From Pseudobdellovibrionaceae bacterium (GTDB lineage: Bacteria > Bdellovibrionota > Bdellovibrionia > Bdellovibrionales > JAMPXM01), in NCBI GenBank assembly GCA_947462815.1, contig CANHQR010000029.1:1-41941 (forward strand): a stretch of 41,941 bases of DNA. The letters are read 5' to 3'. Both the position numbers and the translations under genes were made by a program. The notes below the pieces were generated by a model. The model saw only the letters and a program-made list of their open reading frames with translations. It had not been told where the DNA came from and searched no databases. Positions 1-41,941 of this stretch are shown here, piece after piece (within the stretch, counting starts at the first letter, position 1; every line of letters starts with the position of its first letter).

Positions 1-138
1 CCCAGATGCTCGCGAGCCAGGATCCCCATAGACCCGGTTTACGAACTTGATAAAAGCGATCGACCATCGAATTTTGATCGATTGTGGCTTGATCGAAGTG
101 AGGCTGTGATTCGACCTTTGGAACGATCATGTTAAAAC
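1..138 (+). CDS. possible 3' end of a CDS entering the window
   Basis: Frame 1 is open from the first base to a TAA at 136-138 and gives about 45 residues ending in Arg-Ser-Cys. The other two forward frames close within about 50 bases. The stretch has no recognisable motif. It would end 54 bases before the carrier-protein gene on the same strand, so it may be the upstream member of that operon. Dlt-like modules usually include an MBOAT acyltransferase, but nothing here shows that. An open frame of this length can occur by chance, so the call is weak. Confidence 0.25.
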
Positions 139-192
139 TGTAGAGGTTGAGCTCGAGAAGAGCAATGCCTCCACCGAGAAACGCTCAGGGAG

Positions 193-495
193 ATGAGCTT
201 GTCTGAGACGAGAGATTTAGATTGGCGAGATTTAGATTGGGTTGAGGATCGAGTAATCGGCCTACTTCGCGAGATGCGCCCCGGGCCATTAACAGAGCGC
301 TTGCAGCCTCTCGATTCCCTTTTTGAGTCGGGTGCATTGGATTCTCTCGGCATCATTCAATTAATCCAGATGATGGAGCGCAGATTTTCGATTCAAATCG
401 ACTACGCTAAGGTACGATTTGAAAATTTTCAGACCGCTCGGAGTATCAGTCAGTTTCTCATCGAAGAGTGCGGGCTGAAATGCGATCGGCCGTAA
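193..495 (+). CDS. acyl/peptidyl carrier protein (DltC-like)
   Basis: This 100-residue protein has the size and fold pattern of a phosphopantetheine-binding carrier protein. The segment around residues 45-56 (FESGALDSLGII) carries the Asp-Ser-Leu attachment motif, with Ser51 as the expected 4'-phosphopantetheine site. Helices before and after it match the four-helix carrier fold. Carrier proteins hold an activated acyl or aminoacyl group as a thioester. The adenylating enzyme at 1570-3258 is the obvious candidate loader, as DltA loads DltC. The ATG at 193 follows a purine-rich CAGGGAG. The N-terminus contains a perfect 14-base direct repeat with 15-base period (212-225 and 227-240), so RDLDW occurs twice in a row. 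Family assignment is solid; the cargo is unknown. Confidence 0.85.
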   Translation: MSLSETRDLDWRDLDWVEDRVIGLLREMRPGPLTERLQPLDSLFESGALDSLGIIQLIQMMERRFSIQIDYAKVRFENFQTARSISQFLIEECGLKCDRP

Positions 496-520
496 GCGGA
501 GATTTTCTTGATCCGATTGA

Positions 521-1573
521 TTGTCATTGGCTACGTACGCGCTTGGTCATTCGATGAAATTGCGAGGCTTTGACTTAAACAAATTCAGTTTGGGGCCCTC
601 GCTCTCGGCGGCCACACTTCAGGCTCTGGAGACTGTGGCGAATTGGAGACTCCAAACCGCCCAAGAGCCTTATTTGGTCACCTTTGAGCCTCGGCTCTTT
701 CAGCATTGGCAAAGCGAAGCCGCCGAGCTTTGGGTCCTCAGTGATTCGCAGACTCGCGCCACCTTGAAGTTTCACGTGAGTCGACGGGAGGCGGGATTTC
801 TCCTGCGCATTGAAGATTTATTTGTAGACTCAACCTTACGAGGGTCGCTTCTGATCGTGGAGTTCCTCGAGCATTTCATCTCTGAGATGGTGAACAGATG
901 GCCGGGTCTCACGTTGGTCGGAATCGGTGACAGGCATCTCGAGATCTTACCGATTCTCCTTGAGCGTCGCCGCCGCCGTCCTCAAAGTCCGACTTCACGT
1001 CTTCCGCGTTTTCAGGTGCATCAGGCCTGGTCTCGGCTCTACGTGATCCAGTCCAAGGAGAGTCAATGGCTCAGAGGCCTGAGGCCTTCGTCGAATTGGC
1101 GTCCTTCAGATCAGCTGGCCGAATCATTTTCGACAGCTTCTGCGTCTGATGAAGTTTCGGCGACGTCTTTGCCACCTCATGCCCTCTCACTGGCCGGTCT
1201 TCGCGAGTGGCGATGGCCCGAGGTTTGGCGCACCAAGCTCGCAAAACTATCGATGCCCTTATCGGCAAGTGGGCCGCCATTTCCGATCGTGGCGCTCGAG
1301 TTCAAGAATCGACAGCTGACGGCACTCGAGTTAGAAAAAGCCATCGATCAATTGGACCCACAGATCTCGCCAAGGACACAGGCTCGGGCCGTCATTTGGA
1401 TTCGTGACCCCCATATTCCAGATTCAGAAGTTCAGCGGCTGGATCTCGTTCTCGAAAGTCGTGAATTGAATCTGCAGTTGAACGAACGACGTGTGTTGGT
1501 GATGACGGCGTCCGCCCAGGTTTCGGCTGAGGAAATTTACCATCGCCTCAATTTACAGGCCTCGGAGATCTAG
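521..1573 (+). CDS. orphan protein of carrier/adenylation module, faint GNAT-like segment
   Basis: This gene follows the carrier protein by 25 bases, and its last codons overlap the convergent ligase gene by four bases. I do not recognise the family with confidence. Residues around 85-125 read as a beta strand, then DLFVDSTLRGS and a helix. This resembles motif A of GCN5-type N-acyltransferases, where an Arg-Gly pair contacts the acyl-CoA or acyl-carrier group. Basic clusters near residues 149-154 and the C-terminal half show no known motif, signal peptide or membrane segment. A transferase that takes the activated group from the carrier would fit the context, but this is inference. TTG 521 immediately follows a stop codon; ATG 554 is an alternative start. 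Neither has a convincing ribosome-binding site. Confidence 0.6.
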   Translation: MSLATYALGHSMKLRGFDLNKFSLGPSLSAATLQALETVANWRLQTAQEPYLVTFEPRLFQHWQSEAAELWVLSDSQTRATLKFHVSRREAGFLLRIEDLFVDSTLRGSLLIVEFLEHFISEMVNRWPGLTLVGIGDRHLEILPILLERRRRRPQSPTSRLPRFQVHQAWSRLYVIQSKESQWLRGLRPSSNWRPSDQLAESFSTASASDEVSATSLPPHALSLAGLREWRWPEVWRTKLAKLSMPLSASGPPFPIVALEFKNRQLTALELEKAIDQLDPQISPRTQARAVIWIRDPHIPDSEVQRLDLVLESRELNLQLNERRVLVMTASAQVSAEEIYHRLNLQASEI

Positions 1574-3258
1574 TCGCTCACGCCAAGCACGGACTTGAGC
1601 CAAGCTCGATTGGCGAGAAGATCTGTCTTTCCCGAGGGTGTCAAGGGCCAGTCTTCGCGCTGGTACCAAAGCTGAGGCACGGCGTATTGGGGAAGCTCAC
1701 CGCTGAGAGCGGACTTCCATTGGCCGAGATCCATTTGCTGGAGCTTGTCGGATGAAGGTTGGGCCTGGGCGTGAGGAGATTCACGATTGAGAGAAAAGAT
1801 CGCCACAAGTTGCGAGTCGATCAGTTCAACTTGCAAGCCATGAATCTTCAGACCGAGAAGTCGAGCGCATCGGCGAGCGTGTGTCTCGACTTCACCTAAC
1901 TCGAGACGGTATCCTCTGAATTTCACCTGGCGATCGAGGCGGCCATCAAAGTTGAGATAGCGACCCAGCCTAGGGTCTTCCGCTTCACTCCAATGAGCTC
2001 GATCACCCGTCGCCAGCCAGGAGTGTGACTCGCGATCTGGCTCGCGATTTGACTCCCGACTCGACTCCCGATCTGAATCAAGAGCTGTTTCCAGAGCTGT
2101 TCTTTGCAAGGCTTTCCCGAGTGAAGCCGGATCGGCCACCTGCGGACCAGTAATGTGAATCTCTCCGTCCCGAAGAGCGATGAAGTTTTCGCCGAAGGCT
2201 CGACCGATCGGCACCGTCAACTGATCCAAAGGGAAGCTTTCGCTGCAGTTAAAATGTGTGACCGCCACAGTGGCCTCAGATGGTCCATACAAGTTCCAAA
2301 TTTCGGCCCGCGGAAAGGCTTCCCTTGCTGCCACAAGTAGATCTCGAGAAAGGGCTTCGCCACAAAACATCAATCGTCGGAGCCGATCGAACTGAAAGCT
2401 CGGGCGGCCTTCAGCCAACAGGAATGCGGCGGCCCATGTGGGCGTCATGAAAAGTTCATCAAGCTGAGCGTCCCGGAGGTAGCCTAAGGGGTGGAGCAAG
2501 GCGTGACGGGTTGGAACAACCAAAGTTCCGCCTCTTGACCAAGTCGAGAAGAGATCGTGCCAAGCCAAATCAAAACTCAAGTCAAAGATCTGCGAGACTC
2601 GCTGCCCGGGAGTGAGGCGATGCCAAGTGCAGAGCCCTCGCCAATAGCTTTGAAAGTTGTGTGTGCTGATCCGAATGCACTTCGGCCGACCGGTGCTTCC
2701 TGAGGTCATGACTCGATAAAACGGGCGTAAGGGTTGGGACATAATCAGATGTGGGCGATTGACAGCATCGGCTTCCAAAATTGGATAGACCCGATCGCAA
2801 ATGGAATCGCCAGCCTGTTCGAGAGTTGCGTCAAAGCTCTGCACGCGAAGCCGAGTGGACCAGACACCCAGTTGACCAAAGATTCGTTCAAGGCGAGGCG
2901 CGAGATCCTGATCCACCCATATGATATCGGGTTGAAAATCATCGAGCGCAACCAGCACTCGGGCATCTGGCCAATTCGTCGAAATCGGCAGAATCTCGAC
3001 ACCCGACCATGCGCAGGTTAAAACAGCCAAATAGCGTGTGGGCGAGCGGTCCGATAAAATCGCAGCCTTTCGTACACCTTGATCTTGAAGTTGACGAGAG
3101 GCTGACCAAGTTGATCCGACGAGTTCCGAGTAGGTCAGTCGCTGATGTGCCTGCAAAGATCCCTGGAACTCAAGAGCGAGAACGTCGGGCAGGAGCTCGG
3201 CCTGTCGAGCAAGAGCTGCCATAAATTCATTCACACCGATGGGCGTCGGATTCGACAT
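1570..3258 (-). CDS. amino acid adenylation enzyme (AMP-binding, NRPS A-domain/DltA-like)
   Basis: This 562-residue member of the ANL adenylating superfamily carries all the core motifs. They are TSGSTGRPK (A3, phosphate loop), NLYGPSEATV (A5), TGD (A7), FDGRLDRQVKFRGYRLELGEVE-type A8 hinge and PLTPSGKTD (A10) with the catalytic lysine. It should activate an amino or related carboxylic acid with ATP and load it onto the carrier protein at 193-495. It is a stand-alone A domain without fused carrier or condensation domains, which resembles DltA. The ATG at 3258 was chosen because homology begins there and GAAGG lies just upstream; the frame stays open to 3450. A low-complexity insertion built on the four-residue theme xRE(S/P) lies between A5 and A7. 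The gene is convergent with 521-1573. Substrate cannot be read by eye. Confidence 0.85.
   Translation of the reverse strand: MSNPTPIGVNEFMAALARQAELLPDVLALEFQGSLQAHQRLTYSELVGSTWSASRQLQDQGVRKAAILSDRSPTRYLAVLTCAWSGVEILPISTNWPDARVLVALDDFQPDIIWVDQDLAPRLERIFGQLGVWSTRLRVQSFDATLEQAGDSICDRVYPILEADAVNRPHLIMSQPLRPFYRVMTSGSTGRPKCIRISTHNFQSYWRGLCTWHRLTPGQRVSQIFDLSFDLAWHDLFSTWSRGGTLVVPTRHALLHPLGYLRDAQLDELFMTPTWAAAFLLAEGRPSFQFDRLRRLMFCGEALSRDLLVAAREAFPRAEIWNLYGPSEATVAVTHFNCSESFPLDQLTVPIGRAFGENFIALRDGEIHITGPQVADPASLGKALQRTALETALDSDRESSRESNREPDRESHSWLATGDRAHWSEAEDPRLGRYLNFDGRLDRQVKFRGYRLELGEVETHARRCARLLGLKIHGLQVELIDSQLVAIFSLNRESPHAQAQPSSDKLQQMDLGQWKSALSGELPQYAVPQLWYQREDWPLTPSGKTDLLANRAWLKSVLGVSD
2027..2079 (-). 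repeat. 12-bp tandem repeat inside the adenylation gene
   Basis: Four imperfect 12-base units encode DRES-SRES-NREP-DRES just before the A7 TGD motif. The repeat keeps the reading frame and adds a charged loop to the enzyme. Slippage-type expansion would change length in four-residue steps without breaking the gene. Confidence 0.75.
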
Positions 3259-3361
3259 GCCTTCGATGATAGGTCGAAGCTTCGTGTTTTTGGCAAACAA
3301 ATCGCACGGATCTGTGGGAATTCGAGATGTGAAACCAGATTGACGAAGGAGTGCTCCCAGG

Positions 3362-3922
3362 TCAGTGGTAACGTGGAGCAGTCTTTGCCGATCCTTTAGC
3401 CTCTGGCATGAAGGCTTCGGTCGCCAGGGCTTCGAACGGGCGAGGCGCACGCGTGGAACTTACAGGGCGAGTGACGGCCGCATCAGTTTGGCTGAGCGCC
3501 AGAAAGCGCCAGCTGCTCCAAAGACTGATGATAAGCATTGTCGTCACCGTTTCCGTCCGCAAGAGTCGAGACAAAAGGGCCGTGCGAGTCGACCATTTTT
3601 CAGTCAGAGAACTCGGGGTATTTCCGACGCCGCCACGCAACCAAGTTCGAGCCTTGGATTGAAACCAATTCGATGAACGAGACCATCGGCCGATCGCGGC
3701 CCGGGATCTCGCTTCATCGCCCGATCTCGGTTCATCGATCGAATGCTTGGTCGGCCTCAAACATGCGCAAATCTGCAGACTGAGCCAAACCGTGACAGCA
3801 ACGCCTGTGCCTTGGTGAGTCGATTGCGAGATCAATTCTGGTTTAACTGGGGCCATGGGCGAGTCGAATTGTCCCGTGGGATCAGAGAGCTGGAGGTCGA
3901 AGTGTCTCGAGGTTATCCTCAC
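3362..3922 (-). CDS. doubtful ORF in the 3259-4152 spacer
   Basis: Between the ligase start (3258) and the response regulator (4153) lie about 890 bases without an obvious gene. The longest frame is this minus-strand ORF, up to 186 residues from a GTG at 3922 with no ribosome-binding site. Its C-terminal part has one plausible membrane segment (about residues 128-142, MLIISLWSSWRFLAL) after a basic stretch, then a Pro/Ala/Arg tail. Codon usage there looks fairly native. If real, it could be a small membrane partner upstream of the ligase, but I see no family signature. The spacer also holds a short imperfect duplication (GATCTCGCTTCATCG against GATCTCGGTTCATCG, about 3706-3737). Treat the ORF as unproven. 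Confidence 0.2.
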   Translation of the reverse strand: MRITSRHFDLQLSDPTGQFDSPMAPVKPELISQSTHQGTGVAVTVWLSLQICACLRPTKHSIDEPRSGDEARSRAAIGRWSRSSNWFQSKARTWLRGGVGNTPSSLTEKWSTRTALLSRLLRTETVTTMLIISLWSSWRFLALSQTDAAVTRPVSSTRAPRPFEALATEAFMPEAKGSAKTAPRYH

Positions 3923-4152
3923 GACGATCTGGAATTCGCTCAGATCAAATTTGCTCTATCTCAGTTTGTATCGTGAAAAGACTCACTTGGCATGTGCCTC
4001 GCATTCCAAATATGTTCCCGTCGAACAAGTTTCTGAGGATCAGCGAACGAGGCAGCGGTTGGGCTGAGTGGGCGACGATGAATGGCGAGCCCAAAGCACC
4101 GACGGGAACACCGCGAGAAGACCGCGAGAAGACGAGAAGGAAGACCAACAGC

Positions 4153-5796
4153 ATGACGTCGACAACTTTTAATCCACTTCATCGATCCACAGGGACTGCG
4201 ACTCCCTCGGCGCTGCAGAATAGCGGATCATCGACTTCTCCGCTCCGCGCCAGCGAGGGTTCAGCTTCGGGCACAAGTTCCGCTGCGGCATCTGAAGCTG
4301 AGTTTCAGCTGCCTGGCCTCAAGGCTGCCACGGAAAGAAAGAAGGCTCTGGTCGTCGACGACGACAAAGAAATGCGCAGTTTAGTCGCCGATTTCTTGTG
4401 GTCCCGTGGCTTTGAGGTCCAAGAGGCCCCAACGGCCGTCGATGCTCTGACGCGGATTCAACGCGGCGACTTCCAAGGTGAAGAAGTCCAAGATCCGTGC
4501 TGGAAGCTCGACCTGATCGTTTCGGATTTGAATATGCCGGATATGACAGGAATTGAATTTGTCACGCGACTGAAGGCGATGGCGACCGAAGTTCCCGTCG
4601 TTCTGATCACCGCATTTGGTTCGATTGAGACGGCCATCGAGGCGATTCGCAAGGGCGCCTACGACTACCAAACTAAGCCCTTCAAATTGAGCGAGTTCAA
4701 TGTCACCGTCGAGCGGGCGACTTCCTATCGACAGCTCCGCCGTGAGAACCAGCGCCTGCGTATTGCAGCCCGCGCACAGACGAGCTTTGCGAACATTATT
4801 GGTAAAAGCCCTGGCATGCGCGAGGTCTTCGACCTCATTCAACGTGTGGCGGACGCCTCCGCTTCCGTGCTGATCTCGGGTGAGAGCGGTACCGGAAAAG
4901 AGCGCGTTGCACGTGCGATTCATGATCAAGGTAATCGCCGCGGCAAAAAATTTGTCGCCATCAACTGTACGGCAATACCCGATACCTTGCTGGAGAGTGA
5001 ACTCTTTGGCCACGCCAAAGGAGCGTTTACGGGAGCCATTGTTCGCAAGCGTGGTCTCTTTGAGGAAGCCGATGGCGGCACCATCTTCCTCGATGAAATT
5101 GGCGATATGGATTTGGCTTTGCAGGCCAAGCTCTTGCGCGTTCTCCAAGAGAAGCGCATTCGTGCCGTCGGCGATAACGTCGATAAGGAAATCGATGTTC
5201 GAATCATCGCGGCCAGCCATAAGGATCTCAAAAAAGCGATCAAGAACGGTTCTTTCCGCGAAGACTTATATTACCGCTTGGCCGTTATCCCGGTTGTCAT
5301 TCCTCCTCTGCGCCACCGGCGTGAAGACATCCCCTTACTCGTGGAGCATTTCCTGGAGAAGTACTCTCGTCTCAACTCTTCTCAAGCTCGGCAAATTTCC
5401 TCGGAGGCTATGGCCGCATTGGTGGGTATGCCGTGGGAAGGAAACGTGCGCGAGCTCGAGAATCTCATCGAGCGGACGGTGGTATTGGCTCGAGGGCCAG
5501 TGATTACAGAAAAGGATTTGCCCAGCGTGGCTCGCAATGATGGAGAGTCCTTCTTGGAAGGCGAACTACACGGGGCGACCTTACCCACCCTCGAGGATCT
5601 TGAGCGGCGCTATATGAAGTTCGTTTTGGACAAGACGGGTGGGAAGAAAGAGAAGGCCGCGCAGATTCTGGGCATCAATCGGCGTACGCTCTATCGCAAA
5701 GAGCGTGAGTTTGGATTCGTTTCGGTACATGACGACGAGCCCGAGCCGCCGGAGCCCGAAACTCAAGGCGCCAACGGCGACCCTTCTTCGCACTAA
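4153..5796 (+). CDS. sigma-54-dependent response regulator (NtrC family)
   Basis: This 547-residue protein has three domains. The receiver is about 65-190, with acidic pocket DDD (69-71), phospho-acceptor Asp125 in SDLNMP, Thr153 and Lys175. The AAA+ domain is about 212-450, with Walker A GESGTGKE (243-250), sigma-54-contacting GAFTGA (290-295) and Walker B IFLDEIGD. A Fis-type helix-turn-helix lies near the C-terminus (KEKAAQILGINRRTLYRKE). It should activate sigma-54 promoters when phosphorylated. A Ser/Thr/Ala-rich N-terminal tail of about 60 residues precedes the receiver, and the receiver has a short insertion before beta-3. ATG 4153 has AAGGAAG at a spacing of about 9; the frame is open back to GTG 3973. 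The kinase at 5859-7112, convergent with it, is the likely partner. Confidence 0.9.
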   Translation: MTSTTFNPLHRSTGTATPSALQNSGSSTSPLRASEGSASGTSSAAASEAEFQLPGLKAATERKKALVVDDDKEMRSLVADFLWSRGFEVQEAPTAVDALTRIQRGDFQGEEVQDPCWKLDLIVSDLNMPDMTGIEFVTRLKAMATEVPVVLITAFGSIETAIEAIRKGAYDYQTKPFKLSEFNVTVERATSYRQLRRENQRLRIAARAQTSFANIIGKSPGMREVFDLIQRVADASASVLISGESGTGKERVARAIHDQGNRRGKKFVAINCTAIPDTLLESELFGHAKGAFTGAIVRKRGLFEEADGGTIFLDEIGDMDLALQAKLLRVLQEKRIRAVGDNVDKEIDVRIIAASHKDLKKAIKNGSFREDLYYRLAVIPVVIPPLRHRREDIPLLVEHFLEKYSRLNSSQARQISSEAMAALVGMPWEGNVRELENLIERTVVLARGPVITEKDLPSVARNDGESFLEGELHGATLPTLEDLERRYMKFVLDKTGGKKEKAAQILGINRRTLYRKEREFGFVSVHDDEPEPPEPETQGANGDPSSH

Positions 5797-5797
5797 G

Positions 5798-5863
5798 CGT
5801 AAGGCCGATCGCAATGTGTCGACCTGATCCAAAGACCTGATCTGATAGGTCGAGAGCCTTACG
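5798..5863. terminator. nested inverted repeat between convergent genes
   Basis: CGTAAGGC (5798-5805) pairs with GCCTTACG (5856-5863), and inside it TCGACCT (5819-5825) pairs with AGGTCGA (5847-5853). The long hairpin spans the whole gap between the regulator and kinase stop codons and includes the kinase stop. It has no T tract, so it is at best a bidirectional or factor-assisted terminator. Confidence 0.4.
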
Positions 5864-7112
5864 ACTCGATCTGTCGATCAGGGCGCGCCAGACCGCTGCC
5901 GACCTGAAGTTCAAGATGGAAACTCGAGCCTAAACCGACGCCTTCACTTTCAGCGCGCAAGCCAGCCTTCATCTCCTCGCTGAGTCGGCTGACGATCGCG
6001 AGGCCAAGGCCTGTACCTTGTCCCGGCGACTTCGTGGTGAAAAACGGTTCAAAGAGGCGACGCTTCACTTCGGGCGTCATGCCGCAGCCCGTGTCCACGA
6101 CAGAAATCTGCAAGCGCGGTGAACCTTGGTCGCGGACTTCGCGCACGCGAATGTGAATTCGATGCGACCGAGTCGGTGGAGTGATGGCGCTATATTCGGC
6201 GCTGAGATTTCCAGTTCTTGAACCCGCGGCCCGGCGTCGTTCGTCATCAATAGCGTGGGTGGAGTTGATGATGAGATTCAATAGAATCTGCTGAAGATGC
6301 GAGGGGTCAGCTAAGGCAATGCGAGGGCCTTCTTCAAATGAAGTCGTCAACTCGATGCCCTTTCGGCGGCAAGCCTCATTCATCAAACCCACAACTTCAT
6401 TGATGACTTGATCGAGACGAACCTCTCGGAGCGCAATCTCTTGCGGCACGCGTGCAATCCTCAGCAGCGAGTCGATGAGACTCGAAATGCGGTCGATCTG
6501 CCGGACGATGGTGCTCAGTGCACTGCCGGTGAGTTGCACCACATCCTGGATGCGATTGAGATCTCGAGGGATGGAGTCCTGACTTTGCAGGGCTTCCATT
6601 AAAATTTCGGCGCGACCTCGGATCACTCCGAGCGGATTGCCGATTTCATGAGCGAGTGAAGTGGCTAACATACCGATCGAGGCCAAGCGGTCTTGGCGCA
6701 AGATCTGTCGCTCCATGGATCGGCGCTCGGTCAAATCCACAGCGATGCCCATGTAGCCAACTGTTTGCTCGCTGACTTTATATGGCGTGATGGTCAGCAG
6801 AACCGGGACGAGGCGCCCGTCCTTCGCTCGGTTGACCAGTTCGCCCTTCCAAAAGCCAACGCTGGGGTCGGTGATTTGTCTCCACATTTCTCGGTAGAAA
6901 GTTTCAGACTGTGTCTCGCTTCGCAGCAGACGTGGAGTTTCGCCAAGCGCTTCCTCTTTGTTATAACCGTAAGTCTTGCACCAAGCTGGATTGACATACG
7001 TGAGGCGCCCGCTGCGATCCGAAATCATAATCGGCTCGGAGCAATCTTCCACGCAGCGAAGAAAAACACTTTGCTCGCCGAGATCGGGACCTCGCAAGGT
7101 GTTCATCTTCAT
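5859..7112 (-). CDS. soluble PAS-domain sensor histidine kinase (NtrB-like)
   Basis: This 417-residue kinase has no membrane segment. A PAS domain (about 15-130) with its C-terminal cap is followed by a HisKA dimerisation helix with His155 in SLAHEIGNP. The HATPase domain has an N box (LNLIINSTHAI), G1 VVDTGCGMT, F box FEPFFTTK and G2 GTGLGLAI. It should sense a cytoplasmic signal and phosphorylate a partner, most likely the NtrC-type regulator at 4153-5796. The two genes are tail to tail, an uncommon arrangement for a cognate pair. The ATG at 7112 has GAGGAA 6 bases upstream, and this ribosome-binding site lies inside the tandem repeat at 7101-7206. ATG 7106 is a second possible start. Confidence 0.9.
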   Translation of the reverse strand: MKMNTLRGPDLGEQSVFLRCVEDCSEPIMISDRSGRLTYVNPAWCKTYGYNKEEALGETPRLLRSETQSETFYREMWRQITDPSVGFWKGELVNRAKDGRLVPVLLTITPYKVSEQTVGYMGIAVDLTERRSMERQILRQDRLASIGMLATSLAHEIGNPLGVIRGRAEILMEALQSQDSIPRDLNRIQDVVQLTGSALSTIVRQIDRISSLIDSLLRIARVPQEIALREVRLDQVINEVVGLMNEACRRKGIELTTSFEEGPRIALADPSHLQQILLNLIINSTHAIDDERRRAAGSRTGNLSAEYSAITPPTRSHRIHIRVREVRDQGSPRLQISVVDTGCGMTPEVKRRLFEPFFTTKSPGQGTGLGLAIVSRLSEEMKAGLRAESEGVGLGSSFHLELQVGSGLARPDRQIES

Positions 7113-7206
7113 ATGGAGTTCCTCGTCATATGGAGTTCCTCTTCATAGGCGTCATAGGCTGTTCCTCTTCATATGGAGTTCCTCGTCATAGGCCTCATAG
7201 GCTGTT
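7101..7206. repeat. imperfect tandem repeat over the kinase start site
   Basis: The 19-base word TATGGAGTTCCTCGTCATA occurs at 7112-7130, with one change at 7129-7147, and again at 7172-7190. A larger 30-base unit at 7101-7130 recurs at 7161-7190 with one mismatch. The second copy of the approximately 60-base unit lacks one 17-base subunit. Read on the minus strand, each word contains GAGGAACTCC, so the array presents three Shine-Dalgarno-like sites ahead of the histidine kinase. Confidence 0.85.
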
Positions 7207-7229
7207 CTCTTCGCGAGTTTGGGGCTGGA

Positions 7230-9590
7230 TCAGGTTTTTTCGAGAACCGGTGTCTGAACCTTGCCCCCGGCAGCCCTCAATTCCTCGCGAAACGACTCCA
7301 AAGTCAGTTTGAGTCCGCTATCAAAGTTGATTTCGGGTTTCCAGCCCAGGGCCACAGCACGAGAGATATCGGGGCGACGTTGTTTCGGGTCATTCTGCGG
7401 CAGTGGTAGGCGCCGTAAGCCGGCCGTGGAACCCGTCAACTGGATCACGGCTTCCGCGACCTGGCTGACGGTGAGCTCAATCGGGTTACCGACATTCGTT
7501 GGTCGCGACTCTTCACTGCGCATCAGAGTGATCAGGCCGCGAACTAAGTCGCCAACGTAGCAAAAGCTTCGCGTTTGCGAGCCGTCACCATAGACACTGA
7601 GGGCTTGGCTCTGCAGGGCCTGCATGCAGAAGTTCGGCAAGATTCGGCCATCATCGGGACGCATCCGAGGGCCGTAAGTGTTGAAGATTCTCGCCATGCG
7701 AACTTTGGTTCCATGCTCGCGCGCATGAGCCACGCTCAACGCTTCACCATAGCGTTTGGCTTCGTCGTAGCAGGAGCGATGGCCCGTGGTATTCACGTTG
7801 CCGAAATAGCTCTCCACTTGAGGATGAACTTCGGCATCACCGTAGACCTCAGATGAGGACGCGTACAGGCAAGTGGCGCCCGTTCGAGCTGCGAAGTCCA
7901 GCAGGTGACGGTGGCCTTCGCTCGCGGTCGCCAGGATTTGCAGCGGAATTCGTGCAAAGTCGACGGGCGATGCGGGTGAGGCGAGATTGTAGATCTCATC
8001 GAAGGCGCCCCGCTCCTCGGGAAGGCCAAGGCGATCTAAACCATCGCGCAGATCGGCCCGAATAAAGCGAAAGCGCGGTTGCGCGAAGGCCGACTGAAGA
8101 TTGCTCAATCGCCCCGTGATCAAAGAGTCGATGGCGATGACCTCATGCCCCTCGTCGAGTAAACGATCGACGAGATGGCTTCCGACAAAACCCGCGCCAC
8201 CGGCGACGAGGCAACGTTTATGTTTTCGCACTTCGACGTGAGGACTCGCGTTCGCGTGAGCCTGTGAAGAGCCGGAGCCGCGCACCTGGCGGCCAATGCA
8301 GAAGTACTGAAAGCCAGCTTGAGTGGCCTTCAGGGGATCCAAAACGTTGCGACCATCAAAGATCACCGGATGCCGCATGCTCGCATGGAGCTCTTTCCAA
8401 GCCGGAGTTCGAAACTCGTTCCACTCGGTCACGATCATCAACGCATCAGCACCTTGCACGGCTTCTTGGGCCGAGGTCACCGTCGTGAACGGGCGAGTGA
8501 AAGCTTTGGTGGCCGTTTCGCGAGCGACCGGATCATAAGCGATCACTTCGGCGCCGGCGTCGACGAGCTTTTCGATCAGATAAAGGGCGGGCGCCTCGCG
8601 GACATCGTCCGTTTGAGGCTTGAAGGCGAGTCCCCACATGGCGATCCGTCGACCTCGCAAGGTTTCTCCTCGCGAGGCAAAGTAGTCGCGCACGCGTTCA
8701 AACAAAATGAGCTTTTGGCGGTCATTCACTTGGTCGGCCGCGTCCACGACTTGCATCGGCACGCCGACGGCTCGTCCGCTATGCACCAAAGCTTTCACGT
8801 CCTTCGGGAAACATGAACCGCCGAAGCCAACGCCGGGATGAAAAAAAGCGGGATTGATTCGACGATCAGAAGTGAAACCGCGGCGGACGTCATTGATATC
8901 GGCACCCCACCGGTCGGCCAGCAGGGCCAGTTCGTTGATGAAGCTGATCTTGACGCTGAGAAAGGCGTTGGCGGCATACTTGGTCATTTCCGCCGACACA
9001 TTGTCCATGATGATCAGCGGGTTACCGTTCTTCAAAAAGGGTTCGTAGAGTTCGCGCATGACGGCTTCGCCGCGACCGCCGGGCTGAACGCCAATCACGA
9101 CGCGATCGGGTCGCAGAAAGTCTTCAACGGCCACACCCTCTTTGAGAAACTCGGGATTGCTGACGACTTCGACGTCTTTTGCTCCCAGGTTCGCCAGCCG
9201 CTCTCGAACTCGAGCGGCCGTCCCCACGGGAACTGTGCTCTTAAGGACGAGAATAAAGGGTGCACTGTGAGTTTTGGCCACGGCATCCACAACGGCCAGG
9301 GTTGGGCCAAGATCTGCACTACCATCCGCCAACTCGGGTGTACCCACGGCGATGAAGGCGACCTCGGCGCCGTGCATGGCCTTTCCCAGATCCGAACTGA
9401 AGTCCAATCGAGGGCGAGCTCGCTGAAACAGATCGAGCAAGCCGGGCTCGTAGATCGGAATGCGGCCCTGGAGAAGCGCTCGGATTTTGTCTTCGTCCCG
9501 ATCGACACCTACAACTTGATGCCCGGCGTCAGCAAAGCCTACAGCTGCCACTAAGCCGACATATCCTGTTCCGATCACGACGACCTTCAC
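7230..9590 (-). CDS. bifunctional UDP-glucose 6-dehydrogenase / UDP-glucuronate decarboxylase fusion
   Basis: This 786-residue protein joins two enzymes. Residues 1-435 are a complete UDP-glucose dehydrogenase with NAD motif GTGYVG (7-12), STVPVGT (118-124) and catalytic Cys260 in [11 protein letters not shown] Ser/His/Ala linker (about 437-457) leads to a short-chain epimerase-type domain with GGAGFVG (464-470), SSSEVYGD (578-585) and Tyr608/Lys612 in RSCYDEAK. The EVHPQ...GNVN...RSCYDE pattern is typical of UDP-xylose synthase (UXS). Together they would oxidise UDP-glucose to UDP-glucuronate and decarboxylate it to UDP-xylose or its 4-keto intermediate. The GTG start at 9590 has GGAGGA at a spacing of 7. 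The two activities are normally encoded separately. I see no stop or frameshift between the domains. Confidence 0.88.
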
Positions 9591-9713
9591 GACTGGCTCC
9601 TCCGGCGGAAATGATGGGCAGCTTCGCGACGGCGATCTTTTGGCCAATCCTTCGCTGCGTTGAGAATGTTTCACCTCTTCCCGAGAGAGGGTCAAGCGAC
9701 GTAAAACCGCTTC

Positions 9714-10772
9714 ATGGCCGCGACCCCCACAAAGCTTTCGAAGCTCAAACCCGTCCTGATGACGGCGATCAAACTGCTGTTGGCAGTGGCTTTGATCGTC
9801 TGGATTCTTCGTCAGGGTGCTCTGGATCTCGACAAAGTGATGATGACGCTTTCTCGCTGGGAGTTCGCGCTGTCTCTCGGTGTGCTGAGTTTTTTGACAC
9901 TTTTGTTTAACACCTGGCGCTGGCTGATCTTGCTGCGGAGCCAGGGTTTCAACGCCAACTTCCAGCAGACCTTGAGTCTCAGCTTCATCGGTTTGTTTTT
10001 TAACTTCGCTATGCCAGGCGGAGTCGGTGGCGACGTTGTGAAGGGGTATTACCTCACGCGTGATTTTCCCGCTCAGAAAATGGCAGCGGTCGTCAGTGTT
10101 CTCATGGATCGGCTGATCGGTTTTTTTGTCATGTTATTGGCGGCGTCCATGGCGAGTCTGGTGTTTTGGGATCGTTTGAGCCATGACCCGCGTTTGCTGG
10201 GTATTGCCTTGAGCACCTTGGGGGCGACTTCCGCCTTCTTGCTCGTCTTGGTGTTCTCCCTCTCGCGCCGTTTGCAAACGCCTCTCAAGCGAGGTGTGGA
10301 TCGACTCAAAAACTTTCCTGGTTATGAAGCCTTCGCGAAAGTTTATCGCGCCCTACATGCCTATCGAAAGCACCCCAAAGTGGTCTTGCAGGCCCTCGGG
10401 CTCGCGTTGGTCAATCAGGTCTTGCTCGTCACCTTTTTTGCCTTGGTTGCGATGGCCGTCGGTGAGGGCGACTTCGATCACGCCGTATTGTGGTTTTGCA
10501 TCCCCATCGGGTTGGTCGTCCAAGCCTTGCCTCTAGCCCCTGCGGGCGTGGGTGTTGGACAAGCGGCTTTTTTCTTTCTCTTCGAAGCGGCCCTGCAGAG
10601 GCCGACACAGGTTGGTACGGTCGGGATTACGGTGATGCAGGCGCTGCAGTTTGCCCTGGGTTTGATTGGCGCTCTCATCTACTTGCGACGTGGACGAAAG
10701 ATGCCCACGGCGGCCGAGCTGGAAGCGGCCGGGCAAGCGAACGGAGAAGTGCAAGCGACCGGAGAAACATAA
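9714..10772 (+). CDS. flippase-like integral membrane protein (LPG synthase TM / UPF0104 family)
   Basis: This 352-residue protein is strongly hydrophobic with about seven or eight membrane segments. The family marks are FNTWRW near residue 65, the NFAMPGGVGGDVVKGYYL region near residues 97-115 and APAGVGVGQAAFF near the end. The family covers the membrane part of lysylphosphatidylglycerol synthases and AglD/YbhN-type proteins linked to lipid or glycan transfer. The catalytic MprF C-terminal domain is absent, so lysyl transfer is unlikely. The gene is divergent from the nucleotide-sugar fusion and ends one base before the recO start, so recO is probably co-transcribed. A role in envelope glycolipid handling is inference. 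The start codon lacks a strong ribosome-binding site. Confidence 0.75.
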   Translation: MAATPTKLSKLKPVLMTAIKLLLAVALIVWILRQGALDLDKVMMTLSRWEFALSLGVLSFLTLLFNTWRWLILLRSQGFNANFQQTLSLSFIGLFFNFAMPGGVGGDVVKGYYLTRDFPAQKMAAVVSVLMDRLIGFFVMLLAASMASLVFWDRLSHDPRLLGIALSTLGATSAFLLVLVFSLSRRLQTPLKRGVDRLKNFPGYEAFAKVYRALHAYRKHPKVVLQALGLALVNQVLLVTFFALVAMAVGEGDFDHAVLWFCIPIGLVVQALPLAPAGVGVGQAAFFFLFEAALQRPTQVGTVGITVMQALQFALGLIGALIYLRRGRKMPTAAELEAAGQANGEVQATGET

Positions 10773-10773
10773 A

Positions 10774-11382
10774 ATGCGCCGACAAGAGCGCGCCATTATT
10801 CTGCGGGCCCATCGCTATGGCGATGCGGATCTGATTGTTCATGCTTTGAATGCGGAGGGCGGTCGCCTCACTTTGTTCGCGCGCTCGGCCTTGAAGTCCA
10901 AGAAGCGTTTTGGCGGGGGAGTGCTCGAGCCCACGCATTACGTCCAAATCGCCTATGAGGATCGCCGGTCGAAGCTGGGCGGCGAGTCCGAAATGTACAC
11001 GCTTCACGAGGCGAGTTTACTTCAGGACTTTGCAGAGCTTCGCGCGGACTATGATCGGCTCCAGACGGCGCTGCGATTAGTGCAAACTGTAGATCGCGTG
11101 GTGGGGGACATGGTGGGAGGATCGCCCGAGGTTTTTAACCTCTTAGGAAATGCTTTGCGCGCCCTGACGAGCAGTTCAAGCCCTGAACGTTTGCACACGC
11201 ATTTTTGTGTCCGTCTCCTGGCCTCGCAAGGCGTGCTCGAGAGCGAAAGCGAGGCCTCGCGCCTTGCAGCTCAACCGATTCAAGCCCACGCCGAGGCCCT
11301 GTTGGATGATCTCGATTGGCGGCGCTTGAGCCGCGAGGCGGAGCGTGCGCTCCGTGCCTACGCCGAGACGGGTGCTGTCTAG
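10774..11382 (+). CDS. recO: DNA repair protein RecO
   Basis: This 203-residue protein begins with an OB-fold region (RRQERAIILRAHRYGDADLIVHALNAE), followed by GGRLTLFARSALKSKKRFGG, the RecO signature of a small barrel with basic residues. The C-terminal part is helical. RecO works with RecF and RecR to anneal strands and load RecA on gapped DNA. The protein is slightly short compared with typical 220-250 residue homologues and lacks the zinc-binding cysteines found in some of them. The ATG at 10774 has GGAG at a spacing of about 9 and lies one base after the previous stop; the frame is open further upstream without homology. Confidence 0.85.
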   Translation: MRRQERAIILRAHRYGDADLIVHALNAEGGRLTLFARSALKSKKRFGGGVLEPTHYVQIAYEDRRSKLGGESEMYTLHEASLLQDFAELRADYDRLQTALRLVQTVDRVVGDMVGGSPEVFNLLGNALRALTSSSSPERLHTHFCVRLLASQGVLESESEASRLAAQPIQAHAEALLDDLDWRRLSREAERALRAYAETGAV

Positions 11383-11397
11383 CCTTGCCGCTTGATT

Positions 11398-13581
11398 TCA
11401 GAAAGCCGACTGCATGGTCAAAGTCAGCATGGACGTGATCTTCTTGTATTGATTCGCGCTGACGTTCGAGTTGTTGATTGTATATGTGGTAGTCCAACCG
11501 CCTGTCAGTTGCTCGGAAACCTTCTTAGAAAATCCAAGCGTGAGCGCAATATCGTTGTCGACTCGAGCATTTGAATTCTGCGAGTACGCCAACTGATAGT
11601 AGGCCAACTTCAAGTTGAGATTGCTATCCCAGTAGAACGGGCGAACATGGCCGATGCCCAAATCCAGGCGGTTGAAAAAGACGTTTTTCCCCTTGGCGTT
11701 GTTAATCGTGTATCCCACGTCCGTCATCAGAAGCTTTTTCTTGTCCTCAAACGGAAAGTTGATGTTGGCCCACGAGAGTTTCGCCTTCAGAGCAGTCGCA
11801 TCGTTGTCGCCGGTTGAACTTGTGAGCGTGGAGTTGTCTTGGCGCAGATCGAGGTTGATGTTGGTGAACCAGGTCTCGTTGATGACCAATAAATTTTGAA
11901 AGTTCAAAATGTAAGAGTTGAGGATCGACTTCGATTGATTGTTTTCGATACTCATGATGGTGGTTTCATAGCCGGGTATGATGTCCATCTTGTGGCCCTT
12001 GCCTCGAAGCAGGCCTTTTCTCGTCCAAGGCAAAGTCAGTCCAATGATCGTCGGGTCAGAATTGGTCAGGGCTTGGGCTCGTTGAAAGCTCTTATCGACC
12101 GTGTACATTGTCAGAACATCGAGCTGAGCGGCGAATTCGCGGTCAGCCTCGTAGATGGGACGATATCGGGCGCTGCCGACGAGGAGTGTTCGGTAGCCGA
12201 TGGCGTCTGTGGCGGAGCCCTGATCTCGTGCCGAATCCGAGGAAAGAATCACGTTGTCATCGAATTGTTCGCCGATGGTTCCTGTTAAAATCCAACGACG
12301 AGCTCGTTCGGCCTCGAACTGTTGGAGTCGAAGAATCTGTTCGATGAATCCTTCAGCTCGCTCGTCCAGCTTAGGATCGCTCGATTTGTCGAGCACGGCC
12401 TGAAATGCGTCTTTGGCTTCGCTCCATCGCTTTCGTTCGAAGAAAATCATGCCCCGATAGAAACTGGCCGATGGTGAAAGCGTGGGGTCATTGGTTTTTT
12501 CAACGTCTTGGAAGGCTGAAATAGCCGAAATCGAATCCCGCAGGCGGTAAAAGCAGAGACCTTTGTAGAAGTCGCGTTCAATCGGATTGACGCTCGGACC
12601 TTCTGCTAACTCCAAATACACAACGGCTCGATTGAACTGCTCGATCTTGTAGCGGGCCACGCCATACTGGAAAAAGTTCGATCGGTCGGTTGGCTCGAGT
12701 TCGATCGCCTGACCGAAGAGCTCGACGGCATTTGGATAGCGCTCGGCGCGATATTCGGCGAGAGCTTGCGTCTGGAGCTCCTGGCTTCGCTGTTTTCTCT
12801 GCGCTCGTTCCGGCGGAGTCAGGGCCAAAAAGGCTCGGGTGAGTTCCGCAAGTCGTTGGGTTTCGAGCTGGCCGAGGCGAACTCGTTCGGCGAGGTTCTT
12901 GGACGCCGCCTCCAGTTCCGCTTTCTCCATGGCGAGCTCAGCTGTATCGAGGACCTGGTCTTTCTTCTCGAGTCGGTTTTGCAGGGCGATGAGGAGCTGT
13001 TGCTCAGATTGATAAGCGCGAAATGCCGATCGCGCTTGGTCGGCGGTATCGAAGACCTCGATGTTCTGTAAACCAGTTCGATCGCGGCGCATGACAAAGG
13101 GGTTGCGACGAACTCCTCCCTGCGAAACCTTCTGTACAAATTTGAGTCGGGCCGCCTCGGAGTTCATGTCTACCCATTTGGGGGCGTAAAACTCGACGCG
13201 AATTCCCTCGAGATCACGAAAGCTGATCGAGTAAATCCCAGAGAAGACCGAGGCATCCGGCGCGATTTCTTCAAGCTCGATCTGGACCACGCGCCCTGTA
13301 TCGCCCTCTCGCATAAACAAAGTTGCACTTTCAATCTTCAATGGATCGCGGTTCCACTCCTTGCGCCCGTAGTTCACTCGAACGGCATCCCGGGCCGAGA
13401 GGGAAACGCGTTGCGCTCGATCTGATGGCGTATTGGCTCCTGAGGCCTCCGAAGCGGCGGAGTCTTGAGCGTAGGCCGGAGCTGCAAGAAGAATCAGGGC
13501 GCCGATCGCGGGCGCAGCCCAAGAGTTCATCTGGTCGAAGCAAATTCTCACGAGCGGCTGTCGTCGCTTTTGGCTTGTCAT
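11398..13581 (-). CDS. TPR-repeat outer-membrane beta-barrel protein
   Basis: This 727-residue exported protein has a signal peptide with hydrophobic core and cleavage near AYAQ (about residues 35-40). Next comes a beta-rich region of about 130 residues and a long charged helix (about 185-270). Several tetratricopeptide repeats span about 275-430 (for example YRAERYPNAVELFGQAIELEP). The C-terminal section of about 290 residues alternates polar and aromatic residues and ends in Phe, as outer-membrane barrels do. The overall plan of TPRs followed by a barrel beginning near GTIGEQFDDNVIL resembles Slam (DUF560) and polysaccharide-export barrels, but I cannot place it in either. The FecR-domain gene lies upstream on the same strand with a terminator between. 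ATG 13581 follows GGGAGTGG; 13530 is an alternative. Confidence 0.72.
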   Translation of the reverse strand: MTSQKRRQPLVRICFDQMNSWAAPAIGALILLAAPAYAQDSAASEASGANTPSDRAQRVSLSARDAVRVNYGRKEWNRDPLKIESATLFMREGDTGRVVQIELEEIAPDASVFSGIYSISFRDLEGIRVEFYAPKWVDMNSEAARLKFVQKVSQGGVRRNPFVMRRDRTGLQNIEVFDTADQARSAFRAYQSEQQLLIALQNRLEKKDQVLDTAELAMEKAELEAASKNLAERVRLGQLETQRLAELTRAFLALTPPERAQRKQRSQELQTQALAEYRAERYPNAVELFGQAIELEPTDRSNFFQYGVARYKIEQFNRAVVYLELAEGPSVNPIERDFYKGLCFYRLRDSISAISAFQDVEKTNDPTLSPSASFYRGMIFFERKRWSEAKDAFQAVLDKSSDPKLDERAEGFIEQILRLQQFEAERARRWILTGTIGEQFDDNVILSSDSARDQGSATDAIGYRTLLVGSARYRPIYEADREFAAQLDVLTMYTVDKSFQRAQALTNSDPTIIGLTLPWTRKGLLRGKGHKMDIIPGYETTIMSIENNQSKSILNSYILNFQNLLVINETWFTNINLDLRQDNSTLTSSTGDNDATALKAKLSWANINFPFEDKKKLLMTDVGYTINNAKGKNVFFNRLDLGIGHVRPFYWDSNLNLKLAYYQLAYSQNSNARVDNDIALTLGFSKKVSEQLTGGWTTTYTINNSNVSANQYKKITSMLTLTMQSAF

Positions 13582-13742
13582 CGCTGTCCACTCCCTGCGG
13601 TCATTTCAAGGCTGATCGAGGATGCAAAACTGCGCTGACCCAAATCGGGTTCGCCCAATCGGGTCAGCGACCGAACTCGATTTAGTGTAGCGATGAGCTC
13701 AAGCCGAGGGGAGTGTTGGCTTTCTTTTCGGACTTAAACGTC

Positions 13743-13779
13743 TGGGAAAAAGCGAAAGGTCGAGTTCGACTCGACCTTT
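13743..13779 (-). terminator. intrinsic terminator after the FecR-domain gene
   Basis: Positions 13755-13779 form a perfect 11-bp stem (AAAGGTCGAGT with ACTCGACCTTT) and 3-base loop. On the minus strand the stem is followed by CGCTTTTTCCC. It lies 28 bases past the stop at 13807, so the downstream TPR/barrel gene probably has its own promoter or depends on read-through. Confidence 0.7.
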
Positions 13780-13806
13780 CCTGAGCACGCTTTGCGAGCC
13801 GCCAAT

Positions 13807-15135
13807 TTAGTTGCCGATTGTGACGCGCACGTTGACCTTCGCCGGACCGCTTTCGATTTGTTGGTTGCAAAACTCGCAAACCGGCTGTGGAGGCAAGACG
13901 GCATCGATCCTCGGCGGTGGTACAAACGCCGGGATATTGCTTCCCACAGTCGGCAAAGCAGGGCCCGCGATGGGGGCCGTACCTAAGTCTCGAGCGTCGA
14001 TCATCGAGCCCATCGAAGCTCCAGTGGGCGCCGGACCTGCAACAGGTGCCGTACCCGTTGTCATCGCGGGGGCTCGATTACCTTTTGAGCCACCTGCGGA
14101 TGGCGCTGGACCGCCTGAGCCACCCCTGGCTGTTGTCGTCGAGCCGCCAGACGATCCTGATTCTGATCCGCCCGAGGCGGAGCCACCACCCGAAGTTCCG
14201 GCCGTCGATTTGCCGCCTCCGTTACTATTCGGACCTGAATTAGATCCCGAATTCGATCCACCGTTGCCGGCGTCATCCTTCTGATCCGTATTCGCGCCAG
14301 CTGAGTTGCCTCGACCCTGGCCTTCACCTCGACCGCCGCCTTCGTTTGAATCCTTCTTGTCATCCTTGGAATCGTTGTTCGCACGTTGATCGGCGACGGC
14401 CGATCGGGGTGGATCGTCTTTGGCCGCAACACTGTCTTGCGACATCTGCTGCATTTCCGTCGGCGGTACAACCTTCGGCGGAGCCGGCGGCGCGCCGGGT
14501 ACAGCCTCGGTTTTTTGGCCGGCGCCCACGGCGACCGGATTGAGGATCACTCCGCCCGGGCCCATCTGACCGACCATGACCTCACCCTTGAAGGTCACGA
14601 CTTCGGCCTTGTTGGTTTGCGGGCTGAAGCTCGTCAAAAAGTCTGTACCTCGGACTCCGGCTACCGCAGCCTTGGTCTTCACTTGGAAAGAGTTCGCTTG
14701 GCCGTCGGCGGCGGCGTCGTTGTACATGTTTTCCTTCGCTGTAGCGGCGCGCACTTTACCGTACACCACATTCAGCAAGACCTTCTTTTTGTTATCGGTT
14801 GGCTTGTACTGATAGGTCTCTAAGACAATGCGCGACTCGGGCGAGATGTTGAGCTCGTTGCCATCGGCCATTTTCACTTTGGCGCGCGATTGAGTACCTG
14901 CGATGATCGCATCGCCTTCGCAAACCTTGCTCTGCGCGGCGCCCGCGGAAACTTTGCCCTTACTTTCAATCTTGATATCACCCTTGGCGATCTCGATCAC
15001 ACCGCAAGAGGCCTCGGCGCGCTGAGCGCCCAGTAAAGAGAAGGCAAAGAGTGCCAGCGACCAGGCCGTGACGGACCGATTGACATACGCCGAACTTGGG
15101 CCGCTTTGATGGACGTTCCGTTGGACCAATTTCAT
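13807..15135 (-). CDS. exported FecR-domain protein with Gly/Ser-rich region
   Basis: This 442-residue protein has a signal peptide (hydrophobic core around residues 22-36, cleavage near AEA). A FecR-type domain covers about 40-190, with the typical sequence of GDAIIAGTQSRAKVKMADGNELNISPESRI followed by KTKAAVAGVRGTDF. About 200 residues of low complexity follow, first Pro/Lys/Asp-rich, then Gly/Ser/Asn-rich. The last 30 residues carry a CEFC pair and a short beta-like end. FecR domains of this kind occur in many periplasmic proteins that are not iron regulators, so sigma-factor signalling should not be assumed. No cognate sigma factor is nearby. The CxxC could bind metal or form a disulfide. 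ATG 15135 has AAGGAGAG upstream. The neighbour downstream is the TPR/barrel protein. Confidence 0.75.
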   Translation of the reverse strand: MKLVQRNVHQSGPSSAYVNRSVTAWSLALFAFSLLGAQRAEASCGVIEIAKGDIKIESKGKVSAGAAQSKVCEGDAIIAGTQSRAKVKMADGNELNISPESRIVLETYQYKPTDNKKKVLLNVVYGKVRAATAKENMYNDAAADGQANSFQVKTKAAVAGVRGTDFLTSFSPQTNKAEVVTFKGEVMVGQMGPGGVILNPVAVGAGQKTEAVPGAPPAPPKVVPPTEMQQMSQDSVAAKDDPPRSAVADQRANNDSKDDKKDSNEGGGRGEGQGRGNSAGANTDQKDDAGNGGSNSGSNSGPNSNGGGKSTAGTSGGGSASGGSESGSSGGSTTTARGGSGGPAPSAGGSKGNRAPAMTTGTAPVAGPAPTGASMGSMIDARDLGTAPIAGPALPTVGSNIPAFVPPPRIDAVLPPQPVCEFCNQQIESGPAKVNVRVTIGN

Positions 15136-15203
15136 AATCTCTCCTTGACTCCTAAGGCCCGAGCCATTCGCGGCAAACGAGATGCGACGAAGAGCGACTT
15201 TAG

Positions 15204-15217
15204 TTTCCACGTGGAAA
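15204..15217. promoter_or_regulatory. 14-bp perfect palindrome upstream of FecR-domain gene
   Basis: TTTCCACGTGGAAA is a perfect inverted repeat centred on CACGTG, 69 bases upstream of the start codon at 15135. It could be an operator for a dimeric regulator. It resembles the core of parS sites but differs from the 16-base consensus in the outer positions. Confidence 0.35.
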
Positions 15218-15318
15218 TACAGTTCGCGAGGTCCCATCGACTCTCATGGCTCTTCGGCATAATGCCGCCGCGCCTGAAGAAATCCACGGCACTGTCTCAA
15301 TTTCGATAGGGGAATGGC

Positions 15319-15912
15319 TCAGAAACGCACGTCTCGATTTGCGACAACTTCTCGAGCGCGCTCAAACGCTAGGATTTGTTCGGCCATTTCCATGAGCCCA
15401 TGGCAGGCCAGATCTGGCCAACTTAAATTTTCACTTGGCGTCCCGGAGGGAGGCCAAGTTTCATGCCCCAGAAGGAGTCCAGTTCGGCATCCGGCTCGAC
15501 GTCCAGCTTCGACATCGCTGTAGCGATCGCCGATCATCCAGCTCGCCTCGAGGTCGACGCGAAAATCCAAAGCCCCGCGCAACAACATACCGGGATTGGG
15601 TTTTCTCACCCAATGATTGGATTCGACGGAGTAGGGCGCGTAATAGAAGGCTTTAAGGTCGACTCCATGGCGTGCGAATTCAGCCCGCATGCGTCGGTGT
15701 GTTTCGTCCAAGTTGATGGGTTCCACCAAACGACGAGCGATGCCGCTTTGGTTGGTGGCAATCAAGAAAATGAAACCTGCATCCCGCAGTCGGCGAAGGG
15801 CCTCAAAGACATCGGGTAAGTACTCAATTTGATCGGGATCATTCAAATAAACTTTGTCGATGATCAGTGTGCCGTCGCGATCCAGGAACACAGCTTTTTG
15901 CAGGGAGCTCAT
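15319..15912 (-). CDS. HAD-family phosphatase, GmhB-like (heptose 1,7-bisphosphate 7-phosphatase type)
   Basis: This 197-residue HAD-superfamily hydrolase has motif I FLDRDGTLI (nucleophile Asp11, acid/base Asp13), TNQSG (motif II), KPNPGM (motif III Lys) and GDRYSDVEAG (motif IV). Size and order match GmhB, which removes the 7-phosphate in ADP-heptose synthesis for lipopolysaccharide core. Classical GmhB has a cysteine-containing zinc loop before the KP motif. Here that region (YYAPYSVESNHWVRKPNPG) has no cysteine, so it is a zinc-less variant or has another sugar-phosphate substrate, such as a histidinol-phosphatase-like one. It lies 31 bases downstream of xerC on the same strand and may share its transcript. 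Confidence 0.75.
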   Translation of the reverse strand: MSSLQKAVFLDRDGTLIIDKVYLNDPDQIEYLPDVFEALRRLRDAGFIFLIATNQSGIARRLVEPINLDETHRRMRAEFARHGVDLKAFYYAPYSVESNHWVRKPNPGMLLRGALDFRVDLEASWMIGDRYSDVEAGRRAGCRTGLLLGHETWPPSGTPSENLSWPDLACHGLMEMAEQILAFERAREVVANRDVRF

Positions 15913-15943
15913 GCTTTCCAGCTAATCGTCTCTGAGGTGAGCG

Positions 15944-16975
15944 TCAACCCTCGCTGCTCTCGCCCTCATCCCGCCGCTCGGCGTGTCGATCGCCGAACCT
16001 GTTTCTGAGCGGATGTCGCGATTCCAGTGTGCGCGCCAATTCATCGAGGCCGACATGGGTGTAGCGACTCGTCGCCTGCAGCGTCGAATGTCCCAAAAGT
16101 TCTTGCAGCGTGCGCAGGTTCGCCCCGGACTGGAGGAGATGTGTCGCGAAGCTGTGGCGAAGCGCATGCGGATGCAGGGGGTGTAAGAGCCCCGCATCAG
16201 CACCGACTGCGCGCACTCGCGCATAGGCCGTTCGCGTCGACCAGGAGGACTCGCCACCTAGTACGTAGGGGCCTTCCCGCTTGACGAAGGCTTTTAACAA
16301 TTCCACGCGCACAAGTTCTGGCAAAATCACCACTCGTTCTCGATCGCCTTTGCCGCGAACTCGCAATTGCCCTGGGCCCGTCGCCGTGGTTTCGAGTCGC
16401 ACATGGGACCATTCCAAGGCGCAGGCCTCACTCACGCGCAATCCGCCTCCATACAATAGGAGTACAAGTCGTAAGTCGCGCTCCGCGCTGGGCTCGCCCT
16501 GCTCCACTTTGGCCTGCAGGTTGCGAATCAGTGTAAGGGCCTCGTCGACGGACAGAAAATGCGGCAGGCGCTGCGGCACTTTGGGCATCGGTAGGCGGGA
16601 AGCGAGATCCCGCCCCACCCAAGTCTCGCGGTGCAGCCAGCCGAGAAAGCTCTTCAGCGTGGCCACCTTTCGGTTGCGTGAGGCCGCCGCCAGGTCGCTC
16701 CAAGATCGCTGCGCCGAACGACTGAGTTCGAGCACCTGGGCCTCGAATCTTGCGTTGTTGGCCTGGTCTTCTGGATCGGGCGTAAGGACTTCAAGTTCCT
16801 CACCCTGTAGTTCGGGGAGTGACCCATACGCCTGTTCGAGATCCAGCCGGTAAGCGCGCAGGGTGTGAGCTGAGCTTGATTCTACAAAACTCATATATTT
16901 CATATACTTATTTATGGCGGCCGCCAGCTTCCGATCGCCTCGAAAGGGGCGGATTTCTTTCCTGCGAACTGCCAA
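15944..16975 (-). CDS. xerC: tyrosine recombinase XerC/XerD type
   Basis: This 343-residue protein has a SAM-like N-terminal domain (about 15-120) and a catalytic domain with every active residue visible. These are Arg180 (GGGLRVSEACALEW), Lys209 (RGKGDRERVV), His270 and Arg273 (HPHALRHSFATHLL), His296 (LLGHSTLQATSRYTHV) and nucleophile Tyr305. XerC with XerD resolves chromosome dimers at dif near the terminus. It is longer than the usual 300 residues because of an acidic insertion of about 25 residues (about 50-80) in the N-terminal domain. The TTG start at 16975 has GAGGGA at a spacing of 6; ATG codons at 16903 and 16894 lie inside the conserved domain. No attachment site or other phage gene is near, so it reads as housekeeping. 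Assignment to XerC over XerD is by convention. Confidence 0.85.
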   Translation of the reverse strand: MAVRRKEIRPFRGDRKLAAAINKYMKYMSFVESSSAHTLRAYRLDLEQAYGSLPELQGEELEVLTPDPEDQANNARFEAQVLELSRSAQRSWSDLAAASRNRKVATLKSFLGWLHRETWVGRDLASRLPMPKVPQRLPHFLSVDEALTLIRNLQAKVEQGEPSAERDLRLVLLLYGGGLRVSEACALEWSHVRLETTATGPGQLRVRGKGDRERVVILPELVRVELLKAFVKREGPYVLGGESSWSTRTAYARVRAVGADAGLLHPLHPHALRHSFATHLLQSGANLRTLQELLGHSTLQATSRYTHVGLDELARTLESRHPLRNRFGDRHAERRDEGESSEG

Positions 16976-17134
16976 AAAACGTCCCTCTCATGCCCTGCCG
17001 AGAAAAAAATGCAGGAGCTTTTACAAACTTTCTTGCACATTTTTCCGCAATGCGTTACTAATTCTCTCGACGCGTCGTCCCAAAATGAGACGAAGGGCGA
17101 GTTTGATCTAACCACAATCGAAGGCGGTACGTTT

Positions 17135-18241
17135 ATGTCGCAAACCCATTTCGATGGAAAAATCGATTCCACCTCCAAGGACCTCGTCGGCACGCCCGTG
17201 TTGCCGGGTTCGGCTCTTCCGGTCGGAGGCCTCGGCGGCTTAAACGGCGAGGCGATCTCGCCCCACAATGCGGACTCCAAAACCATCGTCTACAAGTCGG
17301 AAGTCATGCGCCAGCTCATGAAGATGATCGACCGCGTGTCGCCCTCGTCGGCTACGGTTCTGATCTTGGGTGAGTCGGGCACAGGCAAAGAATTGGTCGC
17401 TCGAGCGATCCACGAGCGCTCGAATCGCCGCAACAAGCCCTTTGTCGCCATCAACTGTGGCGCTCTCCGCGAAACACTTTTGGAATCTGAACTCTTCGGT
17501 CACGAGAAAGGTTCCTTCACCGGTGCCTACACGCGAAAGATCGGTTTGGCTGAAGCAGCGAACGGCGGCACGTTGTTCCTTGACGAAATTGGTGAACTCA
17601 CGCCGGGTATCCAAGCGAAACTTTTGCGTTTCATTCAGGAAGGCGAGATTTTCCGCGTCGGCGGCAAGGACCCCATCAAAGTCGACATTCGTTTGATTTC
17701 GGCGACCAATCGCGAGCTCGACACGGAAGTGCAGAACAGCAACTTCCGTGAAGACCTCTACTATCGAATCAACACGATCACGGTGCACTCGCCGCCGCTT
17801 CGTCGCCGCAAGGAAGATATTCTCTTGCTCGTCGAGTACTTCCTGCAGAAGTCTTCGCATCGAATTTTGAATCGCGGCCGACAGATGAGCGAAGACGCGA
17901 TGAAAATCTTGATGCGTTACGACTGGCCGGGAAACATTCGCGAATTGCAGAACGTCTGTGAGCGTTTGCAGATTCTTGCGGATGGTCACACGATTATGCC
18001 GGGCGATCTTCCCGAGCATATCTTGAACCCCGAACAGAAAGTGACGACGGATAACTACGATCCAACGATCACGCTCTATGAGTTGGAAAAGCGTTACATC
18101 TTGAAGGCCCTGAACTACTTCGACGGCAACAAGACACAAGCCGCGAATGCGCTCGGGATCACCATCAAGACGCTCTACAATAAACTGCATGAATACGGCG
18201 AGTTCGAAAAATACGCCGTGCATTCGCGCCCGAAAGTCTGA
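17135..18241 (+). CDS. sigma-54 enhancer-binding protein without a receiver domain
   Basis: This 368-residue protein has only about 50 unstructured residues before its AAA+ domain (about 55-295). Walker A is GESGTGKE, the sigma-54 loop is GSFTGA (a common variant of GAFTGA) and Walker B is LFLDEIGE, followed by the NFREDLYYRI and WPGNIREL sensor regions. A Fis-like helix-turn-helix ends the protein (NKTQAANALGITIKTLYNKLHEYG). It should drive sigma-54 RNA polymerase constitutively or under control of a separate partner, like PspF or FlrA-like activators. ATG 17135 follows AAGGCGG; the frame is open upstream to 17009. It is divergent from xerC and ends at a strong terminator. The flagellin gene 2 kb away makes flagellar control possible but unproven. 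Confidence 0.88.
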   Translation: MSQTHFDGKIDSTSKDLVGTPVLPGSALPVGGLGGLNGEAISPHNADSKTIVYKSEVMRQLMKMIDRVSPSSATVLILGESGTGKELVARAIHERSNRRNKPFVAINCGALRETLLESELFGHEKGSFTGAYTRKIGLAEAANGGTLFLDEIGELTPGIQAKLLRFIQEGEIFRVGGKDPIKVDIRLISATNRELDTEVQNSNFREDLYYRINTITVHSPPLRRRKEDILLLVEYFLQKSSHRILNRGRQMSEDAMKILMRYDWPGNIRELQNVCERLQILADGHTIMPGDLPEHILNPEQKVTTDNYDPTITLYELEKRYILKALNYFDGNKTQAANALGITIKTLYNKLHEYGEFEKYAVHSRPKV

Positions 18242-18274
18242 TCCCCAGCGGGAGGACATGTTCGGGCCGAAAAT

Positions 18275-18302
18275 AAAAAACCGGGCCTAGGCCCGGTTTT
18301 TT
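18275..18302. terminator. strong bidirectional intrinsic terminator
   Basis: CCGGGCC-TA-GGCCCGG (18281-18296) is flanked by AAAAAA on the left and TTTTTT on the right, so it terminates in both directions. It closes the sigma-54 activator and also the oppositely oriented histone-like gene at 18373. Confidence 0.9.
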
Positions 18303-18372
18303 ATTATGAAACGCAGGTTTGCAGCCGCAGATATACAGGCAGAAACGCAGCTCACCGAAAGGAATCAGGAAC

Positions 18373-18849
18373 TCAGATCATGCCTTCGTCGTCATCTTCA
18401 TCGTCGTCGCTGTAGTCGTCGTTGAATTCGCCGCCGCTGGATTCGTCATTCAGGTCATCGCCCTCTTCAGCTTCTTCATCGATCTCTGTTGAGGCTGTAT
18501 CCATGTTGTCAAGCTCATCTTCACCCGGCAGATCGGCGCGATCGATCGCCAACTCGTCGCTCTCTTCGTAGGGCATCGGCGGAATCACAACCGGTGCTTT
18601 TTTCGGCGCAGGAGCCGCCTTAGGCGAAGCTGTCTTCGCAGTTTTGGCTGTTTTGGGAGCGGCTTTTTTGGATGCGGCCTTTTTGACGGTCTTCTTCGGA
18701 GCTGCCTTCTTGGCAGTTTTGGCTTTTTTAGGAGCCACTTTTTTTACGGTCTTTTTCGGAGCTGCCTTCTTGGCCGCTTTGGCTTTTTTAGGAGCCGCTT
18801 TCTTGGTCGCTTTTTTTGCCGGCTTTTTCTTCGCAGTCTTCTTTGCCAT
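18373..18849 (-). CDS. histone H1-like Lys/Ala-rich protein with acidic tail
   Basis: This 158-residue protein is split by composition. Residues 1 to about 85 are almost entirely Lys, Ala, Pro and Thr in AAPKK/TVKK-type repeats, like bacterial histone H1 (Hc1/AlgP) tails that bind DNA. Residues from about 95 are strongly acidic, with runs of Asp and Glu ending in DDDEDDDEGMI. Basic and acidic halves could neutralise each other or bind DNA and protein at once. The repeat appears at DNA level, with a 60-base unit (APKKAKxAKKAAPKKTVKKxA) present about two and a half times. ATG 18849 has GGGAG at a spacing of 8; an upstream ATG at 18882 is less likely. Function in nucleoid organisation is inference from composition. 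Confidence 0.75.
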   Translation of the reverse strand: MAKKTAKKKPAKKATKKAAPKKAKAAKKAAPKKTVKKVAPKKAKTAKKAAPKKTVKKAASKKAAPKTAKTAKTASPKAAPAPKKAPVVIPPMPYEESDELAIDRADLPGEDELDNMDTASTEIDEEAEEGDDLNDESSGGEFNDDYSDDDEDDDEGMI

Positions 18850-19066
18850 CTTCAATCTCCCTGTAGTCTTTCGGTTCTTCAATGTTTTCGAAAGCCCTCA
18901 AACACCACTTTAGTTTTCATTTTTGACTTTGAGCTTCGTCGGTTCCGTTCCGTGGTTCCGCTCGACCATCGAGCGATTTTCAAATCAATCGCCGACTCTG
19001 CTTCAAAAGTTCGCCTCATTTTGCCGTAAAAAACAAAGCTCAGACGAGCCCAAGTCTGAAACACAG

Positions 19067-19090
19067 CGCCCCTGTTAGGCAACAGGGGCG
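19067..19090. terminator. hairpin in the 18850-19182 spacer
   Basis: CGCCCCTGTT pairs perfectly with AACAGGGGCG over a 4-base loop. It lies about 90 bases past the lipoprotein stop on the minus strand and could end that transcript, but a clear T tract is lacking on either side. The rest of this 333-base spacer shows no gene. Confidence 0.5.
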
Positions 19091-19182
19091 ACGCAAAACT
19101 TCAGTTTTTTAACCGACTTTCGTTTTTTGGCTGACTTCGGTCTGGCCTCGCGAAAGGGACCTCACTGACTCGCCGATGCCCC

Positions 19183-19929
19183 TCAGAGCAAGTCGTCGAT
19201 CGCGCGCGCCAGCTCTGGAGGCAGGGCGACAGAGATGAAGAACCCGCCGTCGAATCCGCCTTTGGCGGGGATTGAGGTGAAGTAACCATAGGTTTTAGTG
19301 CGTGCCTGATCCCGAATCGGCAGAGTGAGGCGAATGTAAGGATCAAACTTCGTATTGATGAACACGCCAACCACTGTCGGGCTCAGGTAGAGCGCGCCGC
19401 GCAAGTCGGGGTTTCGGTTGAAGCTCAGGCCCAAGGAAGGCAATTCGCCTTCGGGAATAGCCGGGAGAGGGTCGCCGTTTGGAAGGCGGCCCTTCGGAAG
19501 GAAGTCAACGCCGCGCAACACACGCTCCAGGGGAAGGCGGAGGACGAGGTGGGATGAGCCGTCTGGCGTCAGTTCCAAGCCGATCGTGGCTCCCGGAATC
19601 TCCCGAATAGGGAGGGGGGCCTCAACTCCGATTTGTACGCCGGGAATAAAGGGGAGGCGAACCACCAGAGACTTCGTCGCGCGATCGATACTCACGACTT
19701 GCGTGCGATCGAAGCGGCCGCCGTTGATTGAGCCATCCATCGACACGCTCTCCCAGCCCGGCTGTTGAGCAGGAGGTGTCGAGGTTCCGCCTTCGCCGGG
19801 TTGACCCGATGCCAAAGTAGAGCAAGTGGTACCCAAACACTCGGTTGCAGACTTAAAGCCCGGCGCACACGCGGAAAGACTCAAGAGCAGAGAGCCCATC
19901 ATCAGCATTTTAAGGTTCGGAGAGCGCAT
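19183..19929 (-). CDS. putative lipoprotein of unknown function
   Basis: The 248-residue protein starts with a lipoprotein signal. After MRSPNLKMLMMGSLLLSLSAC, the lipobox LSAC puts the acylated Cys at about residue 21. A Gly/Ser/Pro-rich linker holding two more cysteines (ECLGTTC) follows. The mature part (about 70-248) is beta-rich with repeated short strands such as SLVVRLPFIPG, HLVLRLPLERV and PYIRLTLPI, suggesting a lipid- or ligand-binding sandwich, but I recognise no family. Position +2 is Ala, which in the E. coli rule favours the outer membrane. ATG 19929 has GGGAGG at a spacing of about 6; the longer frame to 19968 is less likely. No operon partner is evident. Confidence 0.7.
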   Translation of the reverse strand: MRSPNLKMLMMGSLLLSLSACAPGFKSATECLGTTCSTLASGQPGEGGTSTPPAQQPGWESVSMDGSINGGRFDRTQVVSIDRATKSLVVRLPFIPGVQIGVEAPLPIREIPGATIGLELTPDGSSHLVLRLPLERVLRGVDFLPKGRLPNGDPLPAIPEGELPSLGLSFNRNPDLRGALYLSPTVVGVFINTKFDPYIRLTLPIRDQARTKTYGYFTSIPAKGGFDGGFFISVALPPELARAIDDLL

Positions 19930-20158
19930 CGTGACCTCCCTTGGATCGCACAGCCAACTGTTCGGCACCTGCGCCCCGGGCCTTGAGCGAGTCTGGTCTA
20001 GAGTCCTGGGTTAAAGTTCGACACCCCAAGCGTCTTTGGATCGCCCAACTCTGCTGTGCTGCTGAGGTCTCGCAAAGCTGAGGCAATTGTCGAGAGACCA
20101 GACAGCGGCTGGAGTTCCCAGCTTAATTGTGAGGAACTCTCCATCAGCCATCGAAACG

Positions 20159-20188
20159 AAAAAACCGCGAGCCCTTGGCTCGCGGTTT
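20159..20188 (-). terminator. intrinsic terminator of the flagellin gene
   Basis: A perfect 12-bp stem (20162-20173 with 20177-20188) with a CTT loop is followed on the minus strand by a run of six T. It lies about 90 bases beyond the flagellin stop. Confidence 0.85.
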
Positions 20189-20278
20189 GCGCTTTGGAGG
20201 TTCTCTGTCGAGTTTGTGAACGGGCCATACTCGCGTTAGGCCCCTTCGGATCGGTCAGTGAACCTCGTACGATTAACC

Positions 20279-21112
20279 TCAGCCGATCAACTTAAGGGCC
20301 AATTGGTCCTTCGCATTCGCCTGAGCGAGCGTCGAAGTTGAGGCCTGAAGCATGATCTGGTTGCGCGTCATCTCAGCTGTAGAAGCCGCCACATCCGTGT
20401 CGCGAATTCGAGAGTTTGCAGCACTCAAATTCTCTTCGGCGACACCAAGGTTTGTGATGGTCGAAGTTAGACGGTTCTGCAAAGCACCTAAGTTGGCGCG
20501 CATGCCGTTCACCATCTCCTGAGCCTTGTCGAGTTCGCCGAGAGCCGCCTGGGCACCCTCTTTTGACGTGTAATCGACACCGGCAATGCCAAGTGCGTCG
20601 ATCGTGGCCACATTTTCAGAGCCCACGAACGAGATACGATCCGCGAAATCATCGTTATTGATTCCGATTTGGAAGTCGTAGCTCGGTGAGGAGCCATCCA
20701 GAAGGCCTGTCGAACCCCACTTTGTCACCTGGGCAATCCGCTGCATCTCCGATTTGAGCTGTTGAACTTCCTTGTCGATGAAGCCACGCTCTGTGTTGCC
20801 GACGGTATCCGAAGAAGCCTGCATTCCCAGTTCGCGCAAACGAGTTACGATCGAAGAGATCTCGTTCAAGCCGCCCTCGGCGGTCTGCACAATTGACACA
20901 CCGTCTTGAGCGTTGCGATTTGCCTGACGCGTCGACCGGATCTGAGACTTCAAGTTCTCACTAATCGCGAGACCTGCGGCGTCGTCTGCGGACTTGTTAA
21001 TTCGGCTTCCCGAAGCGAGCTGCGCCATCGAGTTGGCCACTTTAGATTGCGAATCACCCAAATTACGTTGAGCGTTTACCGATGCGATATTTGTCGAAAT
21101 ACGAAAACCCAT
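20279..21112 (-). CDS. fliC: flagellin
   Basis: This 277-residue flagellin has both conserved ends. The N-terminal D0/D1 region (ISTNIASVNAQRNLGDSQ, then LASGSRINKSADDAAGLAI) and the C-terminal D1/D0 helix (AANSRIRDTDVAASTAEMTRNQIMLQASTSTLAQAN) form the filament core. The central variable region is very short (about 140-185), as in other compact flagellins of Bdellovibrio type, whose filaments are sheathed. It is secreted through the flagellar export channel without a cleaved signal. ATG 21112 has GGAGG upstream, shared with the tiny ORF at 21115-21138. The terminator at 20159-20188 suggests a single-gene transcript. Other flagellin copies may exist outside the window. Confidence 0.95.
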   Translation of the reverse strand: MGFRISTNIASVNAQRNLGDSQSKVANSMAQLASGSRINKSADDAAGLAISENLKSQIRSTRQANRNAQDGVSIVQTAEGGLNEISSIVTRLRELGMQASSDTVGNTERGFIDKEVQQLKSEMQRIAQVTKWGSTGLLDGSSPSYDFQIGINNDDFADRISFVGSENVATIDALGIAGVDYTSKEGAQAALGELDKAQEMVNGMRANLGALQNRLTSTITNLGVAEENLSAANSRIRDTDVAASTAEMTRNQIMLQASTSTLAQANAKDQLALKLIG

Positions 21113-21114
21113 GA

Positions 21115-21138
21115 TTATCCTCCGTTAAATTGAACCAT
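21115..21138 (-). CDS. 7-codon upstream ORF overlapping the flagellin ribosome-binding site
   Basis: On the minus strand, a strong Shine-Dalgarno (AAGGAGG, 4 bases before the ATG) precedes ATG 21138. It opens a frame MVQFNGG followed by TAA, two bases before the flagellin ATG. The flagellin's own GGAGG encodes the two glycines. Ribosomes finishing here could reinitiate at flagellin, so this may be a leader controlling flagellin translation. Shown: the sequence layout. Inferred: that it is translated. Confidence 0.5.
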   Translation of the reverse strand: MVQFNGG

Positions 21139-21209
21139 TGCTACCTCCTTGTCTCATCCTCCCCCTTGAGGCGTTGTCTCGCTCTGGAGACATCTGATTA
21201 TTCGCAGGG

Positions 21210-21234
21210 GAAACGGCATCCGAGCCTTTATTTA
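21210..21234 (-). promoter_or_regulatory. weak sigma-28-like promoter for flagellin
   Basis: On the minus strand TAAATAAA (21234-21227) is followed by GCCGTTTC (21217-21210). This resembles the flagellar sigma-28 pattern TAAA...GCCGATAA, but the spacing is about two bases shorter than usual. It lies about 100 bases upstream of the flagellin start. Confidence 0.25.
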
Positions 21235-21717
21235 AGTACCTTGCGTGAGAACACAATTCTTCCTTGTACTCGTCGTCTTTCTTCCTTGAAGGCCTCCTTT
21301 CGAAACCATCTATCTTCAATGCGGAGATCTGTGACCTCAGTTCTCCGGCACATTCTGCGCCTCGTGATTCTTCTTCGCTCCTCAATCGACACATCGCTCG
21401 CGCTAAGGCGTGAGAGATGTTCAAATCCAGCGACTCGCGACAAACTACTCATCGACGTTGCGGACGGATTCTTGACAGGACGAGGGGCTTGAACGTGGTC
21501 CAGTGTGGGTTTTTCGACGTAAATTTGTGCCTTGGTCGCGTCTGGTCCAAGAAAAATCGAGGCATTTGCTATGAGGAATGGCCAGTCTGGCTCGACTTTC
21601 GCCACGCAAAAAAGTCGACGGAGCTAGCAAAGCTCGAGAGAAGTCGAGTTGAAGAATCGTGACATGAGGATCACTTGAATGCGCCCCACGTTGAGGTGAG
21701 GCGAATCTGGCATTCGA
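21235..21717. other. gene-poor spacer between hydrolase and flagellin
   Basis: About 480 bases without a gene I can support. The longest minus-strand frame (21605-21228, GTG start, no ribosome-binding site) is very Arg-rich in its C-terminal half and has no motif; I treat it as chance. The spacer probably carries regulatory DNA for flagellin. Confidence 0.4.
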
Positions 21718-22767
21718 TCAGTTCAATTGCTGCATGAAGTGCTGCGTTTTATCGGCAAGCCACTCAGGTTCATCTTCCATGACATGGTGACCGGCAGCGG
21801 GATGGTTCACGACACGCGCTTGGGGGTTGAGCGTCGCTAATGTCTTCATCGATTCGTTTCGCACCAGCGTATCGCGATCGCCGCGGATGATCAGCAAGGG
21901 AACCGGTAGATTCATGAAGGAAGTGGGCATTCGTGGGTCAGCGAGGAGATGCAGAGCCTTAAAAAACGCGGCTCCGCAGCGGGGATCCTCACGAAACGGT
22001 CGATGATACAGGGCCACCAGCTCGGGCGTGATGAGCTCTCGACGGGCCATCACTAAATTCACGATCTGTTGCACCAATCGCATGGAGTGTAGGCGAGCCA
22101 AATGCTGGCCCCAGCGACTCAGAGACAGAAAGAGTCTTGGTATGCGCTGCGGATCTGTCGCAGGGGCGATCGCGATCAGTCCGCGGATTAGCTCCGGTCT
22201 GCGGGCGGCGAGGTGCAGGGCGATCGCCCCTCCCATTGAGCTGGCTAAGACAAGGGGGGGAGTCATTCTTGAAAACTCGCGCTCCAAGAAGAGTTCCAAG
22301 GCTTTTGATTGCTGATCGAGGCCATAGCTGAGGCTCGTGGGCTTATCGCTATTCCCAAAACCAGGCCAGTCGACGCAGACGGTGCGAAATTGGCCCGCGA
22401 GGAGTGGTACGAAGCGGCGCCAAATGAGCATCGAGGCGCCTATGCCATGCAGGCACAAGATACTCGGCCCATGTCCGATTTCACGCCACGCCAGTCCGAT
22501 GTTCTGTTCGTCGATATGAATCTCCGTTCGACGGAGTCGCCCCAACCGCATGTCGAGATCTAGCTCTGGACTTTTCAGTGCGGCTTCCGCAGCCAATTTG
22601 GCGGAACGTCGGCGTCCCCACCAGATCCCGCACGCCAAGCCGGCCCCCACCAGCAAAAGCGTCAGACTGATCCAGCTGGTGAGTGAGGCGTCGTTTGCAA
22701 ACCAGGAACCTGGTTGTGTGGTCAAGTTGGCGGTCGATCCGGGGCTTAAGGTTGTCGAGGAGTTCAT
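21718..22767 (-). CDS. membrane-anchored alpha/beta hydrolase
   Basis: This 349-residue protein has one membrane anchor near the N-terminus (about 34-50, WISLTLLLVGAGLACGIWWG) followed by basic residues. The catalytic domain then begins at about residue 85. LCLHGIGAS forms the oxyanion region, SSMGG holds the nucleophile serine (a Ser-x-Gly-Gly form of the elbow), GDRD carries the acid and GHHVMED the histidine. The triad is therefore complete. Esterase, lipase or haloperoxidase-like roles are all possible; no substrate can be read. ATG 22767 lies 10 bases after the stop of the Cys-rich gene, and that TGAGG doubles as its ribosome-binding site. The two are thus translationally coupled. An earlier ATG at 22815 overlaps the upstream gene and is less likely. 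Confidence 0.8.
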   Translation of the reverse strand: MNSSTTLSPGSTANLTTQPGSWFANDASLTSWISLTLLLVGAGLACGIWWGRRRSAKLAAEAALKSPELDLDMRLGRLRRTEIHIDEQNIGLAWREIGHGPSILCLHGIGASMLIWRRFVPLLAGQFRTVCVDWPGFGNSDKPTSLSYGLDQQSKALELFLEREFSRMTPPLVLASSMGGAIALHLAARRPELIRGLIAIAPATDPQRIPRLFLSLSRWGQHLARLHSMRLVQQIVNLVMARRELITPELVALYHRPFREDPRCGAAFFKALHLLADPRMPTSFMNLPVPLLIIRGDRDTLVRNESMKTLATLNPQARVVNHPAAGHHVMEDEPEWLADKTQHFMQQLN

Positions 22768-22777
22768 GGCGAGAGCC

Positions 22778-23008
22778 TCAGTTGATTTCGCAAAAGCGAC
22801 AGAAGGCCATTTCACCCGTCAATTCAAATTGCGCCATCTGCTCAGTTTTGGTGTGCAAGGGGGCATATCCCATTGTGCAGTGCTTTTGCGGAGCATCGAA
22901 GTGAATGCAATCGTCGCAGAAGACTTGGGGTTGATATCTCTTAAAGTCGCCCCAATCCACGCGGTCTGTCTTCATGCCGCGTCGAACGCGTTGCGGAGTG
23001 TATGGCAT
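22778..23008 (-). CDS. small Cys/His-rich protein of unknown function
   Basis: This 76-residue protein contains FCDDCIHFD, then a spaced Cys in KHCTMGYAPLH and a final FCRFCEIN. Five cysteines and nearby histidines are arranged as in a small zinc ribbon or iron-sulfur-binding protein. The pattern is too regular to be chance, and the gene is coupled to the hydrolase downstream. ATG 23008 has GGAG very close (3 bases); a GTG at 23074 would add 22 charged residues and is possible. No signal peptide or membrane segment is present. I do not know the family. Confidence 0.65.
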   Translation of the reverse strand: MPYTPQRVRRGMKTDRVDWGDFKRYQPQVFCDDCIHFDAPQKHCTMGYAPLHTKTEQMAQFELTGEMAFCRFCEIN

Positions 23009-23248
23009 TTTCTCCGCGGACGCTTTGGCTTGCTTGGTCGACAAGTCGTGTTGGTTGGACTTCGAGTTTCGCACGCCACGAGTGTCGAAGAATTCCTCGA
23101 ATGAAGCAAGTTGTGCCAGAACTTCTTACGAGGCCATGGTCTCGTCCGCCTGTCGACGGTCGTCGCCTCCACGGCTCCGCCACCTTGACGTTCGCTGATC
23201 AGGCCTCATGCTGTGAGCAGGCTGTGGAGAACTGAGGTTGGAGGTTGC

Positions 23249-25867
23249 ATGTCGCAGGATCTCGATAAAATGACCGTGAAGGCCCAAGAGGCTATGCAGG
23301 CCGCCGCGAAAGCCGCAGAAGAAAAGTCGAACTCGGCGGTCGAGCCTGAGCATTTGTTTCATCAGCTCCTTCATCAAACCGATGGTTTCGTTCCCAGTCT
23401 GGTGGTCGCGGCCGGAGGTGCGGGAGCCCTCGCCAGCCTTCGCCGTGAGGTCGAAACAAACTTACAGCGCTTGCCGACCGTTTCCGGTGCCGCCAAGCGG
23501 ATGACGGCATCCCCACGTCTCGTGAACTTGTTCAATCGAGCCGAAGTTGAATCGCGAGCTCTGGGCGACAAGTTCATTTCGACCGAGCACTTCCTGTTGG
23601 CCGCCAGTCACGATTCAGCGGGCGATTTTAATCGATTGTTACGTGGCGCTGGTCTCACGAGAAATAAACTGGAAGAGGCCGTCCATAAAATGCGCGGTGG
23701 AAGAACGATTCAAGACGACCATCCGGAGTCGACGATGGAAGCGCTCAAAAAATATGGCCGCGACCTCACGCAGGCCGCGCATGATGGCAAGTTGGACCCC
23801 GTCATCGGGCGGGATGAGGAAATCCGTCGTGTGATCCAAGTTTTGTCTCGGCGCACGAAGAACAATCCGGTTCTTATCGGTGAACCAGGAGTCGGCAAAA
23901 CAGCAATTGCCGAAGGCCTCGCCTTGCGGATCATCAAGGGCGACGTCCCCGAGACGCTTAAAGGCAAAAAGTTGATTTCGCTAGATATGGGTGCCTTGAT
24001 CGCGGGTGCCAAGTATCGCGGAGAATTTGAAGACCGACTCAAGGCAGTCATCAAAGAGGTCACCGATGCAGCAGGTGATATCATCTTGTTTATCGATGAA
24101 CTGCACACCCTAGTTGGTGCAGGAAAGTCCGAAGGTGCCATGGACGCGGGCCAGCTCTTGAAACCAGCGCTCGCGCGCGGCGAACTGCGATGTATTGGTG
24201 CGACGACGTTGGATGAGTATCAGAAATATGTGGAGAAAGATGCGGCTTTAGAGCGCCGTTTTCAGCAAGTCATGGTCGAAGAGCCGAGCCTCGACGACGC
24301 CATTACCATTTTGCGCGGCCTCAAAGAAAAATATGAGATGCACCACGGGGTCCGGATTCGCGATTCGGCGATCGTCGCGGCCGTGAAATTGTCCTCGCGT
24401 TACATCACTAGCCGTTTCCTACCCGACAAGGCCATTGACCTCATGGACGAAGCGGCGAGCCGACTCGCTATAGAGATTGGCAGTGTGCCCGCTGAGGTCG
24501 ATCAGCTTGAGCGCGAGCGCACGCAGTTGCAAGTCGAACGCGAAGCTCTCCGCCGGGAGAAGGATGAAGCGAGCGCTGACCGTTTGGAAATCATTGAAGA
24601 AGAACTCGAAGGCGTTGATGACAAAATCAAAGCTTTGCGTGCGCAGTGGGAATCCGAAAAGTCAGAAATCGTTGAATTGAAAACCACCAAAGAGCGCATT
24701 GAAACTTTGCGAGCCGAGATCGAACGCGCCGAGCGGACAGGTCAGCTGGAAAAGGCGGCCGAACTGAAGTACGGCCAACTCCCCGAGCTCGAGCGGCGTC
24801 TCAAAGCTCTCAATGACCAAGCTGAAGAGCGAGCGCGTCGTGGGGTGGCCCAAGAGGGGAGAATGCTTCGGGAAGATGTCGGACCCGAAGAGATCGCTTC
24901 GATCGTGGCAAAGTGGACCGGAATCCCCGTCGCTAAAATGCTACAAGCGGAAGGTGATCGCCTGTTGAAGATGGAAGATCAACTTCGCCAACGAGTTGTG
25001 GGCCAGGATCATGCCCTGACGGTGGTGAGCGACGCGATTCGACGAGCCCGAGCGGAAATTTCGGATCCCAATCGCCCCATCGGTACGTTCTTCTTCTTGG
25101 GGCCAACTGGTGTGGGTAAGACGGAGACCGTCAAGGCGCTGGCGGAATTCTTATTCGATACGGATCAAGCGGTCATTCGCATCGATATGAGCGAATACAT
25201 GGAGAAGCACGCGGTGGCTCGGCTCATCGGCGCGCCTCCGGGCTACGTGGGTTATGAAGAGGGTGGCCAGCTGACGGAACAGGTTCGCCGCAAACCGTAT
25301 TCGGTTGTCCTCTTGGATGAAGTCGAAAAGGCGCATCCTGATGTGTTCAATATTATGCTGCAGGTGTTAGATGAGGGCCGTCTCACGGATGGTCAGGGTC
25401 GTACTGTGGACTTTAAGAACACCGTCTTGGTGCTGACGAGCAACATCGGCTCAGCCGCGATTATGGAAGCTGATCTCAACTCTGAGCAAAGGGCGAAGGC
25501 GATTCAAGATGCGCTTCGAGCCCATTTCCGTCCCGAATTCCTCAACCGCATCGATGAAACTGTCATCTTCAACCGGCTTGAGCCCACGCAGCTGGATGGT
25601 ATTGTCGGTGTCCAACTTCAGCAGGTGATTCGCCGCTTAGCGGAAAAGCGAGTCGAGCTCGAGATCACGCCAGAAGCTCGGCGATGGTTGGCGGAAAAGG
25701 GTTACGATCCGGTCTTTGGTGCGCGGCCCCTGAAGCGCGTGATTCAATCTGAAATCCTGAATCCGCTGGCCAAGGACCTCATCGCCGGACGCATCAAGCC
25801 GGGAGAGAAGGTCAAAGTCGGCCGTGCCAACGGGGGCCTCAAGTTTGACTCGGATCCCGTGATGTAA
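23249..25867 (+). CDS. clpB: ATP-dependent disaggregase ClpB
   Basis: This 872-residue Hsp100 chaperone has a Clp N domain (1-145) and a first AAA+ module with [16 protein letters not shown] long coiled-coil middle domain follows (about 405-530, rich in Glu, Arg and Leu), then a second AAA+ module with [17 protein letters not shown] and a C-terminal D2-small domain. The presence of the middle domain and absence of a ClpP-binding IGL/F loop identify ClpB over ClpA or ClpC. It pulls proteins out of aggregates with DnaK. Length matches the family (about 860). ATG 23249 follows GGAGG at a spacing of 5; the upstream GTG at 23213 adds residues without homology. No heat-shock promoter could be picked out by eye. 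The gene is divergent from the Cys-rich gene. Confidence 0.95.
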
Positions 25868-26081
25868 AGCTTGTGAGATTGCGCGGCGCGGAAGCTCGGG
25901 TTCCACATGAGCCCTCTCGTTGCAGCGCCAACTCGATAGCATCGACTGAATCGGAGCTCCCGGTCCAAGATGAATTTATCTTTAAGACCTGCCTTCCGTT
26001 TGACCTCCGGCGCCACGCGGCGCAAAGTGCAAAACGAGGTCGGTGCGCCGTGGCCATAAGGGCCACAAGGGTAGGTTCTTT

Positions 26082-26798
26082 GTGTTCTCCGGTTTGGTCG
26101 AAGCCTGTGTCTCCGTCTTGGACGCCGAAGTCCCTGCGGGCGCTGACGAAGCACATCTGTTGCGCTTAATTTTGGAGCGCCCTTCGACGTTCGTCGATGT
26201 GCGATCGGGTGACTCCATTGCGTGTGATGGAGTCTGCCTCACGCTCGAAAGCTTCACGGAACACAGTCTCCAGTTTGCACTCGCTCATGAAACTCTTCGT
26301 ATCACGGGCTGGACGGCGTTATCGCTGCGCGGGCATCGGGTGAATCTGGAGCGCAGCTTGCGGGCCTCGGATCGAAATCATGGCCATTTGGTGACCGGTC
26401 ATGTGGACGCGCGTGCGAGAGTGGTCGACGTCCGGGATGCCAGCGGTGTGCGTTGGATGAAGATCCAGGTGCCGAGCTCGCTGCGCAGTCAGGTGTGGCC
26501 CAAGGGCAGTTGGGCCGTTAACGGCGTGAGCCTCACCATCAACGGTGTCGATGGCGATGAGTTGGAACATTGCTTGATCCCCGAGACTTTGGCCCGCACG
26601 AACCTCGCTCAGCTGAAGACCGGAGACGACGTGAACGTGGAAGTCGATCAGATGGCGCGCGCTTGGGCGGCGATGGCCACCCACAGTCTCGAGCAACGTA
26701 TTGAAGAAATTCTGGAAGAGCGGGTGGCGTCAAAGTTGGCTGCCGAATTTGCGCGTCTGTTTCCTCGACCCGGGGAGTCCGATCGCAACAAAGTTTGA
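26082..26798 (+). CDS. ribE: riboflavin synthase alpha chain
   Basis: This 238-residue protein has two similar lumazine-binding barrels. The first starts FSGLVEACVSV and contains DSIACDGVCLTLES. The second contains GHLVTGHVDARARV and GSWAVNGVSLTINGV. It dismutates two 6,7-dimethyl-8-ribityllumazine molecules to riboflavin. The GTG start at 26082 places the conserved F(S/T)GLVE at the N-terminus and has AGGGTAGG upstream; a start at 26043 would add a basic stretch with no homology. It is about 25-35 residues longer than usual because of a charged helical C-terminal tail. It leads the ribE-ribBA-ribH run. No FMN riboswitch is visible in the 214 bases after clpB. Confidence 0.92.
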   Translation: MFSGLVEACVSVLDAEVPAGADEAHLLRLILERPSTFVDVRSGDSIACDGVCLTLESFTEHSLQFALAHETLRITGWTALSLRGHRVNLERSLRASDRNHGHLVTGHVDARARVVDVRDASGVRWMKIQVPSSLRSQVWPKGSWAVNGVSLTINGVDGDELEHCLIPETLARTNLAQLKTGDDVNVEVDQMARAWAAMATHSLEQRIEEILEERVASKLAAEFARLFPRPGESDRNKV

Positions 26799-26870
26799 GA
26801 GAGAGTTTGGAAGAAGCCTAACAAGAAGCCTAAAAAGATCCTGGCAAGAAGTATTAAGAGAGAGAGAGCC

Positions 26871-28082
26871 GTGAACACCATTCAAGAATTGATCGAAGAT
26901 CTTCGCAACGGCCGTATGGTCATCCTTGTTGACGACGAGGACCGAGAAAACGAGGGTGACTTGGTGCTGGCCGCCGACTTTGTCACGCCGGAGAATATCA
27001 ACTTCATGGCGCGAGAAGCGCGCGGCCTGATTTGCTTGGCTCTGACCAACGAGCAGGTTCGGCGACTCGAGCTACCGATGATGGTGCGCGATGATCAGAA
27101 TCGTTCGCCCAATAAAACAGCTTTTACGGTTTCCATTGAAGCCGCGAAAGGCGTGAGCACGGGAATCTCTTCGGCGGATCGGGCGCACACGATTCGTGTC
27201 GCAAGCCGAATCGATGCTCAGCCCGCGGACGTGATCACGCCCGGACACATTTTCCCGATTCGAGCTCAAGATGGCGGTGTGTTGAAGCGAGCCGGACACA
27301 CCGAGGGCAGCATCGATCTCTGCCGGTTGGCTGGAGTGAATCCTGCGGCGGTGATCTGCGAAGTGATGAAGGACGACGGTACGATGGCTCGCGTGCCCGA
27401 CTTGCGAGAGTTTGCTCGCAAGCATGAATTGAAGATTGGCAGCATTGTCGACCTGATTTCTTATCGACTCGAGCATGAAAGTTTGGTCGAGGAAATTGGC
27501 GCCGCTCGTTTGCCGTCGTCTTTCGGTCCCAACTGGCGTGTGCGCGCGTTCCGCAACAGTGTCGATCAGGCTGAACATCTGGTCTTGGAGTTGGGCGATG
27601 TCGCGAATGGACAGCCGTGTTTGGTGCGCGTGCACTCGGAGTGCATGACGGGTGATGTATTCGGGAGCCAACGCTGTGATTGCGGTCCTCAGTTGCATGA
27701 ATCGATGCGTTTGATTCAGCAAGAAGGACGAGGCGTTCTGCTGTATTTACGCCAGGAGGGGAGAGGGATCGGCTTGGCCAACAAGATTCGCGCCTATGAG
27801 CTTCAAGACTCAGGGCTCGATACAGTTGAGGCGAACGTGCATCTCGGTTTTCCGCCGGATTCTCGAAACTACGGAATTGGTGCACAGATTCTTCGCCACC
27901 TCGGGGTGCAGAAGATCCGTTTGCTGACGAACAATCCAACGAAGCGCGCTGGCCTTCGCGGATACGGGATTGATATCGTCGAACGAGTGCCTTTGGTCGT
28001 CGGTGCCAACAAAGAGAATCTCGCTTACATGAACGTCAAACGCGACAAGATGGGACACATTTTCGAGCCCGATTCGAACTGA
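26871..28082 (+). CDS. ribBA: 3,4-dihydroxy-2-butanone 4-phosphate synthase / GTP cyclohydrolase II
   Basis: This 403-residue bifunctional enzyme provides both entry steps of riboflavin synthesis. The N-terminal half (1-205) is the ribulose-5-phosphate enzyme, with [16 protein letters not shown] and [16 protein letters not shown]. The C-terminal half is GTP cyclohydrolase II, with zinc ligands in [20 protein letters not shown], the RQEGRGIGL motif and [14 protein letters not shown]. Both catalytic sets look intact. The GTG start at 26871 has an AGAGAGAGAG purine run as ribosome-binding site. The 72-base spacer before it contains repeated AAGAAGCCTA words. ribH begins seven bases after the stop. 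Confidence 0.96.
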
Positions 28083-28089
28083 GGTGTGT

Positions 28090-28632
28090 ATGAAGCGAAG
28101 TGTGAAAACGAAAGCGCGCGATCAGGCGCAGGGGCAAAGCTCAGGTGTGGTTCGCGGCGATCTCGACGGTCGCAAGCTTCGGGTCGGCGTCGTCACGGCG
28201 CGCTGGAACGCAGACATCACGGAGCGTCTTCAGGCTGGGACGTATTTGGCGCTCGCCCGAGCCGGAGTTAAAGCTTCAAATTTACTGAGTGTGAGTGTTC
28301 CAGGGGCCTATGAGGCGCCGGTGGCGGCCCAGGCCTTGTTGGAAAAAGGCTGCGATGCGGTGATCGTGTTGGTCTGCGTGATCCGCGGCGAGACGACGCA
28401 TTACGACCATGTTTGTAACGCCGTGGAACGAGGCTGTTCGCAATTGCAACTGGATTACAAACGGCCTGTCGTTTTTGGTGTGCTGACAGTTGAAAATCGC
28501 AAACAGGCGATGGACCGAGTCGGCGGCGCTCATGGCCACAAGGGAGTCGAGGCGGGCGAGGTCGCCGTCGAAATGGCGCAGCTTCTCAATCTTGTTCGCC
28601 GTAAGAGTCGTAAGGCCCTCAGCGCAAAATGA
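28090..28632 (+). CDS. ribH: 6,7-dimethyl-8-ribityllumazine synthase
   Basis: This 180-residue lumazine synthase has the expected core. LRVGVVTARWNADITERL binds substrate, VPGAYEAPVAAQ follows, and VIRGETTHYDHVCNAV contains the catalytic histidine region. VFGVLTVENRKQAMDRVGGAHGHKGVEAGEVAVEM ends the fold. It condenses the RibA- and RibB-derived precursors and feeds riboflavin synthase. A basic N-terminal extension of about 20 residues and a basic C-terminus (RRKSRKALSAK) are longer than in many homologues. ATG 28090 has GAGGTG just upstream; GTG 28084 is the alternative. Lumazine synthases of this type assemble into pentamers or 60-mer shells. Confidence 0.95.
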   Translation: MKRSVKTKARDQAQGQSSGVVRGDLDGRKLRVGVVTARWNADITERLQAGTYLALARAGVKASNLLSVSVPGAYEAPVAAQALLEKGCDAVIVLVCVIRGETTHYDHVCNAVERGCSQLQLDYKRPVVFGVLTVENRKQAMDRVGGAHGHKGVEAGEVAVEMAQLLNLVRRKSRKALSAK

Positions 28633-28754
28633 AGTGGAGCGGATGGGTCGTCGGTCAGGCCATGGCCAACGCCTCTTTTGCCCTTAAAGTTAAGAACCAC
28701 GATGGCCTCAAAGTGAGGGCCGGCAGCTCAATAGATTCGGAGTGCTTGCCATGA
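28629..28754 (+). CDS. 41-codon ORF bridging ribH and ntrY
   Basis: The ATG at 28629 overlaps the ribH stop as ATGA, and its own TGA (28752-28754) overlaps the kinase ATG (28751) as ATGA. The product begins MKWSGWVVGQ and ends SECLP. It shows no motif, and there is no clear ribosome-binding site inside ribH. The double overlap is the layout of translational coupling, but short ORFs with such ends can arise by chance. Confidence 0.3.
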   Translation: MKWSGWVVGQAMANASFALKVKNHDGLKVRAGSSIDSECLP

Positions 28755-31039
28755 AGCCAGACGAACCGATGCCATCAGCTCCGCACCACAATTCAGGAGC
28801 GAGTCCCGTCTCGGAATCGGGGGGGGCGCCGCCCGAGGGGCTGGCGCCTCAAGAGTTTCGAAAACGAAAGCGAGAGATCTTTGCGATCGTCGCCTTAGCT
28901 TCGCTCTTTTTAATCCTCACCTTTATCGAATTCAAACTTGTGGGCATCTCGCAGCAGTTGCCTTTCATGCACTCGATTTTTTTCTTCGGGCTTGTGAACT
29001 TTAACATCATCTTGTTGTTGCTGCTCTTCTTCTTGATCTTCCGCAACGTCGTGAAGGTTTTTGTGGAGTCCAGCGGGCGAGCCGTAGGAAGCTCTCTGAA
29101 AGGCAAGTTGATTGCAGCCTTTGTGGCGTTTGCGTCAGTTCCCACCGCGCTGATGTTTCTGATTTCCGTATTCTACATCAACTCGAGTTTTGATAAGTGG
29201 TTCTCCGTTCGAATGGCGAGTGTCTTGAAGAACTCGCTCGAAGTGAATCAGGAGTACGTTTTTGCGGCCAAGAATCGAAATTACCATTTTGCCAAGCTCA
29301 TCGCTCAAGACCTGCGCTCGCGCGGTGGACGCGCTGAGCCCGTGATCAACGAAGCTCGCCGGCGCTATGACCTCGATTCCGTCGAGTATTACCCCGGCCT
29401 ATTTGCCGCGCGAGTCCTCACTGTCGCGGATGACGATGTGATTCCGCCACCTCCGCCGGTGTCTCTTGAATTTCTTCGGAAGGGTATTCTGCAGCGAGCT
29501 GAATCGAGCACCATCCATCAATTTGGTGAGGGCAACCTCGTCCGCGTGATTGTACCAATTCAACGGCGCGCCGAACGCGGGGCCATCGTGGTATCGACTT
29601 TCATCCCGATCTCGTTGATCTCCAAGATCGACGACATCTCGGCCGCCTATGAGGAGTTTCGAAATCTCAACCCACTCGAGTATCCCCTGAAGTCGATTTA
29701 CCTGATCATCCTCAGTCTGATGACCCTCGTGATTCTGCTTTGCGCCACTTGGTTCGGTTTCTATTTGGCGAGAGAACTCTCTATTCCACTTGAGGTTTTG
29801 GGAAGTGCTTCTCGTCGGGTTGGTAAAGGTGACTATCAGCCGGTGGGCTTGCGCTCGGGCTCCAAAGAAATCAATCAACTCGTTGCAAGTTTCAACGCCA
29901 TGGTCGGTCAACTCGATCGCTCTAAGCGTGAGGTGCTTCAGGCCAATAAGAACCTAACGGAAACGCTCGAGCGGCTTGATGAGCACTCTCGCTACATTCA
30001 AGTTGTCCTCTCCAACGTTACGACCGGCGTGATTTCGGTCGATCAGGACGAGCGGATCACAACGATCAATCGACACGCGGCCCAACTTCTTGAAATTGAA
30101 CCGCAAAGCTTCGTGGGAAAGAAAGTGGGCGAAGTTCTGTCGGCCGAGTATTTTCAACTCTATCGTGAGCTGCTCCGCCAGATGCGCGCGCATGGGTTTG
30201 TCACATTCCAAAAGGAGATTCGCGTCGACCTCGCCGACCGATCGGTGCCGCTGCAAGTGAACCTCGCCCTTCTTCAAGACGAAAGGGGGCAGGATCTTGG
30301 TAAGGTCTTGGTGTTTGATGATCTCACCATGTTGCTCAATGCCCAGCGAGCAGCCGCCTGGACCGAAGTGGCGCGAAGAATCGCGCACGAGATCAAGAAT
30401 CCACTCACGCCGATCAAGCTTTCGGCGCAGCGCCTGGAAAAGAAGTTCGGGGATCAAATCAAAGACCCCGCCTTTTCCTCTTGTATCGGCATGATCATTC
30501 GTCAGACCGACGAGCTCAAGCATTTGGTCAACGAGTTCTCGAATTTCGCGCGACTTCCCCAGACGAGGCCGGTGCTCGCCAGTCTCCATCAGGTCTGCAC
30601 CGATGTTTTAGAAATGTACCGGGCGGCTCATCGGGATGTGAATTTCGAGTTCGAGACTGAGGGACGCACCCCCGAGTTTCGTTTCGACCCGGAGCAGATC
30701 CGTCGGGTCCTCATTAACCTCATCGACAATGCCGTCGCGGCGGTCCAGCAGCAGTCCGCTCCAAAAGTTGTCATACGCCTCCAGTACGACGCCTCGCTTA
30801 AGCTGGTCCGACTGATGATCATTGATAACGGGCCCGGGATTCCGGCCGCGGATCGAGATCGTGTGTTTGAGCCTTACTTTTCCACTAAGGAAAGCGGGAC
30901 GGGCCTTGGACTCGCGATCGTTCGTCGCATCATAGAGGATCACAACGGCTTTGTGCGTGCGCTGGCCAATGAGCCGCAAGGGGCCAAGCTGCTCCTCGAA
31001 CTTCCCGTCAATGAAGTGGGTGAGCCCACGGGTGCCTAA
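28751..31039 (+). CDS. membrane sensor histidine kinase, NtrY-like
   Basis: This 762-residue kinase has the NtrY plan. Three N-terminal membrane segments fall at about 38-62, 75-100 and 117-140. A periplasmic sensor region of about 180 residues comes next, then a further membrane helix (about 315-340). HAMP follows (SIPLEVLGSASRRVGKGDY), then a PAS domain (about 410-520), a HisKA helix with RRIAHEIKNPLTPIKL and a HATPase domain (NLIDNAVAAV, IDNGPGIP, GTGLGLAI). NtrY kinases phosphorylate NtrX and in other bacteria respond to redox or nitrogen-related cues. The NtrX-like regulator follows after 57 bases. ATG 28751 has GGAG at a spacing of 8. A proline-rich cytoplasmic tail of about 35 residues precedes the first helix. 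Confidence 0.9.
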   Translation: MKPDEPMPSAPHHNSGASPVSESGGAPPEGLAPQEFRKRKREIFAIVALASLFLILTFIEFKLVGISQQLPFMHSIFFFGLVNFNIILLLLLFFLIFRNVVKVFVESSGRAVGSSLKGKLIAAFVAFASVPTALMFLISVFYINSSFDKWFSVRMASVLKNSLEVNQEYVFAAKNRNYHFAKLIAQDLRSRGGRAEPVINEARRRYDLDSVEYYPGLFAARVLTVADDDVIPPPPPVSLEFLRKGILQRAESSTIHQFGEGNLVRVIVPIQRRAERGAIVVSTFIPISLISKIDDISAAYEEFRNLNPLEYPLKSIYLIILSLMTLVILLCATWFGFYLARELSIPLEVLGSASRRVGKGDYQPVGLRSGSKEINQLVASFNAMVGQLDRSKREVLQANKNLTETLERLDEHSRYIQVVLSNVTTGVISVDQDERITTINRHAAQLLEIEPQSFVGKKVGEVLSAEYFQLYRELLRQMRAHGFVTFQKEIRVDLADRSVPLQVNLALLQDERGQDLGKVLVFDDLTMLLNAQRAAAWTEVARRIAHEIKNPLTPIKLSAQRLEKKFGDQIKDPAFSSCIGMIIRQTDELKHLVNEFSNFARLPQTRPVLASLHQVCTDVLEMYRAAHRDVNFEFETEGRTPEFRFDPEQIRRVLINLIDNAVAAVQQQSAPKVVIRLQYDASLKLVRLMIIDNGPGIPAADRDRVFEPYFSTKESGTGLGLAIVRRIIEDHNGFVRALANEPQGAKLLLELPVNEVGEPTGA

Positions 31040-31096
31040 CGCGTCCGCTAGTCATCGCCGAGAGGACGTGCTACCGTCATCTGCTCGGAGGCTCAA

Positions 31097-32554
31097 ATGT
31101 CGAATACCCCTGATACCACTTCGGCGTCGTCGCTACCCACTTCGATGACGGCGCAAATGCCGATGCCGGCCCTCGAGTCGGTGGCCAAGATCTTGGTCAT
31201 CGATGACGAGGCACCGATTCGGGAAGTGCTTTCGGCGAGTTTGCAAGACGAAGGGTTTGATGTTCGCACGGCGAGATCGGGCGACGAAGGCCTGCGTATG
31301 CTGGAAGAGTATCGCCCGCAGGTCGTATTCTTGGATATTTGGATGCCGGGCTCGATGGACGGATTGGATGTCCTGAAAGAGGCGCGCCCACGATCCCACG
31401 GCTGCGAGTTTGTCATGATGTCGGGGCACGGGAACATCGAAACAGCCGTGAAAGCCGTGAAGCTGGGAGCTTGGGACTTTGTCGAAAAGCCGCTCTCGAT
31501 CGACCGGATTTTGATTCTCGCAAAAAACATTCTGCACGTGCAGCAGGAGCGTGGAGAGAAGAACGCTCTGCTCAATAAGCTTCGCAAGAACATCGCCATT
31601 ATCGGCGATTCGCCGCCGATGATGGAGCTCAAGCAGCTCATCGCCCGAGTTGCCGCGACAAATTCTTGGGTTTTGATCCGCGGTGAGAATGGCACGGGCA
31701 AAGAGCTTGTCGCTCAGAATGTTCACTATCTCTCGCTTCGGGCTTCGAAGCCCTTTGTCGACGTCACTTGCGCGGCGATTCCGGAAGATCTCATTGAGAG
31801 CGAGCTATTTGGTCACGAAAAGGGTTCTTTCGCTGGAGATAAGGCGCGAAAGGGCAAGTTCGACCATGCCAACGGGGGAACCATTTTCCTCGATGAGATT
31901 GGCGACATGAGCTTAAAATTGCAGGCCAAAATCCTGCGCATTTTGCAAGAGCGTCGATTCACCCGCGTCGGGTCGGATACCCCGATTGAGGTCGATGTGC
32001 GCGTCATCGCCGCGACCAACAAGAATCTCGAGGAAGAGATCAAGGCGGGTCGCTTCCGCGAAGATCTCTTCTACAGACTCAATGTTATTCCCTGCCGAGT
32101 CCCGCCGCTTCGCGAGCGCACAGCCGACCTCGCTGCCCTCGTGCAGCACTTCAGTGAGCAGTTCGCCCGTCAAAGTGGGCTCCGTCCAAAGGTCATGTCT
32201 GAGGCGGCGACTCAAAAGCTGGCCCAGCACAACTGGCCGGGCAACGTACGTGAGCTTCGCAACTTCATCGAGCGCGTCTATATTCTGACTCCCGGAGAGT
32301 TTGTCGACGTGCACGACCTGCGCTTTGCGGGCCTGGCGTCCGCAGGACATACCGTCGACCCCGTTGATGATGAAATGGGCGAGATCGGCTCTTTCCGCGA
32401 AGCTCGGGCGAAATTTGAAAAAGAATACCTGCTGAAGAAGATCGCGGAAAACAAAGGCAACATCTCGAAAACGGCGGAAGCCATCGGTCTTGAACGCAGC
32501 TACTTGCATCGAAAGATCAAGGGTTACGGTATCGACGTGGAGGAACTCGTCTAA
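31097..32554 (+). CDS. NtrX-like response regulator with degenerate GAFTGA motif
   Basis: This 485-residue regulator has a receiver domain (about 30-150) with DDE, phospho-Asp in FLDIWMP, Ser in MMSGHG and Lys in EKPLS. Its AAA+ domain has Walker A GENGTGKE and Walker B IFLDEIGD. A Fis-type helix-turn-helix ends the protein (GNISKTAEAIGLERSYLHRKI). The sigma-54 contact loop reads GSFAGD where NtrC has GAFTGA. Loss of this loop is known in NtrX proteins, which repress or activate without sigma-54. It therefore probably acts as a DNA-binding switch for the NtrY-like kinase upstream. ATG 31097 follows GAGG. The stop overlaps the proS start (TAATG), so a regulator and a tRNA synthetase are translationally coupled. 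Confidence 0.9.
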   Translation: MSNTPDTTSASSLPTSMTAQMPMPALESVAKILVIDDEAPIREVLSASLQDEGFDVRTARSGDEGLRMLEEYRPQVVFLDIWMPGSMDGLDVLKEARPRSHGCEFVMMSGHGNIETAVKAVKLGAWDFVEKPLSIDRILILAKNILHVQQERGEKNALLNKLRKNIAIIGDSPPMMELKQLIARVAATNSWVLIRGENGTGKELVAQNVHYLSLRASKPFVDVTCAAIPEDLIESELFGHEKGSFAGDKARKGKFDHANGGTIFLDEIGDMSLKLQAKILRILQERRFTRVGSDTPIEVDVRVIAATNKNLEEEIKAGRFREDLFYRLNVIPCRVPPLRERTADLAALVQHFSEQFARQSGLRPKVMSEAATQKLAQHNWPGNVRELRNFIERVYILTPGEFVDVHDLRFAGLASAGHTVDPVDDEMGEIGSFREARAKFEKEYLLKKIAENKGNISKTAEAIGLERSYLHRKIKGYGIDVEELV

Positions 32555-34356
32555 TGCGCTGGTCGAAATCTCATCTGCACACTCTTCGCGACGCTCCGGC
32601 CGACGCCGAAATCCCCAGCCACAAGCTGCTTTCGCGGGGCGGGTACATTCGCAAAGTCGCACCTGGAATCTATACCTATGGAAACCTCATGCTTCGTTCG
32701 CTTCGTAAGCTCGAGCGAATCATCCGTGAAGAGCTCGATCGACGAGGTGCTCAGGAGCTGCTGATGCCGATGGTGCATCCAGCTGAGCTTTGGCAGGAAA
32801 CGAATCGCTGGAAGGAAATGGGCGATGGTCTGCTGAAGTTCAAGAATCGGAACTCCCATGAGTTCTGCCTCGGAGCCACGCACGAAGAAGTCATCACCGA
32901 TTACGTGCGAAAGGACGTGAAGTCTTATCGAGATCTCCCTGCGAATCTCTATCAGATTCAAACGAAGTATCGCGATGAAATTCGCCCGCGCTTCGGCCTC
33001 ATGCGCGGCCGTGAATTCATCATGAAGGACGCCTACTCTTTCGACGTGGATCCGCCCGCAGCACTCAAGTCCTACCAACTGATGTATGAAGCTTACCAAG
33101 CCATCTTTGACCGCCTGGGGCTTCAATACCGCATTGTCGAGGCGGACGCCGGCAATATCGGCGGCAGTCAAACACACGAATTCCAAGTTCTCGCGGAAGC
33201 GGGTGAAGACCATCTTATGGTTTGTGACGATCGAGGCCAGAGCCAATGTCAATATGCCGCGAATATTGAGGTGGCGCCGGCTCAGGATGGTGAGGGTTCG
33301 GGGCGATCGGCCTCGATCGCAACGGCTTTGGCCATGGAGAAGTTCCCGACGCCTGGTTTGAAAACAATCGCGGCGTTGGCGAAAGTCACGGGCCTCAAAG
33401 AAAGCGAACTCGTCAAAACGATGTTCTTCTCGGCCAACCCGGGTACGGATCCCAAGAATAAGGCCTTGATGCCCGTCGCCGTTTGTCTGCGTGGCGATGA
33501 CGAAGTGAATGCGGTCAAACTCAAAAACGTGCTCGGCCTGACGAATCCGCCGCTTTTGCTCACCGACGAAGAGGTACGTCAGGTCACAGGAGCATCGCCG
33601 GGCTCCTGCGGTCCCGTTGGCTTGAAGATTCCAGTTTACTTCGATCAAGCCCTGGAGGGACGTCAAAATTTTATCGTCGGCGCCAACGAAGACGATTTTC
33701 ACCTCAAAAACGTCAATCTGGATCGCGATGTGGCGAGCTCGGGGCAGTTGAAGGGATTCAAAGATTTGCGGCTCGCACGGGCCGGGGATCAGTGCCCCCG
33801 TTGTGGTCAAGGTCGCTACGTCTCGAAGCGCGGGATTGAAGTCGGTCATGTCTTTTACCTAGGAACCAAGTACTCCGTCGCGATGAATGCGACGTTCTTG
33901 GCCCAGGACGGAAGCAGCCATCCGATCGAGATGGGTTGCTATGGGATTGGCGTCACACGAACCCTGCAAGCGGCCGTCGAGCAAAGCCACGATGCTGACG
34001 GCATCATTTGGCCGCGTTCGATCGCGCCCTTCGATGTCGCTCTTGTGGTCCTCGACCCCGATGATGACGAGGTCATGCAAAACGCATCCATCGTCGAGCG
34101 CGAGCTACAGGCTCGAGGTTTCGATACCTTCATGGATGATCGCTCGGAACGTCCGGGCGTGAAGTTCAAAGATGCTGATCTCCTCGGCTTCCCTTTGCGC
34201 ATCACCATTGGTGGCCGAGGTCTCAAAGAGGGAATTGTTGAAGTTGTCACTCGCCGAGACAAAAAGATGGAAAAGGTCCCGCTTGAGCAAGTTGTCGATC
34301 ATGCCACCCGTTTGCTTCAGCAATTGACTGTCAGTGGCGCGAGGGCGCAGTCATGA
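32554..34356 (+). CDS. proS: prolyl-tRNA synthetase
   Basis: This 600-residue class II synthetase is of the bacterial type with an inserted editing domain. Motif 1 and 2 regions appear as KYRDEIRPRFGLMRGREFIMKDAYSF, and the INS/YbaK editing domain spans about 235-385. Motif 3 is in EMGCYGIGVTRTLQAAVEQ. The anticodon-binding domain forms the C-terminus. It charges tRNA-Pro and clears mischarged alanyl-tRNA-Pro. Length is a little above the usual 570. The start overlaps the ntrX stop (TAATG), with GGAGG about ten bases upstream inside ntrX. The end overlaps pyrF by ATGA, so these genes are read as one operon. Confidence 0.96.
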   Translation: MRWSKSHLHTLRDAPADAEIPSHKLLSRGGYIRKVAPGIYTYGNLMLRSLRKLERIIREELDRRGAQELLMPMVHPAELWQETNRWKEMGDGLLKFKNRNSHEFCLGATHEEVITDYVRKDVKSYRDLPANLYQIQTKYRDEIRPRFGLMRGREFIMKDAYSFDVDPPAALKSYQLMYEAYQAIFDRLGLQYRIVEADAGNIGGSQTHEFQVLAEAGEDHLMVCDDRGQSQCQYAANIEVAPAQDGEGSGRSASIATALAMEKFPTPGLKTIAALAKVTGLKESELVKTMFFSANPGTDPKNKALMPVAVCLRGDDEVNAVKLKNVLGLTNPPLLLTDEEVRQVTGASPGSCGPVGLKIPVYFDQALEGRQNFIVGANEDDFHLKNVNLDRDVASSGQLKGFKDLRLARAGDQCPRCGQGRYVSKRGIEVGHVFYLGTKYSVAMNATFLAQDGSSHPIEMGCYGIGVTRTLQAAVEQSHDADGIIWPRSIAPFDVALVVLDPDDDEVMQNASIVERELQARGFDTFMDDRSERPGVKFKDADLLGFPLRITIGGRGLKEGIVEVVTRRDKKMEKVPLEQVVDHATRLLQQLTVSGARAQS

Positions 34357-35063
34357 TGGATCCGAAGCTTTTTGTGGCCCTCGATGTCGACGATCCCGCG
34401 CGCGCCGCCGAGCTGGCCCGCGATCTCGAGCATCCGGGTATAGGCTTCAAAGTGGGCCCGCGACTCATTCTCCGCGAGGGCGCTCGTCTTGTGCAAAAAA
34501 TTGCCCAACATGGTCCCGTTTTCGTCGACTGCAAACATCTCGACATTCCCTCGACGATGACTTCCGCGGTACGCGCGGCCTTTGAATCGGGAGCGACGTA
34601 CGCCACCGTGCACGCGTGGTCGGGGCCGGGCGCACTTCGCGATTTGGCCGAGCTTGAAACGCGACTGAATCGCGAACGGCATTTCCGCGTGCTCGTTGTC
34701 AGCGTTTTGACCAGCTTTTCCTCCGATACACTTCCCTTTGGCCTCAAGGGTCGCGACATTGGCGTCGATGTTTTGGGTCTGGCGAACGAAGCGAAGACCT
34801 GTGGACTGAACTCTTTTGTTTGTTCACCTCACGAGGCCTCAGCTCTCCGAAGCCAAATCGCCAATGCCTTCATCATTACGCCCGGCGTGCGGCCCTCGGG
34901 CTCGGCCAAAGGTGATCAGGTCCGCGTCGAAACGCCTCAAGCTGCCGCTCAACAGGGCGCCAGCGGCATGGTGGTGGGGCGCCCGATCATTGAGGCCATC
35001 GAGCCTCGATCTGCGGCTTTGCAAATTCTTCGTGAGTTCATTGGCGAATCGAGTCCAACATGA
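34353..35063 (+). CDS. pyrF: orotidine 5'-phosphate decarboxylase
   Basis: This 236-residue TIM-barrel enzyme makes UMP from OMP in the last pyrimidine step. It shows LFVALDVDDPARA at the start, FKVGPRL, and the catalytic DCKHLDIPSTM with the Asp-Lys-x-x-Asp set. Phosphate-binding residues lie in ITPGVRPSGSAKGDQVR and VVGRPI. It is close to the typical 230-245 length. The ATG at 34353 overlaps the proS stop as ATGA; ATG 34356 is an equal alternative. Its own stop overlaps the next gene the same way. Confidence 0.95.
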   Translation: MMDPKLFVALDVDDPARAAELARDLEHPGIGFKVGPRLILREGARLVQKIAQHGPVFVDCKHLDIPSTMTSAVRAAFESGATYATVHAWSGPGALRDLAELETRLNRERHFRVLVVSVLTSFSSDTLPFGLKGRDIGVDVLGLANEAKTCGLNSFVCSPHEASALRSQIANAFIITPGVRPSGSAKGDQVRVETPQAAAQQGASGMVVGRPIIEAIEPRSAALQILREFIGESSPT

Positions 35064-35959
35064 AACGTCACAATCCGCGTCCTGCGAAGTCTCGGCCCAA
35101 GCCCAACAACACGGCGCCATCGCCTCGCCCGACCCATGGCCCCGGGCCGCGCATTAAACCACAGTCCTCGCCGAGAAGCCCGGCGGCCTCGAAGGCTCCA
35201 GGTTTTGGTCCGCAGAACAAGAGCGAGAGACTGGTGATCGGTCTGCACTCGGTACGTGAAGCTCTCAAGGTGAGACCGCACGCTGTCTCGCGTTTGGCTC
35301 TTCGGGATGATTATCAGCGAGCTCATCAGCTCAAGGAACTCGCGGAACTGGCTGAGTACTCTTCCATCGCGGTGCATACACTGAGCACGTCGGCTTTGGA
35401 TGATTTGGGCTCAGGTCACCAAGGGGCTGCGGCGATTCTGACCGAGCTTCCGACCTGGAATCTCGACGAGGTCGCTCGTCTCGATCGCGCTTTGATCATA
35501 GCCTGCGATAACCTCGAAGATCCTCACAATCTCGGGTCGATACTCCGGAGCGCATGGCTTCTCGATGCCAAGGCGGTCTTTGTGCCCGCTGATCGAAGTG
35601 TGGAGCTCACATCGACAGTCGCCAAAGTGGCCAGCGGTGGAGCCGAGCATGTCCCCGTCGAAGTTGTCGACAATTTGCCTCGAGCTCTCGAAGAGCTCAA
35701 AGCGAAGGGCTTCTGGGTGTTTGGCCTTGCCGAAGCTGGCACGCGATTCCCCTGGGAGTTCGAATTGCCGCACAAAATGGTGTGGGTGATCGGCTCCGAA
35801 AGCTCGGGTTTAAGGGTTACTGTAGAGCGGGTTTGCGACGAATTGGTCCGTCTTCCTCAGGTTCCAGGCGGCTCAAGTTTCAATGCGGCTGTCGCCGGAG
35901 CCATGGCCATGTACGAATCTGCTCGACAAGCAGGCAAATCTGGCCCAGGAAAGCTTTGA
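35060..35959 (+). CDS. rlmB: TrmH/SpoU-family RNA 2'-O-methyltransferase (RlmB-like)
   Basis: This 299-residue protein has a basic, Pro-rich N-terminal tail (1-50). A substrate-binding L30e-like domain with VIGLHSVREAL follows, then a SpoU knot domain from about 145. Motif 1 is NLEDPHNLGSILRSA, motif 2 VWVIGSESSGLR and motif 3 LPQVPGGSSFNAAVAGAMAMYE. It transfers a methyl group from S-adenosylmethionine to a ribose 2'-OH. RlmB modifies G2251 of 23S rRNA, which fits the HSVREAL start. Motif 3 reads VPGGSSFNAAVA where the usual form is IPMxGxxxSLNVSVA, so the exact target is less sure. ATGA overlap with pyrF. Confidence 0.8.
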   Translation: MKRHNPRPAKSRPKPNNTAPSPRPTHGPGPRIKPQSSPRSPAASKAPGFGPQNKSERLVIGLHSVREALKVRPHAVSRLALRDDYQRAHQLKELAELAEYSSIAVHTLSTSALDDLGSGHQGAAAILTELPTWNLDEVARLDRALIIACDNLEDPHNLGSILRSAWLLDAKAVFVPADRSVELTSTVAKVASGGAEHVPVEVVDNLPRALEELKAKGFWVFGLAEAGTRFPWEFELPHKMVWVIGSESSGLRVTVERVCDELVRLPQVPGGSSFNAAVAGAMAMYESARQAGKSGPGKL

Positions 35960-35975
35960 CGAAGCTCGCTTTTTT
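35952..35975 (+). terminator. possible terminator after rlmB
   Basis: A short hairpin (AGCTT with AAGCT over a 5-base loop) overlaps the rlmB stop codon and is followed by CGC and six T. The stem is weak, so it may be leaky. It lies 37 bases before the first tRNA. Confidence 0.4.
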
Positions 35976-36011
35976 CCACTAGAACCAGTGTTCGCTCAAG
36001 GCGAGTTCTGT

Positions 36012-36084
36012 GCTGGCTTAGCTCAATTGGTAGAGCAGCTGATTTGTAATCAGCAGGTTGCGGGTTCGAGTCCCATAGCCAGCT
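36012..36084 (+). tRNA. tRNA-Thr (UGU)
   Basis: A 73-base cloverleaf. Acceptor GCTGGCT pairs with AGCCAGC, the D arm contains AGCTCAATTGGTAGAGC and the anticodon loop TTTGTAA gives anticodon TGT. The T arm is GCGGGTTCGAGTCCCAT-like. The 3' CCA is not encoded, unlike the four other tRNAs here. Confidence 0.95.
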
Positions 36085-36291
36085 TACTTTTCCCGCGGCG
36101 GGCGAGCCGTCCGATTTTCTCGAATCAGCTAAGGTCTATGGGTAGCGACGTCGAGTCCGCCCAGCTGTTCTGAGGCGAAAAAATTGGGCTGTGTCAGTTG
36201 ATCCACGGTCCGTGGGATCGGGTTCGACGAAAGCAGGCTTGTTCGAGATTCAGTTTGTTCGAGATCGAGAACTCAAGAATTAAAGGGCTGA

Positions 36292-36376
36292 GGAGAGGTA
36301 CCCAAGTGGCCAACGGGGGCAGACTGTAAATCTGCTGGCTATGCCTTCGCAGGTTCGAATCCTGCCCTCTCCACCA
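36292..36376 (+). tRNA. tRNA-Tyr (GUA)
   Basis: An 85-base class II tRNA with long variable arm. Acceptor GGAGAGG pairs with CCTCTCC, the anticodon loop CTGTAAA gives GTA, the T arm contains GGTTCGAATCC, and CCA is encoded. Confidence 0.97.
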
Positions 36377-36524
36377 CTTGATCTCGTTCGGTGAGAAGTT
36401 CGTCAGAACAAGAGGTTCGTTGGGACGGTAAGTTCGATAGGTTGATATTGCCGCAAGTGGCGATACCTTGAGAGGGCCTTCCGGCTGGACGACAAGCGTG
36501 TTGGTAAGAGTGTCGAGGGAGTGG

Positions 36525-36601
36525 GCGGGAGTAGCTCAATTGGCTAGAGTATCAGCCTTCCAAGCTGAGGGTTGCGGGTTCGAGACCCGTCTCCCGCTCC
36601 A
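36525..36601 (+). tRNA. tRNA-Gly (UCC)
   Basis: A 77-base cloverleaf. Acceptor GCGGGAG pairs with CTCCCGC, the anticodon loop CTTCCAA gives TCC, the T loop is GTTCGAGAC, and CCA is encoded. Confidence 0.96.
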
Positions 36602-36691
36602 AATTTCCTCAACGGCCGCGCGGCCGTATAGATTTTCGGGCTGATCCGTTGTCGATGATTCCTGAAAGTCGTGTCCAGCGAGTCAAATCAG

Positions 36692-36766
36692 GCCCATGTG
36701 GCTCAGTGGTAGAGCACACCCTTGGTAAGGGTGAGATCGCGAGTTCGATTCTCGCCATGGGCTCCA
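36692..36766 (+). tRNA. tRNA-Thr (GGU)
   Basis: A 75-base cloverleaf. Acceptor GCCCATG pairs with CATGGGC, the anticodon loop TTGGTAA gives GGT, the T loop is GTTCGATTC, and CCA is encoded. Confidence 0.96.
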
Positions 36767-37086
36767 GTTATCGCGCCGCATAATATCTTCTGAACTCCTC
36801 GAGTAACAGAGAGCAACAACAATGCTCTAACGAGCGAGAAGCGATTGCGTTTTCTTCTCGTCTATGGGAGTTCTCTCCTCTCTCACTGAGCGTGAGTTCG
36901 GAACTGGCGTTGGGTGAAACCGCGCTCTGGCCGAAGTCTTGAGTTCACCTCGATCAATTGTCGTTGGAGAACTCGCGAGCGATCTGCAATCGATGATCAT
37001 CGAAATTATTCTCGAAGTGATTGTTGTTGCGGCTGAAACTCATCGGAAGATGGACTGGATGTTGAGGAACAGGCGTTCGAGGGAAC

Positions 37087-37350
37087 ATTCTTCCGTTTGA
37101 GTTCAGACTTCATATTCTGGGCGGATCTCTAGAGTCATCCTCTGGAGTGATTCTCTGAATCGCTTCTGGACTGTATTCCTCGGGTGCTTTTCTTGAGTCG
37201 ACGTTGGGTTTGATCCTCAGACCGGTCGTATCGATCTTCAGAGTCCAGTCCCAGGGCGCAATCCTGAGTCGTATTCGGTGAATCTTCAGGGCGGATATTC
37301 GGAATAGTTAGATTATTCAGGAATATTCAGATTGATATTCAGACCCGTTC
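37087..37350. repeat. degenerate ~13-bp tandem array in the tRNA-tuf spacer
   Basis: The 819 bases between tRNA-Thr (GGU) and tuf hold no gene. Within them, from about 37087 to 37350, related words follow each other every 12-14 bases: ATCCTCTGGAGTG, ATTCTCTGAATCG, TTTTCTTGAGTCG, ATCTTCAGAGTCC, ATCCTGAGTCGT, AATATTCAGATTG and others. They fit a loose core ATTCTTCAGAGTCG. The period is not a multiple of three, so this is not a decayed gene. The rest of the spacer (36767-37086 and 37351-37570) shows no clear structure and must carry tuf leader or promoter sequence. Confidence 0.6.
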
Positions 37351-37585
37351 GGAAGAAAGTCTTCGGTTTCCAAGTACGTCGGCGAAGACGTTAAGAGGGC
37401 GGTCGTTTTCGAGCGTCAGGTTTTCGTGCGTCTGCAGTGTTTTGCCTGTGACTGACGAGGGCGAGACACCAAAAGGCGACACGTTATTGGATCGGCGGTG
37501 GGCATCGAGTGATTGCCTAAACCACGAAGTGAAGTTTGAGGTTAAAGAATAATTTTTGGGCGAATGACCCAGGAGGAAGGTAGAA

Positions 37586-38773
37586 ATGGCTAAGGAGAAA
37601 TTTGACCGGAGTAAACCCCACGTGAACATCGGCACCATCGGTCACGTTGACCATGGTAAGACTTCGCTGACAGCAGCGATTACAAAGGTCTTGGCTGAAT
37701 CGGGTGGCGCAACCTTCCTGGCTTACGATCAGATCGACAAAGCTCCGGAAGAAAAGGCGCGCGGAATCACCATCTCGACATCGCACGTTGAATATCAAAC
37801 AACAAATCGTCACTACGCACACGTCGATTGCCCCGGCCACGCTGACTATGTGAAGAACATGATCACTGGCGCAGCTCAGATGGACGGCGCGATTTTGGTT
37901 GTTTCTGCTTCTGACGGCCCGATGCCGCAAACTCGTGAGCACATCCTTCTCGCCCGCCAGGTTGGCGTTCCGGCTATGGTTGTGTTCATGAACAAAGTCG
38001 ATATGGCTGACGGTGATCTTCTTGATCTCGTCGAGATGGAAATTCGCGAACTTCTCTCGAAGTACGAGTTCCCTGGAGAAGAAATCCCGATCGTCAGAGG
38101 TTCGGCTTTGTGCGCTCTTGAAGGCCGCAATCCCGAAATCGGCCGTGACGCGATCTTGAAGCTCATGGCGGAAGTTGATCGCTATATTCCGCAGCCGGCT
38201 CGCGCCGTTGATAAGCCCTTCTTGATGCCAGTTGAGGACGTGTTCTCGATTTCGGGTCGTGGTACAGTTGTGACCGGTCGAGTTGAGCGCGGAATCGTTA
38301 AAGTGAACGACGAAGTTGAAATCGTGGGCTTGAATCCCACGCAGAAGACTGTCGTTACAGGTATCGAAATGTTCCGTAAACTTCTCGATGAAGGCCAGGC
38401 TGGCGACAACTGCGGTTGCTTGCTGCGTGGTACGAAGAAAGAAGAAGTTGAGCGCGGACAGGTCCTCTCGAAGCCCGGCTCTATCAAGCCGCACAAGAAG
38501 TTCAAAGCTGAAGCTTACATCCTCACTAAGGAAGAAGGCGGCCGTCATACTCCGTTCTTCAACGGCTATCGCCCGCAGTTCTACTTCCGTACCACTGACG
38601 TCACTGGCGTTGTGACCCTCAAAGAGGGAACTGAGATGGTGATGCCTGGTGATCGCGTTGAAGTTTCGGTGGAGTTGATTGCACCGATCGCGATGGAAAA
38701 AGAGCTCCGCTTCGCTATTCGTGAAGGCGGACGCACCGTGGGTGCAGGCGTTGTTGTCGACATCCTCGAATAG
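37586..38773 (+). CDS. tuf: translation elongation factor Tu
   Basis: This 395-residue GTPase brings aminoacyl-tRNA to the ribosome. The G motifs are all present: [10 protein letters not shown] (G1), GITIS (G2, with Ser and Ser where many have Asn and Ala), DCPGHADY (G3), NKVDM (G4) and GSAL (G5). Domains 2 and 3 follow with [13 protein letters not shown] and [11 protein letters not shown]. Length is standard. The ribosome-binding site AGGAGGAAGG before ATG 37586 is strong. It sits between tRNA-Thr and tRNA-Trp, exactly as tufB does in E. coli. A second tuf may exist elsewhere. Confidence 0.99.
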
Positions 38774-38796
38774 TATTGAATCAAAATGACTCCCAA

Positions 38797-38820
38797 GAGC
38801 GGGCCGTAAGGCCCGTTCTC
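38797..38820 (+). terminator. hairpin after tuf
   Basis: CGGGCC (38800-38805) pairs with GGCCCG (38810-38815) over a GTAA loop, extended by GAG/CTC. It lies 23 bases past the tuf stop. There is only a weak T run, so it may be a processing or partial termination signal before tRNA-Trp. Confidence 0.45.
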
Positions 38821-38866
38821 ATGTGAAGCCGTATCGAAGTCTTTGTCATTGGTGTCTGGTTCCGGA

Positions 38867-38942
38867 AGGGCAGTAGCTCAATCGGTAGAGTTACGGACTC
38901 CAAATCCGTCGGTTGGGGGTTCGAGTCCCTCCTGCCCTGCCA
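38867..38942 (+). tRNA. tRNA-Trp (CCA)
   Basis: A 76-base cloverleaf. Acceptor AGGGCAG pairs with CTGCCCT, the anticodon loop CTCCAAA gives CCA, the discriminator is G as tryptophanyl-tRNA synthetase expects, and the 3' CCA is encoded. Confidence 0.97.
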
Positions 38943-39009
38943 GTTTCAGGTTCAATGACAAAGTCTGCTCGATCTTCCTATCTGAGCACTCGATAGATGA
39001 TCTGTGAAC

Positions 39010-39059
39010 GATGGTGACTCATTTTGATGGTGACTCGTTTTAATGACGACTCACTTTAA
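39010..39059. repeat. three imperfect 16-17 bp repeats upstream of secE
   Basis: GATGGTGACTCATTTT, GATGGTGACTCGTTTTA and ATGACGACTCACTTTAA follow one another between tRNA-Trp and secE. Each contains a GACTC(A/G) core and a T-rich end. The rest of the 271-base spacer holds no gene. Confidence 0.75.
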
Positions 39060-39213
39060 GTTATTCACTGATCGCTCATCCAGGGCAGGCTTGAAAACGA
39101 ACTTGGGATCTCGATTTCGAGGGAGTTGGACGACTTGGAATACTGGTAGACTTACCTGAATCTCAGGTATCGAATTTTCAACCACGGAATAGGTTATTAA
39201 GGATCAGGTCAAA

Positions 39214-39678
39214 ATGAGCACAAACTCCACTGTTAATCCGAACGCGACCTCATCGAACGTCAATTCGATGGAAACCGCTACGGATCTCAATGCGAAATTT
39301 GTCACCGTCGGCTTTTTGGGGGCGGGTGTCCTCGTTGGGATTGGCGCCTCAGTTTTGTTTGAGGCCGGTGCGGCGATCGCAACTGGTCGATTGGGCCAAT
39401 TTTTCGGCAACGAGACAGTGAGTCATGGTCTTCCCGTTCTGTTGGGTTTACTGACTTTTGCGGCCCTACAGATGCGTCCGGACGCCAAGATTTGGGGTGA
39501 CGAAGTCGTGACTGAGCTTCGGCGAGTTGTGTGGCCATCGCGGCCCGATACGACACGAATGACAATCTTTGTTTGTGTGATGCTCCTCTTGTCGGGAGCG
39601 GCTCTCGGCCTACTTGATGTGGTGTCAGGAACGCTCGTCGAGTGGCTTCTGAAGCAGAATATTTTTGGTTCGCTGTAA
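39214..39678 (+). CDS. secE: preprotein translocase subunit SecE
   Basis: This 154-residue membrane protein ends with the SecE signature. The amphipathic helix EVVTELRRVVWPSRPDTTRMT lies at the membrane surface and is followed by the essential transmembrane helix (about 115-140). Two extra N-terminal membrane segments (about 30-52 and 71-86) give the three-helix form seen in E. coli, and a polar tail of about 25 residues precedes them. SecE clamps SecY in the translocon. ATG 39214 follows AAGGATCAGG. The gene is followed by nusG, its near-universal partner. Confidence 0.95.
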   Translation: MSTNSTVNPNATSSNVNSMETATDLNAKFVTVGFLGAGVLVGIGASVLFEAGAAIATGRLGQFFGNETVSHGLPVLLGLLTFAALQMRPDAKIWGDEVVTELRRVVWPSRPDTTRMTIFVCVMLLLSGAALGLLDVVSGTLVEWLLKQNIFGSL

Positions 39679-39701
39679 TGCAGCCGACCTTGGAGACGCG
39701 C

Positions 39702-40229
39702 ATGGAAAAGAAGTGGTACATCGTGAACGTCGCGACGGGGAGCGAGGCCACGGCCAAAGCTTCGATCGAGAAGCGTATTGCCCAGCATAAAATGGAAGAC
39801 CAGTTTGGTCAGATCTTGATCCCCGCGGAGAACGTCGTTGAGTTGGTCAAGGGCCAAAAGACAACGCGATCGCGCAAATTTTTCCCGGGCTATATGTTCG
39901 TAGAGATGCTTCTGAACGAAAAGACTTGGCATTTGGTGAAAGGTTCATCAAAAGTGACGGGCTTCGTTGGAGGCCAAAAGCCGACAGCTGTGCCGCCGGA
40001 TCAAGTTCTTCGGGTGACGCAGCAGATGGAAACAGGTGCTGAAAAGCCGCGTCCCAAAGTGAAATTCTCGGTGGGCGAGAATGTGATGGTGGTCGACGGT
40101 CCGTTTAGCAACTTCAACGGCACAGTCGAGGAGATCAACGACGATAAGGGCAAAGTTAAGGTGTCCGTGAGTATCTTCGGACGCCCTACACCGGTTGAGC
40201 TCGACTTTATTCAGGTTCAAAAAGTCTGA
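39702..40229 (+). CDS. nusG: transcription termination/antitermination factor NusG
   Basis: This 175-residue protein has the NGN domain (KKWYIVNVATGSEATAKASIE, then RKFFPGYMFVEMLLN and VKGSSKVTGFVGG) and a C-terminal KOW domain (VGENVMVVDGPFSNFNGTVEEIN, SIFGRPTPVELDF). It binds RNA polymerase, promotes processivity and couples to Rho or ribosomal protein S10. ATG 39702 has GGAG at a spacing of about 8 and starts at the family N-terminus. ATG 39678, which overlaps the secE stop as TAATG, would add eight residues and is a real alternative. Confidence 0.96.
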   Translation: MEKKWYIVNVATGSEATAKASIEKRIAQHKMEDQFGQILIPAENVVELVKGQKTTRSRKFFPGYMFVEMLLNEKTWHLVKGSSKVTGFVGGQKPTAVPPDQVLRVTQQMETGAEKPRPKVKFSVGENVMVVDGPFSNFNGTVEEINDDKGKVKVSVSIFGRPTPVELDFIQVQKV

Positions 40230-40353
40230 TTGGTAGACGGCCTCTGAGTGTGCCTTCAGATCGGTCATCGGGGTCGGTGCCCCTTTGGCTTAAAACAGGT
40301 TGGCCTTCGCAAGAAGGTCTTGGAACTCAAAACCCCGCGCTAAGGAGTGGGAA

Positions 40354-40779
40354 ATGGCAAAGAAAGTAACTGCAATGATCAAGTTGCAGATTCCGGCAGG
40401 GAAGGCGAATCCAGCGCCGCCCGTTGGACCGGCGCTCGGCCAGCATGGGGTAAACATCATGGAGTTCTGTAAACAGTTTAACGCCCGTACGCAGGGCAAG
40501 GGTGACACGGTTATTCCGGTGATCATCACTGTTTATCAGGACCGATCGTTTACCTTCATCACCAAGACGCCGCCCGTGTCGGTTCTGCTGAAACAGGCTG
40601 TTAAAATCCAGAGTGGCTCGAAAATGCCGCAAAAGGATAAGGTCGGTAAGGTGAACATGAAGCAAATCCGCGAAATCGCGGCGCTGAAGCTCCCCGACCT
40701 CAACTGCTCGACTGTCGAGTCCGCGATCCCGCAAGTGGTCGGCACGGCTCGCAGCATGGGCCTCGAAATTCAGGATTGA
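40354..40779 (+). CDS. rplK: 50S ribosomal protein L11
   Basis: This 141-residue protein shows the L11 hallmark [37 protein letters not shown]. The thiopeptide-binding and GTPase-centre C-terminal domain follows ([20 protein letters not shown], then [16 protein letters not shown] and AARSMG-like end). It binds 23S rRNA at the GTPase-associated centre. ATG 40354 follows AAGGAG; the longer frame to 40300 is not conserved. The rplA start is eight bases past its stop. Confidence 0.98.
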
Positions 40780-40787
40780 GGTGAGCG

Positions 40788-41492
40788 ATGGGAAAATCAG
40801 GAAAGCGCTATCGCGCATCTAAAGCCAAAGTGGATTCGTTGACGAAGCTGCCGGTTGATCAAGCCGTCAAACTCGCTGTTGAGACTGCAACGGCTAAGTT
40901 TGATGAGAATATCGACGTGGCGATTCGTTTGGGCATCGATCCGAAGCAGTCGGACCAACAGGTTCGTGGTGCGGTATCCCTGCCTCACGGCCTGGGTAAG
41001 AATGTTCGAGTGATCGTGTTTGCAAAAGGACCTAAGGAATCTGAAGCCAAAGATGCTGGCGCTGATTTTGTTGGCGCAGATGATCTTGTTGAAAAGATCA
41101 ACGGCGGTTGGCTGGATTTCGACAAGGCGATCGCAACGCCCGACATGATGGGAACGGTCTCGAAGGTCGCCAAGATCTTGGGACCTCGAGGTCTCATGCC
41201 GAACCCGAAAGTCGGCACTGTGACAATGAATGTCGGCGAAACCGTGAAAGCTGAAAAGCGCGGTAAGCTGGATTTCCGTGTCGACAAGGCGGGTATCATT
41301 CACGCTGGAATCGGCAAACGATCGATGGGTGCCGATAAACTGAAGGAGAACTTTATGGCTCTCCTCGGCGCTGTCGTAAAGGCGAAGCCAGCTTCGGCAA
41401 AGGGCATCTATCTTCAGGGGATCACTGTGTCCTCGACGATGGGCCCTGGCGTCCGCATCGATGCTCTGCAGGCTGCGGACTCGATCGCTTAA
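40788..41492 (+). CDS. rplA: 50S ribosomal protein L1
   Basis: This 234-residue protein has the standard L1 features: [33 protein letters not shown] and [16 protein letters not shown], with [18 protein letters not shown] in the second domain. It forms the stalk base at the E site. In other bacteria L1 represses its own rplK-rplA message. ATG 40788 has GAGGTGAG upstream. Confidence 0.98.
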
Positions 41493-41912
41493 GGATGACG
41501 TACGACGGTACGAGATCCCGTAAGTGATCAGATCATCTTGTGAATCCCGAGGAAGGGTGTTACGCCCTTCCTCGATCAATCGCGATCGAAGACAGTAGGG
41601 TTCTTTGGTGCAACGGGCAGGGAAACCGATCCATGTGGTGCCGGAGATTTAATTGAGGCCTTTGGCCCTCCCTACCGAGAGAGTGGTGGGATTTTTAGGT
41701 CCGGATCGAGGGACTAAGTTGAAGGTTGCAGTCGCGCGCAAGCGTGAGGCTCTGTAACTCACGACATAGCTCAAGTTTCTGGTTCTATTTTGAATTCCTC
41801 AATTCAGACATTCTGTCTGGAGAACTCCTTGAACTCATCGCGGGTAGCGCCATCTGGCTTAGCCAGTGGTTATTTGATTCGTGCGAAAGCGCGATGAGGA
41901 GAGGAGGTTAAT
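41493..41912 (+). promoter_or_regulatory. L10-leader-type spacer between rplA and rplJ
   Basis: These 420 bases contain no credible gene. A strong hairpin at 41549-41573 (GAGGAAGGG with CCCTTCCTC) follows rplA and may end or slow transcription, though no T tract follows. Further on, several short inverted repeats precede a strong AGGAGG at 41902-41907. In many bacteria this spacer carries the L10(L12)4-binding leader that controls rplJ-rplL. I infer that role from position; I could not match the full leader consensus. Confidence 0.5.
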
Positions 41913-41941
41913 TTGTCGAATCAATCGAATACTCGTGCAGA
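41913..41941 (+). CDS. rplJ: start of 50S ribosomal protein L10 gene (cut by window edge)
   Basis: A TTG at 41913 lies 5 bases after AGGAGG and opens a frame MSNQSNTRA that runs off the window. L10 is the gene expected after rplK-rplA. The nine residues visible are too few to confirm it by sequence; the call rests on position and the strong ribosome-binding site. Confidence 0.55.

Follow-up and report, generated by a model that had tools for sequence, protein, structure and literature searches.

Separate ugd and uxs genes, adjacent in many of the sampled genomes, encode the two consecutive enzymes that convert UDP-glucose to UDP-xylose, namely UDP-glucose 6-dehydrogenase (Ugd) and UDP-glucuronate decarboxylase, or UDP-xylose synthase (UXS). 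Examples in which the two often lie side by side include plasmid records of Azospirillum and Deinococcus and split relatives within the family discussed here; in each of these the enzymes are two polypeptides. Bacterial Ugd enzymes of solved structure, such as 3gg2, BceC (2y0c-e), and UgdG (4a7p), have no decarboxylase fused to them, and human UXS1 (UDP-glucuronate decarboxylase 1; 2b69, 4gll) is a separate ER/Golgi enzyme without a Ugd domain. ArnA also joins a UDP-glucuronate decarboxylase to a second domain in one chain, but that partner is a formyltransferase and the decarboxylase of ArnA releases the 4-keto product. Plant RHM (UDP-rhamnose synthase) likewise unites consecutive nucleotide-sugar enzymes in one chain, a 4,6-dehydratase and an epimerase-reductase, although both enzymes and pathway differ from those of Ugd and UXS; an origin of the RHM fusion from bacterial genes that lay next to each other has been proposed (PMC3220709).

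The window, by which is meant the whole stretch of 41,941 nucleotides analysed here, carries Ugd and UXS as one protein of 786 residues encoded by an uninterrupted frame on its minus strand (Table 1). The GTG start of this frame is preceded by a Shine-Dalgarno sequence whose predicted pairing energy of -9.5 kcal/mol compares with a background mean of -2.4, and none of the sampled background positions is as strong. The earlier note, which had described the two enzymes in one frame, was borne out by the Pfam domains of both that the open frame contains, and the stop or frameshift between residues 435 and 460 that it had named as a test was not found. With a draft assembly of 107 contigs, a false joining of two genes by assembly or sequencing deserves mention; the same uninterrupted fusion is present in five other genomes of the family, all of genus g3, at 67-70% identity, with no internal stop and with differing linker sequences, which rules out such an artefact to near certainty. 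The named records of a second collection assign the fused g3 genomes to Bdellovibrionaceae/Bdellovibrionales.

Table 1. Features of the fused ugd-uxs locus and its immediate neighbours, in window coordinates.
Feature	Position	Strand	Remarks
Fused ugd-uxs gene	7230..9590	minus	786 codons; GTG start at 9590, stop at 7232-7230
UDP-glucose 6-dehydrogenase half, residues 1-436	8283..9590	minus	nucleophile Cys260 at 8811-8813
Linker, about residues 437-457	8220..8282	minus	differs between fused relatives; disordered by prediction
UDP-glucuronate decarboxylase / UDP-xylose synthase half (extended SDR), residues 458-786	7233..8219	minus	Ser580, Glu581, Tyr608, Lys612, Arg674
Shine-Dalgarno GGAGGAG	9597..9603	minus	just 5' of GTG start
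Flippase-like membrane protein (LPG_synthase_TM, TIGR00374)	9714..10772	plus	divergent neighbour of fused gene
PAS histidine kinase	5859-7112	minus	directly downstream of fused gene

The N-terminal half has the make-up of a complete Ugd. The Pfam domains UDPG_MGDP_dh_N, central, and C follow one another in order at residues 2-419 with E-values of 4e-55, 6e-35, and 4e-36, all above the Pfam cut-offs, and the Rossmann GxGxxG, NPEFLKEG, and MTKYAAN motifs are in place. Its nearest solved structures are the bacterial enzymes 3gg2, BceC, and UgdG, which share its fold and Cys nucleophile at 44-48% identity, and bacterial UGDs also top the Foldseek matches obtained with the predicted model. The nucleophile lies in GGSCFPKD (257-264) and is kept in all aligned relatives, both fused and split. 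The fused protein is the sole match in the genome to the Ugd C-terminal domain family and is thus not a redundant, decaying copy.

The C-terminal half matches the Pfam Epimerase family at residues 461-701 (E 2e-50) and carries the GxxGxxG NAD motif. Its decarboxylase-site residues, which we take to be catalytic by analogy with ArnA and UXS1, are Ser580 and Glu581 in SSSEVYG (578-584), Tyr608 and Lys612 in CYDEAK (607-612), and Arg674 in TRSFCY; human UXS1 has the same Ser/Glu, Tyr/Lys, and Arg, and all five are kept in every aligned relative. Both active sites look intact, as the earlier note had said. Against solved SDR enzymes, human UXS1 is the closest (E 5e-91, 48% identity over 311 aligned residues), the runner-up enzyme reaching 4e-34, plant UDP-apiose/xylose synthase 1e-16, and the distantly similar ArnA about 5e-16. 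NCBIfam scores lie far under the cut-offs both for UDP-4-keto-pentose synthase (U4kpxs; PRK11908), at 82 of 294 bits, and for ArnA (PRK08125), at 64 of 777 bits, and an enzyme of either type was rejected on these scores together with the far weaker similarity. The earlier note had allowed for UDP-xylose or a 4-keto-pentose as the product; the former is what would be expected, and a free 4-keto-pentose appears unlikely because the C-terminal half resembles human UXS1 and not ArnA. Sequence alone does not decide between UDP-xylose and UDP-4-keto-pentose formation (PMC11713868). The genome holds no other close UXS, its next SDR matches being 25-31% identical save for one 39-residue stretch. In two sister species with the fusion (L009, G003:C32; L010, G006:C93), GAAGFVPS replaces GGAGFVGS, so that the third glycine of GxxGxxG is a proline. 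The other UXS catalytic residues are kept in both, and NAD binding or UXS activity there may be weakened or different.

Outside the fused group, the two genes are split but adjacent in genera g2, g4, g5, and g7 of the family and in other families of the order. Their junctions take several forms, among them TAG-ATG, TAAGCCATG, and overlapping ATGA or TGATG, and some pairs share one frame, interrupted by just one stop. Trees of Ugd, of UXS, and of the two jointly all set the six fused sequences apart from every split one with support of 100, and this single grouping argues that the fusion arose once from a ugd-uxs operon. The simplest account would place that event in the common ancestor of genera g1 and g3, where the ugd stop was lost and the linker, now 19-27 residues in the fusions as against 4-16 if the two proteins of split relatives are concatenated, was lengthened. 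The effect of the change may be small, because the stop/start junction that it replaced is already tightly spaced or overlapping in relatives. A nearly neutral origin is a serious, if not the favoured, possibility: a stop was lost between adjacent and probably co-translated genes, with neither harm nor functional gain. It agrees with our preferred reading on enzyme activity and differs on whether the joining matters. That the ancestral genes were adjacent already, several relatives having them in one frame with one stop between, and that the linker drifts freely speak for it; no reversal is seen in six genomes of two genera, which counts against it weakly, since reversal needs both a new stop and a new start.

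The short polar linker described in the earlier note lies between two domains that have been far more constrained than itself. Between orthologous fusions just 1-9 of 19-24 aligned linker residues are identical, whereas each domain is 66-89% identical, and in both domains nonsynonymous change is far below synonymous, although the ratios are rough since synonymous sites are saturated between fused orthologues. An AlphaFold2 model of the monomer, run with a 24-sequence alignment, had a mean pLDDT of 85.5 and consists of two well-folded domains whose mutual placement in the single modelled chain is without confidence (pTM 0.56). Residues 438-455 of the linker fall below a pLDDT of 50; a second low-confidence stretch, 582-602, falls within the UXS active-site region of this apo monomer model.

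The model and alignments fit a flexible tether between independently folding halves, and fixed stoichiometry with proximity would fit them better than a built channel, because the linker is unconserved and predicted disordered, the halves fold separately, and pTM is low. Channelling of UDP-glucuronate, which the earlier note had taken the fusion to suggest, is consequently not favoured. A true channelling machine, one that hands UDP-glucuronate straight from the active site of Ugd to that of UXS and keeps it out of the bulk pool, would account for consecutive pathway steps being held in one chain and for the retention of the fusion among orthologues at about 65-70% identity; set against the drifting, disordered linker and a domain arrangement that is not confidently predicted from a single chain, it is improbable, though transient contact between the halves may occur. 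UDP-xylose is a feedback inhibitor of animal UGDH. It is similarly doubtful that a bacterial lineage has come to combine channelled flux with in-cis feedback by UDP-xylose made right beside the Ugd site.

The linker is also where the two enzymes might come apart again, if UXS were made alone from an internal start as well or if the chain were cut, leaving separate working enzymes. Being disordered, the linker would probably be open to proteases, and GTG codon 454, which is in frame, immediately precedes the UXS domain. Besides this codon, the linker offers just one other in-frame start, GTG codon 436. The pairing energies are -2.5 kcal/mol at codon 454 and -1.5 at codon 436, and neither has a Shine-Dalgarno signal above background, on which ground an internal UXS start was rejected; the Met that begins UXS in split relatives is also absent from the fused ones. 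Separate enzymes of this kind are therefore an outside prospect, a little less probable than channelling.

The reading that we prefer, to which we would assign a probability of roughly 85%, is a bifunctional UDP-xylose-forming enzyme that arose when the two genes of an ancestral ugd-uxs operon became joined in frame, its halves joined by a flexible tether with no need of a dedicated channel. By analogy with the respective families, the N-terminal half would oxidize UDP-glucose to UDP-glucuronate with two NAD+ by a thioester route via Cys260. Using NAD+ that it binds tightly, the C-terminal half would then oxidize UDP-glucuronate at C4, whereupon CO2 is lost and the 4-keto intermediate is reduced to UDP-xylose. 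The tether would fix expression at 1:1 and raise the local substrate concentration. UDP-xylose probably goes into a glycan or glycolipid of the cell surface; that the conserved divergent flippase-like protein takes part in this is a guess.

The envelope use proposed in the earlier note found little in the surroundings of the gene to uphold it: no glycosyltransferase or polysaccharide cluster was recognized beside the fused gene in the window, where the flippase-like protein is the only suggestive neighbour, and nothing ties the two PMT_2-type glycosyltransferase genes elsewhere in the genome to UDP-xylose. The flippase-like gene, followed by recO, lies divergently upstream of the fused gene. 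It likewise adjoins ugd-uxs wherever the flanks of other fused genomes were read and in most of the split relatives checked, across several families. This neighbour gives the clearest hint that the genes may serve a common end, for example a xylose-bearing lipid or glycan. The PAS histidine kinase downstream is common to the window and three fused g3 genomes (L070, L071, and L020). In the window and in L070 and L071, a sigma-54 response regulator is convergent to this kinase; the split relatives read showed no such kinase beside ugd-uxs.

As both enzymes are known and no new chemistry is apparent, what looks to be new is the arrangement in one chain, and the general view of the pathway is unchanged by it. 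In the literature searched, which covered few subscription journals, no description of a natural Ugd-UXS fusion was found. The fusion offers a clean natural experiment, in which orthologous enzymes at 60-70% identity are overlapping or adjacent in sister genera and form one chain here, so that flux, UDP-glucuronate leakage, and UDP-xylose feedback could be compared directly between fused and split orthologues. It would also supply a single ready-made protein for converting UDP-glucose to UDP-xylose.

For 369 genomes that belong to the phylum but not to this branch, the matches listed included no independent fusion, and none was seen in 301 and 198 sampled genomes of two other phyla, where every long in-frame match had an internal stop; 398 sampled genomes of another phylum gave no match whatever at a strict cut-off and are weak evidence. 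One stop-free Ugd match (G146:C2:276282-277592) lies in a 703-codon open frame, about 260 longer than Ugd, and is possibly Ugd with another domain or a mere chance open extension. The matches listed from plasmids, phages, and viral contigs were all to genes that were separate or distant, and spread of the fusion by such elements was discounted on that basis. The Maribacter phages Colly_1 and Molly_1-5 carry, at about 69.8-72.1 kb in their records, a UDP-glucose dehydrogenase gene followed directly by a nucleotide-sugar epimerase gene, a pair that is the phage-borne counterpart of the adjacent ugd-uxs arrangement.
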